NCBI RefSeq assembly: GCF_009746125.1
Contig: NZ_CP041352.1
Coordinates: forward strand, 4,076,436 to 4,140,435
Reading direction: 5' to 3'
DNA from: Casimicrobium huifangae
Lineage (GTDB): Bacteria; Pseudomonadota; Gammaproteobacteria; Burkholderiales; Casimicrobiaceae
Length of the DNA stretch: 64,000 bases
Positions 1 through 64,000 of the stretch are shown here, one piece after another. Within the stretch, counting starts at the first letter, position 1. Each line of letters begins with the position of its first letter. Under the pieces are notes generated by a model. That model saw only the letters and a program-made list of their open reading frames with translations, did no database searches and was not told the origin of the DNA. A program made the translations under genes and the position numbers.

Positions 1-40
1 CTAGAATGTCGGGTTAAACCTCGTTTTCTGAAAGCACATC

Positions 41-520
41 ATGGCCGACGCGCCCGCACAACAACAAGATCCAAACGCTCCGCACTTCTCGATCGAAAAG
101 ATCTACCTGAAGGACCTGTCGGTCGAAAATCCGAACGCGCCGCAGAGCTACCTGTGGCGTGAATCGCCCACCGTGGAGATCGGCCTTGAGCAGGACCAGT
201 CCACCATTGAAGACGGCTTCCACAACGTCTCGGTCAAGGTGACGGTCACCGCCACCATCGCCGACAAGACGATGTTCCTGGTCGAGGCAGCGATGGGCGG
301 CATCTTCCAGATCCGCAACATTCCGGAACCCGAACTGCAACCGCTGCTGGCCGTGCACTGCGCCAACATCATCTTCCCGTACGCCCGCGAGCTGATCTCT
401 GACGCCGTGCAGCGCATGGGCTACCCGGCGATCTATCTGCAGCCAATCAACTTCGAAGCGATCTACCAGGCCCGCGTCCAGCAGCAGCTCGAACAGGCTG
501 CAGCGGCAACCAAGCAGTAG
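41..520 (+). CDS. secB: Protein-export chaperone SecB
   Basis: 159 aa, the usual SecB length. SecB is a cytosolic homotetrameric chaperone that holds preproteins unfolded and passes them to SecA. The protein shows the SecB fold signature: an N-terminal strand region (FSIEKIYLKDLSVENPNAP), the central VKVTVTATI strand, the AMGGIFQIRNIPE segment, then the conserved helix block NIIFPYARELISDAVQRMGYP and the family-typical QPINFEAIY near the C-terminus. The ATG is preceded by a weak GAAAG ribosome site. It is followed after about 20 bp by an exported SH3-like protein on the same strand. Identification is from sequence recognition and is secure. Confidence 0.97.
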   Translation: MADAPAQQQDPNAPHFSIEKIYLKDLSVENPNAPQSYLWRESPTVEIGLEQDQSTIEDGFHNVSVKVTVTATIADKTMFLVEAAMGGIFQIRNIPEPELQPLLAVHCANIIFPYARELISDAVQRMGYPAIYLQPINFEAIYQARVQQQLEQAAAATKQ

Positions 521-540
521 TCACCTCCGGGCGAACAATC

Positions 541-1002
541 GTGACCAGTCCGCGCCAGCTCTTGCCGCTCGTTCTCGCGTTTGGCCTGAGCGCGGCTGCC
601 GCAGTGGCGCATGCCGACTTCCGTCAGACCGTCGACAACGCGACGGTCGGTTACGAAGGTCCGTCGGCCAAGGCGACACGGCAATTCCTGTACAGCCGTG
701 GTACGCCAGTAGAGGTCCTGGTGAGCATCGAGGGCTGGGTCAAGGTTCGCGATGCGACCGGCACGCTGGTCTGGCTGGAGCGCAAGGCGCTCGCCGACCG
801 CAGCAACGTGCAGGTCAAGGTGCCGGTGGCCGATGTACAGGCGGCCGCCGATGCCGCCAGCCCCATTGTGTTCCGTGCCGAGCAGGGCGTGCTGCTGCAG
901 CTCGTCACCCCGCAGCCGCCCAATGCAGGCGCCTGGGCACAGGTGCGCCACCGCGATGGTCAGACCGGCTTTGTCCGGCTCGACGCGGTCTTCGGCCTCT
1001 AG
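541..1002 (+). CDS. Exported SH3-domain protein
   Basis: 153 aa beginning at a GTG. An N-terminal signal peptide (hydrophobic LLPLVLAFGLSAAAAVAHA, cleavage probably after AHA) is followed by bacterial SH3-like repeats: residues of the type YSRGTPVEVLVSIEGWVKVRDATGTLVWL resemble the SH3_4/YgiM class, and a second similar unit ends in WAQVRHRDGQTGFVRLDAVFG. Such domains usually bind cell-wall or other periplasmic ligands, but the ligand here is unknown. It follows secB by 20 bp and could be co-transcribed. No good Shine-Dalgarno precedes the GTG; the signal peptide argues for this start. Confidence 0.8.
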   Translation: MTSPRQLLPLVLAFGLSAAAAVAHADFRQTVDNATVGYEGPSAKATRQFLYSRGTPVEVLVSIEGWVKVRDATGTLVWLERKALADRSNVQVKVPVADVQAAADAASPIVFRAEQGVLLQLVTPQPPNAGAWAQVRHRDGQTGFVRLDAVFGL

Positions 1003-1164
1003 CCCCGCCCATTCTCCATTAGCAGTTGTGTGCACACCGGATAACTCCGGTTGTGTTGCTGTCGCATGTCTTTTCAGGTGAATGGCGATTGACGTTGTTG
1101 CCGTCCGGAGGTAGAACCGCGGCAGACGCGGGGCATTCCCGCGCCGCCAACGACAGGAGGCTTT

Positions 1165-1368
1165 ATGAGCGTCGCTCGTGTCACCGAGATCACCGCATCA
1201 TCGAAAAAGAGCTTTGAGGATGCCCTGAATACTGGCGTTGATCGCGCCTGCAAGACGTTGAAGAACGTCGAGGGTGCCTGGGTGCAGGATCAGAAGGTGA
1301 TCATCAGGAAGGGCAAGATCGTCGAGTACCGCGTCAACATGAAGGTGACCTTCATCCTCGAGGACTGA
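1165..1368 (+). CDS. Dodecin family flavin-binding protein
   Basis: 67 aa, the standard dodecin size. Dodecins form hollow dodecamers that store flavin (or CoA) in the cytoplasm. The sequence carries the family pattern: VTEITASSKKSFEDALNTGVDRA, then LKNVEGAWVQDQKV, which holds the conserved Trp that stacks on flavin, and the closing strand EYRVNMKVTFILED. A strong AGGAGG (1155-1160) lies 4 nt before the ATG. It is a monocistron; a MITE-like element starts 3 nt after its stop codon. Confidence 0.95.
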   Translation: MSVARVTEITASSKKSFEDALNTGVDRACKTLKNVEGAWVQDQKVIIRKGKIVEYRVNMKVTFILED

Positions 1369-1371
1369 TTA

Positions 1372-1670
1372 GGGTCTGTTCACCTTATTTTCGCGAGTGC
1401 AGCGGTCGTATTTTCGATGCACGGTTAGGCGCGAAGGCCGCCGTGGTGCGGGCACGGAGCGAAGCGACAAGCTTGTCGCAAGGCCTTCGCAACAACACCG
1501 GGCGCCGCTTTTGCGTGCTCCGTGCGACACGCCCCTTCGGGTTGCCACGAGACGGCGCGTCTGCCGCGTCGCCCTGCTTGGCCGTGGAACCACCACGGCC
1601 GGCGCAGTGCTCCTTGCATCCATCGCCGTCTCGTGGCAACGCATCTCGCGAAAATAAGGTGAACAGGCCC
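1372..1670. mobile_element. MITE-like element with 26-bp terminal inverted repeats and TA flanks
   Basis: A 299-bp non-coding segment whose ends are 26-bp inverted repeats differing at one position (left begins GGGTCTGTTCACC, right ends GGTGAACAGGCCC). It is flanked by TA on both sides (1370-1371 and 1671-1672), as expected for a 2-bp TA target duplication. The interior is strongly structured: a perfect 16-bp palindrome at 1464-1479, a 17-bp inverted repeat 1541-1557/1624-1640, and arms GCACGGAGC/GCTCCGTGC. No transposase is encoded, so mobility would need one in trans, for example of an IS630-like or IS5-like family that targets TA. The family assignment is inference. Confidence 0.7.
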
Positions 1671-1675
1671 TAGCC

Positions 1676-1701
1676 AAAAAAAGAGCCCGCAAAGCGGGCT
1701 C
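1676..1701 (-). terminator. Intrinsic terminator of the 53-aa gene
   Basis: Read on the minus strand: an 8-bp stem GAGCCCGC/GCGGGCTC (1683-1690 with 1694-1701), a 3-nt loop, then seven T residues (1676-1682). It lies about 60 nt past the stop codon of the small minus-strand gene and directly at the edge of the MITE-like element. Confidence 0.8.
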
Positions 1702-1721
1702 CGAGGGGATCACGAGAAATA

Positions 1722-1760
1722 CACGCGGGGGCGACCGGGGGAGGAAAACACCCCCGCGTG
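1722..1760 (-). other. GC-rich hairpin just after the 53-aa ORF
   Basis: A perfect 10-bp inverted repeat CACGCGGGGG (1722-1731) / CCCCCGCGTG (1751-1760) with a 19-nt loop, starting 1 nt after the stop codon of the small minus-strand gene. No T-run follows, so it is not a terminator by itself. It may protect the 3' end of the transcript ahead of the terminator at 1676-1701. Confidence 0.5.
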
Positions 1761-1761
1761 G

Positions 1762-1923
1762 TCAGACAACAAGACGTGCCGCAGATACGCGGTCACCCAG
1801 CGCCGCGAGCTCGCGAAGCGCCTTGCTCTCACCGTCTTCGGCTGATGCGCCGGATGCGGGAGCAACGGGCTCCTGAGCTCTGTTCAGAGCGAACTCATAG
1901 GTACTGGGTGCAAACATATCCAT
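1762..1923 (-). CDS. 53-aa protein of unknown function
   Basis: A short open frame starting at the ATG at 1923 with a good Shine-Dalgarno (GAGG about 6 nt upstream) and ending in TGA at 1762-1764. The product starts MDMFAPSTYEFALNRAQEPV, has an Ala/Ser/Pro-rich middle and a helical, charged C-terminal part (SKALRELAALGDRVSAARLVV). It has no signal peptide, membrane segment or Cys. A GC-rich hairpin and a proper intrinsic terminator lie downstream on the same strand, which supports a real transcription unit. I recognise no family. A second in-frame ATG lies two codons later. Confidence 0.6.
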   Translation of the reverse strand: MDMFAPSTYEFALNRAQEPVAPASGASAEDGESKALRELAALGDRVSAARLVV

Positions 1924-2425
1924 GACTAACCTCACTGTGACGGTTGCTCATTAGCGGCTTCCGTGCCATTCAAATAAATAGACGCTGTATCAATGACTTA
2001 TGCGACATGAGTTGGCAAATTTCGCTGGCACGCCACAGTTTTTCGCAGAAAACCCAATGAATCTGTCGGCACCCTGCGACAGACAATCAGCGCGCTTTCA
2101 GCAAGTCATTGATTTAATTGATAAAACAGCGTCTCAAATCGACGACAGGAGTTTTCCGGCAGGTACTGGGCAGTGGCTGGACAACACCTTACGACGACCA
2201 GACAAACGGCCATCGGCTGCCGTTCATCGGCCTTACGCGCATCCCCCCTTTCACCAGCTCACGCTCGATCAGCAGTCGCGTGTCAACGGCAAACCCGCGC
2301 CAGGCGTAACAAGTCCTTACACACTTGCCGTCGCGCAGCCGTAGCAATCGCCCGTTGCGACAGTACGATTGCGGCGTACCTTTCCGCGCTGTCTCAGGAC
2401 GGCGCCGACTCCCGGAGCACAGCCC
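1924..2425. other. 502-bp intergenic region with divergent promoters
   Basis: No gene is supported here. It separates the minus-strand 53-aa gene from the DUF1800 gene and should hold both promoters. The part near 1960-2150 is visibly more A/T-rich than the surroundings. The only palindrome I noticed is CTGTCG-N8-CGACAG (2063-2082), which could be a regulator site but is unassigned. No convincing -35/-10 pair stands out. Confidence 0.5.
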
Positions 2426-4057
2426 ATGTCCACCCGTCGCCAGAACACCACTCTCATCGCCGCTCTCGGCTGGCTGCTGATCTGCATCGTGGCTCTGCTG
2501 CTTGCCGCGAGCGTGGCAACGGCGCAGACGGCGCGCGACGATAGCCCGATGGGATTCGACGATGCACGCCATCTGCTCAGTCGCACCAGCTTCGCGGCGC
2601 AAACGGCCGACATCGAAAACTATACCCGTCTGACTCGCGCCGAAGCCGTTGACCGTCTGCTGGCGGAGACAAGGCGACACGCGGCCTATCCGGCACCGGC
2701 GTGGACCGCGAAATACGAACGCGTTTACCGCCCTGACATGACGCAGGAGCAGCGCATGCAGGCCAATCGCCGTGAGCTGATCGAACGTGGTCTGGAGATT
2801 CGCACCTGGTGGGTGGCCGAAATGCTGTCAACACCGACCCCACTCACCGAGAAGATGACGCTCTTCTGGCACAACCACTTCGCTACCTCACAGCAAAAGG
2901 TCCGTTCGGCGCAGTTGATGTACCGGCAAAACGTGCTGCTGCGCAGCTACGCCCTCGGCAATTTCGGCGCGCTGCTGCGTGAGATCAGCAAGGACCCGGC
3001 GATGCTGGTCTATCTCGATGGCGCCCAGAACCGCAAGGGCGCGCCGAACGAGAACTTTGCCCGCGAACTGATGGAGCTGTTCACCCTCGGCGAAGGGCAA
3101 TACAACGAGGCGGACATCAAGGAGGTCGCCCGCGCCTTCACCGGCTGGAGCCTTGAGCCGGAAACTGGTGAATTCCGCTTCCGTCGCGGCATCCACGACG
3201 ATGGTGAAAAGACGGTGTTCGGTGCCCGTGGCCGGCTCAACGGCGACGATATCGTCACGCTGCTGCTGCGCCAGCCTGGTACCGGCGAATTCATCGTCGG
3301 CAAACTGTGGCAGGAGTTTGTGTCGCCGGAGCTGTCGCCTGCAGCGGTCAAGCGGCTCGCTGCGCTATGGCGCGACAGCAACTACGAGATCAAGCCACTG
3401 ATGCGCGCGATGTTGCTGTCTGACGACTTCTGGTCGCCAGCCAATCGCGCCTCGCTGGTGAAGTCACCGGTGGATTTGGTGATTGGCTCGCTGCGCCAGT
3501 TCCGCTTCTCCGTGGAAGATCCGGCGCCATTCGCGATCATCCTGCGTCAGCTCGGACAGGATCTGTTCGGTCCGCCCAATGTCAAAGGCTGGCCTGGTGG
3601 CGAAGCCTGGCTCAACACCACGACACTGCTCGCCCGCAAAGGCTTCCTCAACCGCCTGTTCCGGGCTGACGAGATGCTGAAGCCGACGCTTGCGGCCGGC
3701 GACGACATGGCCGGCAAGCAGGACATGGTCGCCCAGCCTGCGGCTGCGCTCATTGACCGCGACATGATGGGTGAGCGCCGTCAGCGCGCGCAGACGCGCC
3801 TCGCCGTGCGCGGTGGCGCGGCGGACCGCCTGCCGCCGTTCGGCGTCAACAACCAGTTGCGCGGCCAGTACTTCTTCAATGCGGACGAGTGGTTCAGGCA
3901 GATGCCCGCTGCGATGCAAGGCGGACGTGGTGGAGACGACGACAAAATCGTTCGCACCCTGCTCGCCGGGCCGCCCGTGCAGGCGCCACGCGAGGTGCCG
4001 CATACGCTCGCGGGCCTGCGCACGGTAGCGCTCGATCCGATGTACCAACTCAAGTAG
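2426..4057 (+). CDS. DUF1800 family exported protein
   Basis: 543 aa. The start is set at the ATG preceded by GGAG rather than at an upstream TTG, because it opens directly into a signal/anchor segment (LIAALGWLLICIVALLLAASVATAQ). Family features are present: the N-terminal DDARHLLSRTSFAA block, LTEKMTLFWHNHFATSQQKV, the ARELMELFTLGEGQYNEADIKEVARAFTGW core and the C-terminal GPPNVKGWPGGEAWLNT motif. DUF1800 proteins are almost always encoded next to a DUF1501 protein, as here (10 bp downstream). Their biochemical role is not established; envelope or secreted function is inferred from the signal peptides. Confidence 0.9.
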   Translation: MSTRRQNTTLIAALGWLLICIVALLLAASVATAQTARDDSPMGFDDARHLLSRTSFAAQTADIENYTRLTRAEAVDRLLAETRRHAAYPAPAWTAKYERVYRPDMTQEQRMQANRRELIERGLEIRTWWVAEMLSTPTPLTEKMTLFWHNHFATSQQKVRSAQLMYRQNVLLRSYALGNFGALLREISKDPAMLVYLDGAQNRKGAPNENFARELMELFTLGEGQYNEADIKEVARAFTGWSLEPETGEFRFRRGIHDDGEKTVFGARGRLNGDDIVTLLLRQPGTGEFIVGKLWQEFVSPELSPAAVKRLAALWRDSNYEIKPLMRAMLLSDDFWSPANRASLVKSPVDLVIGSLRQFRFSVEDPAPFAIILRQLGQDLFGPPNVKGWPGGEAWLNTTTLLARKGFLNRLFRADEMLKPTLAAGDDMAGKQDMVAQPAAALIDRDMMGERRQRAQTRLAVRGGAADRLPPFGVNNQLRGQYFFNADEWFRQMPAAMQGGRGGDDDKIVRTLLAGPPVQAPREVPHTLAGLRTVALDPMYQLK

Positions 4058-4067
4058 CGAGGCTGCC

Positions 4068-5258
4068 ATGACCATCAATCGACGTGAATTCATCGCCGCC
4101 CTGAGCGCCGCAGCCGCTGCTGGCGTTGGCGTTCTTGCAGCTCCGGGCGCATTCGCCCAGAGCCCGACCACGACGGCGACCAGCCTCTACAAACGTCTGC
4201 TGATCCTGGTCGAGCTGAAGGGCGCGAACGACGGCCTCAACACCTTTGTGCCCTACGCTGACCCGGCCTACTACGCCCTGCGGCCAACCATCGGCATCAA
4301 GCGCGATCAGGTGCTGCAACTGAATGACAAATTCGGCCTGCATCCAGCGCTCGACCTGCTGATGCCGATGTGGGCAAAGGGAGAACTGGCCGCCGTGACC
4401 GGACTCGGCTACCCGCAGCCCAATCTGTCGCACTTCCGCTCCATCGAGATCTGGGACACGGCGTCGAACGCGAACGACTATCTGGCCGAGGGTTGGCTGG
4501 CGCGCGCCTTCGCCACGGTCGCGCCACCGAAGTCCTTCGTCGCTGACGGTATCGCCGTTGGCGGCGGTGACCTCGGGCCGCTGGCCAATGGCAGCCGGGC
4601 GTTGTCGATTGCTTCGACCGAGGCCTTCGTGCGGCAGGCGAAGCTCGCCGACCCGCATGGCCGCGCCAGCAACAAGGCGCTACAGCACATCCTGCGGCTG
4701 GAAGGCGAGGCGCAGTCGGCGGCGCTCAACATCGACCCGAAGGTGACACTGAAAACCGAGTTCCCAACCCACGCCTTCGGCCAGCAGGTGAAGACCGCGA
4801 TGCAGGTGGTCGCCGCGTCACCGGGCGTTGCCGCGCTGCGCGTGGGGCTCGGTTCGTTCGACACCCATCAGGGTCAACCGGGAACGCAGCAGACCCTGCT
4901 CAAGCAGCTCGCCGAAGGCATCAACGCGATCCGGCAGGCGAGCATCGAGCTCGGCCGCTGGCAGGACACGGCCATCGTCACCTATTGCGAGTTCGGTCGC
5001 CGCGCGAAAGAGAACCAGAGCAACGGCACCGACCACGGCACCGCCAACACACAGTTCGTCATCGGCGGCGGCGTCAAGGGCGGGCTCTACGGCAGCCACC
5101 CGTCGCTGACCCAGCTCTCCGGTGACGGTAATCTGCTGTTCACAACGGACTACCGGGCGCTCTACAGCACGCTGCTGACGCAGTGGTGGGGCTTCAGCGG
5201 CGCGCAGAGCGAGAAAGTGCTCGCCGGCAAATACGCGCCGCTGTCACTGTTCTCCTGA
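4068..5258 (+). CDS. DUF1501 family Tat-exported protein
   Basis: 396 aa. The N-terminus (TINRREFIAALSAAAAAGVGVLAAPGAFAQ region) has a twin-arginine RR followed by a hydrophobic stretch and an AQ-type cleavage site, so export by Tat in folded form is likely. DUF1501 belongs to the alkaline-phosphatase/sulfatase-like superfamily. Visible family blocks are LVELKGANDGLNTFVPY, GLHPALDLLMPMWAKGELA, GLGYPQPNLSHFRSIEIWDT, VGLGSFDTHQGQ and GTDHGTANTQFVIGGGVKGGLYG, whose Asp/His residues are typical metal-ligand candidates. It forms an operon with the DUF1800 gene. The enzymatic reaction is unknown. Confidence 0.9.
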   Translation: MTINRREFIAALSAAAAAGVGVLAAPGAFAQSPTTTATSLYKRLLILVELKGANDGLNTFVPYADPAYYALRPTIGIKRDQVLQLNDKFGLHPALDLLMPMWAKGELAAVTGLGYPQPNLSHFRSIEIWDTASNANDYLAEGWLARAFATVAPPKSFVADGIAVGGGDLGPLANGSRALSIASTEAFVRQAKLADPHGRASNKALQHILRLEGEAQSAALNIDPKVTLKTEFPTHAFGQQVKTAMQVVAASPGVAALRVGLGSFDTHQGQPGTQQTLLKQLAEGINAIRQASIELGRWQDTAIVTYCEFGRRAKENQSNGTDHGTANTQFVIGGGVKGGLYGSHPSLTQLSGDGNLLFTTDYRALYSTLLTQWWGFSGAQSEKVLAGKYAPLSLFS

Positions 5259-5304
5259 TTCCGTTGCGGACGCGCGGCATTCGTGTCGCTGGCGCGGCGC
5301 TATC

Positions 5305-5418
5305 AACTATTGAGCAAAAAGCTCATTGATACTGGCTCTGCTGGGTATTTCGCCTGAAGTCGACTTATGGCATTTTGTGCCGGTTAGCCCAATGCAAACG
5401 TCTTTTCGCGACAAAGCT
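5305..5418. repeat. Stop-codon-associated palindromic repeat, copy A
   Basis: A roughly 114-bp imperfect palindrome with central AAGTCGACTT (5357-5366). The arms read CTCATT...GGCT on the left and AGCCCAATGC...TTTTCGCG on the right, matching the other six copies. It lies between the convergent DUF1501 and EnvZ-like genes; its right edge is 17 nt from the EnvZ-like stop codon. The left arm is the most diverged of the set. Confidence 0.7.
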
Positions 5419-5435
5419 GACAAGACCAACCGGTG

Positions 5436-6785
5436 CTACACACTGCTCGCCAGCGGCAAACGCACGCGCGCCACAGTCCCGCCGCCCGACCGTGGCAACA
5501 GGTCAAAGCTGCCGCCATGCCATTTCGCCAGCCGCTCCACGATAGCTAGACCGAGGCCGGCGCCCATCGTGCCGCCGCGCGCATGGTCACCGCGCACAAA
5601 GGGCTGCTTGAGGCGTTCGACATCGCCCGCGCTGACGCCGTCGCCAGCGTCGAGCACGTCAATATCAACCATCGCGCCGTCGCGCCGAACCGCCAGCTCG
5701 ACAGGTGGTTTGCCGTAGCGGTGCGCGTTTTCAATCAGGTTCATCAGCATGCGCTCAAACGCCGCCGGATAGGCGTTGACAACGAGGGCCTCCGGCCCCG
5801 GCTGCCAGGTCACCGGCAGATTGCGCGACGCGGCCTTGTGCGCGATGGCGCCGAGCACGATCTGCAGATCGGCCTGCTCGGGCGCCTCTTTCGGCGTGCC
5901 GCGCGCGAAGTCGAGGAACTGGGTGACGATGCGGTCGATCTCGTCAATGTCGGCCGCCATCTCGTCGCGGCTTTGTACGTCGTTGACCGAGATTTCGCTG
6001 GCCAGACGCAGCCGTGTGAGCGGGGTGCGGATGTCGTGCGAAATGCCGGCCAGCATGGTGCTGCGATCCCGCTCCAGTTGCTCCAGATTGGCCGCCATGC
6101 GGTTGACGTTGCGGGCGACACGAGAAATCTCCTCCGGGCCATCCACGGGCAGTGGATCGGGGCGCTTGCCTTCCGCCACCTTGTCCACCGCGTCGGCGAG
6201 CTCGGCCAGCGGTTTCGCCAGGCGGCGGGCGAACCAGTAGGTACCGGCCAGCAGCAGCAGCAGCACAGCGCCCAGCGTGATCCACAGGCGGGTGGGCACT
6301 TCGCCGGAATCGACGTTGCGGATCGGGAATCCGGCCCATACGCCACGCGTATTGCCCTCCGGCCCGACATTGAGGCGAATCCACACCACCGGCTGGTCCA
6401 TGCGCATGCCGAGCCGCACCTCGGTGTCCCGACCCAGCTGCTCCTGCAGTTTGTCCACCAGCGGCTGCAGCGCCGGACCGCGTGGCATCTGTCCGATCTC
6501 GGGCCGGCGATCGACCGGCACCAGCAGCGCCCCGTACTCGCGGCCGACCATCTGCAGCCCCATGAACGGGCGCCCGGAGCGATCTTCAGCCGCCATTTTG
6601 TTTAGCGCGTTACGCAACGCCTCGATCTGCGCGATCTTGGCCTCGGAGAAGTTGCGCGCGATCAGCCCGGCGCGGTCCTGCCGGAACAGCAGCACCATCG
6701 CCAGCACGGCAATGGTCAGCGCCACCAGCAGCAGCGCCACCATCCGCCAGAACAGGCTGCGCGGCATCGCGCCCAGCTTGCTCAT
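5436..6785 (-). CDS. EnvZ-type sensor histidine kinase
   Basis: 449 aa inner-membrane sensor kinase. TM1 is near residues 12-34 (MVALLLVALTIAVLAMVLLF), a periplasmic sensor region of about 130 aa follows, TM2 is near 165-185 (LWITLGAVLLLLLAGTYWFA), then HAMP, HisKA with the phospho-acceptor His in AGISHDIRTPLTRLRL (near residue 248), an N-box LMNLIENAHRYG and G-box GAGLGLAIVERLAKWHGG. The ISHDIRTPLTRLRL sequence is of the EnvZ/RisS type. It starts 9 bp after the response-regulator stop codon in a two-gene operon. The signal sensed is unknown; the divergent Spy/CpxP-like gene points to envelope stress. Confidence 0.93.
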   Translation of the reverse strand: MSKLGAMPRSLFWRMVALLLVALTIAVLAMVLLFRQDRAGLIARNFSEAKIAQIEALRNALNKMAAEDRSGRPFMGLQMVGREYGALLVPVDRRPEIGQMPRGPALQPLVDKLQEQLGRDTEVRLGMRMDQPVVWIRLNVGPEGNTRGVWAGFPIRNVDSGEVPTRLWITLGAVLLLLLAGTYWFARRLAKPLAELADAVDKVAEGKRPDPLPVDGPEEISRVARNVNRMAANLEQLERDRSTMLAGISHDIRTPLTRLRLASEISVNDVQSRDEMAADIDEIDRIVTQFLDFARGTPKEAPEQADLQIVLGAIAHKAASRNLPVTWQPGPEALVVNAYPAAFERMLMNLIENAHRYGKPPVELAVRRDGAMVDIDVLDAGDGVSAGDVERLKQPFVRGDHARGGTMGAGLGLAIVERLAKWHGGSFDLLPRSGGGTVARVRLPLASSV

Positions 6786-6794
6786 CGCGATGGG

Positions 6795-7502
6795 TCAATC
6801 CGGCACGAACACATAACCCCGCCCCCACACCGTCTGGATGTAGCGCGGCTTGCCAGCGTCCGGCTCAACCAGCTTGCGCAGGCGCGACACCTGCACGTCC
6901 ACCGCGCGGTCGAACACTTCGTGCTCCTTGCCGCGCGCCAGCATCGACAGCCGTTCCCTCGACAGCGATTCATGCGGGTGGGTGACGAACACTTTGAGCA
7001 TCGCAAATTCGCTGGTCGTCAGATCCTGAACTTCCCCGGCGCGAGTGAGCGTGCGGGTGGCGAAGTTGACTTCGCAGTCACCAAAACTGACTGGCTGATC
7101 AGTTGACAGGGGCGCACCGGGGGCTGCCTCGGCAACGCGGCGCAGCACCGCATGCATGCGCGCCACCAGCTCGCGCGGGCTGAACGGTTTCGGCAGATAG
7201 TCGTCGGCGCCAGCGTCGAGGCCGTCGATGCGCTCGTCCTCCTCACCCTTGGCGGTGAGCATGATGATTGGCGTGCGGTCACCGCCACCGCGCAGGCGTT
7301 TGCAGACCGCGATGCCGTCCTCATGCGGCATCATCCAGTCGAGCACGATCAGGTGCGGCGGATCGCGCTCCAGCCGCCGCGCCAGTTCGCGCGCGTCAGG
7401 CAGGCTGGTCACGCGAAAGCCCTGTTCGGTCAAAAAGCGCTGCAGCAAATCACGCAGCCGCTGGTCGTCATCGACGATGAGAATATGGTGCGATCCACTC
7501 AT
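6795..7502 (-). CDS. OmpR-family response regulator
   Basis: 235 aa. The receiver domain has the acidic pocket DDD at residues 11-13, phospho-acceptor Asp55 (LIVLDWMMPHEDG) and the conserved Lys in DDYLPKPFSPRELVARMHAVLRR. The C-terminal winged helix (residues about 140-235) has the family patterns LTTSEFAMLKVFVTHPHESLSRERL, VDVQVSRLRKLVE and VWGRGYVF. The receiver is closest in feel to OmpR/RisA (LRDLLQRFLTEQGF). It pairs with the EnvZ-like kinase downstream. Tandem GCGCTTACAA boxes in the divergent promoter are its likely binding site. Confidence 0.93.
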   Translation of the reverse strand: MSGSHHILIVDDDQRLRDLLQRFLTEQGFRVTSLPDARELARRLERDPPHLIVLDWMMPHEDGIAVCKRLRGGGDRTPIIMLTAKGEEDERIDGLDAGADDYLPKPFSPRELVARMHAVLRRVAEAAPGAPLSTDQPVSFGDCEVNFATRTLTRAGEVQDLTTSEFAMLKVFVTHPHESLSRERLSMLARGKEHEVFDRAVDVQVSRLRKLVEPDAGKPRYIQTVWGRGYVFVPD

Positions 7503-7540
7503 GGCGGAAACATACCAGAGCCGCGCAAGTGCGGTGTGTT

Positions 7541-7560
7541 GCGCTTACAAGCGCTTACAA
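7541..7560. promoter_or_regulatory. Tandem 10-bp boxes, probable response-regulator operator
   Basis: Two perfect head-to-tail copies of GCGCTTACAA (7541-7550 and 7551-7560), located between the divergent OmpR-type regulator gene (start 7502) and the Spy/CpxP-like gene (start 7651). OmpR/PhoB-family regulators bind direct repeats with about one helical turn of spacing; on the other strand the site reads GTAAG-N5-GTAAG, resembling a CpxR-type box. Binding by the adjacent regulator is inference. Confidence 0.65.
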
Positions 7561-7650
7561 ATGGGTTGCATGCCGGTCATGGCGCTTCGGCCAGACAATT
7601 GCGGGACAATTGCGGCCTGCACAACAACAAAAGTCGGGACAGGAGGTTCA

Positions 7651-8142
7651 ATGAATGCATTGCACAGGCAGACCGCACACTGCCGTCGCTGGCTGGCCGC
7701 ATTGCTGCTGGCCGCTGCGACCACGCCTGCCATGGCACAGGTACCACCGGGCATGCCGCCGGTGGGATTACCCTATGGCAACTACTTCGCGGCGGTGAAA
7801 GCGAAGCTGAACATGACGCCGGCGCAGGACGCGCAGTACACCGTGGCCCTGAAGGCGACGGTCAAGGCCAATGACGCCGCCCGCAAGGCGCGCACCGCCG
7901 CGGCGGACGCTGCCAAGGCCGAGCTCGCCAGGCCGGAGCCCAACTTTGAGCGCCTGCTCAACATGCGCGAGGAATTCAGCGAACTGAGCGCGAACGAGCG
8001 CAAAGTCGCTATTTCGGAATGGGTCAGGTTTACCCAGATGCTGACTGCGGAACAAAAGGCACTGGTCAAGGGTCAACTCCTTGATCGCGTCTCTCGCGCA
8101 GAGAACCTGCGTGAAAAATTTCGGCAGCGCCGCGGGGGCTAG
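7651..8142 (+). CDS. Spy/CpxP-like periplasmic protein
   Basis: 163 aa. The ATG is preceded by a perfect AGGAGG. A signal peptide (RWLAALLLAAATTPAMAQ) is followed by a short Pro/Gly linker and an all-helical, highly charged mature part. Helix pairs resembling LTxxQ motifs are present (LNMTPAQDAQY near the start and MLTAEQKALVKGQLLDRV near the end), as in the Spy/CpxP family of periplasmic chaperones and metal-stress sensors. It is divergent from an OmpR/EnvZ-like pair, the same logic as cpxP next to cpxRA. It is followed by an intrinsic terminator. Family assignment is moderate because the motifs are short. Confidence 0.65.
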   Translation: MNALHRQTAHCRRWLAALLLAAATTPAMAQVPPGMPPVGLPYGNYFAAVKAKLNMTPAQDAQYTVALKATVKANDAARKARTAAADAAKAELARPEPNFERLLNMREEFSELSANERKVAISEWVRFTQMLTAEQKALVKGQLLDRVSRAENLREKFRQRRGG

Positions 8143-8197
8143 CGACCTTGGGGCGCCGCGGATGAGCCGCGGTTGATACGAATGCTCATGCCTTATC

Positions 8198-8222
8198 AGC
8201 CCGGCTCCGGCCGGGCTTTTTT
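8198..8222 (+). terminator. Intrinsic terminator after the Spy-like gene
   Basis: A 7-bp stem AGCCCGG (8198-8204) / CCGGGCT (8211-8217) with a 6-nt loop, followed by six T residues. It lies about 55 nt after the stop codon of the Spy/CpxP-like gene. Confidence 0.85.
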
Positions 8223-8319
8223 ATGTCCTTTTTGTGCCATTCTGGCGACGCCAGCACCACGCGGGCGCAGACAAGGCTAAGCTTCCGATCAATCCGACGG
8301 GTTTTCCCGAAAAAAGTGC

Positions 8320-8348
8320 TTGACAGGACTGTTCAGGAACCCTAATAT
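8320..8348 (+). promoter_or_regulatory. Strong sigma-70-type promoter of the small RNA candidate
   Basis: A consensus TTGACA (8320-8325), an optimal 17-bp spacer, and TAATAT (8343-8348). Transcription should start near 8355. No open reading frame with a ribosome site follows before the terminator at 8445-8472. Confidence 0.8.
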
Positions 8349-8354
8349 GACATT

Positions 8355-8472
8355 TGCATACTTCAGACGACTTCTCTTCTAGGTGTGCCCCTTTGAGACC
8401 ACCCCCTCGATACACCTCCGGTCTTATCAGGTCTCTCAGGACTCAGCCCGCGCTCTCCGCGGGCTTTTTTTT
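8355..8472 (+). ncRNA. Candidate small RNA of about 118 nt
   Basis: A complete stand-alone transcription unit: the promoter at 8320-8348 and an intrinsic terminator at 8445-8472, with no plausible coding frame between them. The predicted RNA has a hairpin closed by GAGACC (8395-8400) / GGTCTC (8430-8435). The enclosed loop is C-rich and contains ACCCCCTC and ACCTCC, sequences complementary to Shine-Dalgarno sites. That arrangement resembles trans-acting regulatory RNAs with anti-SD loops. I do not recognise it as 6S, 4.5S, tmRNA or RNase P RNA. Function and targets are unknown. Confidence 0.6.
8445..8472 (+). terminator. Intrinsic terminator of the small RNA candidate
   Basis: An 8-bp perfect stem AGCCCGCG (8445-8452) / CGCGGGCT (8458-8465), a 5-nt loop and eight T residues to 8472. 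Confidence 0.9.
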
Positions 8473-8487
8473 GCCCTGATCCGCAGC

Positions 8488-8602
8488 ATCTTTTCGATGA
8501 AATCCGCTATCAAACAGGGCTTATACCTGAATTGAGCATGAAGTCGACTTCTTGCCGTTTAGCGCTTCCAGCCCAATTCAATTGCGGGTTTCAGAGAAAA
8601 GT
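8488..8602. repeat. Stop-codon-associated palindromic repeat, copy B
   Basis: A 115-bp imperfect palindrome centred on AAGTCGACTT (8541-8550). The left arm starts with CTTTTCGATGAAATCCG and GGGCTT; the right arm carries AGCCCAATT and GCGGGTTTCAGAGAAAAGT, its near reverse complement. The right edge overlaps the first base of the TGA stop codon (8602-8604) of the minus-strand MacB permease gene, exactly as in copy C. Confidence 0.85.
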
Positions 8603-9834
8603 CATTCGTATCGTAATGCCTCGATCGGCAGCAGGCGCGACGCCTTGCGGGCAGGGTAGTACCCAAAGAAGATGCCGACCAGCGCGGCAAAGCCTGCCGC
8701 CAGCGCGATAGTGGTCGGCGACAGCGCCACCCGCCAGCCTGCGATCGCAGCGATCGTGTAGCTGGCAATCACGCCCACTGCGATGCCAATCAGGCCGCCG
8801 ACCAGCGCCACCACCATCGCCTCAATCAGAAACTGGTTCAGGATCGCACGCGGCCGGGCGCCCACCGCCATGCGCAGACCAATCTCGCGGGTGCGCTCGG
8901 TGACGCTGACCAGCATGATGTTCATGATGCCGATGCCGCCCACCAGCAGCGACACCGAGGCGATCGCTGCCAGCAGCAGTGACATCGCCCTTGACGACGC
9001 CTCCTGCGCCTGCAGTACTTCGCTCAGGTTGCGGATGCTGAAGTCATCCTCCTGCGTGTTGCCGAGCCGGTGGCGCTGGCGCAGCAGTTCGCCCATCTGC
9101 TGTTGCGTGGCCGCGGCATCGAAGCCATCAGCGACCGAAACCACCAGCGATCCGACCGCCCGCTGCTTGGCCTGATTGCCGGAGCCCAGCACCCGTTTGC
9201 GGGCAGTCGAGATCGGGATCAGGATCAGATCGTCCTGGTCCTGCCCGGCCATGATCTGGCCCTTTTTCTCCAGCAGGCCAATCACCTCGAACGGCACTTT
9301 CTTGATGCGGATGGTTTGCCCAACCGGATTGGCGTCGGCGAACAGCTGGCGCGCTACGGTGTCACCGATCAGCGCCACTTTTGATGCACTTGTCATTTCT
9401 GCCGTCTCGAAGCTGCGACCGACCGTCAGCGCCCAGCCGCGGGCGTCGAGATAGTCCTGCGTGGTGCCGTAGACAGTGGTTGACCAGTTGGCGTTGCCGA
9501 AAACGATCTGTGCGCCGCCGCGCAGCATCGGTGCCGCGACCACGCCCGGTATCTCCGCTGCCAGTGCTGCAGCATCGTCTTCGGTCAGCGTCCAGCCACT
9601 GCCGCCGCCCATGCGCACGCCGCCCGAGGTCAGATTGCCCGACATCACGATGATCAGGTTCGAGCCAAGGCCCCGAATCTGGTCCGCCACCCGTTCCTGC
9701 GCGCCGGCACCGACCGCAATCATGGCGATCACGGCGCCGACACCAATGATGATGCCCAGCATGGTCAGTATGCTGCGCAGCAGGTTGGTTCGTAGCGCGC
9801 GCAGTGCAACGCGCAGGGTGGTAACAAAGTTCAT
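8602..9834 (-). CDS. MacB-type ABC transporter permease
   Basis: 410 aa. The N-terminal TM (RSILTMLGIIIGVGAVIAMIAVGAGA) is followed by a large periplasmic MacB_PCD domain (about residues 40-240) and three C-terminal TMs in the FtsX domain (MSLLLAAIASVSLLVGGIGIMNIMLVSVTERTREIGLRMAVGAR). It ends in the family-typical LLPIEALRYE. This is the membrane half of a MacB-like exporter whose ATPase is a separate upstream gene; the two overlap by 4 bp (ATGA). It would work with a MacA adaptor and an outer-membrane factor, both encoded upstream. The stop codon touches repeat copy B. Confidence 0.93.
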   Translation of the reverse strand: MNFVTTLRVALRALRTNLLRSILTMLGIIIGVGAVIAMIAVGAGAQERVADQIRGLGSNLIIVMSGNLTSGGVRMGGGSGWTLTEDDAAALAAEIPGVVAAPMLRGGAQIVFGNANWSTTVYGTTQDYLDARGWALTVGRSFETAEMTSASKVALIGDTVARQLFADANPVGQTIRIKKVPFEVIGLLEKKGQIMAGQDQDDLILIPISTARKRVLGSGNQAKQRAVGSLVVSVADGFDAAATQQQMGELLRQRHRLGNTQEDDFSIRNLSEVLQAQEASSRAMSLLLAAIASVSLLVGGIGIMNIMLVSVTERTREIGLRMAVGARPRAILNQFLIEAMVVALVGGLIGIAVGVIASYTIAAIAGWRVALSPTTIALAAGFAALVGIFFGYYPARKASRLLPIEALRYE

Positions 9835-10580
9835 GCTGCAACCCTGGCGTCAAACGCCGCAATCTCGGCAGTGGCATCACGCGGCGTCTGTGGCTGATCG
9901 CCCACCAGCCGGCCATCACGAAACAACAGCAACCTTGATGCAAAGGTCGCCACATCACTTTCGTGCGTGACCAGCACCACGGCCATGCCCTTCGCGTTGA
10001 GCGACTGGAACAGTGCCATGATCTCCAGACTGGTGCGGGTATCGAGCGCCCCGGTCGGCTCGTCGGCGAGGATCAGCCGTGGCCGGTTGACGATAGCGCG
10101 TGCGATTGCCACGCGCTGCTGCTGACCGCCGGAAAGCTGCGTCGGCCAGTGATCGGCGCGACTTGCCAGCCCCACCTGTGCCAGCGCGGCAAGTGCACGC
10201 TCGCGCCGTTCCTTCGGCGGCACCCCGGCGTACATCAACGGCAGCTCGACGTTCTCGGTAGCACTGGTGCGAGGCAACAGGTTGAAATTCTGGAAGACAA
10301 AGCCAATCATGCGGTTGCGCGCAGCGGCCAGATCGTCAGCGTCCATCTCGCTGACGGGTTCGCCATGCAGTCGGTAGCGCCCGGCGCTGGCACGGTCCAG
10401 GCAGCCGACCAGATTCATGAAGGTCGATTTGCCCGATCCGGAGGGTCCCATCACGGCCACGCACTCACCTTCGCAGATGGTGACTGTGAGATCACGCAGT
10501 GCGCGCACCTCTTCCTCACCCATCACATAGGTTTTGCTGAGCCCCTCGGTTTCGATCAAAGCCTTGCGCACGGCATGCAC
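9831..10580 (-). CDS. MacB/LolD-type ABC transporter ATPase
   Basis: 249 aa. Walker A is GPSGSGKST (residues 45-53), the Q-loop lies in GFVFQNFNLLPR, the signature is LSGGQQQRVAIARA, Walker B is LILADEPTGALD, and the H-loop lies in VLVTHESDV. The last about 20 residues extend past the core domain. It overlaps the permease start by 4 bp, indicating translational coupling, and starts 11 bp after the macA-like frame. It energises export by the MacB-like permease. Confidence 0.94.
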   Translation of the reverse strand: MHAVRKALIETEGLSKTYVMGEEEVRALRDLTVTICEGECVAVMGPSGSGKSTFMNLVGCLDRASAGRYRLHGEPVSEMDADDLAAARNRMIGFVFQNFNLLPRTSATENVELPLMYAGVPPKERRERALAALAQVGLASRADHWPTQLSGGQQQRVAIARAIVNRPRLILADEPTGALDTRTSLEIMALFQSLNAKGMAVVLVTHESDVATFASRLLLFRDGRLVGDQPQTPRDATAEIAAFDARVAA

Positions 10581-10591
10581 TCTGGCGCTGC

Positions 10592-12044
10592 CTAAAACGG
10601 CATGCGCGGCCCGGCCGCCGGCGCGACTTTGGCCCCGTTGCGCGTGTCCTGGGTGCCGACGATCACCTCGTCACCCTCTTTCAGAGCACCGCTGAGCATT
10701 TCGCTCCAGGTACCGTCACTGAGTCCGGTTCGCACCTCCACCGGCTGCGGTTTGCCGTCGCCAGGCAACACGTAAGCATGACCCATCGACATTGCCGCGA
10801 CGGCACTGTCGCGACCGCCGGTTGCCGGCCCCTTGCCAGCACTTCGGCCCTCGTCCGCCGGCTTGAAACGCAGAGCCGCGTTGGCAATCTTGAGCACATT
10901 GTCACGACGGTCTACCGTGATGCGCGTATTCGCCGTCATGCCCGGCACCAGCGCGAGGTCGGGGTTGTCCGCCGAGATGGTGACGACGTAAGTCACCACG
11001 TTCTGGATCACCTGCGCCGCCTTGCGGATCTGGGTGATGCTGCCGCTGAAGTTGCGGCGAGGGAAGGCATCCACTGTGAAGCTGGCACGTTGGCCCACCT
11101 TGAGCCGTCCGATGTCTGCCTCGTCAATCGAGGCCTCGACCTGCATCGCACGCAGATCCTGCGCAATGATGAAAAGATCCGGCGCCGACAAACTCGCTGC
11201 CACCGTCTGCCCCGGCTCCACCTTGCGCGCGATGACTACACCGTCCACCGGCGCGCGGATCGTCGTTTTCTCCAGGTCAACCTGAGCCGACTGCAGCGCC
11301 ACTTCGCGCTGGCGCACGTTGGCCTGTGCCGACGCGACCTGCGCCTCCTGCGTGCGAATGCTCTGCTCGGCCAGCGCCACCTGCTCGGTCGCTGTCCGGA
11401 ATGTCGTCTCGGCCTTGTCGAGCTCGGAGGTGCTGATGAATCCTTTGCCGACCAGATCCTTCTTGCGCTGCAAATCACGATCGGCATCGGCCAGTGCGAT
11501 CTTCGCCTTGCCAAGCTCGATACGTTGGCCGGCCACACTGTTCTGCTGCACCCTTGTCGAGCTCGGAGGTGCTGATGAATCCTTTGCCGACCAGATCCTT
11601 CTTGCGCTGCAAATCACGATCGGCATCGGCCAGTGCGATCTTCGCCTTGCCAAGCTCGATACGTTGGCCGGCCACACTGTTCTGCTGCACCAGCGCTGCG
11701 CTGCGCGCTGCATCAAGGTCGGCGCGAGCCTGACTGATCCGCAGCTGGTAGCTCTCGGGATCAATGCGCGCCAGTACCTGCCCCGGTTTCACGTTGCTGT
11801 TGAAATCGACCAGCACATCCTTCAACTGGCCGGAAATCTGCGAGCTGACGGCGATGGTCTTTACTGCGTTCAGTGTGCCGCTGGCGGCCACCGTCGAGAC
11901 GATTGTGCCGCGCTCGACCTTGGTCAGTCGATACTTCACCTGCGCACCATCGCCGTCGTCGCCAAGCCACCACCATCCGGCGAGTGCCAACAACACAGCC
12001 GACGCCACCAGGGCGGTCGGAAGAAAAAATTTCTTGCCATTCAT
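10592..12044 (-). pseudogene. MacA-like periplasmic adaptor, frameshifted by a 139-bp tandem duplication
   Basis: Membrane-fusion protein of an ABC efflux system. The N-terminal TM anchor (FFLPTALVASAVLLALAGWWWL) is followed by the lipoyl/barrel-sandwich half (GTIVSTVAASGTLNAVKTIAVSSQISGQL), an alpha-hairpin, the second lipoyl half (APVDGVVIARKVEPGQTVAA) and beta-barrel/MP domains. The hairpin-coding part contains the same 139 bp twice (11413-11551 and 11552-11690). 139 is not a multiple of three, so the frame from the start ends at 11475 after 25 nonsense residues. Removing one copy leaves exactly 438 codons, giving an intact 437-aa MacA. As written the gene is inactive. It could be a recent mutation, a reversible switch or an assembly error. 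No Shine-Dalgarno is obvious at the chosen ATG. Confidence 0.85.
11413..11690. repeat. Exact 139-bp tandem duplication inside macA
   Basis: Copy 1 is 11413-11551 and copy 2 is 11552-11690; the two are identical by eye, and identity extends 2 bp (CC) past the junction. The unit codes (minus strand) for part of the alpha-hairpin from VQQNSVAGQR to STSELDK. It is the sole cause of the frameshift in the adaptor gene. Confidence 0.92.
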
Positions 12045-12179
12045 GATTGAATCGATGTTGCCCGGCATGGGCTTGGCGCTACATGATCCGATTGTGCGGG
12101 AATTCAACGCCCGCTTCGTGACATGGCGCAGGGAAACAGCGTTTTGCCAGCTCCCGAAAATTGCCGCGCTGCCCGGCTG

Positions 12180-13637
12180 CTAGCTGCCGAGTGCCCGCAA
12201 CAGCGCCACCGTGGCCGTGAACTGCTGGGCACGCAGCGAGAGTTCGCTGCGACGGGCGCTGTATTCAGCCGTCTGCGCGGTCACCACATTCAGATAGCTC
12301 ACGGTGCCGGCCTTGTACTGATTCAGCGCGATGGTCAGTGATTCCTGCGCGGCCTTGACGGCCTGTTGCTGCACCGCCAGTTCCTCGGCGAGGATGCGCT
12401 GCGCAGCGAGGTTGTCCTCGACTTCGCCGATGGCGGTCAGCACCGTCTGCCGGTAGGCGGCGACCGTCTGGTCATACGCCGCTACCACCTGCGCCTTTGC
12501 CGCATCGCGGGCGCCGCCATCGAACAGCGAAAGCGCCAGCGCCGGCCCCACCGACCAGAAGCGGTTGGGCAGTGACAGCAGGTCCGACAGATTGGCTCCG
12601 CGCTGACCAAACGACCCGGACAAAGTAATCGACGGATAGTAGGCCGCGACGGTTACACCGATCTGCGCATTGGCGGCGGCGACGCGCCGTTCAGCGGCAA
12701 TGACGTCCGGCCGCTTGCGCAAAAGCTCGGAGGGCACCGATGCGGCCACCGCGGGTAGTTTCAAGGCGTAGGTTTCGCTGCGTTCCAGCGCGAATGTGGA
12801 CGGTACGCGGCCGAGCAGGATCGCGATGGCGTGCTCCAGCGCCGCGCGCTGGTTGTCCGTGTCAATCAACTGCGCCCTGGCATTGAGTAACTGCAATTGC
12901 GCCTGCGCGACATCGGAGCGCGCTACGACGCCGGCGTCGTAGCGGTTCTGCGTCAGTTTCAGCGAGCGCTCGTAGGCTTCGACCGAATCCTCCAGCAGCG
13001 CGCGCTGGGCGTCGAGCGAACGCAGATTGCCGTAGCTGGTGGCCAGTTGCGCCCGCAGGCTAAGTGTGGTGGCAGCAAGGTCTGCCGCGCTGGCGGCGGC
13101 ACTGGCGTCACCGGCCTCAATGCTGCGGCGGACACGCCCCCAGAGATCAAGCTCCCAGCTCGCCGCCAGGCTGGTGCTGAGCGAAGTCGCCGTGCTGCGC
13201 CCCGCCGTGGTGGCTTGCGACGAACGCGCGGCCGACGCATTGGTGCTCAAGGTTGGCCACTGGCCCGCCTGCGTCTGCTGCAGACTCGCGGTGGCCTGAC
13301 GGTAACGCGCCTCGGCCTGCGCGATGTTCTGGTTGCCGTTCGCGACCTCGGTCATCAGCGCATCGAGCCTCGGATCGGCGAACGCCTTCCACCAGTCGCT
13401 TGCAACGGTAGTTCCGGTTGCGGGTGTCGCCGGCTTCAGCAGCTTTGCCGCTTCCTTGTATTGCGCCAGCGGACCAGCAACTGCAGCCTGTTCGCTGACG
13501 ACATTCGGCAACGGCGCCGGGCGCAGGTAGTTGGGCCCTAGCGGCGCGCAGGCGGACAGCAGCCCGAGCGCGGGAATCGCCAGCAGGGCGGCGCGAATGG
13601 CTGCTGGCAGTGAACGCACCTTCATCGTGTGCTGCAT
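12180..13637 (-). CDS. Outer-membrane efflux lipoprotein (OprM/NodT family)
   Basis: 485 aa from the ATG preceded by AAGGA. The N-terminus is a lipoprotein signal with lipobox LLSAC, so the mature Cys is acylated and the protein is an outer-membrane lipoprotein channel of the TolC fold. Two OEP repeats are visible: the first around ASDWWKAFADPRLDALMTEV and ELDLWGRVRRSIEAGDASAAAS, the second around RKRPDVIAAERRVAAANAQIGVTVAAYYPSITLSGSFG. It lies 0-1 bp from the MdtC-like gene upstream and is probably the exit duct for both the RND pump and the MacAB-like pump of this operon. Confidence 0.95.
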   Translation of the reverse strand: MQHTMKVRSLPAAIRAALLAIPALGLLSACAPLGPNYLRPAPLPNVVSEQAAVAGPLAQYKEAAKLLKPATPATGTTVASDWWKAFADPRLDALMTEVANGNQNIAQAEARYRQATASLQQTQAGQWPTLSTNASAARSSQATTAGRSTATSLSTSLAASWELDLWGRVRRSIEAGDASAAASAADLAATTLSLRAQLATSYGNLRSLDAQRALLEDSVEAYERSLKLTQNRYDAGVVARSDVAQAQLQLLNARAQLIDTDNQRAALEHAIAILLGRVPSTFALERSETYALKLPAVAASVPSELLRKRPDVIAAERRVAAANAQIGVTVAAYYPSITLSGSFGQRGANLSDLLSLPNRFWSVGPALALSLFDGGARDAAKAQVVAAYDQTVAAYRQTVLTAIGEVEDNLAAQRILAEELAVQQQAVKAAQESLTIALNQYKAGTVSYLNVVTAQTAEYSARRSELSLRAQQFTATVALLRALGS

Positions 13638-16600
13638 CAATCGTTTCCTTCAAGGGCAGGTTTGACTGCGACGCCCGTATCGTGCGGCCGGTGCGTAGGC
13701 TTGCGCATCACCCGGTTGCGCAGGCGGTCCAGTGCGAGATACACCACGGGTGTCGTGTAGAGCGTCAGCAATTGCGACAGGATCAGCCCGCCGACGATCG
13801 ATACGCCCAGCGGCTGCCGCAACTCGGCGCCATCACCCGAGCCGAGCGCCAGCGGCAGGGCGCCGAACAGCGCGGCGATGGTGGTCATCATGATCGGGCG
13901 GAAGCGCAGCAGGCAGGCGCGGTAGATTGCCTCGCGCGGGTCAAGCCCTTCCCGCCGTTCGGTCTCGATAGCGACGTCAATCATCATGATCGCGTTTTTC
14001 TTCACGATACCTATCAACAGGATCACGCCGATCAATGCAATCAGGCTGAATTCCATCTTGAACATCATCAGCGCCAGCACCGCGCCGACGCCCGCAGAAG
14101 GCAAAGTGGAAAGGATGGTGATCGGATGCACGAGGCTCTCGTAGAGCATGCCGAGCACCAGATAGATGGTGATGATCGCCGCGAGAATAAGCAGTGGCTG
14201 GCTCGACAACGACTGCTGGAAGATCTTGGCGCCGCCCTGAAAACTCGCAGTGATGCCGGTGGGCACGCCAATGCGGGCGAGCGCAGTGTCAATCGCCTCG
14301 GTTGCCTGCCCGATCGACACCCCGGATGCGAGATTGAATGACACCGTGCTCGCGGCAAACTGGCCCTGATGGTTCACCGCCAGCGGCGTGTTGGTGGGTG
14401 ACACGGTGGCGACCTGTGAAAGCGGAATCTGCTTGCCGCCGCTGCCGGTGAGGTAAATATTTTTCAGCGACTCGGCGTCCTGCAGGTACTTGCCGTCAGC
14501 CTCCATCACCACGCGATACTGGTTCAGTGCCTCATACAAGGTGGCGATCTGGCGCTGCCCGTAAGCGTCGTTCAGTGTGGCGTCGACATTGCGCACCGTG
14601 ATGCCAAAGCGCGCCATCGCATCGCGATCCAGCAGCAGCGAGGTTTGCAAGCCCTTGTCCTGGGCGTCGGTGTTGACGTCAGTCAGCTCGGTCAGATTGC
14701 TGAGCGTGGCGCGGATCGCCGGCTCCCATTGTCTGAGCAACGCAAGATCGTCCGACTGCAAGGTGTACTGGTATTGCGCATTGCCGGATCGACCACCTGC
14801 GCGCAAGTCCTGCGCCGACTGCAGGAACAGCGATGCACCTGCCACCTGCGCCAGCTTCGGCCGCAACCGGTTGCTGATTTCGTCTGCCGTTGCAGCGCGC
14901 TCCTTCAGTGGTTTCAGCACCACGAACATTAAGCCCGAATTGCGCTGCCCGCCACCGGTGAACGCGGTGACGTGGGCTACGGCCGGGTCTTTCTTCACAA
15001 TTTCGACAAACTGCGACACCTTGCTGCTCATCGACTGGAACGACGTCGCCTGATCGGCCTGAATGCCACCAATCATCAGGCCGGTGTCCTGTTGCGGGAA
15101 GAAGCCCTTGGGAATTTCGCGGTAGAGCCAGACGTTGGCGGCAATGGTCAAGGCGAACACGATCAGCAGCAGGGCGGGATGATTGAGCGCCCAGCCCAGC
15201 GATTTGGCATAACCGCGATGCATCAGGCCAAACGCTCCGCCGTGCTTGCGTGAACCGTCGTCGTGCGTTGCCGCCACGTGCCGGCCGCGCCGCAGCCAGC
15301 GCGCGCAGAGCATCGGCGTCACCGTCAGTGAAACCACCAGCGACACCAGAATTGCCACCGACAACGTCACCGCAAACTCGCGAAACAGCCGCCCGATGAT
15401 CCCGCCCATCGCGAGGATCGGGATGAACACCGCGATCAGCGACAGGCTCATCGACAGCACCGTGAAGCCTACCTCCTTCGCGCCCATGAGCGCTGCCTCG
15501 ACCGGCTTCATGCCCTCCTCGATGTAGCGCATGATGTTTTCGAGCACCACAATGGCGTCATCGACGACAAAACCGGTGGCGATGGTCAATGCCATCAGCG
15601 AGAGGTTGTTCAGGCTGTAGCCGAGCAGATACATCGCGATGAAGGTGCCCAGCAGCGACACCGGCACCGAGATCGCCGGGATGATGGTGGCGCGGCCGCT
15701 GCGCAGGAAGGCGAATACCACGATCACCACCAGCGCAATCGAGATTGCCAGTGCCCGTTCCACCTCGCGCAGCGACGCGCGGATGGTGGTGGTGCGCTCC
15801 ATCACCACTTCCATGTCAATCGCATCAGGAATAGTGGCGCGCAGCCTTGGCAGCAGGTCCTTCACGCGTTCGACGGTCTCCAGAATGTTGGCGCCCGGCT
15901 GCCGGTAGATGATGAGCTGCACCGAGGGTTCGCCGTCAGTCAGGCCCATGTTACGTGCGTCCTGCACGCTGTCGGTGACAGTCGCGATATCGGAGAGGCG
16001 CAGCGCAGCGCCGTTCTTCCAGCTCACCACCAGCGGCAAATATTCCGCTGCCTTCTTGGCCTGATCATTGGCACCAATCTGCCACTGCCGGTCGCCCACT
16101 TCGACCACACCCTTGGGCCGGTTGACGTTGTTGTTGGCGATTGCTCCGCGCACTTCTTCCAGCGACACCCCGGTGGCGGCGACCGTGGGCAGATCGAGCG
16201 CAACGCGTACCGCTGGTAGCGCACCACCGCCGACGTTGACGTTGCCCACGCCCTCGATCTGCGAAATGCGCTGTGCCAGTACGGTGGATGCCGCGTCGTA
16301 CATCTGTCCGCGGGTCAGCGACTTCGAGGTCAGCGACAGGATCATCACCGGCGAATCGGCCGGGTTTGCCTTGCGGTAAACCGGGTTGCCAGGCAGGCTG
16401 CTCGGCAAGGTCACCCGTGCTGCGTTGATCGCAGCCTGCACCTCTCGTGCCGCGCTGTCGATGTTCTTGCCGAGATCGAACTGCAGCGTGACGCGGGTTG
16501 AGGACAGTGAGCTTGATGAGGTGATTTCGTTGACGCCGGCGATAGTGCCCAGCGCGCGTTCAAGCGGCGTCGCCACCGTCGCCGCCATTGTCTCCGGGCT

Positions 16601-16762
16601 GGCACCGGGCAGGTTGGCAGTGACCGTGATGACCGGAAACTCCACCTGCGGCAACGGTGCCACCGGCATCAGCAGGAATGACAGCGCACCCGCGATCGCG
16701 ACGCCCAGTGTCAGCAACGTCGTGGCAACTGGGCGTTCGATGAAGGGGCGAGACAGATTCAT
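13637..16762 (-). CDS. mdtC: RND multidrug efflux transporter, MdtC-like
   Basis: 1041 aa, 12-TM proton-driven RND pump subunit. It begins with [17 protein letters not shown] and has the paired Asp of TM4 ([23 protein letters not shown]) needed for proton relay, and the second-half repeat [22 protein letters not shown], which is typical of the MdtBC/MuxBC subgroup. It shares one base with the upstream mdtB-like stop codon, so translation is coupled. In the known MdtABC system, MdtB and MdtC form a heterotrimer with adaptor MdtA and export bile salts, novobiocin and similar compounds; the substrates here are not shown. Confidence 0.93.
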
Positions 16763-19700
16763 TACCGTGCTACCTGGTCCGCGGCGACTCGCACCGGTTC
16801 CTCGCGACGGAAGCGGCGCGCGAGACGGTCAAAAGCCAGATAGATCACCGGTGTGGTGAACAGCGTCAGCACCTGGCTCACCAGCAGGCCACCCACCATC
16901 GTCCAGCCCAGCGGATGCCTGAGCTCGCTGCCCATGCCACTTCCCAGCATTAACGGCAGGGCACCCAGTAACGCCGCCATCGTGGTCATCAGGATCGGGC
17001 GCAACCGCAGCAGACAGGCCTGACGGATGGCGTCGTGCGGCGCCTTGCCTTCGTCACGTTCGGCCGCGAGCGCGAAGTCGATCATCATGATGGCGTTTTT
17101 CTTGACGATACCAATCAACAGCACGATACCGATGATGGCGATCACGCCGAGGTCGTTACCCGATACGATCAGCGCCAGTAACGCGCCAATGCCCGCCGAA
17201 GGCAGGGTGGACAGAATCGTGATCGGATGGATGTAGCTCTCGTAGAGCACACCGAGCACGATGTACATGGTCGCGATGGCAGCGAGAATCAGCCACACCT
17301 GATTGGCAAGCGCGGCGCGGAAGGCCAGTGTCGCGCCCTGAAACTGTGTGCGGATGCTGGCCGGCATGCCCAGTGCCTGCTCGGTCGCCTCAATCGCCTG
17401 CACCGCTTCGCCGAGCGAAACGCCCTTCGCTACGTTGAACGACACCGTGGTGGCCGGGAACTGGTTCAGCTTGTTGACCTGCAACTCGGCCGGGCGTTCG
17501 GCCACGCGGGCAATCGAGGACAGCGGCACCTGCGAGGTGACGCCAGCGACGGTGCCCGGCACATAGATCTGCGCAATGATCTCTGGCCCGGTGGTCGGGT
17601 TACCGGATCCGGTGACCGGCTTCTGCGCTTCGAGCACCACACGGTACTGGCTTGCCTGAGTGAAGATGGTCGAAATCAGCCGCTGGCCGAAGGCGTTGTA
17701 CAGCGCATTGTTGATTGCGGCCACCGTCACGCCCACGCGCGACGCGGCATCACGGTCAATCTCGACGTAGGCCTGCAAGCCACTGCGCTGCAGCTCGGTC
17801 GAAACATCAGTAATCTGCGGCAGCTGCTGCATGCGCTCGACCAGTTTCGGCGTCCATTCACCGAGCGCCTGGGTGTCAGTGCTGTCCAGCGTGAACTGGT
17901 ATTGCGTACGGCTGACCCGATCCTCGATGGTGAGGTCCTGTACCGGTTGCATCGACACTGCAATATCGGGGATGTTGCGCACCCGGTCGTTGAGTCGCTC
18001 GATCAACGCGGTGGCGCGGACACGACCGCTCTCCAGCGGTTGCAGATCGATCTGCAGGCGACCATTGTTGATGGTGTTGTTGACGCCATCGACTCCGATG
18101 ATCGAGGAAACGCTGCGCACGGCCGGGTCATCCATCAACGCATTCACCACCGCCTGCTGCTTCTCGCTCATGGCCGCAAACGACACGCTCTGTGGTGCCG
18201 TGGTGATGGCAGCGATAGTGCCAGTGTCCTGCACTGGGAAGAAACCCTTGGGCACGAACCAGGCCAGCAGCACAGTCACCGCAACGGTGGCGACCGCGAC
18301 GATCAGCGTCAATGCCTGCCGCGCCAGTACCCAGTCCAGCGCGACGGCGTACTTCGCCTGCAAGCGGTCGAAGGCGTGACCGATCGCCGCGAGCCAGCGC
18401 GGTTCGTGCTGCTCGTGCTCACTCTTCAGTAGCCGCGCGCACATCATGGGCGTCAGCGTCAGCGACACGAAGGCCGAGATGATGATGGCGATGGCCAGTG
18501 TGATGGCAAATTCACGGAACAGGCGACCCACCACGTCACGCATGAACAGGAGCGGGATCAGCACCGCCAGCAGCGATACCGTCAGCGAGATGATGGTGAA
18601 GGCAATCTGCTTCGAGCCGTTGATCGCAGCCTCGAACGGCCCTTCGCCATCTTCAATGCGGCGCGCGATGTTTTCGATCATCACGATGGCATCGTCGACC
18701 ACGAAGCCAGCGGCGATGGTGAGCGCCATCAGCGACAGGTTGTTGACCGAGAAGCCCACCGCGTACATCACCGCGAACGTTCCCACCAGCGACAACGGCA
18801 CTGCGACACTGGGGATGATGGTGGCCGGGATGCTGCGCAGGAACAGGAAAATCACCATCACCACCAGCGCGACGGCGAGCATCAACTCGTACTGTACGTC
18901 GCGCACCGAGGCGCGAATGGTGATGGTGCGGTCGGTCAGCGTGGACAGCTCGACCGACGCCGGCAGGGCGGCGCGCAGTTGCGGCAGGATGGCCTTGATC
19001 GAATTGACCGTCTCGATCACGTTGGCACCGGGCTGACGCTGCACGTTGATCACAATCCCGGGCTGCTGCACGCGCTTGCCGTCGCGATCAAAGGTGGCCC
19101 AGGCCGCGAGCCGGATGTTCTCGGCGTCATCGACCACGGCCGCGACGTCACGAATGCGGATCGGCGCCCCGTTCTTGTAGGCAATGACCAGCTTCGCGTA
19201 TTCGCTGGCGTCCTTCAACTGGTCATTGGCGTCGATGGTGCTGGCGCGCAACGGACCATCAAAGCTGCCTTTGGCCTGATTGACGTTCTGGTTGCTGACT
19301 GCGGTGCGAATGTCATCAAGCGACAAACCGAGCTGCGTCAGAGCGCGCGGATTGACCTGGATTCGCACGGCGGGTTTCTGGCCGCCAGACAGCGTAACCA
19401 GGCCGACCCCGTTGACCTGAGAAAGCTTCTGCGCGATGCGGGTATCGGCGAGATCCTGTACCCGCGGCAGCGGCAGCGTATCGGAGGTCAGTGCCAGCGT
19501 GAGGATCGGCGCGTCCGCCGGGTTGACCTTGTTGTACACCGGTGGTGCCGGCAGATCGCTCGGCAACAGGGTGGCTGCGGCGTTGATCGCAGCCTGCACC
19601 TGCTGCTCGGCAACATCAAGTCGCAAGTCAAGTGCGAAGCGCAACGTGACGACCGATGCGCCGCCGGAACTGGTGGACCACATCTGTTCCAGCCCCGGCA

Positions 19701-19920
19701 TCTGGCCAAACTGCTTCTCCAGCGGCGCCGTGATCGACGATGCAATCACCTCCGGGCTGGCGCCGGGATAGAGCGTGGTGATCTGGATGGTCGGATAGTC
19801 CACCTGCGGCAAGGCGGATTGCGGCAATAGCCGGTAACCGATAACGCCGATGATGAACACCGCCAGCATCAAGAGGCTGGTGGCAACGGGACGCCGGATG
19901 AACGGCTCGCAGGGATTCAT
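16762..19920 (-). CDS. mdtB: RND multidrug efflux transporter, MdtB-like
   Basis: 1052 aa. It begins [33 protein letters not shown] and contains the TM4 proton-relay motif [25 protein letters not shown] and the late motif [22 protein letters not shown]. It is paralogous to the following MdtC-like subunit, with which it should form a mixed trimer. It lies 22 bp after the adaptor gene. Subgroup assignment to MdtB rests on gene order (adaptor, RND, RND, outer-membrane factor) and sequence resemblance. Confidence 0.93.
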
Positions 19921-19942
19921 GCTGGCTCTGGCCCGCTATCGC

Positions 19943-21523
19943 TCAGGGTTTGCCGGCGCCTGGCGCACCACCAGCGGCCTCGCGCTGCTTGCGGCGCTCG
20001 GCCTTCTCGGCGTCACTCAGATCGGCCCAGGCTTTGCGCGGCGCGTCACCCGTGGCCCCTGCACTGGCCGGCGCTGCCGCTGGCGGTGTATTGCCTGGCG
20101 CGCCACCCGTCGCTTCCCGCTGCTTGCGACGCTCCGCCTTTTCGACATCGCTGAGATCAGCCCAGGACTTTTTTGGCGCGTCGCCGCTGGCCGCCGCAGC
20201 AGGTCCTGCGCTTGAGGCAGCTGGTGCTGAGGTCGCGGCACTGGTCGCGGGCGCGGAGCCCTTGCCATCACTCTGTTTGCCGTCACCGCGCTGGCGAGTG
20301 CGTACAGGCGGCGGCGCCTGCACCGTCGTCACCGTAGCACCATCGCGCAGTTTGTCTGCGCCATCAATGACGATGGCTTCGCCCTCTTTCAAACCGCTGG
20401 TGACGACCACCCGGTCGCCCGAAGTCACGCCAAGCTGCACCTTGCGCAGGCTGGCAGTTTTCTCCGGCGTCACCACGTAGACGTAAGTCCCCGGCGCGCC
20501 ACGCTGCACAGCACTTTGCGGCACGGTGAGCGCACCGTCGAGCTGCTCCAGCTCAAGTTTCGCGTTGACGAACTGATTGGGGAACAGCCGGCTCGCCTTG
20601 TTCGGGAACACGGCTTTCAGTTTCACAGTACCGGTGGCGGCATCAATCTGGTTGTCCACCGCGAGCAGCTCACCGGTATCAAGCACCGTGCGGCCGTCGC
20701 GATCAATCGCCTGCACTTTCAGACGGTCTTCGGCGGTCTTCGCATTCAGCCGCGCCAGCACCGAAGGCAGCACCTCCTGCGGCACCGCAAAGACGGCGGT
20801 GATCGGTTGCACTTCGGTGATGATCACGATGCCGTTGGTGTCCGATGCACGGACCATATTGCCGGCATCGACCTGACGCAGCCCGGTGCGGCCGGTAATC
20901 GGCGCCTTCACCTGCGTGTAGCCGACGTTGAGCTGGGCGGTGGCGACCTGCGCCCGGTCGGCCTGCAGGGTGCCTTCGAGCTGCTTCACCAATGCCGCCT
21001 GGGCGTCTACCTGCTGCCGCGCAATGCTGTCCTGCTCCAGCAGCTTCTGATAACGCACGAGGTCGAGCTTGGCGGAGTCGAGCTGCGCCTGATCCTTCGC
21101 CAACTGGCCCAACGCCTGTTGTAGCGTCGCCTGAAACGGCAGCGGGTCGATCTGTGCGATCACGTCACCGGCACGTACCAGTTGCCCCTCGCGGAAGGAG
21201 ACGCTTTGCAGCAGTCCGTCAACGCGGGCGCGCGCGGCGGCCGTCGAGCGCGCCGTCACGGTACCAATCGCCGTCACCATCACCGGCACGTCGCCAGCGC
21301 GGACCTGATCGATCACCGCCGGCACCGGCATGTTGCGCCGGCCGCCGGCACCACCCGGACCGGCCTGGCCGGGAGCCGCTGCAGCCTTGCCGTCAGCGCC
21401 AGCCTTGTCAGCCCCGGTGTCAACCTGCGACTTGCTCCACCACCAGCCACCACCGGCAAGCACGGCCACCAGAGCGGCCAGCCCGAGCCAGCGCCCGCCG
21501 GTCATCTTTTTGTTGTCAGCCAT
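19943..21523 (-). CDS. mdtA: RND periplasmic adaptor, MdtA-like, with repeated C-terminal tail
   Basis: 526 aa, about 100 longer than typical MdtA. A signal/anchor TM (WLGLAALVAVLAGGGWWW) is followed by a low-complexity Ala/Gly linker, then the barrel-sandwich hybrid (GTVTARSTAAARARVDGLLQSVSF), an alpha-hairpin and the second half (YTQVKAPITGRTGLRQVDAGNMV), and beta-barrel and MP domains. The extra C-terminus is an Ala/Ser/Pro/Thr-rich segment carrying two near-identical units of about 25 aa (each WADLSD.EKAERRKQRE plus a Gly/Pro-rich end). First gene of the efflux operon; repeat copy C lies upstream. Confidence 0.92.
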   Translation of the reverse strand: MADNKKMTGGRWLGLAALVAVLAGGGWWWSKSQVDTGADKAGADGKAAAAPGQAGPGGAGGRRNMPVPAVIDQVRAGDVPVMVTAIGTVTARSTAAARARVDGLLQSVSFREGQLVRAGDVIAQIDPLPFQATLQQALGQLAKDQAQLDSAKLDLVRYQKLLEQDSIARQQVDAQAALVKQLEGTLQADRAQVATAQLNVGYTQVKAPITGRTGLRQVDAGNMVRASDTNGIVIITEVQPITAVFAVPQEVLPSVLARLNAKTAEDRLKVQAIDRDGRTVLDTGELLAVDNQIDAATGTVKLKAVFPNKASRLFPNQFVNAKLELEQLDGALTVPQSAVQRGAPGTYVYVVTPEKTASLRKVQLGVTSGDRVVVTSGLKEGEAIVIDGADKLRDGATVTTVQAPPPVRTRQRGDGKQSDGKGSAPATSAATSAPAASSAGPAAAASGDAPKKSWADLSDVEKAERRKQREATGGAPGNTPPAAAPASAGATGDAPRKAWADLSDAEKAERRKQREAAGGAPGAGKP

Positions 21524-21588
21524 AGTTTTCCTACGTTACGCCGCGTTCCACATACGGCGTTCTTCTGCTCAGATTCTTGTCAGCTCAG

Positions 21589-21695
21589 CGCGCTTTCGCC
21601 CATCCAGTCTGGGCTTGGGGCGATTTCTTGCCAAAGTCGACTTTTCACAAATTTCACCCGTGAGCCCATTGCTGATGGGCTTTCCAGTGAAAAGT
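21589..21695. repeat. Stop-codon-associated palindromic repeat, copy C
   Basis: A roughly 107-bp imperfect palindrome with AAGTCGACTT at 21634-21643, a GGGCTTGG left arm and a GTGAGCCCATT...TTTCCAGTGAAAAGT right arm. Its right edge overlaps the first base of the TGA stop (21695-21697) of the minus-strand BepA-like gene, the same junction (GAATGACTTTTC on the minus strand) as copy B. The left arm is slightly shortened. It separates two genes on the same strand. Confidence 0.85.
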
Positions 21696-23191
21696 CATTC
21701 AAAAAGAGCGCGTCGTTCGTTCTGTCGCGCGACCTGCATTTCCCGCTTCAGCTCGCGAGCGCGGGCTTCGACGTAGCTCGCTTCGTAATAGTCGCCATCG
21801 CCAGCCTTCGATGCCAGCTCGAACTGGTCGATCGCGCCGCGCAGATTGCCCTGCCGGGCGTACTGTTCGCCAAGGAAGCGGTGCTGCCGCATCTTGTAGC
21901 CGGCCTCGGCCGACGCCCGCGCCGCGAGCTCCAGCAGTTGCACGTCGTCGGGCCGCTTGGCGAGACTTTTCTCCAGCGACGTCAGCGCACGTTTGGGCTC
22001 TTTCGACCGCAGCAGCACTTCCGGCAGGTCGTAGTGAAGCTGCCAGTGGGTGGGGAATTCGGCGATCGCGCGCTCGTAGTGGCGTACGGCAGCAGGAATT
22101 TCCTCGTTCTGCACCAGCACCTGGCCAAGCATCGCGGCGATCATTGGATGATGCACGCGCGCCGCCTCCAGCGTGGCTAGCTCGCGCTTGGCGCGCTCGA
22201 AGTCTCGCGCGCGCAGCAGCGCTGCCGCGAGTCCGTAGCGGGTCGCCGCTTCCGACGCGAACTTGCGGTCTTCCAGCGCGGACTCGAAGAATGCCACCGC
22301 CGTTTTCGGCTCGCCCACATAGCTGCGCAGCAGCGCACGAACATAATGGAAATCAAGGCTTTCGCGGGCCAGCTTGAATTCACTGTTGGCCGAGCGGGAA
22401 CGGGCGTCGGCGATCCGCTCGACGGTCACCGGGTGGGTACGCAGGTAACCCGGCACCACGCCGGTATCGGAGAGCGAGGTGGAACGCTGCAGCCGCTCCA
22501 TGAAAACGCCCATCGAGGCGGGGTCGAACTGTGCGCGCGCGAGATATTGGAAGCCGATGCGGTCTGCCTCCCTTTCGTTGTCACGCGAAAAATTGAGGTA
22601 GCTCTGCACCTGCGCCGCCTGGGTACCCAGCAAGGCGCCCTGCGCGGCGTCGCCCTTGCCTTTCGACGCCGCCAGCACGGCGCCAGCGAGCCCGGCAATG
22701 CCAATCCATGCGTTCTTGCGCTGGTCATCCATCATGCGCGCGTAGTGCTTCTGCGTGACGTGCGCCATCTCGTGCGAGAGCACGCTGGCCAGCTCACTCT
22801 CCGACTGCGTCAGCAGCACCAGGCCGAGGTTGACGCCGATGTAGCCACCGGGCATGGCGAAGGCGTTGACCCCCGGGTCACCCATGGCAAAGAACTCGAA
22901 CTTGTCGCGAATGGTCGGATTGGCATCGAGAATGCGACGCCCGAGATCGTTGAGATAAGCGTTGACTTCAGGGTCATTCAGCCAGGCGCCGCTGGCGCGA
23001 ATCTCGCGCATCGCTTCGGCGCCGAGCTTGCGCTCCTGCTGGCCAGTCACCAAAGCACCCGAGCTGTCGCCCAGTTCGGGCAAATTGGTCTGCGCAACTG
23101 CAGGCAGGACAGTGGCCACGAATGGCAATGAAAGGGTCAGTGCAACAGCCGCTGCGACAGGCTTGGCCAGAACCGGGAAGGGGAAACGCAT
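21695..23191 (-). CDS. BepA-like M48 metalloprotease with TPR domain
   Basis: 498 aa from the ATG that opens directly into a signal peptide ([33 protein letters not shown]). The M48 catalytic motif HEMAH is in [18 protein letters not shown], followed by the second zinc-ligand region [20 protein letters not shown]. The C-terminal half (about 250 aa) is helical TPR repeats ([26 protein letters not shown]). This matches BepA/YfgC, a periplasmic protease/chaperone that assists LptD and BAM-dependent outer-membrane assembly. It is divergent from moaC; only about 60 bp separate them. Confidence 0.93.
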
Positions 23192-23251
23192 GTTGCTAAG
23201 ATAGCTGAAATGCCCCAGCGGTTCCTGACCGGACCGCAATTCGAGCGCGCC

Positions 23252-23740
23252 ATGACCGAACCGTTACAAACGCTTACACATTTCGACGCGACCGGCCAGG
23301 CGCACATGGTCGACGTTGGCAACAAAGCAGAAACAAAGCGCGTCGCGCGTGCGACTGGTCGCATCACGATGCTGCCAGCCACGCTGGCACTGATCGAAAG
23401 CGGTTCGCACAAGAAAGGCGACGTACTGGGCGTCGCCCGCCTCGCCGCCATCCAGGGCGCCAAGCGATGCGCCGACCTGATTCCGCTGGCACATCCAATC
23501 CCGCTGACGCGCGTGGCCGTGGAGTTCGCGGTCGACAACGCCCGCAACGGCGTGCGCATCGACGTGACGGCAGAAACCGTTGGCCGCACCGGTGTCGAGA
23601 TGGAAGCACTGACCGCCGCCAGCGTCGGCCTGCTCACCATCTACGACATGTGCAAGGCAGTCGATCGTGGCATGACGATCAGCGATGTCCGTCTGCTCGA
23701 AAAGCTGGGCGGCAAGTCGGGGCACTGGCAGGCGGAATAG
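23252..23740 (+). CDS. moaC: Cyclic pyranopterin monophosphate synthase MoaC
   Basis: 162 aa, the family length, from the ATG giving [23 protein letters not shown], which aligns with the usual MoaC N-terminus. A longer start at 23210 is possible. MoaC converts the GTP-derived MoaA product to cPMP in molybdenum-cofactor synthesis. Diagnostic blocks are [33 protein letters not shown] and [29 protein letters not shown], and the end GGKSGHW. Mo-cofactor is needed by MsrP encoded at 51.3 kb. ComEC follows after 35 bp. Confidence 0.95.
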
Positions 23741-23775
23741 CCGCCGCGACGGCAGATCGCCGGGCCGGATTGCCA

Positions 23776-26181
23776 ATGCGCACGCTGCTGGTTTTGCTGA
23801 CGGGCTGCGTCGCGGTTGGGCTGGCGCAGCTGGTGCCTGAACTGCCACCGCGCTGGGTATCGGTGGTGACGCTTTCCGGCGCTTCGCTGTTGGCAATCGC
23901 CTTGTTGTTTCGCAAGTCGCAGACGCCGTTGCTCGTGGCGCTGATACTCGCGATCGCCATTGGCGCCAGCTACACATGCCTGCGCGCCGAGCTGCGCATG
24001 GCCAGCGAACTGCCGCGCGAATGGGAAGGCCGCGACGTTGAACTGATCGGCGTCATCGACGAACTGCCCCAGGCCGACCAGCAGGGTGTACGTTTTGCCT
24101 TCGCGGTCGAGCGCGTACTCACGCCAACTGCAGTGGTGCCGCCGCGAGTCGCGCTGGGGTGGTACAAGGCAACCGTGCGTGAGCTGCAGAGCGAACCATT
24201 GCCCACACTGCACGCGGGTGAGCGCTGGCAGTTGACGGTTCGTCTCAAGCGCCCGCATGGCTATGCCAATCCGAATGGATTCGATGTCGAGGCCTGGCTG
24301 CTGGAAAACAGCCTGCGCGCCACCGGTAGCGTGCGCAACGACGAACCGAATCGCCTGCTGGCAACGAATGCCGGGCGGGCGATTGATCATCTCAACCGTT
24401 TGCGTGAACGGCTGCGCGAGCGCATGCAGCAGGCGCTTTCCGGGCAACGCTACGCCGGGGTGCTGATCGCGCTGGCGATTGGTGACCAGCGCGCGGTGAG
24501 CGAAGCAGACTGGTCATTGTTCAACGCCACTGCGGTCTCGCATCTGCTCTCGATCAGCGGCGCCCACGTGACACTGTTCGCCGGCTGGATGGGCTGGCTC
24601 ACCATGGCCGGATGGCGCCGCTCACCACGACTGCTGGCGTGGCTGCCGGCACAGCAGGCAGCTGCTCTGGTCGCCGCCGTAGTCGCCGTCGCCTACGCCG
24701 CACTCGCTGGTTTCGAGGTGCCCGCGCAACGCACCTGCTACATGCTGCTCGCGGCGGCGTTTGCCCTGATGTTGCGACGGACGCTGTCGCCTTGGCTGAT
24801 TCTGGTGCTGGCGCTAACCGTGGTACTGGCGATTGATCCGTGGGCGGTGCTCGCCGTGGGTTTCTGGTTTTCGTTCGGAGCTGTGGCCTTCCTGCTGTAC
24901 GTCTCCGTCGGTCGTGTCGGTGGTCGACCCTGGTGGCATACCGTGCTGGCAACGCAGGCGGCAGTAACGCTCGGCCTGGCGCCACTCTCGCTGGCGCTGT
25001 TCCAGCAGGTGTCGCTGGTGGGGCCGCTGGCGAACGCGGTGGCCATTCCACTGGTGACGTTGCTGGTAGTGCCGCTGACCTTGCTGTGGCTGGTAGTTCC
25101 ACTGGACGCCCTGCTGCTTGCCGCGCACCAGCTCATGCTGTGGCTGGTGCAGGGCCTGCAGTGGTTGTTGACCTGGCCGGCCCCATTGTGGATGCAGCAC
25201 GCGCCGCCGTGGTGGGCAGTCGCCCTCGCGATTGCCGGCTGCGTCGTGATGCTGGCGCCACGCGGCTGGCCGCACCGGTGGCTGGGTGCGCTGTGGTGTC
25301 TGCCGCTCTTCACTGTGGTTCCGCCAGCGGTTCCTGAAGGCGAGTTTCGTCTGACGGCGCTCGACATCGGGCAAGGTACCACCGCCATCGTTCAGACTGC
25401 CAATCACACGCTGGTCTACGACACCGGGCCGCGCTGGACCGACAGCGCCGATGCCGGCTCGCGACTGATTGCACCTTATCTGCGCGGGAGCGGCGCCGGG
25501 CGTATCCATGGGCTGGTGGTTAGTCATCTCGACATCGACCACAGCGGCGGTGCGCGATCACTGCTCAATATGTTGCCGGTGGACTGGATGCTGACCTCAG
25601 TATTCAACGAAGCCGATATCGTGACGGTCGCCCGCTCACGCTCGGTGACGCCGATTGCCTGCATCCGAGGGCAGTCCTGGCAATGGGATGGTGTCCGCTT
25701 TGAGGTGCTGCATCCGGAGGCGGACAGCTACCTCGAAGCAAAGCTGAAGACGAATGACCGTTCCTGTGTCATCAAGGTCAGCAGCGCACAGTTCAGCGCA
25801 TTGCTGACCGCCGATATCGAAGCACTCAGCGAACGGGCATTGGTCGAGCGCTACGCCGATCAGTCCACCATGTTACGCAGCGACGTGCTGCTGATGCCGC
25901 ATCACGGCAGCCTGACCTCATCGACACCAGCTTTCATCGACGCCGTCGCACCCAAGCTGGCGCTGATCAACGCCGGCTACCGCAACCGTTTCGGTCATCC
26001 GCGCGACGCAGTGCTGGCGCGCTATCGCGAACGCGACATTGATGTGCTGCGCACCGACTGGCATGGCGCAATCGTGCTCGATTCGGTGCAAGGCGTCACC
26101 AGCGCGAGCAAATACCGCGACGTGCGCCGCCGTTACTGGCTGGATCGACCTGATCCCGCCGATCAGCGTCCTCTGGAATAG
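23776..26181 (+). CDS. comEC: DNA internalization competence protein ComEC/Rec2
   Basis: 801 aa from the ATG that begins MRTLLVLLTGCVAVGLAQLV. The order is N-terminal TMs plus a DUF4131-like periplasmic domain (about residues 25-180), the multi-TM Competence domain (about 210-490, with LSISGAHVTLFAGW and FEVPAQRTCYMLLAAAFALML) and a C-terminal metallo-beta-lactamase domain (LTALDIGQGTTAIVQTANHTLVYDTG, VSHLDIDHSGGA, LLMPHHGSLTSSTPAFIDAVAPKLALINAGYRNRFGHP). ComEC forms the channel that imports single-stranded DNA during transformation. It is full length, so uptake machinery may be functional. Downstream of moaC on the same strand. Confidence 0.95.
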   Translation: MRTLLVLLTGCVAVGLAQLVPELPPRWVSVVTLSGASLLAIALLFRKSQTPLLVALILAIAIGASYTCLRAELRMASELPREWEGRDVELIGVIDELPQADQQGVRFAFAVERVLTPTAVVPPRVALGWYKATVRELQSEPLPTLHAGERWQLTVRLKRPHGYANPNGFDVEAWLLENSLRATGSVRNDEPNRLLATNAGRAIDHLNRLRERLRERMQQALSGQRYAGVLIALAIGDQRAVSEADWSLFNATAVSHLLSISGAHVTLFAGWMGWLTMAGWRRSPRLLAWLPAQQAAALVAAVVAVAYAALAGFEVPAQRTCYMLLAAAFALMLRRTLSPWLILVLALTVVLAIDPWAVLAVGFWFSFGAVAFLLYVSVGRVGGRPWWHTVLATQAAVTLGLAPLSLALFQQVSLVGPLANAVAIPLVTLLVVPLTLLWLVVPLDALLLAAHQLMLWLVQGLQWLLTWPAPLWMQHAPPWWAVALAIAGCVVMLAPRGWPHRWLGALWCLPLFTVVPPAVPEGEFRLTALDIGQGTTAIVQTANHTLVYDTGPRWTDSADAGSRLIAPYLRGSGAGRIHGLVVSHLDIDHSGGARSLLNMLPVDWMLTSVFNEADIVTVARSRSVTPIACIRGQSWQWDGVRFEVLHPEADSYLEAKLKTNDRSCVIKVSSAQFSALLTADIEALSERALVERYADQSTMLRSDVLLMPHHGSLTSSTPAFIDAVAPKLALINAGYRNRFGHPRDAVLARYRERDIDVLRTDWHGAIVLDSVQGVTSASKYRDVRRRYWLDRPDPADQRPLE

Positions 26182-26210
26182 CAACGCTGCGGGGCCGTCA
26201 GCGCGAATAT

Positions 26211-27200
26211 TCAGGCGCGGAAGCGACCGATACGCACCGCAGTCTGTCCGACCTTCGGTTGCGGCACCGGCATCACCATGACAGCATCGGCGTGCGGTGT
26301 GCGCACCTCAACATCACCATTCATGGCCAGCAAGGTGCCTGCGTACGGAAACACCTCCAGCCCCAGTAGCGGCCGGATCCATCGAAATTGTGGGTTGGCC
26401 ACGGTCACCACGGCATCGATGTCAATCACGCGCTGCGCTACGGGCACCGACTCACCAACAGATGCAAGCGTTGAAGCGAGCTTCGCCAACGCTGCCGCAT
26501 CCAGAACCTCGAAGTGGCGCAGAAAACGCAATGTGACATGACGCGCAACGTCGCCGACTGCGGCCTCCCAATGTTGCCCGCACTCCACCAGCAAGGCGCT
26601 GCGCGGATGCAGCGGATCGCCGAAGTCGGCGTAGTCGCGCAGCCGCTTGCCAGCGGCATGCCCGGAATCGACCAGGATGTGCTGCGGCGTACCAACGGCC
26701 CGGGCCAGCGCCAACCCCTTGTCGGTGTCGCCAGCCAGCGCAATCGGCGGTGCCGGCTCCAGCATCGAATGCAGGTCAAGCAGGTGATCGACGGTGTCGT
26801 AAAACGGCCGCAGTTCGCGGGCGCGTCGCAGCTCCCGGGAGTCGCGCGGGCCGTTCAGCGTAGCCACATCCCACAGGCGGTTGAAGTCCTCATCGACGCA
26901 ACGTGATTGAAAGGGTTTCGCGGCGTCGAAGCTGTGATAGGCATCAACGTTGGCAAACGCGACAGATAGTGCGCCGCGTGCCGGACGCAACCCTGCTGCC
27001 AGCTCCCTGAGCAACCAGTCGCCCGCAATCGCGCCACAGACTTCATTGCCGTGCACCAGCGCATTCACGCACACATGCGGCCCCGGCGCGACACCGGTGT
27101 AGGTCCACACGTGGGGAATAGCCTCGTCACGCTCGTTGCCAGCGCGACCTGCGGCCCACGGGCGAATGTCAGGAAAGGCAGTTTCAATTCGTGCGTTCAT
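26211..27200 (-). CDS. Succinylglutamate desuccinylase/aspartoacylase family hydrolase
   Basis: 329 aa. A zinc-dependent M14-like amidohydrolase of the AstE/AspA family: NALVHGNEVCGA carries the HxxE zinc ligands, VDHLLDLHSMLEP the third ligand His, and LVECGQHWE the catalytic Glu. These enzymes release an acyl group from an N-acyl amino acid or related amide. Substrate is not predictable here; the genes across the divergent promoter encode a peptide-type binding protein and an aldehyde dehydrogenase. It is convergent with comEC, separated by about 30 bp. Confidence 0.85.
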   Translation of the reverse strand: MNARIETAFPDIRPWAAGRAGNERDEAIPHVWTYTGVAPGPHVCVNALVHGNEVCGAIAGDWLLRELAAGLRPARGALSVAFANVDAYHSFDAAKPFQSRCVDEDFNRLWDVATLNGPRDSRELRRARELRPFYDTVDHLLDLHSMLEPAPPIALAGDTDKGLALARAVGTPQHILVDSGHAAGKRLRDYADFGDPLHPRSALLVECGQHWEAAVGDVARHVTLRFLRHFEVLDAAALAKLASTLASVGESVPVAQRVIDIDAVVTVANPQFRWIRPLLGLEVFPYAGTLLAMNGDVEVRTPHADAVMVMPVPQPKVGQTAVRIGRFRA

Positions 27201-27296
27201 CGGCGAGTGTCGTTGCGTTACTGCGCGAGCCAGGGTGTGGCGGCGCGGTCGGTTATTCTGTTGCTTTGCATTTCAGCCGTACGATCAGGGGGTCTC

Positions 27297-28892
27297 ATGC
27301 GTTCACACAGAACTATCGTGTCGGGAAGGTTGCGCAGGATTATGGTGTTGTGCGGCGCAGCAGCGGCCAGCGCCGCGCTATTTGCGCAATCGATCACCAT
27401 TGGACTGTCTGGTGACATCACGGCGTTCGATCCGCACTATCACAACGTCGGGCCGAACAATTCAGCTGCAGCGCACGTGTTCGAGCGCCTGGTGGCGATG
27501 GACGAACAGCAACGCCTCAAACCCGGTCTCGCACTGTCGTGGAAGCCCGTCGATGACCTGAACTGGGAATTCAAGCTGCGCAAAGGCGTGAAGTGGCATG
27601 ACGGCAGTGACTTCACCGCCGACGACGTGATCTTCACCCTTGACCGCGTGCCGAAAGTGCCCAATTCGCCCTCGTCGTTTTCCACCTATGTGCGGCCGAT
27701 CAAGGCGATCAGGGCGATCGATGCCCACACACTGGTGATGACGACCGAGAAGCCGCATCCGCTGCTGCCCAACGATCTGTCAACCGTCTATATCGTCTCC
27801 AAGAAAGCGGCTGCCAGCGCCAGTACCGATGACTTCAACAGCGGCAAGGCGGCCATCGGCACCGGGCCGTACAAGCTGGTCCGCTTTGCCAAGGGCGATC
27901 GCCTCGAACTGGCCCGCAACGATGCCTGGTGGGGCGGCAAAACTCCGTGGGAGAAGGCGACCCTGCGCATTCTGACCAATGACCCGGCCCGCGTCGCCGC
28001 CTTGTTGTCAGGCGACATCCAGGCGCTGGAAAACGCGCCGACGGCGGACATGGCCCGGCTCAAGAACGACAAGAACCTCTCTCTTGCCCGCGTCGGCTCG
28101 AACCGGTTGATCTACCTGCACCTTGATTCCAATCGCGATGTGTCACCCTTTGTCACCGACAAGCAGGGCAAGCCGTTGACCAAAAATCCGCTCAAGGATG
28201 CCCGGGTGCGCAAGGCGATTTCGCTGGCGTTGAATCGCGACGCCATCGTCAGCCGCGTGATGGAAGGCGAGGCCGTCGCCGCCGGCCAACCGCTGCCGGA
28301 TGGCTACCCCGGCACGTCTAAAAACCTGAAGCCCGACAAGTTCGACACAGCGCAGGCGAAGAAATTGCTGGCCGAGGCTGGTTATCCGGATGGCTTCGGC
28401 ATCACTATCCATGCGCCGAACAATCGCTATGTCAACGATGAACAGATCGCGCAAGCGGTGGCGCAAATGCTGAGTCGCGCCGGTATCGCGACGAAAGTCG
28501 ATGCGATGCCGTCGTCGGTCTACTTCACCCGGGCAACCAAACTCGAATTCAGCCTGATGCTGCTGGGCTGGTCGGCCGGTTCGGGTGAAATGTCCGACAG
28601 CCTGCGACCTCTGCTTGGCACTTTCGATGCGAAGAAAGGCTGGGGTAACGCCAACCGCGGGCGCTACTCGAACAGCAAATTCGATGCAATGCTGGAAGAC
28701 GCACTGGTCACCATCAACGACGCCAAGCGAGAGGCGCTGCTGGCGCGGGCGACGGAAATTGCGATGGCCGATCAGGGCATCATTCCGCTGCACTTCCAGA
28801 TGAATGTGTGGGCGATGAAGAAGAACCTGAGCTATAGCCCGCGCACCGACGAATACACCTTCGCCTGGATGTTCAAACCGGTCGGCAAATAG
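27297..28892 (+). CDS. Family-5 ABC transporter substrate-binding protein
   Basis: 531 aa from the ATG preceded by a GGGGG-type ribosome site. A signal peptide (RRIMVLCGAAAASAALFAQ) precedes an SBP_bac_5 domain: ITIGLSGDITAFDPHYHNVGPNN, LKPGLALSWKPVDDLNWEFKLRKGVKWHDGSDFTADDVIFTLDRV and GTGPYKLVRFAKGDRLELARNDAWWGG are diagnostic. Such periplasmic proteins bind oligopeptides, dipeptides, nickel or other solutes for DppBCDF-like importers. No permease or ATPase gene is nearby, so it is an orphan that must use a transporter encoded elsewhere. The aldehyde dehydrogenase starts 10 bp after its stop. Confidence 0.93.
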   Translation: MRSHRTIVSGRLRRIMVLCGAAAASAALFAQSITIGLSGDITAFDPHYHNVGPNNSAAAHVFERLVAMDEQQRLKPGLALSWKPVDDLNWEFKLRKGVKWHDGSDFTADDVIFTLDRVPKVPNSPSSFSTYVRPIKAIRAIDAHTLVMTTEKPHPLLPNDLSTVYIVSKKAAASASTDDFNSGKAAIGTGPYKLVRFAKGDRLELARNDAWWGGKTPWEKATLRILTNDPARVAALLSGDIQALENAPTADMARLKNDKNLSLARVGSNRLIYLHLDSNRDVSPFVTDKQGKPLTKNPLKDARVRKAISLALNRDAIVSRVMEGEAVAAGQPLPDGYPGTSKNLKPDKFDTAQAKKLLAEAGYPDGFGITIHAPNNRYVNDEQIAQAVAQMLSRAGIATKVDAMPSSVYFTRATKLEFSLMLLGWSAGSGEMSDSLRPLLGTFDAKKGWGNANRGRYSNSKFDAMLEDALVTINDAKREALLARATEIAMADQGIIPLHFQMNVWAMKKNLSYSPRTDEYTFAWMFKPVGK

Positions 28893-28902
28893 CGCGCAAG
28901 CC

Positions 28903-30339
28903 ATGAGCACCCATTTCATCGGCAATCGCCGCGTCGCTGGCAGCAGCGGCGAAACCATTCCGGTTCTCGACCCCAGCGACGGCCAGGTGTTTGCACACAT
29001 CGCGCGCGGCAATTCGGAGGATATTCGCCGTGCCGTCGCCGCGGCCCGCGCGGCCGCTGACGGCGGGACATGGGGCCGCCTCGCACCGGTCGAACGCGGT
29101 CGCCTGCTGCGCAAGCTGAGTGACGCGCTACTGGCACATCACGACGAGTTGGCACATCTTGAAATGCGTGACTGCGGCAAGCCGGTCAAGCAGGCAATAG
29201 CTGATGCCACTGCGGTGGCGCGTTACTTCGAGTTCTACGCGGGCGCCTGCGACAAGCTGCACGGCGAGACCATTCCGTATACGCCCGGCTATGCAGTGAT
29301 GAGCTTCTACGAGCCGCACGGTGTCACCGGACACATCATCCCGTGGAACTACCCGATGCAAATATTCGGGCGTTCGGTGGGTGGTGCGCTCGCCGCCGGC
29401 AATGCATGCGTGGTGAAACCTGCCGAGGACGCCTGCCTGTCGCTGTTGCGCATCGCCGAGCTGGCGGTTGAATGCGGCTTTCCGGATGGAGCCCTGAACA
29501 TTGTCACCGGCTACGGCCACGAAGCCGGGCAGGCACTGGCCGATGCAGCAGGTATTGATCACATCTCGTTCACTGGATCGGCACGCGTCGGCACCCTCAT
29601 TGCACAGAGTGCCGCCAGACGACATGTGCCGGTGACGCTGGAGCTGGGCGGCAAGAGCCCGCAGATCGTGTTTGCCGACGCCAATCTCGACGACGCGCTG
29701 CCGGTGATTGTCAATGCCATTGTCCAGAACGCCGGACAGACCTGCAGCGCAGGCTCGCGTCTGCTGGTTGAGGCCAGCGCCTATGAGCGCGTACTCGAAG
29801 CGGTGGGGGCTCGCATTGCCACCCTGAAGGTAGGCCCTGCCGTGCTCGATTTTGATGTCGGTCCCCTCATCCGTGCCAGCCAGTTGCAGCGCGTGGAGGG
29901 TTTTCTTGCTGATGCCAAGGCGTCCGCCATGCGCAGCATTGCCCAGGGCAGCATCGCGCCTGAATCCCCGGCCACCGGCTTCTACGCCAGGCCGACGCTG
30001 ATTGCCGACGTGCCGATGGAAGCGCCACTGGCCTGCGATGAAGTGTTCGGCCCGGTGCTGGCCGCAATGCCATTTCGGGATGAGGCAGACGCCATCCGGC
30101 TCGCCAACGGCACCGAATATGGCCTGGTCGCCGGCGTGTGGACGGAAAACGGCGGGCGAGGATTGCGCATGGCCCGCGCCATCAGAAGCGGCCAGGTGTT
30201 CATCAACAACTATGGTGCGGGCGGCGGCGTGGAGCTGCCCTTTGGCGGCGTCAAATCGTCTGGCTATGGGCGCGAAAAGGGCTTTGAGGCGCTGTATGGT
30301 TTCAGCGTCATGAAGACGGTGGTCATCCGCCACGGCTAG
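28903..30339 (+). CDS. NAD(P)-dependent aldehyde dehydrogenase
   Basis: 478 aa, full ALDH-superfamily length. Rossmann/NAD contacts lie in TGHIIPWNYPMQIFGRSVGGALAAGNACVVKPAEDA and SFTGSARVG; the general base Glu is in VTLELGGKSPQIVFADA and the catalytic Cys is in QNAGQTCSAGSRLLV. The C-terminal block is INNYGAGGGVELPFGGVKSSGYGREKG. The sequence resembles betaine/aminobutyraldehyde dehydrogenases, but the substrate cannot be fixed. It probably forms an operon with the binding-protein gene 10 bp upstream. Confidence 0.92.
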   Translation: MSTHFIGNRRVAGSSGETIPVLDPSDGQVFAHIARGNSEDIRRAVAAARAAADGGTWGRLAPVERGRLLRKLSDALLAHHDELAHLEMRDCGKPVKQAIADATAVARYFEFYAGACDKLHGETIPYTPGYAVMSFYEPHGVTGHIIPWNYPMQIFGRSVGGALAAGNACVVKPAEDACLSLLRIAELAVECGFPDGALNIVTGYGHEAGQALADAAGIDHISFTGSARVGTLIAQSAARRHVPVTLELGGKSPQIVFADANLDDALPVIVNAIVQNAGQTCSAGSRLLVEASAYERVLEAVGARIATLKVGPAVLDFDVGPLIRASQLQRVEGFLADAKASAMRSIAQGSIAPESPATGFYARPTLIADVPMEAPLACDEVFGPVLAAMPFRDEADAIRLANGTEYGLVAGVWTENGGRGLRMARAIRSGQVFINNYGAGGGVELPFGGVKSSGYGREKGFEALYGFSVMKTVVIRHG

Positions 30340-30414
30340 CAAATCGTACGCCGGCGCCGCTCGCCGGCATGTGGCCCTGAAGGCCATGCTTGCAGCGCGC
30401 CCTAAAATGCCGGT

Positions 30415-31887
30415 GTGTACTACCCGCGCTCCCTGACCAACGTCATCCTCGCGTGCTTCGTGCTTTCCGCCGTGCCGCTGGTGGTGGCATTGGCCGAGCT
30501 GGCATTCGGCCTCGACGCACTGGCCAAGCGCTCGCAGCTTTCGGTGCGGGAAGCGGAGGCCGCCAGTTCAGCGTCGCGCGAACTGCGCGATGTCACCGGC
30601 AAGATCGAACGCGCCGTACGGCAATCCATCGTCCTCGAAGACGCGTCGCTGATCGACGGCTACCGCAAACTCGACGCCCAGCTTGAGCAAGCCTTGATTC
30701 GCAGCCAGAGCCTGCCGCTGGCGGACGACGAGCGCGCCGCCATCAAGCAGGTCAGCACGCAGCGCGTAGTGCTGGCTGCCGCGCTGCGCAACGGCGTGCC
30801 CGACGCCAGTGAGCGACCGCGACTGGCGGAGACTGCTGCCGATCTCGCCGACAGCGCGGCGCAGGCTGCGGCCATGCTGGGTCGTGTCACTGAGCGGGAA
30901 GTGGTGACGCTGCGTGAAATGGCCGCGAAAACCCGTGAAAACTGGCCGTGGTTCCTGGGTATTGCTGCCGCTACTGCCCTGCTGCTGGCGATCGGTTTTT
31001 CAATCCTGATTTCGCGACCGCTGCGCAATATCGACCGCAGCATCCGCAAGCTCGGACGTGGCGAATTCAATGAAGACATCTCGATCAATGGCCCCCGCGA
31101 CCTGCGCTCACTCGGCGAGCGGCTCGACTGGCTGCGCCGCCGCCTGCTTGAACTGGAGACGCATCAGAGCCGTTTTCTGCGCCACGTGTCGCACGAACTG
31201 AAGACGCCGCTGACGGCAGTGCGCGAAGGTTCGGAACTTCTCAACGACCGCATCGTCGGAGAAATGTCGACGCAACAGACCGACGTGGTGCGCATCATCC
31301 GCGACAACACGGTGTCGCTGCAGCGGTTGATCGAAGACTTGCTGTCCTACCAGCAGCATAAAAGCGCGGCCCCGCTGAAGCTGGAAACTGTCGAGATGAA
31401 GCCGATCATCGAGCGGGTCGTACGCGAGCATCGGCTGGAGATGCTGTCGCGTGCGATTTCAGTCGAGGTTCGGGGCGAAGCGCTCACGCTCAAGGGCGAT
31501 CGCGAGCAGTTGCGCGTGGTGCTGGATAATCTGGTGTCGAACGCCATCAAGTACACGCCGCGCGGCGGCAAAGTGCGGATCGTCAGCAGCATCGACGGTG
31601 GCATGGCCCAGATCGATGTCGAGGATGATGGCCCCGGCGTCGCCCTGGAAGAGCAGGAACGGGTGTTCGAATCGTTTTATCGTGGTGACGCCAGTGCCAA
31701 TGGCAAGGTGAAGGGCTCCGGTCTTGGTCTCGCCATCGTTCGTGAATATGTACTTGCCCATCAGGGCCACGTGTTTATCGTGGAGCCAGGCAAGCCGGGC
31801 GGACGCTTTCGGGTTCGCCTGCCGCTGGATTTGACGCGTGGCGGCGCACCGCTCACGCTGACCGAGGGAGACTCAATTGCAGTTTAG
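30415..31887 (+). CDS. glrK: Sensor histidine kinase, GlrK-like
   Basis: 490 aa from a GTG that follows a TAAAAT hexamer by only 6 nt. TM1 is near residues 8-32 (LTNVILACFVLSAVPLVVALAEL), a helical periplasmic sensor follows, TM2 is near 180-200 (WFLGIAAATALLLAIGFSILI), then HAMP, HisKA (FLRHVSHELKTPLTAVREGSELL, phospho-acceptor His), and HATPase with LDNLVSNAIKYTPRGG and GSGLGLAIVREYVLAHQG. The gene order kinase, QseG-like lipoprotein, sigma-54 response regulator is that of glrK-qseG-glrR in enterobacteria, which supports the name. The stimulus is probably envelope stress. Confidence 0.85.
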   Translation: MYYPRSLTNVILACFVLSAVPLVVALAELAFGLDALAKRSQLSVREAEAASSASRELRDVTGKIERAVRQSIVLEDASLIDGYRKLDAQLEQALIRSQSLPLADDERAAIKQVSTQRVVLAAALRNGVPDASERPRLAETAADLADSAAQAAAMLGRVTEREVVTLREMAAKTRENWPWFLGIAAATALLLAIGFSILISRPLRNIDRSIRKLGRGEFNEDISINGPRDLRSLGERLDWLRRRLLELETHQSRFLRHVSHELKTPLTAVREGSELLNDRIVGEMSTQQTDVVRIIRDNTVSLQRLIEDLLSYQQHKSAAPLKLETVEMKPIIERVVREHRLEMLSRAISVEVRGEALTLKGDREQLRVVLDNLVSNAIKYTPRGGKVRIVSSIDGGMAQIDVEDDGPGVALEEQERVFESFYRGDASANGKVKGSGLGLAIVREYVLAHQGHVFIVEPGKPGGRFRVRLPLDLTRGGAPLTLTEGDSIAV

Positions 31888-32485
31888 GGAACGGCGAACA
31901 CCCATCGCCGCAAGTGTCGTGACCATTGTCGCGCTGGCGGGCTGTGCCACGGCGCCTGACATTCCGCTGTTGCCCAAGTCGCCACCGCCGGCGGTGACGC
32001 AGACGGTGTACGTGCCGGTTTATGTTGAGGTCGAGAAGCAGGCGCCGCCGCCGCCGGCGCCAGAGCCGGTGAAACTGCCGGATGATCAGGAGCAGAGCCT
32101 CGCGCTGCTGGTGGAGATGGCGCGTGCCACGGGCGGTAGCGCCGACGATCTGCGCAAGGAATACAACGCTGCGCAAAACGCCTTCAACAAGGAGCGCACA
32201 CCGGTCAATCGCATGCGCTATGCCTGGCTGTCCGCATTGCTCGGGCCGGGCGCCGGGGACGACGCGCGCCTGCAGGGCCTGCTGGAACCGCTGCTGGCCA
32301 AGAATGGCGGGCTCGCGGCGAACCACCCATTGCGACCGGTCGCCGACGTATTGCTGGCGCAGATCGCCGAACGCACACGTCAGGTGCGAGACGAGCAGAA
32401 GCGGGCAGACGCCTTGCAGCAAAAGCTGGATGCGCTGAAGGCAATCGAAAAGCAGTTGCTCGATCGAGAGCGACGGAGAAACTGA
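31877..32485 (+). CDS. QseG-like lipoprotein
   Basis: 202 aa from a TTG that overlaps the kinase stop codon by 11 bp and has GGAG 8 nt upstream. A lipoprotein signal (IAASVVTIVALAGCATAP) with lipobox LAGC is followed by a Pro-rich linker and a helical C-terminal region ending in a probable coiled coil (IAERTRQVRDEQKRADALQQKLDALKAIEKQLL). Position between a GlrK-like kinase and a GlrR-like regulator matches QseG/YfhG, an outer-membrane lipoprotein that stimulates the kinase. Identity is inferred mainly from context because the sequence is poorly conserved. Confidence 0.65.
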   Translation: MQFRERRTPIAASVVTIVALAGCATAPDIPLLPKSPPPAVTQTVYVPVYVEVEKQAPPPPAPEPVKLPDDQEQSLALLVEMARATGGSADDLRKEYNAAQNAFNKERTPVNRMRYAWLSALLGPGAGDDARLQGLLEPLLAKNGGLAANHPLRPVADVLLAQIAERTRQVRDEQKRADALQQKLDALKAIEKQLLDRERRRN

Positions 32486-32488
32486 GCG

Positions 32489-33832
32489 ATGGCAGCAGAG
32501 ATCCTTCTTGTTGACGACGATCCCGATCTGCTGAAGCTGATTGGCCTGCGGCTTTCGGCAGCGGGCTATCGTGTCAAGACGGCGGAAAGTGGCGAAGCGG
32601 CGCTGGCGCAAATTGCCGTCACGCGCCCGGCGGTGGTCGTCACTGACCTGCGCATGCCCGGTATTGACGGCATGCAGCTCTTTGAACAGATCAACGCCCA
32701 GCATCCGACGCTGCCGGTGATCATTCTGACCGCGCACGGCACCATCCCCGACGCGGTGGCTGCCACCCAGCGCGGGGTCTTCGGCTTTCTGACCAAGCCG
32801 TTCGACCCGCAGGAATTGCTGAAAAAAGTGGCGCAAGCGGTTGCCGTCGCTGGTGAATCGCGCGAAGCCCATGCCGGCAGCGATGACGCCTGGCGCGCCG
32901 AAATCGTGACCCGCAGCGCCAAAATGGATGACCTGCTGCGCCGGGCTCGGCTGGTGGCCGACTCGATGGCTTCGGTGCTGGTGCTGGGCGAATCCGGCAC
33001 CGGCAAGGAGCTGCTGGCTCGCGCGATTCATGCCGCCAGCAATCGCGCCGGCAAGCCATTCATGGCCATCAACTGTGCCGCCATCCCGGAGCAATTGCTG
33101 GAAAGCGAGTTGTTCGGCTATGCCAAGGGCGCCTTCACCGGCGCGGCAACCGCACAGCAGGGGCTGTTTCAGGCGGCTGACGGCGGCACCCTGTTCCTCG
33201 ACGAAATCGGCGACATGCCGCTGTCGCTGCAGGCCAAGCTGCTTCGCGTGCTGCAGGAGGGCGCTGTGCGCCCGGTGGGTGCCACCCAGTCGGTCAACGT
33301 GGACGTCCGCATCATCTCGGCAACGCACCGCAATCTCGACCAGATGCGCGCCGACCGCACCTTCCGTGAAGATTTGTTCTACCGGCTCAATGTGGTGGCG
33401 CTCAAGCTGCCGTCGCTGGCAGAGCGGCGGGAGGACATCCCGCTGCTGGTCAATCACTTCCTGAAAAAGATCGCCACGCGCTACCGCAAGACCGTGCCGA
33501 CACTGGCGCCGGACGCGCTGGCAGCGCTGGTCGCGGCACCGTGGCCCGGCAATGTGCGGCAACTGGAAAACCTGCTGGAGCAGGCCGTGGCGCTGTCCAC
33601 CACGCACGTCATCCCGCTGTCGCTGATCCGGCACAGCCTTGACGACAGTGCGGCGCCGCTGGTCTCCTTCGAAGCGGCACGCAAGACCTTCGAGCGCGAC
33701 TACCTGGTGCGCATTCTCAAGCTCACGGCCGGCAACGCGGCACAGGCCGCGCAGATGGCCGGGCGCAACCGTACCGAGTTCTACAAGCTGCTACAACGGC
33801 ACAATCTCGAACCGGGCATGTTCAAGTCCTGA
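32489..33832 (+). CDS. glrR: Sigma-54-dependent response regulator, GlrR-like
   Basis: 447 aa. The receiver domain has the phospho-acceptor Asp in VVVTDLRMPGIDGMQLF and Lys in FGFLTKPFDPQELL. The AAA+ domain has Walker A GESGTGKELLARAIH, the sigma-54 contact GAFTGA, Walker B GGTLFLDEIGDMPL and PWPGNVRQLENLLEQAV. A Fis-type HTH at the C-terminus (AAQAAQMAGRNRTEFYKLLQRH) follows. It activates RpoN promoters when phosphorylated by the adjacent kinase. In enterobacteria GlrR drives the small RNA GlmY and rpoE; targets here are unknown. It starts 3 bp after the lipoprotein stop. Confidence 0.92.
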   Translation: MAAEILLVDDDPDLLKLIGLRLSAAGYRVKTAESGEAALAQIAVTRPAVVVTDLRMPGIDGMQLFEQINAQHPTLPVIILTAHGTIPDAVAATQRGVFGFLTKPFDPQELLKKVAQAVAVAGESREAHAGSDDAWRAEIVTRSAKMDDLLRRARLVADSMASVLVLGESGTGKELLARAIHAASNRAGKPFMAINCAAIPEQLLESELFGYAKGAFTGAATAQQGLFQAADGGTLFLDEIGDMPLSLQAKLLRVLQEGAVRPVGATQSVNVDVRIISATHRNLDQMRADRTFREDLFYRLNVVALKLPSLAERREDIPLLVNHFLKKIATRYRKTVPTLAPDALAALVAAPWPGNVRQLENLLEQAVALSTTHVIPLSLIRHSLDDSAAPLVSFEAARKTFERDYLVRILKLTAGNAAQAAQMAGRNRTEFYKLLQRHNLEPGMFKS

Positions 33833-33862
33833 ACCGAGCCCCCTATCGTCTTTCCGCTGCTC

Positions 33863-34318
33863 ATGAAGATTCAGTTCAAGGTACTGCGCGAATCTGCGCG
33901 CCAGAATTTGCCAGCCTACGCGACGACCGGCTCCGCCGGTCTCGATCTGCGTGCCTGCATCGATACCGCGATTGAGCTCGCGCCCGGGGCCACCACCTTG
34001 ATCCCGACGGGCATCGCCATCCACATCGCCGATCCTGGTTATGCGGCGCTGATCCTGCCACGGTCAGGCTTGGGTCACAAGCACGGCATTGTGCTTGGCA
34101 ATCTGGTGGGGCTGATCGATAGCGACTATCAGGGCGAACTGATGGTGAGCTGCTGGAACCGCAACGCTGCCGGCAGTGCCGCTTTCACCATTCAACCGCA
34201 GGAGCGCATCGCGCAACTGGTGATCGTGCCGGTGCAGCAAGTGCAGTTTCAGGAAGTGGCCGAGTTTTCCGCCAGTGACCGCGGCGCCGGTGGCTTTGGC
34301 AGTACCGGACGCTCGTAA
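33863..34318 (+). CDS. dut: Deoxyuridine 5'-triphosphate nucleotidohydrolase (dUTPase)
   Basis: 151 aa, trimeric dUTPase size. It hydrolyses dUTP to dUMP, keeping uracil out of DNA and feeding dTMP synthesis. All five family motifs are seen: [54 protein letters not shown] and the C-terminal [11 protein letters not shown] arm that closes over the active site. Its TAA stop shares its last base with the ATG of the PfkB kinase gene (TAATG), so the two are translationally coupled. Confidence 0.97.
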
Positions 34319-35223
34319 TGACTCACAAGCCCCGTGTCATCTGCCTCGGTGTCGCAACGCTCGACCAGATTTTTCGTGTCGACACCATTCCGGAGGCACC
34401 GGCCAAATTCGGGGCACTGGAATTCATCGTCACCGGTGGTGGCATGGCCGCCAATGCGGCCGTTGCCGTCAAGCGCCTGGGTGGCGAGGCACAGTACTGG
34501 GGCCGCGTTGGTGATGACGATGTCGGCGACCAGATCTTGCGCCAGCTTGAGCGCGAAGGGGTCGATGTATCGCATGTGTTTCGCCTGCCCGGAGCGCGCT
34601 CGAAAACCTCGGCGATCTTGGTTGACAACCGCGGCGAGCGCCTGATCTGCTCAGCACCGGCCCAAGGCTATCCGGCTGACACATCATGGCTTCCGCTTGG
34701 GGAAGTGCAGCACGCCGACGCCGTACATGCCGATTCGCGCTGGAAACCGGGCGCCATCGCCCTGTTTGATGCGGCGGCGGCAGCCGCCATCCCAAGCGTG
34801 TTCGACGCCGATGCGGGCGACCCTGAAGAAGTGCTCACTATCGCGCAACGGGCGACACATCCGGTATTCAGCGAACCGATGCTGAAAAGTCTGGGGTTCG
34901 GCGCGCCAGACGTCGCCATTCCGCGCGCCTTCGGTGGCCGCAACGTGATCTGCGGTGTGACCCTCGGCGAGCGCGGCACCTGGTGGTTCGACGGTCAACG
35001 CCTGCAGCTCACCCCCGCACGCCCGGTGCATGCAATCGACACGCTGGGCGCCGGCGACACCTGGCATGGCGCGCTCGCCTTTGCGCTGGCCGAGAAGCAG
35101 CCGCTCCGGGAGGCGCTGCAGTTTGCCACCGACGTGGCCGCACTCAAGTGCACGCGGTTTGGCGGGCGCAATGGCATCCCCACTCGCGACGAGGTCAATG
35201 CGTTTCGCGCCACTTTTTGCTGA
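34318..35223 (+). CDS. PfkB-family carbohydrate kinase
   Basis: 301 aa. The ribokinase/PfkB fold is shown by the N-terminal substrate-binding motif VTGGGMAANAAVAVKRLGG and GRVGDDDVGDQILRQLEREGV, and the C-terminal ATP and catalytic motif DTLGAGDTWHGALAFALAE with the catalytic Asp in GAGD. It phosphorylates a sugar or nucleoside; the VTGGGMAANAAVAV start resembles the YihV-type subgroup, but substrate is not determined. Coupled to dut by the TAATG overlap. Confidence 0.88.
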   Translation: MTHKPRVICLGVATLDQIFRVDTIPEAPAKFGALEFIVTGGGMAANAAVAVKRLGGEAQYWGRVGDDDVGDQILRQLEREGVDVSHVFRLPGARSKTSAILVDNRGERLICSAPAQGYPADTSWLPLGEVQHADAVHADSRWKPGAIALFDAAAAAAIPSVFDADAGDPEEVLTIAQRATHPVFSEPMLKSLGFGAPDVAIPRAFGGRNVICGVTLGERGTWWFDGQRLQLTPARPVHAIDTLGAGDTWHGALAFALAEKQPLREALQFATDVAALKCTRFGGRNGIPTRDEVNAFRATFC

Positions 35224-35544
35224 AAAGCAGTTGAACTTTTCTGCCCGCGCCACATCTTATGGTTGTGGCAAGACGATACGCAGTTGACCCCTCTGCTGCC
35301 GTGTCGTTGTCCTCCCAGGATGGGCTTCCCCCGGCTCATCCGTGGTGACGTTCAGGGCGACCGTATCCTCCGATAGGTCGCCCTTTTTTCTGCCCATTTT
35401 TTGCCGGTTGCGTCTCGCCGTGGCGACACGTCGGCCTGAAAGCGCCACTGGCGAGGGTTTGCGGCACCAATGACGGGATTGATCGTCTAATATGGCAAAT
35501 GCGGGCCGGGTTCACGGCATCCGCACGGACAAAGAGGTGTATTC
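35224..35544 (+). ncRNA. Intergenic region with a possible small RNA (about 35262-35389)
   Basis: The 321-bp gap before ctpA ends a potential non-coding unit in a strong terminator (35354-35389). A weak promoter-like pair TTGAAC (35231-35236) and TCTTAT (18-bp spacer) would give an RNA of about 125 nt. It contains C-rich stretches (GACCCCTC, CCTCCC, TCCCCC), the last in the loop of a GGATG/CATCC hairpin; this resembles the anti-SD loops of the candidate at 8355-8472. Alternatively the terminator simply serves the dut-pfkB operon. A TAATAT (35488-35493) could be the -10 box of ctpA. Confidence 0.35.
35354..35389 (+). terminator. Intrinsic terminator upstream of ctpA
   Basis: A 9-bp stem AGGGCGACC (35354-35362) / GGTCGCCCT (35376-35384) and six T residues (35384-35389). 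It ends either the dut-pfkB transcript or an independent small RNA. Confidence 0.88.
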
Positions 35545-36984
35545 ATGGGTGCTATGTGGCAAAAGGCGGCGTGGGTCGGTGCTGGTGCGACGATGGGTAT
35601 CGCGCTGTCGCTCGCCATCACGGTTGACGCCAATCGCGATGCGAAATCAACCATTCCGCTCGATGAGCTGCGCACCTTCTCCGAGGTTTACTCGCGGGTC
35701 AAGAATGACTACGTGGAGCCGGTCAGCGACAAGAAGCTGATTGAGCAGGCGATCGGTGGCATGGTGTCCAGCCTCGATCCGCATTCCACCTTCCTCGATG
35801 AGTCCGCGTTCAAGGACCTGCGCACGACGACCACCGGCAAGTTCGGCGGCATCGGCATCGAGATTGGTACCGAAGACGGCTTCATCAAGGTGATCTCGCC
35901 GATCGACGAGACCCCGGCTGCCCGCGCAGGCATTCGCGCGGGCGATCTGATCACCAAGGTGGATGGCGAAACCACGCGCGGATTGACCACCACCAAGGCG
36001 GTCGACATGATGCGCGGCTCGCCGGGTACCAAAGTCAAACTCGAAGTGTTCCGCAAGGATGAGCGGGCCACGCACACCTTCGCACTGGTGCGCGAGCAGA
36101 TCAAGATTCAGGGTGTCAAGGCGAAGATGGTTGAGCCGGGCATCTCGTTCATCCGTGTTCGTACGTTCAATGAAACTACCGTGGCCGATGTCGCGAGGGT
36201 GCTGACCGAACAGAATGCACAGACGCCGCTCAAGGGTGTGGTGCTCGATCTGCGCAATAACCCGGGCGGCCTGCTTGATGCGGCGGTTGGGCTGTCAGCC
36301 ATGTTTCTGCCGAAAGATGCGATGGTGGTGTACACCGAAGGCCGCATGGAAGGCAGCAAGACCAAATTTTTCGCCAGCCGTGATTACTATGCCCGTCGTG
36401 GTGGCGATCCACTCGCCAACGTGCCGGAGATCCTGAAGACCGTACCGGTGGTGGTGATGACCAACGGCGCCTCGGCGTCAGCCTCCGAGATCGTCGCCGG
36501 CGCACTGCAGGATCACAAGCGTGCCACCATCATGGGCACGACCACCTTCGGCAAGGGCTCGGTGCAGAACATCATCCCCTTGTCGCAGACCACCGGCGTA
36601 AAGCTCACGACTTCGCGCTACTACACACCGAACGGCCGCTCGATTCAGGGCACCGGTATCGAACCGGACGTACTGATTGAGCAGCTGACCTGGGATGGCG
36701 TCATTGCGCCGAAGCTGCAGCGCGAAAAGGACCTTTCGCGCCACCTGATCGGCAAGAACGAGACCAAGGATGCCGCGCCCGAAGAGGACACCTCCGAAGA
36801 CGCGCAGGAAGCCAAGCTGATCAAGGTGCGTGAAGACCAGAAGAAGCTCAAGGGTTTTGACTGGGGCAACGACAAGGACTTCCTCTTCTCGCAGGCGCTG
36901 AACAAGGTGAAAGGCCTGCCGGTCGTTCGCTCCACGGTCGAGGCGGCGGGCACCACCGCCAAGGCGAACGTACCCGCCCAATAA
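35545..36984 (+). CDS. C-terminal processing protease CtpA (S41 family)
   Basis: 479 aa. An N-terminal TM/signal (WQKAAWVGAGATMGIALSLAITV) is followed by a helical cap, a PDZ domain (about residues 90-165: FGGIGIEIGTEDGFIKVISPIDETPAARAGIRAGDLITKVDG) and the S41 serine protease domain. The catalytic Ser lies in MTNGASASASEIVAGALQDHKRA and the general-base Lys in TTTFGKGSVQNI. These periplasmic enzymes trim C-termini of envelope proteins and peptidoglycan hydrolases. It starts downstream of a terminator and is a single gene; repeat copy D lies after it. Confidence 0.95.
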   Translation: MGAMWQKAAWVGAGATMGIALSLAITVDANRDAKSTIPLDELRTFSEVYSRVKNDYVEPVSDKKLIEQAIGGMVSSLDPHSTFLDESAFKDLRTTTTGKFGGIGIEIGTEDGFIKVISPIDETPAARAGIRAGDLITKVDGETTRGLTTTKAVDMMRGSPGTKVKLEVFRKDERATHTFALVREQIKIQGVKAKMVEPGISFIRVRTFNETTVADVARVLTEQNAQTPLKGVVLDLRNNPGGLLDAAVGLSAMFLPKDAMVVYTEGRMEGSKTKFFASRDYYARRGGDPLANVPEILKTVPVVVMTNGASASASEIVAGALQDHKRATIMGTTTFGKGSVQNIIPLSQTTGVKLTTSRYYTPNGRSIQGTGIEPDVLIEQLTWDGVIAPKLQREKDLSRHLIGKNETKDAAPEEDTSEDAQEAKLIKVREDQKKLKGFDWGNDKDFLFSQALNKVKGLPVVRSTVEAAGTTAKANVPAQ

Positions 36985-37041
36985 GTGGCGGGCGTCGCGT
37001 AGCGCCGATCACGGCGCTGCTTCTGTCAAGTCACGGCTCAC

Positions 37042-37157
37042 AACTTTTCGCTGAAAGCCTCATTCAAAGAGGGCTAGGTCGGCCATTTGCCAGATAGTCG
37101 ACTTTAGCCACTTTCGGCCTGTGAGCCCACGTCAATTGGGCGTTTCAGTAAAAAGGT
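37042..37157. repeat. Stop-codon-associated palindromic repeat, copy D
   Basis: A roughly 116-bp imperfect palindrome with TAGTCGACTT at 37095-37104. The left arm is ACTTTTCGCTGAAAGCC and GGGCTAGG; the right arm is GTGAGCCCACG and GGGCGTTTCAGTAAAAAGG. It lies between the convergent ctpA and a minus-strand hypothetical gene, with its right edge 19 nt from the latter's stop codon. Confidence 0.85.
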
Positions 37158-37176
37158 GAATTGCGCGGCGGCCTCG

Positions 37177-37524
37177 TTAGCGTGACGCATCCATCCTCGC
37201 CCAACCGTTGCCCTGCCAGCGCCGGCAGGTGCCCTGGGCGTCCCGCGCGTAGGTGTAGCCACCCTGCTGACAGGTCTGCCTCTGGGGCAACGAGTGCGGC
37301 AGCATGGTCCGCTGACCGTTGCCGTCGACATAGGGGCTGACGCTGCGGATGGCCTGATTGGTGTAGTTGGCAACCACTGCCGATTGGCGCGCGCTGTTCT
37401 GCGCCCAGCCAGCGTTGTAGCTGGCGTGGCCCTGCTGCACGGTGGCATTGGCCCGCTGCAGGCCCTCGAACTGTCGCTGCTGCGCCTGCGCGGCGCCCCG
37501 CACGTTGGTGCCGCTGGCGGTCAT
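37177..37524 (-). CDS. Hypothetical protein, possibly the 3' remnant of a longer gene
   Basis: 115 aa from the only available ATG. The product is Gln/Ala-rich at first (RGAAQAQQRQFEGLQRANATVQQGH) and ends in a Cys-containing, aromatic part (CQQGGYTYARDAQGTCRRWQGNGWARM). The same frame continues upstream of the ATG with protein-like sequence (HPAGFEQFAYWDL) for about 18 codons up to a TAG, without another start. It has no ribosome site and no signal peptide although the tail looks extracytoplasmic. It may be a 5'-truncated gene. Family not recognised. Confidence 0.5.
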   Translation of the reverse strand: MTASGTNVRGAAQAQQRQFEGLQRANATVQQGHASYNAGWAQNSARQSAVVANYTNQAIRSVSPYVDGNGQRTMLPHSLPQRQTCQQGGYTYARDAQGTCRRWQGNGWARMDASR

Positions 37525-37631
37525 CAGGTCCCAATAGGCGAACTGTTCGAAGCCGGCCGGATGGCGCGATGACCTGGTGACCTAACACCGGGTTACAGCG
37601 CATGCGTGAATAACGCCGGACGGTTGGCTGA

Positions 37632-38246
37632 TCAGCTCGCCGGCGGGCGCTCCACGCGGCAAAGCGCGGCGGCCTGCTTCACTGCGGTTCGGAACAGCGC
37701 CGCATCGCGTCGTGCCTGAGCCAGCAGTGACCCGCCTTCGAGCAGGGCCACGGCCACCTGGGCGGTTTCTGCGGCCACACGGGAGGGCATGCCGTCCTGC
37801 ACCAGCCGTGCTGCCAGCGTGTCGATCATCTGGCCGTAACCGGCCGACACCGCTTCGCCCAGCAGCGGCGATGCCGCCCGCTCGGCGACGAAAGATGAGT
37901 ACAGCGCACAGATTTCGAAGTTGGTCTTCTCGGCCACTGTCACCAGTTGCTCGCCCACCTGCGACAGCAGGGTGTGGGCGCTGCGCGCGCGACCCGCTGT
38001 GAAGAGCGCAATCAGGCCGTCAGTCAGGTCATGGATCACGCATACGCCGATCTGCTCCTTGCCGCCCGGGAAGTGGTGATACATCGAGCCCTTCGGTGCT
38101 TGCGCCAGCTCGAGGATGTCGTTAAGCCCGGTACCGTGATAGCCGCGCTTGCGAAACAACTGCTGCGCGGCCTTCAGGATGCGGGTGCGGGTATCGGGCG
38201 TCGTTGCTGCGGCGGTACTGCCGCTGGCTGGAGCATGGCGGGTCAT
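37632..38246 (-). CDS. TetR-family repressor, NemR/LmrA-like
   Basis: 204 aa from the ATG; a GTG at 38279 would add 11 residues. The N-terminal HTH is TRTRILKAAQQLFRKRGYHGTGLNDILELAQAPKGSMYHHFPGGKEQI, the classical TetR pattern with SMYHHF in the recognition region. The C-terminal ligand domain (AGRARSAHTLLSQVGEQ through ALLEGGSLLAQARRDAALF) is of the type seen in LmrA/YxaF-like regulators. A palindromic TetR-type operator lies upstream at 38313-38330 between this gene and the divergent hydrolase gene, so it probably represses itself and the hydrolase. Confidence 0.9.
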   Translation of the reverse strand: MTRHAPASGSTAAATTPDTRTRILKAAQQLFRKRGYHGTGLNDILELAQAPKGSMYHHFPGGKEQIGVCVIHDLTDGLIALFTAGRARSAHTLLSQVGEQLVTVAEKTNFEICALYSSFVAERAASPLLGEAVSAGYGQMIDTLAARLVQDGMPSRVAAETAQVAVALLEGGSLLAQARRDAALFRTAVKQAAALCRVERPPAS

Positions 38247-38312
38247 CGGGTGTCCATCGCGGCGCAGTGTTTTCGCCACTCCGGCGGCAACGCCACAAAT
38301 AGAATATACGCT

Positions 38313-38330
38313 CTAGACCGACCGGTCTAG
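38313..38330. promoter_or_regulatory. TetR-type operator palindrome
   Basis: CTAGACC-GACC-GGTCTAG, a 7-bp inverted repeat with 4-nt centre, in the divergent promoter between the TetR gene and the hydrolase gene. The TAGACC-N4-GGTCTA core is that of the NemR box of enterobacteria. A TACACT hexamer (38338-38343) 8 nt before the hydrolase ATG would put the operator over the -35 region. Binding by the adjacent TetR protein is inferred. Confidence 0.75.
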
Positions 38331-38351
38331 CGATCGCTACACTGCCACCGC

Positions 38352-39218
38352 ATGAGCACCACCGATCTGCACCTCACCGCCGCCGACGGCTACCGGCTGA
38401 CAGCCACCCACTTCGGCGCGCCGGGCGACCAGTGGATCGTGATGGCGAGCGCGACAGCAGTTCCGCGGGGCTTCTATCGCCGCTTCGCCGAATACGCCCA
38501 GCAGCAGGGTATCAACGTGATCACCACCGATTACCGCGGCATCGGCGACTCGAAGCATGGTTCGCTGCGGGGCTTCGAGATGGAATACGCCGACTGGTCG
38601 CGCTATGACCTGGCCGCTGCGGTTGACTACGCGCTGGCCCGCGGCAAGGTCTGGCTGGTCGGGCACAGCCTGGGCGGCCACGCCATCGGCCAGTTGCCGC
38701 ATCCGAACGAGCTGCAGGCCGCCTATGTCTGCGGCGTGGGTGCTGGCTGGCACGGCTGGATGCCGCGCCCGGAACGCTACCGCGCCTGGGCGCTGTGGAA
38801 CGTCGTCGGACCAGTGGTCACCCGCATCTATGGCTACCAGCCGATGAGCAAATTTGGCCTCGGCGAAGACATCCCCATGGGCGCTTACCGCGACTGGAAG
38901 AAGTGGTGCCATTTGCCGCACTACTTTTTTGACGATCCCGACGCCCGCGCCATCACTGACCGTTTTGCCGATGTGCGCGTCCCCATCGCGGCCGCCGTCA
39001 GCACTGACGACCTGTGGGCGCCACCGCGTTCGCGCGACGCCTTCTTCAAGGGCTACACCAGCACCGCCGTTGATCGGGTCGACTTCACGCCGGGCGAACT
39101 GAAGGTGAAGCAGATCGGCCACATGGGCTACTTCCGTGCGCAGACAGGCATTGAGTTGTGGCCCAGGATGCTGGCCTGGCTCGGAAAACACGGGCTCATG
39201 ACCGGCAGCCACCGTTAG
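38352..39218 (+). CDS. Alpha/beta-fold hydrolase
   Basis: 288 aa. The nucleophile elbow is GHSLGG (in KVWLVGHSLGGHAIGQL), preceded by the oxyanion region around VMASATAVPRGFYRRFAEYA and DYRGIGDSKHGSLRG; the late Asp is probably in AVSTDDLWAPPRSRDAF and the His in KVKQIGHMGYFR. It resembles COG4757-type predicted hydrolases; the substrate is unknown. It is transcribed divergently from a TetR repressor across a palindromic operator, so expression is probably induced by a TetR ligand, perhaps an electrophile or ester. Confidence 0.85.
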   Translation: MSTTDLHLTAADGYRLTATHFGAPGDQWIVMASATAVPRGFYRRFAEYAQQQGINVITTDYRGIGDSKHGSLRGFEMEYADWSRYDLAAAVDYALARGKVWLVGHSLGGHAIGQLPHPNELQAAYVCGVGAGWHGWMPRPERYRAWALWNVVGPVVTRIYGYQPMSKFGLGEDIPMGAYRDWKKWCHLPHYFFDDPDARAITDRFADVRVPIAAAVSTDDLWAPPRSRDAFFKGYTSTAVDRVDFTPGELKVKQIGHMGYFRAQTGIELWPRMLAWLGKHGLMTGSHR

Positions 39219-39299
39219 GCTCGCGCACGGGCGTACCACCACCCGGCGCATACACTGGCGTCTCCGCAACCACGGCGTCCGGCGCCGCCGCCACGTGTG

Positions 39300-40274
39300 A
39301 TGAGACTTGCTTCTGTGACCATGATCAAGAACGACGGCGACATCGTCGAAGCGTTCGTACGTCATCATGCGATGCTGTTCGATCATCTGGTCGTGCTTGA
39401 TCATTCGTCAACCGACAACACGCCCGCCATCCTGCGCGCCTTGCAGCATGAGGGTTTGCCGCTGACGGTGATGCGCGACGAGTCATTGTCGTTTCAGCAG
39501 GGGCTGCGCACCACCGAGCTGGCGCGGGCGGCGTTCGCCCGTCTTGGCGCCGATTTCGTGTTCCCGCTTGATGCCGATGAGTTGCTCAAGGTAGCGTCCC
39601 GGCCGGCCCTGGAGGCCGCACTGGCGGCGATTCCGCGGGGTCAATGCGGACGCCTGCGCTGGCAGAACTACATCGTCACTGCGGCAGACGACACGGCGCA
39701 ACTCAACCCGGTCGCACGCATCCGCCATCGTGCCCAGACAGAACCCAAGGAGGAACACAAGGTCGTGCTGCCGCGCGGCTCGCTGGCCGATCCGTCCTGG
39801 CAGATCGCCTACGGCAATCACTTCCTCACCCGTGAGACCGCCGCCGGTGTCGAGACCGCGCTCACGCAAGACATCGACGGCGCAGTCCTGGCCCATTTCC
39901 CGGTCCGCTCACAGGAGCAACTGCACCAGAAAATCATTCTCGGCTGGCTCTCGGTGCGGCTGCAGAACCCGGTTGACTTCAAGCCGGTTGAGGCCGCAGC
40001 CAGCGCCGACACCCAGTTCTGGCACTGGCGGGATCTGTTCGCCAGCACGCTGCGCAATCCACGGTTCTCAGCGGCGGACCTGCAATGTTTCGCGCTCGCG
40101 CTCTACGTGCACAAATGCCGCATTGATGATCCCCTGCCACCGATGTCGCTGGTGGAGGACCCGCTACCGACTCCTTACAGTCTGCGCTACACGGCCCCGG
40201 CAACGGACGTGGCGCTGACCAGTCTGGCGCGCTGGACCGACCGCCTGCTCACCCGCGTCGGCGACATGCTGTAG
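39300..40274 (+). CDS. Glycosyltransferase family 2-like protein
   Basis: 324 aa from the ATG (a GTG lies just before it). The N-terminus matches the Glyco_tranf_2_4 pattern: RLASVTMIKNDGDIVEAFVRHHAMLFDHLVVLDHSSTDNT followed by ADFVFPLDADELLKV, where DADE is the DxD-type metal and nucleotide-sugar site. The C-terminal half (HFPVRSQEQLHQKIILGW) is typical of this class. No membrane anchor is visible, so it is probably cytosolic. The acceptor is unknown; a TPR-OGT enzyme is encoded 1.2 kb downstream. Confidence 0.85.
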   Translation: MRLASVTMIKNDGDIVEAFVRHHAMLFDHLVVLDHSSTDNTPAILRALQHEGLPLTVMRDESLSFQQGLRTTELARAAFARLGADFVFPLDADELLKVASRPALEAALAAIPRGQCGRLRWQNYIVTAADDTAQLNPVARIRHRAQTEPKEEHKVVLPRGSLADPSWQIAYGNHFLTRETAAGVETALTQDIDGAVLAHFPVRSQEQLHQKIILGWLSVRLQNPVDFKPVEAAASADTQFWHWRDLFASTLRNPRFSAADLQCFALALYVHKCRIDDPLPPMSLVEDPLPTPYSLRYTAPATDVALTSLARWTDRLLTRVGDML

Positions 40275-40357
40275 CGGCGACACAGGACGTCCCCGCTGGT
40301 GGCGAATACCGATTGCGCTACGCTTCGCAGCCGGCAATCCTGTTCTGTTCAAACGCA

Positions 40358-41434
40358 ATGAGCTTCCCGCGCGGTTCTTTCGCCGCTGTTTCAGTCCTCA
40401 CCATGCTCGCCACTGGCGCCCAGCTTCAAGCCGCCCCGGTGACGGTCAACGGCGCCAGCCTCGAAGCCCCCGCCGACTGTCAGCCAGCCAGCAATGCTCT
40501 CGTCTGCAAGGTGGATGGCCAGCAGCTGGAGCTTTGGGTTAATCGCCGTCCGCGTGCCGCCAGCAGCGACGCGCCGGAGACCCTAGTGCAACGCATGGCA
40601 TGGCTGCAGAGCACGCACGACGCGGCCGTGAAGAACATCATGCGCAGCACCTTCAATGACAAGTTGACGCGCTTTGACAGCTACGGCAGTTATCCGGCGC
40701 TCGGCAGTGCCATGCCGGGCAAAGGTTCGGCGTCTTCCCCGACCGTGCGCTTTGCCTCCGTCCTGCACGACGGTGAGTATTGGGAATTTCTCGAAGTCGC
40801 TGCTACGCGCTCGCCTGCCGTTGAAGCGATCAGTGCAATGGTGCAAAAGTCGCTGACATTACCGTCGGCGCCAGTTGCCCCAGTCACCTCACCGTCGGCC
40901 AACGGCAGTGTGGCTGAGAGCAAGTCGTCACCTGCCGCGCCGGCAACGCCGGACATTGGCAGCAGCCCACTGGCGGTCACTTTCGAAAGCCACGCGCTGA
41001 CATTTCAAATCCCCGGCTACCTGGCAGCGACCGTGGAGCAGAATCAGGATGATCGCCTGCGCGTCAACTTCCAGCACAAGACGCGCAAGACTGGCGGTCC
41101 AGCCATGCAGCTGGTCTTGCAGCCGCTGGTCAGCAGTCGCTCTGCGGCCGGCATTGAGGCGGAGCAGCGAAAAACCATCGCCGCGGGCATGTCCGGGCGG
41201 CCCTCAGTCGTGGATGTGAGCAAATTGGGGGCGATCACCGGCAAGGGTTTTGCGATGATCGGCACCACCATTGCCCGCACCGACAGCCCCGCCGTTGAAA
41301 TGCTGGAGACGTTTTTCGCAGCCGAGGTCAACGGTAGCACCCTTGAGCTGCGTCTGTCGGCCGAGCAGCAGTACGCTGGCGAGGCACAAAGCGTCTGGGC
41401 CATGGTTGCCTCCAGCCTGCGCCTCAACCGCTAG
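40358..41434 (+). CDS. Exported protein of unknown function
   Basis: 358 aa. A signal peptide (GSFAAVSVLTMLATGAQLQA) is followed by two halves joined by a Pro/Ser/Ala-rich linker near residues 175-205 (PSANGSVAESKSSPAAPATP). The first half has two Cys that may form a disulfide (ADCQPASNALVCKVDG). The second half is beta-rich with repeated hydrophobic strands (LAVTFESHALTFQIPGYLAATVEQ). I recognise no family. It sits between two glycosyltransferase genes and could be a target or helper of them, but that is guesswork. Confidence 0.7.
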   Translation: MSFPRGSFAAVSVLTMLATGAQLQAAPVTVNGASLEAPADCQPASNALVCKVDGQQLELWVNRRPRAASSDAPETLVQRMAWLQSTHDAAVKNIMRSTFNDKLTRFDSYGSYPALGSAMPGKGSASSPTVRFASVLHDGEYWEFLEVAATRSPAVEAISAMVQKSLTLPSAPVAPVTSPSANGSVAESKSSPAAPATPDIGSSPLAVTFESHALTFQIPGYLAATVEQNQDDRLRVNFQHKTRKTGGPAMQLVLQPLVSSRSAAGIEAEQRKTIAAGMSGRPSVVDVSKLGAITGKGFAMIGTTIARTDSPAVEMLETFFAAEVNGSTLELRLSAEQQYAGEAQSVWAMVASSLRLNR

Positions 41435-41461
41435 GCAGCCGCTCGCAGCGCACGGATCGTC

Positions 41462-43552
41462 ATGACCGCTACGCCCTCCCGCATGGCACCCTGCCCCTGT
41501 GGCAGCGGCAAGCGCTACAAGCATTGCTGCGGCGCTGCCGCGGTGCAAGGGTCTAGCTCTCCGGCGTCACTTTTGCCACCTCACGCAGACCTCGAGCGTG
41601 CAATGGCGCTGCATCAGGCCGGACAGATCGATGACGCCGAGCGCTTGTATCGCGAACTGCTCACTCATACGCCTGAGCATGCCACCGCGCGGCACTATCT
41701 GGGGGTCTGCCACTACCAGCGCGGGCAACTGCCGGAGGCGGCCATTGAGATTTCTAGCGCGCTCCGGAGCAACCCGGCGGAGCCGATGGCGCTCAATAAT
41801 CTGGGCCTCGTCTACAAGGCACAGGGTGACAACGCCGCCGCCGGACAGTGTTTCACGCACGCCATCGAACAGGATCCGCACAGTGCCGTCGCGCTCACCA
41901 ACCGTGGCCTGCTGCTGCTGGAAAGCGGTCGTACCGAGGAAGCGATTCGCGACTGTGCAGCAGCAGCGGAGTACGCGCCGACGCTCGCCGAAACACACAA
42001 CAACCTGGCCAAGGCGCTGGTCGCGGTGCGGCGCATCGTCGAAGCCGAAGCGGCATGGGCGCGGGCAGTGGCGGCCAATCCCGATCTCGCCGAAGCCCAT
42101 TTCAACCGCGCCGAGGTTCTGGTGGAGCTGCGCCGCTTCGAAGCCGCGATCGAGAGTTATCGGTGCGCCGAAGCGTTGAATCCTGCCATGCCCTGGCTCG
42201 CTGGCGGTCTCATGCACGCGCAGATGCACGCTTGCGACTGGACTGACTTTGCGTCGCATGAAGCGAAGATCCTGGCCGCAGTGGATCGTGGCGACAAAGC
42301 CATCAAGCCGCTGCCGTTGATCGCACTGCGCTCCACCATGGCGCAACAGCAGCGCTGCGCGCGCGCGATCATCAGCGAAAAATTTGCCGGTCATCACCGC
42401 CGCCCGGTGATCGCCAACCATCGCCACGACCGTCTGCGTATCGCCTACCTTTCAGCCGATTTTCGGACCCATCCCACGTCGCAGCTGATCGCCGGCCTGA
42501 TTGAGCACCATGACCGCGCCCGCTTCGAGGTGCTGGGCGTCTACGTCGGCCCGCCGCAACAGGACGAGTGGCGGGCACGCATGGAGCGCGCGTTCGACCG
42601 CTTTTTTGACTTCCATGGCAATAGTGACGAGGCCATCGCCACGGCACTGCAATCGCTGGAGATCGACATCCTGATCGATCTCATGGGACACACTCATATG
42701 GCGCGCCATGGCGTACTGGCGGCCCGCATTGCTCCGGTCCAGGCCAACTATCTGGGCTATCCCGGCACCGCTGGTGCGCCGTTCGTCGACTACATCATTG
42801 CCGACCCGGTGTTGATCGAGCCGGACGATCGCGATTACTACGACGAAAAGATCGTCACGCTGCCTTACACCTATCAGCCCAACGACGACAAGCGGGAGCT
42901 GCCAGGTGCCCCTGGCAGTCGGACGGACCACGGCCTGCCGGCCGAGGGCTTCGTCTTTTGTTGTTTCAACAACTCGTTCAAGATCACGCCGGTCGAATTC
43001 GACATCTGGATGCGACTGTTGCAGCAAATCGAAGGCAGCGTGCTCTGGCTGCTGCAGCCGACCGAAGTGGCTGAGCGCAATCTGCGTCGGGAAACTGCTG
43101 CGCGAGGCGTCGATGCATCGCGCCTGTGCTTCGCACCGCGGTTATCGTCCCTGGCCACGCACTTTGGGCGTCACCGCCATGCCGATTTGTTCCTCGATAC
43201 CTTCAACTACAACGCGCATACCACCGCCAGCGATGCGCTGTGGTCGGGCCTGCCGGTGTTGACCTGTCGCGGTGACACCTTTGCCAGCCGTGTCGCCGCC
43301 AGCCTGCTCGGTGCGATTGGCTTGCCAGAGCTGGTTACCACTTCGATCGCGGCCTATGAAGCCCGTGCCCGCGAACTGGCCACCGACGCCACACAACTGC
43401 GAGGCATCCGCGACAAGCTCCATCGCCACCGGGATAGCCATCCGTTGTTCGACATCGCCCGGTTCACCCGCCACATTGAATCGGCCTACGTGGCCATGCA
43501 TCAACGTGCGGTCGCCGGGCTGGCGCCCGATCACATCGCGGTCACTGCCTGA
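41462..43552 (+). CDS. SEC-C/TPR/OGT-like glycosyltransferase fusion
   Basis: 696 aa in three parts. Residues about 8-30 form a SEC-C zinc motif (APCPCGSGKRYKHCCG). Residues about 40-250 are at least five TPR units (AERLYRELLTHTPEHATARHYLGVCHYQRGQLPEAAIEI and so on). Residues about 320-680 are a GT41/SPINDLY-type catalytic domain (LRIAYLSADFRTHPTSQLI, IDLMGHTHMARHGVLAARIAPVQANYLGYPGTAG, FNNSFKITPVEFDIWMRLLQQ, FLDTFNYNAHTTASDALWSGLPVLT). It should transfer a sugar (GlcNAc or fucose are known donors) to Ser/Thr of proteins. The N-terminal SEC-C motif is unusual for this family. Confidence 0.88.
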   Translation: MTATPSRMAPCPCGSGKRYKHCCGAAAVQGSSSPASLLPPHADLERAMALHQAGQIDDAERLYRELLTHTPEHATARHYLGVCHYQRGQLPEAAIEISSALRSNPAEPMALNNLGLVYKAQGDNAAAGQCFTHAIEQDPHSAVALTNRGLLLLESGRTEEAIRDCAAAAEYAPTLAETHNNLAKALVAVRRIVEAEAAWARAVAANPDLAEAHFNRAEVLVELRRFEAAIESYRCAEALNPAMPWLAGGLMHAQMHACDWTDFASHEAKILAAVDRGDKAIKPLPLIALRSTMAQQQRCARAIISEKFAGHHRRPVIANHRHDRLRIAYLSADFRTHPTSQLIAGLIEHHDRARFEVLGVYVGPPQQDEWRARMERAFDRFFDFHGNSDEAIATALQSLEIDILIDLMGHTHMARHGVLAARIAPVQANYLGYPGTAGAPFVDYIIADPVLIEPDDRDYYDEKIVTLPYTYQPNDDKRELPGAPGSRTDHGLPAEGFVFCCFNNSFKITPVEFDIWMRLLQQIEGSVLWLLQPTEVAERNLRRETAARGVDASRLCFAPRLSSLATHFGRHRHADLFLDTFNYNAHTTASDALWSGLPVLTCRGDTFASRVAASLLGAIGLPELVTTSIAAYEARARELATDATQLRGIRDKLHRHRDSHPLFDIARFTRHIESAYVAMHQRAVAGLAPDHIAVTA

Positions 43553-43592
43553 CCGTCATGGGTCACGCTGCGCGCAACCTGGCCGGCGAGTC

Positions 43593-44579
43593 CTAGACAG
43601 TCACGCCGTCGGCCTGCCGGTCTGCGTGGTAGCTCGAACGGACCATGGCGCCCACGGCGGCGTGCTTGAAGCCCATCGCGTAGGCCTCGCGCTCGAACAT
43701 CGCGAAAGTGTCAGGGTGCACATAGCGCAGCACTGGCAGGTGATCTTTTGACGGCTGTAGATATTGTCCGATGGTGAGCATGTCAATGTTGTGCTCACGC
43801 ATGTCGCGCATGACGGCGAGGATTTCGTCGTCAGTCTCGCCAAGGCCCACCATCAGGCCGCTCTTGGTCGGCACCTGCGGAATCTTCGCCTTGAAATCAC
43901 GCAGCAGCGCCAGCGAATGCGCGTAGTCGGAACCCGGACGCGCCTGCTTGTAAAGACGTGGCACGGTTTCCAGATTGTGGTTCATCACATCCGGCGGCGC
44001 CGCTTCAAGAATGGCCAGCGCGCGATCAACGCGGCCGCGGAAGTCGGGCACCAGCACTTCAATCTGCGTTTGTGGTGACTGCTCGCGCACCTGACGGATG
44101 CAATCGACGAAGTGACCGGCACCGCCATCGCGCAGGTCGTCGCGATCGACGCTAGTGATCACCACATATTTGAGCTTCAGCGCAGCGATGGTCTTGGCGA
44201 GATTCTTCGGCTCGTCGGCGTCGAGCGGATTGGGGCGGCCATGACCGACATCGCAGAACGGGCAGCGCCGGGTGCAGATATCGCCCATGATCATGAAGGT
44301 CGCGGTGCCCTTGCCGAAGCACTCGCCGATGTTCGGACAGCTCGCCTCCTCACACACCGAATGGAGGTTGTGTTCGCGCAAAATTTTCTTGATCTCGCCG
44401 AAGCGTGCGGCGTGTTCACCAGTCGGCGCCTTGACGCGAATCCACTCGGGCTTGCGCAGCATCGGCGCGCTGACCACCTTGATCGGAATGCGTGCGGTCT
44501 TGCCTTCGCCCTTGTGCTTGACGCCCTGAGCGTTGGTGGGCAGAGTTTCAGTGCTGGCGGGAGTTTGCTGCGAGTCCAT
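43593..44579 (-). CDS. lipA: Lipoyl synthase LipA
   Basis: 328 aa radical-SAM enzyme that inserts two sulfurs into octanoyl groups on E2 and GcvH proteins. The auxiliary 4Fe-4S cluster ligands are in [12 protein letters not shown], the radical-SAM cluster CxxxCxxC is in [10 protein letters not shown], and further family blocks are [31 protein letters not shown] and [43 protein letters not shown]. It is downstream of lipB on the same strand; repeat copy E lies between the two genes. Confidence 0.98.
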
Positions 44580-44622
44580 GGCGTGATTTTCTCACCGTCG
44601 AATGACGAGCGACTGACAAGTC

Positions 44623-44737
44623 AACTTTTTCGTTAAAGGCCCATTTATCTGGGCTTGGAAGCGAAAACCGAACAAAGTCGACATTCCAGCGAATTGCTTC
44701 TCCAGCCCAAAGCAGACGGCTTTTTCATGAAAAAGCT
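44623..44737. repeat. Stop-codon-associated palindromic repeat, copy E
   Basis: A roughly 115-bp imperfect palindrome with AAGTCGACAT at 44675-44684 (one core mismatch). The left arm is ACTTTTTCGTTAAAGGCCCATTT and GGGCTTGG; the right arm is CCAGCCCAAAG and GGCTTTTTCATGAAAAAGCT. Its right end reaches about 12 nt into the lipB coding sequence and contains the lipB TGA stop codon (44725-44727), so the last LipB residues are encoded by the repeat. Confidence 0.85.
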
Positions 44738-45387
44738 GTACTCGTTGCCAACGACTGCTGTAACGCCCCGGCCAGCGCCACTGACACCGCGTCGTAGTCG
44801 GGCGCGGTGCCCGTGAGCGTAGCCAGATCGGTGACCGCAAGCCCGCTGTAACCGCAGGGATTGATGCAGGCGAACGGCGCCAGGTCCATCGCCACGTTGA
44901 AGGCGACCCCGTGATAGGTGCAGCCATTGCGCACCTTGAGCCCGAGCGAGGCGATCTTGGCTTCCGGCCGGTTGCTGTCGGGACGCACGTAGACGCCCGG
45001 CGCATCGCGTTTGCCATAAGCCGTGACGCCATGGCTGGCCAGCATTGCAATCACACCACGCTCGATACGCTGCACCAGTTCGCGCACACCGTATCCGGCA
45101 CGGCGCAGGTCGAGCAGCACATAGACCATCGTCTGGCCGGGGCCGTGATAGGTGATCTGCCCGCCGCGATCGGTCTTCACCACCGGGATGCCCGTCGGAT
45201 TGAGCAGCAAGTGCTCCTCCTTGCCGGCGATACCCTGGGTGAACACCGGCGCGTGTTCGCACACCCAGAGTTCGTCTTCGGTCGCGGGCGTACGTGCGTC
45301 GGTGAAGGCACGCATGGCATCCCACGTCGCCTGATAGTCGGCACGACCGAGACGGCGAATCAACATGCGCTCATCGCAGGGGGGCAA
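44725..45387 (-). CDS. lipB: Octanoyltransferase LipB
   Basis: 220 aa. It transfers octanoate from acyl-ACP to lipoyl domains, the step before LipA. Family motifs are ELWVCEHAPVFTQGIAGKEEHLL, DRGGQITYHGPGQTMVYVLLDLRR, the catalytic Lys in IASLGLKVRNGCTYHGVAFNV, and the catalytic Cys in PFACINPCGYSGLAVTDL. The C-terminal TAFS and stop are supplied by repeat copy E, suggesting the native end was altered by element insertion without loss of the active core. It starts about 100 bp after ybeD across a long inverted repeat. Confidence 0.96.
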   Translation of the reverse strand: MPPCDERMLIRRLGRADYQATWDAMRAFTDARTPATEDELWVCEHAPVFTQGIAGKEEHLLLNPTGIPVVKTDRGGQITYHGPGQTMVYVLLDLRRAGYGVRELVQRIERGVIAMLASHGVTAYGKRDAPGVYVRPDSNRPEAKIASLGLKVRNGCTYHGVAFNVAMDLAPFACINPCGYSGLAVTDLATLTGTAPDYDAVSVALAGALQQSLATSTAFS

Positions 45388-45390
45388 GTC

Positions 45391-45492
45391 TGATGCGGCG
45401 CGATCGGGTCAGGGCGCGAAGGCAAGCCGCAGACGGTACGAATGTACGGCAAGGCGCGGCCGACAAAGCCATGGCCCGATCGCGCCGCATCA
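45391..45492. repeat. 102-bp palindromic element between ybeD and lipB
   Basis: Perfect 18-bp terminal inverted repeats TGATGCGGCGCGATCGGG (45391-45408) and its complement (45475-45492) enclose a GC-rich middle with GGTAC-GAAT-GTACG (about 45435-45448). On the minus strand the element begins exactly with the TGA stop codon of ybeD. It has no similarity to the GTCGAC-centred family. It could be a REP/MITE-type insertion. Confidence 0.7.
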
Positions 45493-45783
45493 CAGCGCCC
45501 AGACGATATCCGGGTGCGCAGTCAGGTCCTGATAAAGCGCGTCGAGTTGCGCCTTCGAGGTTGCCGTGAAACTCACCGAGACAGCGAGGTACTTGCCGCC
45601 CTTTGATTCGCGTACGGTTACCGTCGTTTCGTCGAAATCGTTTACATGGCGGCGCACGATCTCGACGACCGTGCTTTCCAGTGCAACATCGTTCTTGCCG
45701 GCGACTTTCAGCGGATAGACCGTCGGGAAGACAAAATTGGTCTCGCCCGCATTGGCGGGCGTCGGGGTGGCGGGTGCAGTCAT
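45490..45783 (-). CDS. YbeD/DUF493 family protein
   Basis: 97 aa small cytosolic ferredoxin-fold (ACT-like) protein. Conserved family features are FVFPTVYPLKVAGKNDVALESTVVEIVRRH and the strand GGKYLAVSVSFTATSKAQLDALYQDLTAHPDIVWAL with the typical VWAL end. YbeD is regularly encoded between the D-alanine carboxypeptidase and lipB genes, as here, and is thought to be a regulatory protein linked to lipoylation; its exact function is unproven. The stop codon is also the outer end of the 102-bp palindrome. Confidence 0.92.
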   Translation of the reverse strand: MTAPATPTPANAGETNFVFPTVYPLKVAGKNDVALESTVVEIVRRHVNDFDETTVTVRESKGGKYLAVSVSFTATSKAQLDALYQDLTAHPDIVWAL

Positions 45784-45786
45784 CGC

Positions 45787-46635
45787 TCAGGCCCCACGCA
45801 TGTCTGCCTGCATCAGGGCGAACATCTTTTTGAACATCGGCCCTGGTTTGCCCTTGTGCGCAGCATTGCCGATTGGTTTGTCGTCGAGCGTGGTGATCGC
45901 CAGCACACCCTTGCTGGAGGACGATAGCCACAGTTCGTCGGCCGCCCACATCTCGGCCTCCGGCACCGGACGCACTTCGAGTTTCAATCCATTCTTCTTC
46001 GCCAGGTCAAACACGCCGTCCAGCGTGATGCCACCGAGAATGTGGTTGTCCTTCGGCGGCGAAACGATGGTGTCGCCGAACACGCAGAATACGTTCGAGG
46101 CTGACGCCTCCGTCATGAAGCCATCACGGATCATCACGACCTCGGCGCCACCGTGCTCGGTCGCGTGCTGCTTGGCCAGCACATTGCCGAGCAGTGAAAT
46201 GCTCTTGATGTGGCAGCGATGCCAGCGCTTGTCGGGGAAGGTGTAGCACGGCACGCCGTTGTCGACCTGCTCTGCGGTGAGCTTCGGCAACGGGTTCGAC
46301 ATCATGAACACCGTCGGCTCTATATCCTTCGGAAAGCTGTGGTCGCGCTTGGCCACGCCGCGGGTGATCTGCCAGTACACGCCTTGATCTCCGGGGCCAT
46401 TGCGACGTGCCGCCTCCAGCACCAGCTCGGCCCACCGCGCGTTGCTGTAGGGGTTCTTGAGGCCGATTTCCTTGCAGGAGTTGTCAAGGCGAATCAGATG
46501 CCCGTCGAGGCGATACGGTTTGCCGTCGATGACTGGCACGTACTCATAGACACCATCACCAAAGATGAAGCCACGATCGAGCACGCTGATCTTTGCGTCC
46601 TCAACCGGCATCCACTCGCCATTCAGAAAAATCAC
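45787..46635 (-). CDS. D-amino-acid aminotransferase (PLP class IV)
   Basis: 282 aa, the usual length for D-alanine aminotransferases, from a GTG overlapping the dacA stop (GTGA). The class IV fold shows in VIFLNGEWMPVEDAKISVLDRGFIFGDGVYEYVPVIDGKPYRLDGHL, the PLP Lys in HRCHIKSISLLGNVLAKQHA, and TEASASNVFCVFGDTIVSPP and NHILGGITLDGVFDLAK for phosphate binding. It interconverts D-alanine and D-glutamate with their keto acids, supplying peptidoglycan precursors. It is in an operon with D,D-carboxypeptidase and D-amino-acid dehydrogenase genes. A branched-chain aminotransferase activity cannot be excluded. Confidence 0.9.
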   Translation of the reverse strand: MIFLNGEWMPVEDAKISVLDRGFIFGDGVYEYVPVIDGKPYRLDGHLIRLDNSCKEIGLKNPYSNARWAELVLEAARRNGPGDQGVYWQITRGVAKRDHSFPKDIEPTVFMMSNPLPKLTAEQVDNGVPCYTFPDKRWHRCHIKSISLLGNVLAKQHATEHGGAEVVMIRDGFMTEASASNVFCVFGDTIVSPPKDNHILGGITLDGVFDLAKKNGLKLEVRPVPEAEMWAADELWLSSSSKGVLAITTLDDKPIGNAAHKGKPGPMFKKMFALMQADMRGA

Positions 46636-47843
46636 TTGAACATTCCCTTGAACCAGAGCACCACGGCGTGCCACATCCGCTTCCACATGGGGGCGGCGGG
46701 TGCAGATTCCAGTGCCACCACATCACGCTCGTAAATCAGGTTGCCAGCGCGTTTGACCTTGAGCAGACCAACCGTATCGCCGGCCTGCACCGGTCCGATC
46801 TTCGGCTCCGGGATGGTCAGTTCGGTGGTGATCTCCCAGCCCTTGCCGGCATCGGTCACCGCAGTCACGTCGTCCCGAAAGCCAATCGGAATTTCGTTGA
46901 CGGAGGATTTCCACACCGTCAGCTGCTGGATCGGCTTGCCCGCTTCATGCAGGCGACGGCCCTCGTAGGCGGCAAACGCCCACTCGATCAGCTTCTGCGA
47001 CTCGCTCACGCGCAACGCCTCGCTGGGCGCGCCAAGCAGCACGGTCAGCAGCTTGCGCGGCGGACGATTGACGGTGGCGATCAGGCACCAGCCGGCGCTG
47101 TCGGTGTGACCGGTCTTCAGACCATCGACCGTCGGGTCGAGAAACAGCAGGCGGTTACGGTTTTCCTGGGTAATGCGGCCATGCGTGAAGCTCTTCTCGG
47201 CGTAGAACCTGGTGTATTGCGGAAAGTCGCGCAGCAGTGCGAGCGACAACACCGCGAGGTCATGCGCCGTTGAGTAATGTCCCTGCTGCGACAGGCCGGT
47301 CGGGTTCAGGAACTGCGTGTCATCCATGCCCAGCCGCTTGGCCTCGCGATTCATGCGCGCGATGAATTCGCCCTCGTTGCCTGCCACCGCGATGGCAAGG
47401 GCCACCGCAGCATCGTTGCCGGACTGGATGATCAGACCGCGCAGCAAGTCCTCGGTGGTCACCGGTGCACCGGGTTCGATGAACATGCGCGAACCTTCGG
47501 CCTTCCACGCCCGTTCCGGTACCCGCAGGCGCTGCGTCAGCGACAGCTTCTTCTGGTGCAGGGCATCGAAGACCAGATACGCCGTCATCAGCTTGGTGAG
47601 CGATGCCGGGTCGCGCCGCTGCCGCTTGTTGGACTCAGCCAGCACCTGGCCGCTGGTCGCTTCCACCACCAGATAGGCGGCCGCGTTGACCACCAGTGCG
47701 GCGACCGGTTCGGCCGCCGCTGGTGCCGCCGCAGCGGCCGGTGCAGGGGCCGGGGCGTTGGTCTGCGCGAAAACAAGAGCCGACAGGGCAGCCGCACCGG
47801 CAGCCGCAAGACGGAAAGAACGAAGAGACGGGATGGCGTTCAC
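46632..47843 (-). CDS. dacA: D-alanyl-D-alanine carboxypeptidase (PBP5/6 type)
   Basis: 403 aa. A signal peptide (RLAAAGAAALSALVFAQ) and Ala/Pro linker precede the S11 serine peptidase: the active-site SxxK is S81-L-T-K84, the SxN is in IIQSGNDAAVA and the KTG is in VDGLKTGHTDSAGWC. The C-terminal PBP5_C beta domain and a final amphipathic helix (MWKRMWHAVVLWFKGMFK) anchor it to the inner membrane. It trims the terminal D-Ala of muropeptides. It begins with GTG directly after the dadA stop codon and overlaps the aminotransferase start by 4 bp. Confidence 0.96.
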   Translation of the reverse strand: MNAIPSLRSFRLAAAGAAALSALVFAQTNAPAPAPAAAAAPAAAEPVAALVVNAAAYLVVEATSGQVLAESNKRQRRDPASLTKLMTAYLVFDALHQKKLSLTQRLRVPERAWKAEGSRMFIEPGAPVTTEDLLRGLIIQSGNDAAVALAIAVAGNEGEFIARMNREAKRLGMDDTQFLNPTGLSQQGHYSTAHDLAVLSLALLRDFPQYTRFYAEKSFTHGRITQENRNRLLFLDPTVDGLKTGHTDSAGWCLIATVNRPPRKLLTVLLGAPSEALRVSESQKLIEWAFAAYEGRRLHEAGKPIQQLTVWKSSVNEIPIGFRDDVTAVTDAGKGWEITTELTIPEPKIGPVQAGDTVGLLKVKRAGNLIYERDVVALESAPAAPMWKRMWHAVVLWFKGMFK

Positions 47844-49148
47844 TCAGGCGTGGGAGGTAGCCGCTGAAGCCGCGATTTTACGAGCCGGTGCGTTAATGAA
47901 CGCATAGTCCACTTCCGGCACCTCGCCGGCAATGATGTCAGCCAGTGCGCGTGCCGAGCCCGGCCCTTCGGTCCAGCCCAGCGTCCCGTGACCGGTATTG
48001 AGGTACAGATTTTTCAGCTTCGACTGCCCGATGATGGGCAGATTGGAGGGCGTCGCCGGGCGCAGCCCGGTCCAGTATTCCACCTTGTCCCACTCGCAGA
48101 GATCAGGGAAGTGATGCTTGGCGCGGCGAGTGAGCGCTTCGCAGCGAACCGTGTTCAGCGACGTGTCGAAGCCGTTCAGTTCCGCCGTTCCAGCGATGCG
48201 CAACCGCTCACCGATGGTGGTGAACACCACTTTCTTCTCGTCGTCGGTGATGCTGCCCTTCGGTGCCGGAATCTTGCTGCCGGCGCGCAGGGGCAGCGTG
48301 GCGCTGTAGCCTTTGGCAGGGTAAACCAGTGCGTCAACGCCGACGCCGGACAGCAGCGCCGGCGAGTAGGACCCGAGCGCGACGACATAGGCGTCGCCGC
48401 TGAGCGTACGCTCCCCCTCGGCATCGCTGACCACAACGCCCGACACTTCGCCGCCCACGCGGTCGATGCGCTTGATCGTGGTGCCATAGAGAAACTGTAC
48501 ACCCTGCTTGGCCGCCAGTGCGGCCAGTGCGGAGGTGAACTTGTAGGCATCGCCCGATTCGTCGTTGGGCGCATAGATGGCGCCAGCGAGGCTCGGCGCG
48601 GTGTGTGCGAGCGCGGGTTCGACTTTCACCGCTTCGGCCACCGACAACACATCGCGACGTTCGCCGTTGCGAATCAGCAGTTGTGCCGCTTCCGCTGCGT
48701 CGTTGAAGCTCTTCGGGTCAGAGTGGATCATCATGATCCCCGCCTCGGCATGGTCGTACTGGATGCCGGTCTCGCGACGCATCATCTGCAGCGTACGGCG
48801 ACTGTACTCGGCGAGCCGCATGGCCTGCAACGTGTTGTGCTCGGCGCGGCTCGGCAGGCATTCATAGAGGAAGCGCAGGCCCCAGCGCCACTGGTTGATA
48901 TCGGCCTTCAGGCGGAACAGCAGCGGCGCGTCCTCCTGGCCGAGCCATTTGAGAATCTTGAACGGCGCATGCGGGCTGGCCCAGGGGTCCGACTGGCTGA
49001 CCGAGATCTGGCTGCCGTTGGCAAAACTGGTTTCCAGCGCCGGGCCGGGCTGGCGGTCAACCACGGTGACTTCAAAGCCGCGCTGGCGGAGAAACCATGC
49101 GGTGTGGACGCCGAGGATGCCGGCGCCGAGAACAAGTACGCGCTTCAT
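47844..49148 (-). CDS. dadA: D-amino acid dehydrogenase
   Basis: 434 aa FAD-dependent oxidoreductase of the DAO family. The N-terminal dinucleotide fold is MKRVLVLGAGILGVHTAWFLRQRGFEVTVVDRQ; DadA-specific blocks are ETSFANGSQISVSQSDPWASPHAPFKILKWLGQEDAPLLFR, YPAKGYSATLPL, YWTGLRPATPSNLPIIGQSKLKNLYLNTGHGTLGWTEGPGSARALADII. It oxidises D-alanine and other D-amino acids to keto acids, passing electrons to quinones. First gene of the dadA-dacA-aminotransferase operon, linking D-Ala release, transamination and oxidation. Confidence 0.95.
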   Translation of the reverse strand: MKRVLVLGAGILGVHTAWFLRQRGFEVTVVDRQPGPALETSFANGSQISVSQSDPWASPHAPFKILKWLGQEDAPLLFRLKADINQWRWGLRFLYECLPSRAEHNTLQAMRLAEYSRRTLQMMRRETGIQYDHAEAGIMMIHSDPKSFNDAAEAAQLLIRNGERRDVLSVAEAVKVEPALAHTAPSLAGAIYAPNDESGDAYKFTSALAALAAKQGVQFLYGTTIKRIDRVGGEVSGVVVSDAEGERTLSGDAYVVALGSYSPALLSGVGVDALVYPAKGYSATLPLRAGSKIPAPKGSITDDEKKVVFTTIGERLRIAGTAELNGFDTSLNTVRCEALTRRAKHHFPDLCEWDKVEYWTGLRPATPSNLPIIGQSKLKNLYLNTGHGTLGWTEGPGSARALADIIAGEVPEVDYAFINAPARKIAASAATSHA

Positions 49149-49386
49149 GAGCTTGCTGCAGAGAATGCGTCGCGGATGGCGACTGATCAGCGAATGCTAG
49201 AAAGTTTCTCACCCGCTGGCGAGTGTGCATGCGAAATCTGCATGGTGTACCCCTCTTGGGGCCAGCGGCGAACCGGTCGTCATGCCGGGCTTGATGACCA
49301 CTGCCCACCGCCGCCCGCCCGCAAAGCCGACACGACCGGCGGGTACACTCGGACGCAGCCACCCCGCACCGAACGATCAAACAAAG

Positions 49387-50094
49387 ATGACTCTGTTTCG
49401 CCCCGTGCTTGCCGGTCTGCTCGCCGCATTGTTGCTATCGCCAGCGGCAGAGGCGGCCCGTCCAATGATTACCGACGATGCCCGTATCGTCGATGAACGC
49501 TCCTGCCAGGTGGAGTCGTGGCTGCGGCGCGAGAAGGATCGCACCGAGTTGTGGGCGCTGCCGGGCTGCAATGTGGGTGGCGTGATCGAGTTCACGGCGG
49601 GCGGTGGTCATTTCCGCGAGCCGGATGGCCTGCGCGCCAGTGATCTGCTGGTGCAGGCCAAGGCGTTGCTGCGACCGCTCAAAACCAACGACTGGGGCGC
49701 CAGCATGAGCGCCGGGCACGTCCGCCATCGTGCCGTTGCCGGCGGTGCGGCGGCCAGTGGCTACTACGTCAATCTGCCGCTCAGCCTGTCACTGCGTGAC
49801 GATCAGTTGACCGCGCATGCCAACATCGGCTGGTTGCGTGAGGGCGCCAGCGGTGCCGACCGCGCGACGTGGGGGCTGGCGGCAGAGACCCAGTTGCACC
49901 CGCGGGTCGGGCTGGTGACGGAGGCTTTCGGCCAGCTTTCGCGTGATTCTTTCTATCAACTGGGACTGCGCTTCTGGGTCGTGCCCGAGCGCGTACAGAT
50001 CGACACCACCTACGGCAACCGGATCGGCCGCGGCGATCAGGCGCGCTGGTTCTCGATTGGTCTGCGCTTGCTGTCGCCAGCGTTTCTGCCCTGA
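49387..50094 (+). CDS. Exported protein of unknown function, probable outer-membrane barrel
   Basis: 235 aa from the ATG that opens a signal peptide (FRPVLAGLLAALLLSPAAEAA). The mature protein starts RPMITDDARIVDERSCQVESW and contains alternating strands ending in WFSIGLRLLSPAFLP with a hydrophobic last strand, suggesting a small beta-barrel or barrel-like periplasmic protein. Two Cys (ERSCQVESW and LPGCNVGG) may pair. No precise family is assigned. Its last 58 bp overlap the 3' end of the convergent msrQ gene. Confidence 0.72.
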   Translation: MTLFRPVLAGLLAALLLSPAAEAARPMITDDARIVDERSCQVESWLRREKDRTELWALPGCNVGGVIEFTAGGGHFREPDGLRASDLLVQAKALLRPLKTNDWGASMSAGHVRHRAVAGGAAASGYYVNLPLSLSLRDDQLTAHANIGWLREGASGADRATWGLAAETQLHPRVGLVTEAFGQLSRDSFYQLGLRFWVVPERVQIDTTYGNRIGRGDQARWFSIGLRLLSPAFLP

Positions 50095-50735
50095 GTCACG
50101 TCGCGCAGCTTCCAGAAGAGCCGCAACGCCAATAACAGGAAGAAGATGGCGGCATAGATCGCCGGCTGGGTGATGTCCTTCTTGACCAGCCACCAGTAGT
50201 GCACCACCGCCAGCACTGCGATCAGATACACCGCGTAGTGAATGCGCTGCCACAGGCGGGCACCCAGGCGCTTGATGATGGCGTTGTTCGAGGTGGCGGC
50301 CAGCGGCACCAGCAGCACGAAGGCGGCGAAGCCCACCGTGATGAACGGCCGCTTGACGATGTCCTTCAGGATGTCATCGAGGTCGAAGAAGCGGTCGAAC
50401 CAGATGTAGGTAGTGAAGTGCAGGCAGGCATAGAAGAACGCCAGCAGCCCCGCTGTGCGGCGCAGCCGCAGCAGCCACGGCCAGTTCAGCAGCTTGCGCA
50501 GCGGCGTGATCGACAGCGTGATGGCAAGGCCGACCAGCGTCCAGGTGCCGGTGGAGCGGGTGATGAATTCGATCGGGTTGGCGCCGAGCCAGCCGAGAAA
50601 ATAGCCGGCGACCAGCCGCAGCAGCGGCAACAGCCCGACGGCGATCAGTGTCCACTTGACGTGCTGGACGGTGGCGTTGGCCGGGTTGCGCCAGGAGCGT
50701 TGAGCAGCACCCGCCGCGCTCAGTGAAGCAGCCAT
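50037..50735 (-). CDS. msrQ: MsrQ heme-binding membrane subunit of methionine sulfoxide reductase
   Basis: 232 aa with six TM segments of the YedZ/ferric-reductase-like type. Heme-ligand His are likely in ACLHFTTYIWFD and in RIHYAVYLIAVLAVVHYWW. MsrQ takes electrons from the quinone pool or a flavin reductase and gives them to periplasmic MsrP, which repairs oxidised methionines. MsrP is encoded two genes upstream on the same strand. The 3' end overlaps the convergent barrel-protein gene by 58 bp, and the start overlaps the DUF2306-like gene by 16 bp. Confidence 0.92.
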   Translation of the reverse strand: MAASLSAAGAAQRSWRNPANATVQHVKWTLIAVGLLPLLRLVAGYFLGWLGANPIEFITRSTGTWTLVGLAITLSITPLRKLLNWPWLLRLRRTAGLLAFFYACLHFTTYIWFDRFFDLDDILKDIVKRPFITVGFAAFVLLVPLAATSNNAIIKRLGARLWQRIHYAVYLIAVLAVVHYWWLVKKDITQPAIYAAIFFLLLALRLFWKLRDVTQGRNAGDSKRRPIENQRA

Positions 50736-51127
50736 TGGTTAAGCAGCCGTCCCGGCATGAAGGCGAACGAACCCGCTATCAGCAGGCCGCCGACGTAGAG
50801 CCCGATCATGTTGCCCAGATGCGTCCGCCGATCGTGCCGGCGCGCCGCGAAGTAGGCCTTCGGCACGGTGATGAAGACGGAAACGCTGAACAGGTGAATG
50901 AAGCCAAAGTGCCCGAGCAGGGTGGGACCGACCTGGGCGGGCATGAGCAGCGTGATCGCTGCTGTGGCCAGCATCAGCAGCATGTACCCCTTTCCCAACA
51001 GCCGATGCAGCGGGTTGCCCTTGCGTGCAAACATCAGGTATGTGCCGATGACGAATGCCGGCAGCACGGTGGCGAGATGAGCGTAAGCCAGTGGCAGATA
51101 ACTCGGTGGCAGGGCGTGGGTTGGCAT
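50720..51127 (-). CDS. DUF2306-like small membrane protein
   Basis: 135 aa with four predicted TM helices: LAYAHLATVLPAFVIGTYLMF, LLGKGYMLLMLATAAITLLM, FGFIHLFSVSVFITVPKAYF and NMIGLYVGGLLIAGSFAF. The pattern GNPLHRLLGKGYMLLM and RRHDRRTHLGNMIGLYVGGL is the DUF2306 hallmark with conserved His/Arg. Function unknown; it sits between msrP and msrQ and overlaps msrQ by 16 bp, so it may assist the redox system or membrane heme handling. Confidence 0.82.
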   Translation of the reverse strand: MPTHALPPSYLPLAYAHLATVLPAFVIGTYLMFARKGNPLHRLLGKGYMLLMLATAAITLLMPAQVGPTLLGHFGFIHLFSVSVFITVPKAYFAARRHDRRTHLGNMIGLYVGGLLIAGSFAFMPGRLLNQWLLH

Positions 51128-51256
51128 GACGGTTTCCGGGGAAAGGCTGATGGTGGTATTCCATCGCCTTGTCCCCGGTGTCGCCAGCGGGCCGCGACCA
51201 GCGGGGCCCGGCCAGCGCCAACGGTAGCTGCACTACGCCAACGGTCGCAAGCACGG

Positions 51257-52210
51257 TCAGTAAAACTTCTTCAGGTCCATGCCGGTATACAGCGATGCCA
51301 CCTGATCGGCATAGCCGTTGAACATCAGCGTCTTGCGCTTGCTGAATTCACCGAGGCGCCGCTCGGTTGCCTGACTCCAGCGCGGGTGATCGACGGTTGG
51401 GTTGACGTTGGAGTAGAAGCCATACTCGCTGGGGCCTGCCTTGACCCAGGCGGTGCGCGGCTCCTTCTCGACAAAGCGGATCTTCACAATCGACTTGCCG
51501 CCCTTGAAGCCGTATTTCCATGGAATGGTGATGCGCAGCGGCGCACCGTTCTGCGGTGCCAGCACTTCGCCAAAGGCACCGAAGGTGAGCAGCGTCAGCG
51601 GGTGCATGGCCTCGTCAAGACGCAGGCCTTCCACATACGGCCAGTCCAGCACCGACGAGCGCAAGCCCGGCATCTGTGCCTTGTCCGCGAGCGTAACGAA
51701 CTCAACGAACTTGGCGTTGCCCTTGGGTTGCACCTGATTGATCAGTGCCGACAACGGGAAGCCGATCCACGGCACCACCATCGACCACGCCTCGACGCAG
51801 CGGAAGCGATAGATGCGCTCTTCCAGCGGCGCCAGTTTCATCAGATCGTCGATGTCGAAAGTCTTCGGCTTCAGCACTTCGCCTTCGACGGCAACCGTCC
51901 ACGGCCGCGTCTTCAGCGCCTTGGCCATCACCGGCGGATCAGTCTTGTCGGTGCCGAATTCGTAGAAGTTGCAGTAGTTGCGGAAGTCTTCAACCTTGTT
52001 GATCCTTTCATCGGCCGGTGCGTAGGCCGGGTTTGCCTTCACACCCGCCAGGCGCGAGCCCTGCGCCTGCGCGTCGCACGCAGCAAGCACCGGGAGACCG
52101 GCAATCAGCCCCATCGAAGCGGCCTGTTTGAGCCATTCGCGGCGATGGAGATAAGCGTCCCCGGAAGTGATTTCCGAAGGCAGAATATCGGTGGGGCGAC
52201 GAATCAACAT
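51257..52210 (-). CDS. msrP: MsrP periplasmic methionine sulfoxide reductase catalytic subunit
   Basis: 317 aa from the ATG with AAGGA 8 nt upstream. The twin-arginine signal [23 protein letters not shown] fits Tat export of a folded molybdenum enzyme. The oxidoreductase molybdopterin domain shows the Mo-ligating Cys in [25 protein letters not shown], plus [29 protein letters not shown]. MsrP reduces Met-sulfoxide in periplasmic proteins with electrons from MsrQ. The molybdopterin biosynthesis gene moaC is in the same window. A short DUF2306-like gene separates it from msrQ. Confidence 0.94.
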
Positions 52211-52262
52211 GTTCAATCCTTGTCTTTCCGGCAATCAGTCGCGCCCATAAGGAGAGCCTTAC

Positions 52263-53198
52263 ATGCGTCAACCAGTGATGCGCCATTCTCTGCTATTCGT
52301 TGCTGCGGCCGTTTTGGTTACAGCCAGTTTCGCAATGACGGCAAACGCCGAGAAAGCGCCCGCCGCACAGGCGGTGATCTTCGACTACGCGAAGGCGACC
52401 GATGTTCCGGCGCTGTCCGGTGGTGTGTTCCAGAAGCCGAAGTGCTGCGCCATCACCGAGTGGAAAGTGCCGCGCCCGACCGGTGGCGAAGTGGAGATGA
52501 CGGTCATTGCGCCGCCGGGCAAGGCGAAGCACCCGACGGTGCTGTGGCTGCATCGCGAGGGCGCCGAGGTGAAGCGCGCCATGTTTGTGCAGGAGGCGGA
52601 AACGCTGGCGATGATGGGCATCGCTTCGCTGCTGGTTGAACTACCGTTCAAACAGCCTTACGTACATCGCGCCAACAACAACGCCGGCGACGCCGATGTC
52701 ATCCGCAACGCAGTGATCGACGCTCGCCGCGCGCTGGACTGGGCGGCGACGCGGCCGGAATTCAACATCGACCGCGTCGCCGTGGTCGGCCATCGCTTTG
52801 GCGCCTGGGCCGGCGCGCTGCTGACCGCAGTGGACAAGCGGGTTGACGCGGCGCTGCTGATGAGCCCGCCGGGCAAGCCGAGCGGCTGGCTGCAGGTCAC
52901 CGAGCAGGCGAAGGCAAAGAAATTCCGTGAGACCTTCGACAAGGAGGCTTGGGGCGCCTACCTGAATTCCATCGAGCCGCTCGACCCGGAAAAGTGGATC
53001 ATGTTTGCGGCACCAGCGAAGCTGCACTTCCAGTTCGCCAGCAACGACGAATGGGTGCAGACGCTGGAGCAGGTGGACCTGTACCGCGCCGCCTCGCAGC
53101 CGAAGTCACGCCAGATGTTCGAAGCGGACGAATTGCTCAACGATGAAGCCAAAAAAGACCGTCATGCGTGGCTACGGCGGGTGTTGCTCGGCAAGTAG
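52263..53198 (+). CDS. Exported alpha/beta-hydrolase-fold protein with altered nucleophile motif
   Basis: 311 aa with an N-terminal signal peptide (LLFVAAAVLVTASFAMTANAE). The body resembles dienelactone-hydrolase-like alpha/beta hydrolases (TVLWLHREGAEVKRAMFVQEAETLAMMGIASLLVELPF; ARRALDWAATRPEFNIDRVAVVGHRFGAWAGALL). At the nucleophile elbow the sequence is GHRFGAW, so the usual Ser of GxSxG is Arg and no other Ser/Cys is in that position. It may be a pseudo-enzyme or use different chemistry. It is divergent from msrP, separated by about 50 bp; repeat copy F begins 1 nt after its stop. Confidence 0.75.
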   Translation: MRQPVMRHSLLFVAAAVLVTASFAMTANAEKAPAAQAVIFDYAKATDVPALSGGVFQKPKCCAITEWKVPRPTGGEVEMTVIAPPGKAKHPTVLWLHREGAEVKRAMFVQEAETLAMMGIASLLVELPFKQPYVHRANNNAGDADVIRNAVIDARRALDWAATRPEFNIDRVAVVGHRFGAWAGALLTAVDKRVDAALLMSPPGKPSGWLQVTEQAKAKKFRETFDKEAWGAYLNSIEPLDPEKWIMFAAPAKLHFQFASNDEWVQTLEQVDLYRAASQPKSRQMFEADELLNDEAKKDRHAWLRRVLLGK

Positions 53199-53199
53199 C

Positions 53200-53314
53200 A
53201 GCTTTTTGGTGAAATCCGCATCGGAATTGGGCTTGTATCGATATTTTACGGATAGTCGACTTTGAGCGAAAAATAGGTTAGAGCCCAGAGCAAATGCGGG
53301 TTTCGACGAATAGT
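53200..53314. repeat. Stop-codon-associated palindromic repeat, copy F
   Basis: A 115-bp imperfect palindrome with TAGTCGACTT at 53253-53262. The left arm AGCTTTTTGGTGAAATCCGCAT and GGGCTTG starts 1 nt after the TAG stop (53196-53198) of the plus-strand hydrolase-fold gene. The right arm has AGAGCCCAGAG and GCGGGTTTCGACGAATAGT and ends 23 nt before the stop of the convergent midA gene. Confidence 0.85.
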
Positions 53315-53337
53315 CAATTACTTTCGCGAACTGGTAC

Positions 53338-54504
53338 TCACAACCGGAAGCATTGATCCACGGCAGCCAGCGAGGCGAGCCGTTCGACGGCCTCGCCCTT
53401 GCCGACGACCAGCACCTTGAACAGCTCTCCCATTTCGGCGGGTGAGACCAGTTTTTGCACGGCGTTGAGGGCATTGGCGTGTGCCGCCTCACTGGCGAAT
53501 TGCGCTCCCTGCAAGCGGTTCAGCAATCCGCCGTGCAACAGGAACTGCGCTTGTGTCGCGTAGCAGATCACGCTGGCGCCGGCGTCCACCGCCGCTTCTG
53601 CCATCGCGGTGAAATCCACATGCGCCGTGACGTCCTGCAATCCGGCGAGGATCAGCGGGTCAAAATGCACCCGCTGCTGATAATGGCACGCCAGCGTGCC
53701 GCTGCGGCGCTCGGCGAGGTAATACTCGCGGCGCGGAAAGCCGTAGTCGATGAAGCAGAGCGCGCCATCGCCCAGCCGGGATGCCAGCGTCGCGACCAAG
53801 GCTTCTGCTTCGAGATTGATCTCGCTCTGATAACCCTCGACCGGCGGCACGCGATGCTTCGCCGCCGCCAGCAACGCGCCGTCCAGCAGCGGCTGCCAGC
53901 GCCACTCGAAGTGATCGTCAATCATCGTAACGCGAGCCTGCTGGTAGTGGTCATCGGCAAAGCGCACCACCTCACAGGGGACTGCATCGAGTACTTCGTT
54001 GGCGAGCACGAGGCCGTCAATGCGCTTGGGGAGCGCGTCGAGCCAGGTGACGGGCAGGCCGCTGAGCGTTTGCCGTTGGCGCTCGCGCAGGTCGGCGCTC
54101 ACTTCGAGAATGCGATATGTCTGCGACGGCGCAGCTGCAAGAAAATCGCGCGCCAGCTTGCCGGTGCCGGCACCAAGCTCAATCACGACGCAGTCACCAA
54201 GCGGCGCGAAGGCGTCGGCGAGGGTGGCACCGAACAGGGATGACAGTTCGGGTGCGGTGACGAAATCGCCCGCGCCGCCCAGTTTGGTGGCGCCCGCCGC
54301 GTAGTAACCAAGGCCCGGCGCGTACAGCACCTGCTGCATAAAATCGGCGAATGAAATTGTCTGCTCTGCATTGCCCGTTGCCGGTGCCTGCGCGATTTGC
54401 GCACGCAGATGGGCGAGCACCCGCGCACCGTGTTCGGCAGCGACGGGTGAAGGTGGTGGCAGTCCGGCTTCGGTCGGATGCAGGGCAGGGTGAGGCGTAG
54501 CCAT
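53338..54504 (-). CDS. SAM-dependent methyltransferase, MidA/NDUFAF7 family
   Basis: 388 aa from the ATG at 54504. The SAM-binding motif is VVIELGAGTGKLARDFL; other family blocks are FADFMQQVLYAPGLGYYAAGATKLGGAGDFVTAPELSSLFGATLA, GLVLANEVLDAVPCEVVRF and ALCFIDYGFPRREYY. The mitochondrial homologue methylates a complex I arginine; a similar role on NADH dehydrogenase is possible. Its start lies 1 bp from the GTG of the divergent pteridine reductase gene, which is unusual. An ATG at 54567 would overlap that gene. Confidence 0.9.
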   Translation of the reverse strand: MATPHPALHPTEAGLPPPSPVAAEHGARVLAHLRAQIAQAPATGNAEQTISFADFMQQVLYAPGLGYYAAGATKLGGAGDFVTAPELSSLFGATLADAFAPLGDCVVIELGAGTGKLARDFLAAAPSQTYRILEVSADLRERQRQTLSGLPVTWLDALPKRIDGLVLANEVLDAVPCEVVRFADDHYQQARVTMIDDHFEWRWQPLLDGALLAAAKHRVPPVEGYQSEINLEAEALVATLASRLGDGALCFIDYGFPRREYYLAERRSGTLACHYQQRVHFDPLILAGLQDVTAHVDFTAMAEAAVDAGASVICYATQAQFLLHGGLLNRLQGAQFASEAAHANALNAVQKLVSPAEMGELFKVLVVGKGEAVERLASLAAVDQCFRL

Positions 54505-54505
54505 C

Positions 54506-55249
54506 GTGACGGGCAATGAACCGGTAGTGCTGGTGACGGGGGGCAGCCGACGCGTGGGTGCCGCCATTGTGCAACGCCTGCACCGCGAGGGCTGGCGGGT
54601 TGCGATTCATTATCGCGCATCGCAGCCGGAGGCCACCGCGCTGGCCGATCAACTGAACGCCATACGGCCCAACTCGGCACTGACCGTTGCGGCGGAGCTG
54701 CTTGAGGTAGCGGCACTGGCGCCGCTTGTTGCCCACGTGGTCGAACATTTCGGTCGGCTTGATGCACTGGTCAACAATGCCTCCACCTACTACGCGACGC
54801 CGATAGGGGACATCGCGATGCAGGACTGGGAGGCGCTGATGGGCAGCAATCTGCGGGCGCCGCTGTTTCTGGCGCTGGCGGCCGCGCCGCATCTGAAAAC
54901 CAGTGGCGGCAGCATCGTCAACATCACCGATATCCACACCGAGCGACCGATGCCGGACTATGTCGTCTACAACGTCGCCAAGGCCGGTTTGCGCGGCCTC
55001 ACCCATGCGCTGGCGCGCGATCTCGCGCCGGCAGTCCGGGTGAACGCGGTGGCGCCAGGGCCGATTGAGTGGCCGGATGACGGCCAGATTTCGCCAGTCG
55101 AGCGCGAGCGCATCCTGGCGCAGGTGCCGCTCCGTCGCGAAGGTGGCGTCGGGCAGATCGCGGACGCGGTGAAATACCTGATCTGTGACGCGCACTTTGT
55201 GACCGGCCACACGATCAATGTCGATGGTGGTCGCAGCATTGCACTGTAG
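54506..55249 (+). CDS. Pteridine reductase (SDR family)
   Basis: 247 aa from a GTG with GAGG 11 nt upstream. The cofactor motif VTGGSRRVGAAIVQRLHREGW has the Arg-containing TGxxxRxG of NADPH-using pteridine reductases/FolM, followed by DALVNNASTYYATP, and the catalytic Tyr/Lys in PDYVVYNVAKAGLRGLTHALARDLAPAVRVNAVAPGPI. It reduces dihydrobiopterin or dihydrofolate, or dihydromonapterin as for FolM. It is divergent from midA; both start codons are only 1 bp apart. Confidence 0.9.
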   Translation: MTGNEPVVLVTGGSRRVGAAIVQRLHREGWRVAIHYRASQPEATALADQLNAIRPNSALTVAAELLEVAALAPLVAHVVEHFGRLDALVNNASTYYATPIGDIAMQDWEALMGSNLRAPLFLALAAAPHLKTSGGSIVNITDIHTERPMPDYVVYNVAKAGLRGLTHALARDLAPAVRVNAVAPGPIEWPDDGQISPVERERILAQVPLRREGGVGQIADAVKYLICDAHFVTGHTINVDGGRSIAL

Positions 55250-55321
55250 CCGCCGCAGCCGGCGGTCTCATCGCCAAAGCCCAGTCGGGCGCCGTTTGCA
55301 GAGCCCGTGATATAAGGCCGC

Positions 55322-55807
55322 ATGATGTCAGATGACAGCGATCCAACACTGATGCGTCCGCCGCGTGCACGCGGCGCCAGCAAGGGCGAAGCTGAAAAGA
55401 ATGCCGCACCTGAAGATCAGGCGCTGAGCCCGGCGTTGGCCCGCTTTGGTCACGCCTGTTTTGTTGCGCTCGACAGCGTGCTGTGGCGACATCAGTTGAG
55501 CATGCTCGAATGGCAGGCGCTGGCGGCGATATTCACGCTGGGTGAGCCGACCATTTCCCAGATTTCCAGGCGGGTTTACCGTTCTCCGTCACAAACAACC
55601 GTGCTGATGAACCGGTTGGCGGGGCGGGGCTGGGTGCGTGAGTTGGGCGAGCGGCCGTCAAAGTTTGCCTTGACCGACAAATCGCTGGAAGTGCTGCCGT
55701 ATCCGTCCGCGCTCAGCACGGCACTGGAACAGCGTGTCAATCACGCGCTGACGGAAGACCAGCAGGCACTGCTCGCGCAACTGCTGTGGAAGGTGCTTTC
55801 GGCCTAG
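55322..55807 (+). CDS. MarR-like winged-helix regulator
   Basis: 161 aa. After a charged, unstructured N-terminus of about 35 residues comes a winged HTH: HQLSMLEWQALAAIFTLGEPTISQISRRVYRSPSQTTVLMNRLAGRGWVRELGERPSKFALTDKSLEVL, which follows the MarR pattern (recognition helix SPSQTTVLMNRLAGRGWV, wing RELGERPSKFALT). Dimerisation helices flank it. An extended -10 (TGATATAAG, 55308-55316) ends 5 nt before the ATG, suggesting a leaderless mRNA. Ligand and targets unknown. Confidence 0.78.
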   Translation: MMSDDSDPTLMRPPRARGASKGEAEKNAAPEDQALSPALARFGHACFVALDSVLWRHQLSMLEWQALAAIFTLGEPTISQISRRVYRSPSQTTVLMNRLAGRGWVRELGERPSKFALTDKSLEVLPYPSALSTALEQRVNHALTEDQQALLAQLLWKVLSA

Positions 55808-55859
55808 CGTTTGGCCAGAGCGCTGCCCGAACCCGGGCAGCCACCACCTGTGCGACCGA

Positions 55860-56390
55860 TCAGGGAATGTAGTCGGCGCTGACCGGCCGCCACATGTGCA
55901 GCTTGTCGAGATAGGCGCCCGCCGTCTTCACCGCGCGCGTTTCACGGCCAAAGCTCTGGAAGCCCTGCCGCGAGTACAGGCGTACCGCAGGCAAGTTGTC
56001 CGCCGTCACCGTCAGGTTGATGATCTCGATGCCATGCATGCGCCGCGCCGCCGCCAGCGCCTCATCGACCAGGCGACGACCGATGCCACCGTTGGCGAAG
56101 TCTTTCATCACGTACATCGCCGTCAACGCGACCTTGTGACGCTCGCGGACGCGCTGGAAAGCCTCAAGACGTACGGTGCCGATCAGCGCATCGGCGGCGT
56201 CGAATGCGCCCAGCGTCGCCGTGGTCGGGTCGGCGAGACGTTTTGACCACCATTCGATCGGTTTGGTGGCCCGTTCCTCGAACGTGGAGGTGAACGCTGT
56301 GTCGTGTTCACTGTACCCCCGGAGCATCAACGCGCGGTAGATACCGCCGTGAGTGGGCTCCAGTTGTTTGATCGATACGCCTACGCTCAT
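55860..56390 (-). CDS. GNAT-family N-acetyltransferase
   Basis: 176 aa. The GNAT fold shows as VALTAMYVMKDFANGGIGRRLVDEALAAARRMHGIEIINLTVTADNLPAVRLYSRQGFQSFGRETRAVK: the Q/RxxGxG/A acetyl-CoA loop is in GGIGRRLV and the C-terminal motif B is LTVTADNLPAVRLYSRQGF. Substrate unknown. It is downstream of the RND operon on the same strand, 18 bp after its stop, and may be co-transcribed. Confidence 0.88.
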   Translation of the reverse strand: MSVGVSIKQLEPTHGGIYRALMLRGYSEHDTAFTSTFEERATKPIEWWSKRLADPTTATLGAFDAADALIGTVRLEAFQRVRERHKVALTAMYVMKDFANGGIGRRLVDEALAAARRMHGIEIINLTVTADNLPAVRLYSRQGFQSFGRETRAVKTAGAYLDKLHMWRPVSADYIP

Positions 56391-56408
56391 GCCAGCTCCG
56401 TCAGTGGA

Positions 56409-59400
56409 CTACTCCCCGGCCACATGCGCGGGCTGCTGGGCGAGCTGTTCCGCTCTTGCCACCTCCCGTGCGCGCTCGCCCCTCTGTTGTCGAGCGAAGA
56501 GAGTGTACGCCGTCGGCACCACAAACAGCGTGAGCACGGTGCCCAGCATCAGCCCGCCAACGATCACCCAGCCAATCACCTGTCGGCTTTCGGCGCCGGC
56601 GCCGACCGCGCGGGCGAGCGGGATGGCACCAAGCACCATGGCGCCGGTGGTCATCAGGATAGGCCGCAGACGCAGCTCACAGGCTTCAACCACCGCCTCG
56701 CGGATGCCCCGGCCCTGATCGCGCAACTGATTGGCGAATTCGACCAGCAGGATGCCGTGCTTGGTGATAAGGCCCACCAGCGTGATCAGACCGATCTGCG
56801 AATAGATATTCAGCGTATTGCCGGTCAACTGCAGGGCCAGCAAGGCGCCGGTCATCGACAGCGGCACCGTGAGCATGATGATGAAAGGATCGACAAAGCT
56901 CTCGAACTGCGCCGCCAGCACCAGATAGATGAAGCCCAGTGCCAGCAGGAACACGAAGTAAATGTCGCTCGACGAGTCGCGGAATTCGCGCGCCTGACCG
57001 GACAGATCGGTCTGCACCGTGGACGGTAGCACGCGCTTGGCGGCTTCGTTCATGTAGGCCAGCGCTTCACCCTGGGTGAATCCCGGCGCCAGGTTAGCGT
57101 TGACCGTCGCCGCGCGCACCCGCTGGAAGTGGGCGATGCCGCGCGGGCTGACACCCTCGCGCACGGTGACCAGATTGGACAGCGGCACCATGTCGCCAGC
57201 CCGGTTACGCACGTTGATCTCGCTGATGCGCTCCGGCGTGTCACGACCGTCGCGGGCGACCTGCACGATAACGTCGTACTGCTCGCCATCCTGTTTGAAG
57301 CGGGTCACCAGACGGCCACCGAGCATGGTCTCCAGCGTGCGGCCAACGACGTCGACGTTGGCACCGACATCAAGCACCTTGTCGCGATTGACGCGCACGC
57401 GCAGCTCTGGCGTGTTCATGCGCAGATCGGTATCGATATTCTGGAAGCCGGGATTCTTCTGCATCTCGTTCTGCATGGCGCGCACGAAGCTCTGCATCTG
57501 CTCGTACGGCACCGCGGCGAGGATGACAAATTCAATCGGCTTCGCGCGTGGGCTCTGCCCGAGAGAACCCGGTTGCGACGGGAAGGCCTGGACGCCGGCA
57601 ATACCCTGGAACTTCGGCATCAGCTCCTTGGCGACATCGGCCTGCGAGCGGCTGCGGTCGTTCCAGTCCTTCAGGCGCAGCAGCGCGGTGCCGTCCGCCA
57701 CGTTCGGGAAGCCGCCGTTGCCGCCGTAGACGTTGGTTTCTGGCAGCGTCTTGTAGATGCCTTCGATCTGCTGCACATACTTCATCAGATAGTCGGACGT
57801 CGAGCCTTCCGGCGCCGAGACGAAACCGAAGATCACGCCGCGATCTTCCAGCGGCGACAGCTCCGTCTTGGTCATCTTGAACAGCAGACCGGCAGCGCCG
57901 GCAACGATCAGTGCCACCAGAACCACGATCAGGCGGTTGTCGAGCGCCACGTTGAGCAACCGCTTGTAGCCGCGGGTGAACGCGTTGAAACCGTCTTCGA
58001 TCCAGTTGTAGATTTTTGAGTGCCGGGTCTGGTGCGTCAGCAACATCGAGCACATCATCGGCGACAGCGTCAGCGCCACGAAGCCCGATACCACCACGGC
58101 GCCCGCGAGTGCCAGCGCAAACTCGATGAACAGCCGCCCGGTACGGCCCGTCGCAAAGGCCAGCGGCGCGAACACGGCCGCCAGCGTCAGTGTCATGGCG
58201 ACCACCGCGAAGCCGATCTCGCGGGTGCCGATCAGCGCCGCCTGCAGCCGCCCCATGCCATTCTCGATGTGGCGATGGATGTTTTCGAGCACCACAATGG
58301 CGTCGTCCACCACCAGCCCGACCGCGAGCACCATGGCCAGCAGCGTCAGCGTGTTGATGGTGAAACCGAACGCGTACATGATGAAGAAGGCACCGGTCAG
58401 CGCCACCGGAATGGTGATCAGCGGAATGATGGTGGCGCGCAGGCTGCGCAGGAAGAAGAAGATGACGATGGCGACCAGCACCACCGCTTCACCGATGGTC
58501 GAGAACACTGCCTTGATCGACTGCGCGATGAACACGGAGCTGTCGTAGTTCAGCTCAATCTTCATGCCCTTGGGCAGCGACTCCTGAATGCGCGGGATCT
58601 CGGCGATCGCGGCCTTCGACAACTCAAGCGGGTTGCCGGTGGATTGCCGGATGATGCCGAAGCCCACCGCCGTCTTGCCCATGAAGCGCTGGAAGCCGCG
58701 CTCTTCGGCGGCACCCACCTCAACCTTCGCCACATCGCGGATGCGGATCGGATAGCCACCCGACTGGGCGACGACGATGGCGCCGAATTCCTCCGGCGTC
58801 TGCAGATCGGTCTGCGCCAGCACGTTGAACTCACGCAGGCGGCTTTCGATGCGACCGGCCGGAATTTCCACGTTCTGTGCACGCAGCGCGCTCTCGACAT
58901 CAGCCACAGTCAGCCGGTAGGCCGCGAGCTTGGTCGGCTCGATGTTGATGCGCATCGAGGTCTTGCGTTCACCGAAGATGCGCAGATCCGCCGCGCCAGG
59001 CAACACCAGCAGGCGTGGTTTGATGATGCGGTTCACCGCGTCCGAGAGTTGCAGTGAATTGTGCGTCTCCGACGTCAGCGCAAACCACATCACGGGGAAT
59101 GAATCGGCCTCGACCTTGGCGATCACCGGCTCATCGGCAGCCTCAGGCAGGCGCGCGCGTACGCGGGCGACCTTGTCGCGCACTTCGGCGGCGGCGACGT
59201 CCGGGTCCTTGGTGATCTTGAAGCTGACAGTGATATCGCTGCGCTCCGAGCGCGAGTTCGAGGTGATCAGATTGACGCCTTCGATGCCGGACAGCGAATC
59301 CTCCAGCGTCTTGGTGATCTGCGACTCGATCACCTCGGGCGAGGCGCCTTTGTAGCCGGTGCTGACGCTGACGATGGGCTCGTCGATCTTCGGGTATTCG

Positions 59401-59504
59401 CGCACCGACAAGCGCTGATAGCCGATGAGGCCGAGCAGCACCACCACCAGCGAGAGCACCGTGGCGAGCACCGGACGTTTGATACAGAGATCGAAGAAGT
59501 TCAT
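56409..59504 (-). CDS. RND efflux transporter (HAE1 family)
   Basis: 1031 aa, 12 TM RND pump of the MexI/VexB-like type, beginning MNFFDLCIKRPVLATVLSLVVVLLGLIGYQRLSVREYPKIDEPIV. The TM4 proton-relay Asp pair is in [25 protein letters not shown], followed by LRSLRATIIPLITIPVALTGAFFIMYAFGF. The late repeat is GLITLVGLITKHGILLVEFANQLRDQG. It is distinct from the MdtBC-like pair at 13.6-19.9 kb (one RND subunit, different N-terminus). Its adaptor gene is upstream, with repeat copy G between them; no outer-membrane factor is adjacent. Confidence 0.94.
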   Translation of the reverse strand: MNFFDLCIKRPVLATVLSLVVVLLGLIGYQRLSVREYPKIDEPIVSVSTGYKGASPEVIESQITKTLEDSLSGIEGVNLITSNSRSERSDITVSFKITKDPDVAAAEVRDKVARVRARLPEAADEPVIAKVEADSFPVMWFALTSETHNSLQLSDAVNRIIKPRLLVLPGAADLRIFGERKTSMRINIEPTKLAAYRLTVADVESALRAQNVEIPAGRIESRLREFNVLAQTDLQTPEEFGAIVVAQSGGYPIRIRDVAKVEVGAAEERGFQRFMGKTAVGFGIIRQSTGNPLELSKAAIAEIPRIQESLPKGMKIELNYDSSVFIAQSIKAVFSTIGEAVVLVAIVIFFFLRSLRATIIPLITIPVALTGAFFIMYAFGFTINTLTLLAMVLAVGLVVDDAIVVLENIHRHIENGMGRLQAALIGTREIGFAVVAMTLTLAAVFAPLAFATGRTGRLFIEFALALAGAVVVSGFVALTLSPMMCSMLLTHQTRHSKIYNWIEDGFNAFTRGYKRLLNVALDNRLIVVLVALIVAGAAGLLFKMTKTELSPLEDRGVIFGFVSAPEGSTSDYLMKYVQQIEGIYKTLPETNVYGGNGGFPNVADGTALLRLKDWNDRSRSQADVAKELMPKFQGIAGVQAFPSQPGSLGQSPRAKPIEFVILAAVPYEQMQSFVRAMQNEMQKNPGFQNIDTDLRMNTPELRVRVNRDKVLDVGANVDVVGRTLETMLGGRLVTRFKQDGEQYDVIVQVARDGRDTPERISEINVRNRAGDMVPLSNLVTVREGVSPRGIAHFQRVRAATVNANLAPGFTQGEALAYMNEAAKRVLPSTVQTDLSGQAREFRDSSSDIYFVFLLALGFIYLVLAAQFESFVDPFIIMLTVPLSMTGALLALQLTGNTLNIYSQIGLITLVGLITKHGILLVEFANQLRDQGRGIREAVVEACELRLRPILMTTGAMVLGAIPLARAVGAGAESRQVIGWVIVGGLMLGTVLTLFVVPTAYTLFARQQRGERAREVARAEQLAQQPAHVAGE

Positions 59505-59572
59505 GATTTCGACTCCAGGGACTTGCGGCGGAGGGCGCCGGATCGCCGTAACCCGGCGATCAGAAAACGATC

Positions 59573-59687
59573 AGCTTTTCGACGTAACGACCATTTGACA
59601 AGGGCTGAGCAGTCGAAAAAGCCGATTATCGACTTTCACAAGAATGCGCTCTCAGCCCGCGTGAAATAGTGCTTTCAACAAAAAGCC
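59573..59687. repeat. Stop-codon-associated palindromic repeat, copy G
   Basis: A roughly 115-bp imperfect palindrome with a degenerate core TTATCGACTT (59626-59635). The left arm is AGCTTTTCGACGTAACGACCATTT and GGGCTGAG; the right arm is TCAGCCCGCG and GTGCTTTCAACAAAAAGC. On the minus strand it starts 1 nt after the TAG stop (59689-59691) of the adaptor gene, with the same junction (TAGC-R-GCTTTTTG) as copy F. Confidence 0.8.
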
Positions 59688-59688
59688 G

Positions 59689-60957
59689 CTAACTCTTTTT
59701 TTCTGTGGCGGGCGCCGCCGATGGTGCGGGTGTCGCGGCACCTGGCTTCGGCGCCTGACCAGCCTTGGCCATATCGGCACCGCCAGCGGCGGGGCTGCCA
59801 CCGCTCGCCGGTCGCACCGCGGCGCCATCACGCAAGCGCTGCCAGCCGGCGACGACAATGGTGTCACTGCCGCTGATGCCTTCGACGATTTCCACCTTGC
59901 CATCACGGCGCTGGCCCACTTCGACCTTGGTGCGCATGGCGCGGCCATCGACCACCTTGAACATGATCTGCTCTTCGCCCTGCATCGCCACCGACTGCTC
60001 CGGCACCACCACGGTGTCGCCAGTGTCGGCCAGCGTCAGCCGCACGCGGGCAAACATGCCCGGCTTCAGTGCACCGCCGTGATTGTCCATCTGCGCCCGC
60101 AGCACCACTGCGCGGCCAGCAGTATCAAGCTGCGGATTCACCGCATAGACGCGACCGGAATACGGCTTGCCCGGCAAGGCGTCTAGCGAGACCGAGAGCG
60201 CCTGCCCGACACTGATCTTGGACTGGAACAGCTCGGGCACCTTGAAGTCCACCTTGATCGGGTCGGTCTTCTCCAGATTGACGATGTCTTGCCCATCCTT
60301 CACATAGTCGCCGACGCTCGCCGAGCGCAGCCCGACGGTGCCGGAGAAGGGTGACTTGATCACCAGTTTGGTCAGCTTTGCCTCGGCCAGCGATACCGTG
60401 GCATCCGCCACGCGCAATGCGTTCTCGGCTTCGTCACGCGCCTGCCCCGAGATGAAGTTCTTCTGTTGCAGTTCGACGGCGCGGTCGAATTTCGCCTTGG
60501 CCAGCTTCTGGTTGGCCTTCGCCTGCTCCAGCTCGGCGCGGGCCAGCGAATCGTCCAGTTGCACCAGCACCTGCCCTGCCTTCACCGGCTGGCCTTCCTT
60601 GAAGTTGAGCGCAGTGATGCGGCCCGACTGCTCGGCGCGCACGATTACCGATTCATCAGAGCGCAAGCTGCCCACCGCCGTCACGCTCTTAGGCCAGTTG
60701 AGTTTTTCCGGCTTGCCGAGCTCCACTGGCGTGCCACTACCGCCACCCGCGGCGCCTGCGGGCGCCGCGCCCTTGCTGGCGCCACCGTCGGCAGCCTTCT
60801 TTTCACCCTCGCCCGACTTCACTGCGGGCGCCGGCGCGGCCGCTTGCGGCGCAGGTGCTGGCGTTGCCGGCTTGCCAAGACCAAAAAGGAACATCGCTCC
60901 GGCGCCCAGTACAGCGCCAAGCACAGCCACCACAATGCCGTAAACCGTTTTCTTCAT
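59689..60957 (-). CDS. RND periplasmic adaptor (membrane fusion protein)
   Basis: 422 aa from the ATG with GGGAA upstream. The N-terminal anchor (KKTVYGIVVAVLGAVLGAGAMFLFGLG) is followed by an Ala/Pro-rich linker, the barrel-sandwich half SVTAVGSLRSDESVIVRAEQSGRITALNFKEGQPVKAGQVL, a hairpin (ELEQAKANQKLAKAKFDRAVELQQKNFISGQARDEAEN), the second half KSPFSGTVGLRSASVGDYV, and a C-terminal MP domain (DTVVVPEQSVAMQGEEQIMFKV). The C-terminus is Ala/Pro-rich. It links the adjacent RND pump to an outer-membrane factor encoded elsewhere. Confidence 0.93.
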   Translation of the reverse strand: MKKTVYGIVVAVLGAVLGAGAMFLFGLGKPATPAPAPQAAAPAPAVKSGEGEKKAADGGASKGAAPAGAAGGGSGTPVELGKPEKLNWPKSVTAVGSLRSDESVIVRAEQSGRITALNFKEGQPVKAGQVLVQLDDSLARAELEQAKANQKLAKAKFDRAVELQQKNFISGQARDEAENALRVADATVSLAEAKLTKLVIKSPFSGTVGLRSASVGDYVKDGQDIVNLEKTDPIKVDFKVPELFQSKISVGQALSVSLDALPGKPYSGRVYAVNPQLDTAGRAVVLRAQMDNHGGALKPGMFARVRLTLADTGDTVVVPEQSVAMQGEEQIMFKVVDGRAMRTKVEVGQRRDGKVEIVEGISGSDTIVVAGWQRLRDGAAVRPASGGSPAAGGADMAKAGQAPKPGAATPAPSAAPATEKKS

Positions 60958-61143
60958 GAATTCCCGCGCGTGCTCGCGCAACCCCTCAAACGCCAGCGAT
61001 TATGCGCTTGTATGACAACAATTGACGTGCTGGTGTTCCCGCAATTCCGGACCCGATTGAGCGGCACCGAAACTGCACGGACGAGCAACATGCCCGTTCC
61101 GTATCATGTACGACCGATGCCATCTCCACCTGACCAACCGGCC

Positions 61144-62172
61144 ATGAACAGACTGCTTTCTTCCGCCACCCGCCCGCTGCCACAGCGGCCACGTCGCCGC
61201 TTTGTTGCCATGCTAGCGATACCGCTTGCGCTGGCCACCGTTGTACAACCGATCAACGCGCAGCCGGTTGCAGCCTGGCCGGCAAAGCCGATCCGTCTGG
61301 TGGTGCCCTTTCCCGCCGGCGGCTCAGTGGACGCCACCTCGCGCGGCTTGGCGCAAAAGCTCGCCGAGCAGCTCGGGCAACCGGTGGTCGTCGATAACCG
61401 GCCCGGCGCTGGCGGCAATATCGGCATGGACGCGATTGCCAAAGCGGCGCCGGACGGCTACACGATCGGCATGGGCGCGCTGTCCACCCACGCGGTGAAT
61501 CCGGCGCTGTACCCGAAGATGCCCTACGACGCAGTGAAGGACTTCGCGCCGGTGTCGCTGGTGGTGGTCACGCCCAACGTGCTGGTGACCAATCCGCAGG
61601 CGCTGCCGGCGGCCGACGTGGCGGGCATCATCGCCACCGCCAAGGCCAGCGGCAAGGTCAACTGTGCCAGTGGCAGCAACGGCAGTGCCGGGCATCTCGC
61701 CTGCGAATTGTTCAAGCTGGCGACCGGCGCACCGGTGACGCACGTGCCGTACAAGGGCGGTGGCCCGGCGATGACGGACCTGCTGGGCGGCCAGGTGCAG
61801 ATGATGTTCGACAACATGGCCTCTGCGCTGCCGCAGATCAAGGCTGGCAAGCTGAAAGCGTTCGCCGTGACCACGCCGAAGCGTAGCGCCTTGGCGCCCG
61901 ACCTGCCGACGATGGCCGAGGCTGGCGTGAAGGACTTCGACGTGTTCACCTGGTGGGGTGTGTTCGCGCCCGCCGGTACGTCGCCGGAAGTCGTCAAACG
62001 GCTGTCAGTCGAGATCGGCAAGGCGCTCTCAGCACCGGACCTGCGCGAGAAGTGGCTGGCCAGCGGCGCCGAACCGGCAGCCAGCACGCCGGAGGAGTTT
62101 CGGACCTTCATCGGCAAGGAACTGCCGAAATACGCCCGCATCGTGAAGGAAAGCGGCGCCCGGGTCGACTGA
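61144..62172 (+). CDS. Tripartite tricarboxylate transporter-type binding protein (TctC/Bug)
   Basis: 342 aa. A signal peptide (RFVAMLAIPLALATVVQPINAQ) is followed by the Bug-family signatures AWPAKPIRLVVPFPAGGSVDATSRGLAQKLAEQLGQPVVVDNRPGAGGNIGMDAIAKAAPDGYTI and HVPYKGGGPAMTDLLGGQVQMMFDNMAS. These periplasmic receptors bind carboxylates; Bug genes are greatly expanded in Burkholderiales, usually without their membrane partners, as here. It is divergent from the RND adaptor across a 186-bp gap in which I see no recognisable element. Confidence 0.94.
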   Translation: MNRLLSSATRPLPQRPRRRFVAMLAIPLALATVVQPINAQPVAAWPAKPIRLVVPFPAGGSVDATSRGLAQKLAEQLGQPVVVDNRPGAGGNIGMDAIAKAAPDGYTIGMGALSTHAVNPALYPKMPYDAVKDFAPVSLVVVTPNVLVTNPQALPAADVAGIIATAKASGKVNCASGSNGSAGHLACELFKLATGAPVTHVPYKGGGPAMTDLLGGQVQMMFDNMASALPQIKAGKLKAFAVTTPKRSALAPDLPTMAEAGVKDFDVFTWWGVFAPAGTSPEVVKRLSVEIGKALSAPDLREKWLASGAEPAASTPEEFRTFIGKELPKYARIVKESGARVD

Positions 62173-62318
62173 TCCCTGGGTCGGAGAGCCGCACCGGCGC
62201 TGGGATACAGGCAAGTCCGCAAGGCGTGGCGCCGGCGCAACGCTGACGGCGCAGATTTTGCAGAGTGGTATTTCATTGCTTACGGCGTGGCCAATACCCC
62301 GTAAAATTGATGTGCCCT

Positions 62319-63251
62319 ATGAAAAATATGACCGGTCGCCTTGTTTTTGTTCGCTTTTTTGCCATTGCTGCGCTGTCAGCAGTGTCTGCGCTGACGTCCG
62401 CCGTCCACGCGCAGGGGCCGAATCTGCTGTCACAGGCTGCGCTGATCGTTGACGCCCGCACCGGCGACCCGATCTTTGCCAAGAACGCCAACAACGTCAC
62501 CCCGATCGCCAGCATCACCAAGCTGATGACCGCGATGGTGGTACTCGACGCGCAGCAAAACCTCGATCAAACGCTGACAGTTGACCTCGACGACCTCGAT
62601 TTCCTGAAGGCCAGTCGCTCACGGCTGTCGATCGGCAGTGAGCTCACCCGCCGCGAAATGTTGCGGCTGGCGCTGATGTCTTCCGAGAACCGCGCAGCCA
62701 GCTCGCTGGGCCGTTTTTATCCGGGCGGCCTCAGCGCGGCGGTCGCGGCCATGAATGCCAAGGCGAAGGCGCTGGGCATGAACAACACCCGCTATGTCGA
62801 TACCACCGGCCTGTCGCCGGAAAACGTATCGACCGCGCGTGATCTGGCGGTGATGGTGCAGGCCGCGCAGCGTTATCCGCTGATCCGCGAATTCAGCACC
62901 CAGCCTGAGGAATACGTGCAGATTCCGGCGACCGGCAAGACCCTGCACTTCAACAATTCGAATGCGCTGGTGAAATCCGGCGGTTGGGACATCTCACTGC
63001 AAAAGACTGGCTTCATCCGTGAGGCTGGCCGCTGCGTGGTGATGCTGGCGCAGATCGCGCAGCGCCCGGTGGTGCTGGTGCTGCTCGATTCGGTCGGCAA
63101 GTTCTCGCGCATCGGCGATGCCCAGCGCGTAAAGACCTGGATGGAAACCGGCGAAGTGCTCGCGATTCCAAAGCCGCAAGCGGCCCGCAAGGGGGCCAAA
63201 GCCGGCAAGAACAAGGCCGGCAAAGCGGTCAGCAAGAAGAAGCGGCGCTAG
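62319..63251 (+). CDS. pbpG: D-alanyl-D-alanine endopeptidase (PBP7 type)
   Basis: 310 aa from the ATG that precedes a signal peptide (LVFVRFFAIAALSAVSALTSAVHA); in-frame ATGs at 62310 and 62328 are alternatives. S11 peptidase motifs: SxxK at S65-I-T-K68 (PIASITKLMTAM), the SxN-type SSENRAASSL and the KTG in SLQKTGFIREAG. It lacks the PBP5 C-terminal domain and ends in a Lys/Ala-rich tail (GKNKAGKAVSKKKRR), as in PBP7/PbpG, which cleaves peptidoglycan cross-links. A TAAAAT (62302-62307) lies just before the start codons. Its 3' end overlaps a convergent small gene by 23 bp. Confidence 0.92.
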   Translation: MKNMTGRLVFVRFFAIAALSAVSALTSAVHAQGPNLLSQAALIVDARTGDPIFAKNANNVTPIASITKLMTAMVVLDAQQNLDQTLTVDLDDLDFLKASRSRLSIGSELTRREMLRLALMSSENRAASSLGRFYPGGLSAAVAAMNAKAKALGMNNTRYVDTTGLSPENVSTARDLAVMVQAAQRYPLIREFSTQPEEYVQIPATGKTLHFNNSNALVKSGGWDISLQKTGFIREAGRCVVMLAQIAQRPVVLVLLDSVGKFSRIGDAQRVKTWMETGEVLAIPKPQAARKGAKAGKNKAGKAVSKKKRR

Positions 63252-63462
63252 TCTTCGTTTTGCGATCTTTCCAAAACCGCTGGAGCCTACCGATTACCTT
63301 CCACGCGACCGCAGCGAACAACAAGTAGAACGGCACGACTAAGCTGACGGCTCGCAGTGGCACCGCTTCCAACGCATGGGCCAATCGTTCGAGACCAAGC
63401 AACAAGAGTGTTCCGACACTACCCGTCGCGAGAATCGTCAAAGCAAGCTGCTTCGCTTTCAC
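63229..63462 (-). CDS. Small two-TM membrane protein
   Basis: 77 aa from a GTG that overlaps the recN stop codon (GTGA), suggesting translational coupling. Two hydrophobic segments, ALTILATGSVGTLLLLGLERL and AVSLVVPFYLLFAAVAWKVIG, are followed by a basic tail (RFWKDRKTKTSAASSC) ending in Cys. No family recognised. The 3' end overlaps the convergent pbpG by 23 bp. It could still be a chance frame, but the coupling and two TMs favour a real gene. Confidence 0.55.
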   Translation of the reverse strand: MKAKQLALTILATGSVGTLLLLGLERLAHALEAVPLRAVSLVVPFYLLFAAVAWKVIGRLQRFWKDRKTKTSAASSC

Positions 63463-64000
63463 GTGCGGACACGTTGCGAAGTGTCTAACAGTTCCTTCGC
63501 CATTTTCTCGGTGGCGGTACCGACCTCATGGCCAGCCAGCATGCGTGCGATCTCAGCTTGACGGGCCTTGCGGTCGAGGATCGTAATGCGCGTGGTCGGG
63601 CTGTCGCTGTTGTCGCGCAGCACCGTGCAGTGGTGATCGGCGTGCGCGGCCACCTGTGGCATGTGGGTCACGCATAGCACCTGCCGCGCAGTCGCCAGCG
63701 TCTGCAGCTTGCGACCGACCTGCGCCGCCACCCGGCCGCCGACCCCGACGTCGACTTCATCAAACACCAGCGTCGGCATCGCCGCAGCGTCGCCGCAGAT
63801 GACGAGAATCGCCAACGACAATCGGGCCAGCTCGCCACCAGACGCCACTTTCGCGAGCGGGGCAAAGGGCAGGCTGGTGTGCGAGCGGAAGGCGAACTCG
63901 ACGCCCTCTGCGCCGGTCGATTCAACGGCGGGCAGCGGTATCAGGTTGATGGCGAAAGCGGCGTTGGCGAGCGCCAGATCCGGCAATTCGGCGGTCGCTG
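63459..64000 (-). CDS. recN: DNA repair protein RecN, C-terminal part (window edge)
   Basis: Only the last about 180 residues are in the window; the gene continues beyond base 64000. RecN is an SMC-like ATPase that holds broken DNA ends for recombination repair. The ABC signature is in PLAKVASGGELARLSLAILVI, Walker B in TLVFDEVDVGVGGRVAAQVGRKL, and the D/H-loop in QVLCVTHMPQVAAHADHHC. The C-terminal tail ARQAEIARMLAGHEVGTATEKMAKELL is typical. The visible part is intact; its stop overlaps a small membrane-protein gene by 4 bp. Confidence 0.95.
   Translation of the reverse strand, partial: ATAELPDLALANAAFAINLIPLPAVESTGAEGVEFAFRSHTSLPFAPLAKVASGGELARLSLAILVICGDAAAMPTLVFDEVDVGVGGRVAAQVGRKLQTLATARQVLCVTHMPQVAAHADHHCTVLRDNSDSPTTRITILDRKARQAEIARMLAGHEVGTATEKMAKELLDTSQRVRT

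Follow-up and report, generated by a model that had tools for sequence, protein, structure and literature searches.

A predicted small RNA with a frozen C-rich hairpin module beside an envelope-stress-type system in one genus of uncultured Burkholderiales

The locus at positions 8320-8472 of the window, the whole stretch of 64,000 nucleotides of Casimicrobium huifangae DNA that was analysed, is almost certainly a small RNA gene, whose transcription is predicted from its sequence and that of its relatives. It represents a new RNA family of a known kind, in which a frozen module is carried on a changeable stem and holds a conserved place beside an envelope-stress-type system. By analogy with RNAs of related bacteria, we consider it fairly probable that this trans-acting RNA represses selected mRNAs through anti-Shine-Dalgarno pairing of two C-rich segments. 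The features of the locus and its surroundings are as follows.

5436-6785, minus strand: sensor histidine kinase (HAMP, HisKA, HATPase_c), a conserved neighbour
6795-7502, minus strand: OmpR-type response regulator (PF00072, PF00486), a conserved neighbour
7651-8142, plus strand: Spy/LTXXQ-like periplasmic protein, a conserved neighbour
8198-8217, plus strand: terminator of the upstream Spy-like gene, separate from that of the RNA
8320-8348, plus strand: sigma-70-type promoter TTGACA-17-TAATAT (TTGACA 8320-8325, TAATAT 8343-8348)
8355-8472, plus strand: predicted small RNA gene of ~118 nt, 5' end placed from the promoter, supported by fold and homologues
8356-8388, plus strand: hairpin 1, its sequence varying between clades while the hairpin is kept
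8390-8440, plus strand: hairpin 2, with a covarying outer stem (GAGACC/GGTCTC, CACGCC/GGCGTT, AGCGCC/GGCGCT)
8399-8431, plus strand: invariant block CCA(C)CCCCTCGATACACCTCCGGTCTTATCAGG, 32 columns identical in 15/15 homologues, one C being an indel
8402-8408, plus strand: C-rich segment 1, CCCCCTC, predicted unpaired
8409-8428, plus strand: predicted small inner hairpin GATACACCTCCGGTCTTATC, invariant in the 15 homologues
8413-8419, plus strand: C-rich segment 2, CACCTCC, predicted partly paired, the same heptamer as in L115, a member of Rfam family RF02278
8445-8472, plus strand: intrinsic terminator, an 8-bp stem (8445-8465) followed by a run of 8 U, the first of them paired

A preliminary description had read this locus as a stand-alone small RNA gene, and its relatives bear this out at the level of sequence, with a conserved promoter, a covarying stem, a terminator and no common coding frame. 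The near-perfect promoter it named is present at 8320-8348, and TTGACA-17-TAnnnT stands at the same place, with the same spacing, in all 15 homologues that carry the exact core (window included). The strong intrinsic terminator recurs as well, its stem and U-rich tract being kept in 15/15, and the ~118 nt in between, described as lacking a coding frame, hold no frame common to all 15. Each homologue shows the same layout of promoter, 5' hairpin, hairpin 2 and terminator, with inferred transcript lengths of 111-126 nt. Promoter matches of such quality numbered 2 in 7 kb, versus 1.0 ± 0.9 in shuffles, and terminator matches 7 versus 4.9 ± 2.4; a single promoter match, not being rare, is weak evidence, so the case for a gene rests on conservation. 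The predicted fold of RNA 8354-8472 has an energy of -40.7 kcal/mol (z = -4.87), a stability that none of 200 shuffles reached, and full-length fold z values across the 15 homologues range from -2.79 to -5.35. Own promoter, own terminator, conserved fold and missing coding frame are together the features of a trans-encoded small RNA gene.

The 5' hairpin is better than chance throughout, with just 0-30 of 500 mononucleotide shuffles folding as well in each of the 15 homologues (mean z -2.85); an earlier test, in which the stem was cut short and dinucleotide shuffles were used, was uninformative (mean z -1.09) and was repeated on the longer stretch. MAFFT aligns hairpin 1 and the terminator wrongly across clades, and the covariation count was therefore confined to hairpin 2. 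There, both sides changed in 6 of the 9 outer-stem pairs among 14 distinct rows, and the covariation score reached 0.284, versus 0.131 in column shuffles (0/500 reach it) and at most 0.102 with slid partners. Two simpler counts in hairpin 2 did not exceed column shuffles, namely pairs with double changes (43/500 reach the count) and further pair types (493/500).

On this changing stem sits the invariant block, in which the C-run is one base shorter in 7/15 homologues, while at fourfold-degenerate sites the spy, regulator and kinase genes next to it in 12 other genomes show only 35-74% identity to those of the window. The hairpin closed by GAGACC/GGTCTC had been described as presenting CCCCCTC and ACCTCC; all of these elements are present, but ACCTCC is predicted to lie partly inside the small inner hairpin and not to be fully open. 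Regarding anti-Shine-Dalgarno design, CCCCCUC is predicted unpaired and CACCUCC just partly so, both being invariant in 15/15 apart from one C. The seven inner pairs of hairpin 2 never vary in the 15 homologues and hence give no information on their pairing, and with 3/7 of them marked broken in the model alignment of a diverged copy (genome G008), the inner hairpin is unproven.

The gene is single-copy in its own genome of 4,465,898 bases, and its exact core is found in 15/17 genomes of the genus. A covariance search in relatives, which the preliminary description had suggested as a check, was positive within the genus: the hairpin 2 model, R1, matched 16/17 genus genomes and 0/47 other genomes of the family, the sixteenth homologue being the diverged G008 copy with 35 bits. 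Across 399 genomes of the order, R1 found genus members only, 5 of the 6 in the set; the searches of the 47 family and 399 order genomes used stricter filters, by which some weak matches are lost. Among 100 relatives searched by DNA sequence, 18 genomes gave matches; 15 of these belong to the genus, and the matches in three genomes of other genera (G026, G028, G045), like a second match in G004, cover the terminator part alone (query 136 onward). An exact 21-mer scan of 84,980 species returned 14 contigs, equal in length to those of the 14 other exact-core genomes and all titled as Burkholderiales, Betaproteobacteria, Proteobacteria or Pseudomonadota bins. Two one-mismatch 16-mers occurred in other genera (G026, G103), versus four such matches for a reversed-pattern control. 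Within the sets searched, the RNA is restricted to one genus of uncultured Burkholderiales.

Two genomes of the genus, both of ~2.5 Mb, stand apart, one (G008) with the diverged copy and the other (G016) with none found. The G008 copy keeps CCCCTC, ACAC(C/T)TCCGGTCT and TCAG and has lost the rest of the invariant block; its outer stem of hairpin 2 remains paired with other letters, and by eye its promoter reads TTGACG, 16 nt, TAATAT. In G016, inspection by eye of the 100 nt around two weak model matches (E 2.1 and 3.2) revealed neither a promoter nor a terminator. These two genomes may mark the edge of the RNA family.

We propose that a trans-acting small RNA would be transcribed from its own housekeeping-type promoter and ended by its own terminator, and that the top of the covarying hairpin 2 would hold CCCCCUC and CACCUCC ready to pair with the Shine-Dalgarno regions of selected mRNAs. 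Such pairing would block translation, with Hfq probably bound to the U-rich 3' end; the genome encodes Hfq (104.2 bits), and the RNA has the U-rich 3' end, a run of 8 U, that would be expected of an Hfq-dependent RNA. That the 32-letter core stayed fixed while its surroundings changed suggests silencing by pairing with ribosome-binding sites, as in RNAs of related bacteria, and the mechanism is drawn from likeness of design to S17, the double-hairpin RNAs and NmsR. In line with pairing, a covarying stem surrounds a frozen 32-column block amid neighbours that have diverged at their fourfold sites; counting against it, a frozen stretch of 32 nt exceeds the needs of a 7-nt seed, and CACCUCC is partly paired in the predicted fold.

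Target tests used start regions from ~10% of the genome (the window plus 400 kb). For 280 long ORFs, core pairing at starts minus gene interiors came to 2.15, versus 1.79 ± 0.35 in 30 shuffled cores. A second set comprised 261 genes filtered by codon-position GC, with crude starts, and none of its tests was significant, shuffles being as good in 5/40 cases for segment 2, 3/40 for both segments and 13/40 for segment 1; segment 2 and the two segments together leaned in the expected direction, and segment 1 did not. Since a positive control with the 16S tail was not enriched at starts either (25/40 shuffles as good), the start-region test has little power, start calls being too poor or Shine-Dalgarno use too sparse. 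The motifs GGAGGT, GAGGTG and AGGTGT occur in 1.9% of the 261 crude start regions versus 1.5% inside genes. Shine-Dalgarno-like 4-mers are found in 21% of the 261 crude start regions, versus 3% and 7% in control stretches, a proportion that suggests either sparse use or poor start calls.

Searches of the genome for near-complements of the core gave 9 versus 7 and 8 versus 10 for reversed-pattern controls, the gene itself being counted once each time. Six of the 15 non-self sites were inspected; all lie inside or antisense to long frames and none at starts, and among them no single extended target or cis-antisense partner was found. The proposal that the RNA pairs with ribosome binding sites of many mRNAs thus divides: pairing as such is plausible by analogy, but start regions did no better than shuffles, in a test whose 16S control also failed, and as near-complements are no commoner than in controls, broad action on many mRNAs is unsupported.

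The main rival to anti-Shine-Dalgarno pairing, although we hold it to be improbable, is that an RNA-binding protein recognises the frozen top of hairpin 2 and is titrated or guided by the RNA, mRNA pairing being secondary. Thirty-two invariant columns in a covarying stem do look like a recognition element, and complementarity to start sites is not enriched. RNAs that act as CsrA sponges, however, carry repeated GGA motifs, and by eye none are seen here, while the G008 copy loses part of the block yet retains the C-rich and UCCGGUCU parts. Besides, a similarly frozen stretch of 27 nt belongs to the target-pairing part of S17 (PMC11722255). A bolder proposal, to which we give a still smaller chance, is that the top of hairpin 2 could be a ready-folded recognition module of ~30 nt, frozen throughout the genus and carried on an interchangeable stem. 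Working as a single unit, it would bind a protein or engage the ribosome or mRNAs as a mimic of the 16S anti-Shine-Dalgarno tail, and would be the RNA arm of the kind of envelope-stress system in which CpxQ acts elsewhere.

At curated thresholds, no Rfam family was found in the whole window, and a tRNA/tmRNA search returned none; with permissive E-values, Rfam matches reach about half their threshold or less, the best ones resting on the terminator. The preliminary description had staked its claim on the region being neither a protein gene nor a known housekeeping RNA, and the absence of a common frame together with Rfam scores below threshold throughout the window agrees with it. Among the papers listed by literature searches, none was recognised as describing this RNA.

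The closest family is RF02278, and descent from it, the RNA being a diverged member of this S17/bdhR/toxic RNA group that replaced the usual copies in the genus, is a doubtful alternative. The RNA is the sole RF02278 match in its own genome at E <= 0.1, scoring 26.4 bits, and it has CACCUCC and the GA-UCA(A)GCCCG entry to the terminator in common with L115. Additionally, members over the cut-off are missing from 17/17 genus genomes, as from the one other family genome searched, and are found in 5/12 genomes of other families in the order; under the preferred pairing reading, this RNA may therefore fill their niche. However, the score stands against a curated cut-off of 50 bits and comes mostly from the terminator, and sub-threshold matches of this kind occur in 6/14 control genomes. 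Model R1 in turn matches nothing outside the genus in the 399 order genomes, and seven RF02278-type loci (six over the cut-off, one below) are without a Spy, regulator or kinase match within ~1.5 kb. The RF02278 RNAs examined begin with a C/U-rich strand, continue with a small hairpin whose loop is C-rich and end in the terminator; the short double-hairpin form with a UGUCUCCUC 5' strand is not found here, as this RNA has three hairpins and a different 5' strand. Membership was rejected on the score and the R1 result, and the resemblance is likeness of design. The same search also showed another C/U-rich RNA candidate, L111 1501-1565 (G013:C43:5797-5861), which has CCTCCTCCTTT blocks before its terminator and an RF02278 score of 22.7 bits, below the cut-off.

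The envelope-type neighbourhood noted in the preliminary description, an OmpR/EnvZ-like system and an envelope-stress protein, is widely preserved: kinase, OmpR-type regulator and Spy-like gene lie upstream of the RNA at 12/15 other loci, or 13/16 with the window, a count taken from tblastn, as the ORF caller behind the neighbour maps picks wrong frames in places. The Spy-like protein falls just under Pfam cut-offs (LTXXQ 22.3 versus 24.3 bits, Metal_resist 25.4 versus 29.2), and 2/3 of the orthologues scanned pass that of LTXXQ. A LuxR-type regulator stands instead in G003 and G007 (by eye), with weak kinase matches, and the G008 locus has a different gene setting. This linkage suggests that the RNA may take part in an envelope response. 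Downstream, the window has a macB-type permease on the minus strand, and relatives vary, with tolC or mac-type matches and, by eye, RND-type efflux components, a BepA-like M48 peptidase and others. A perfect tandem duplication of 139 bp lies at 11413-11690 of the window, within a macA-like gene, its two copies 100% identical; 139 bp does not divide by three, and the gene is represented by two overlapping ORFs. The duplication looks recent, or is an assembly artefact.

We consider it very unlikely that the RNA belongs to a neighbouring gene, as its leader, attenuator or 3'-UTR fragment, and is not independent. The promoter does follow the stop codon of the Spy-like gene at a distance of ~180 nt, on the same strand, and in Enterobacteria the 3' UTR of cpxP mRNA gives rise to CpxQ (PMC4817254). 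By a simple scan, a terminator-like site separates the Spy gene from the RNA at 10/13 Spy-linked loci (weak in G015), the remaining three (G004, G005, G013) showing none. Against such an origin, the RNA has its own promoter in 15/15 homologues, the Spy gene in the window ends at a separate terminator, and the RNA persists in G003, G007 and G008, where no Spy neighbour is detected. The next gene downstream runs the opposite way in the window and is of another kind in relatives. The 3'-UTR fragment was rejected as the main reading on the promoter, the terminator and the Spy-less loci. A small protein is scarcely credible and was rejected: a GTG at ~8383 opens a 50-codon frame running through the terminator, and several relatives have a start codon near there, but the one-base indel in the C-run puts relatives in different frames; frames from that position run from 3 to 107 codons, and none is common to the 15.

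Anti-Shine-Dalgarno pairing being the preferred reading, several known RNAs offer models. S17 of Bordetella pertussis represses targets in an Hfq-dependent manner near ribosome binding sites; S17S arises by RNase E cleavage of a longer transcript and is reported to occur across the Betaproteobacteria, and a stretch of 27 nt in S17/S17S is fixed across species (PMC11722255). The RNA described here shares with them an intrinsic terminator and C/U-rich sites, which in S17 are two and occupy the 5' end, as a single strand, and a hairpin loop (PMC11722255). In this comparison by description, our RNA differs from S17S in that an additional 5' hairpin precedes its module, a covarying stem encloses it, and only one genus was found to have it. 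The double-hairpin RNAs ncS27 and bdhR1 expose C/U-rich unpaired segments complementary to ribosome binding sites (PMC5688073). Like these and RF02278 RNAs, our RNA has C/U-rich segments and a hairpin before the terminator; it differs in loop sequence and in having one copy per genome, where three to five are reported in Burkholderia (PMC5688073). The anti-hemB family RF02837 (Burkholderia RNA 7) likewise combines a terminator with a CUCC-containing segment, but the RNA reaches only 23.6 bits versus its cut-off of 49.5 and is not a member.

Neisseria NmsR A/B carry two anti-Shine-Dalgarno segments, both fixed across meningococcal genomes, and, like S17, they combine a C/U-rich single strand with a C/U-rich hairpin loop (PMC5362039). 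Three stem-loops and two such segments, one of them in the loop of stem-loop 2 in NmsR, unite the two systems; NmsR consists of two siblings with the first segment between stem-loops 1 and 2, whereas here both sit atop hairpin 2 (PMC5362039). After S17 and NmsR, this would be another case of two anti-Shine-Dalgarno-like segments frozen in evolution. It also brings to a little-studied group of uncultured Burkholderiales a small RNA family that Rfam 15 lacks, backed by a covariance model and matches in 16 genomes. As with CpxQ, a CpxP/Spy-type gene under a two-component envelope-stress system has a small RNA as its partner (PMC4817254). CpxQ, however, derives from the cpxP 3' UTR (PMC4817254), whereas the promoter found in 15/15 homologues and the protein gene's own terminator in the window set this RNA apart from one made at the 3' end of a chaperone mRNA. 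Should the association with the kinase, regulator and Spy-like genes prove functional, envelope-stress systems would have gained an RNA arm on more than one occasion.
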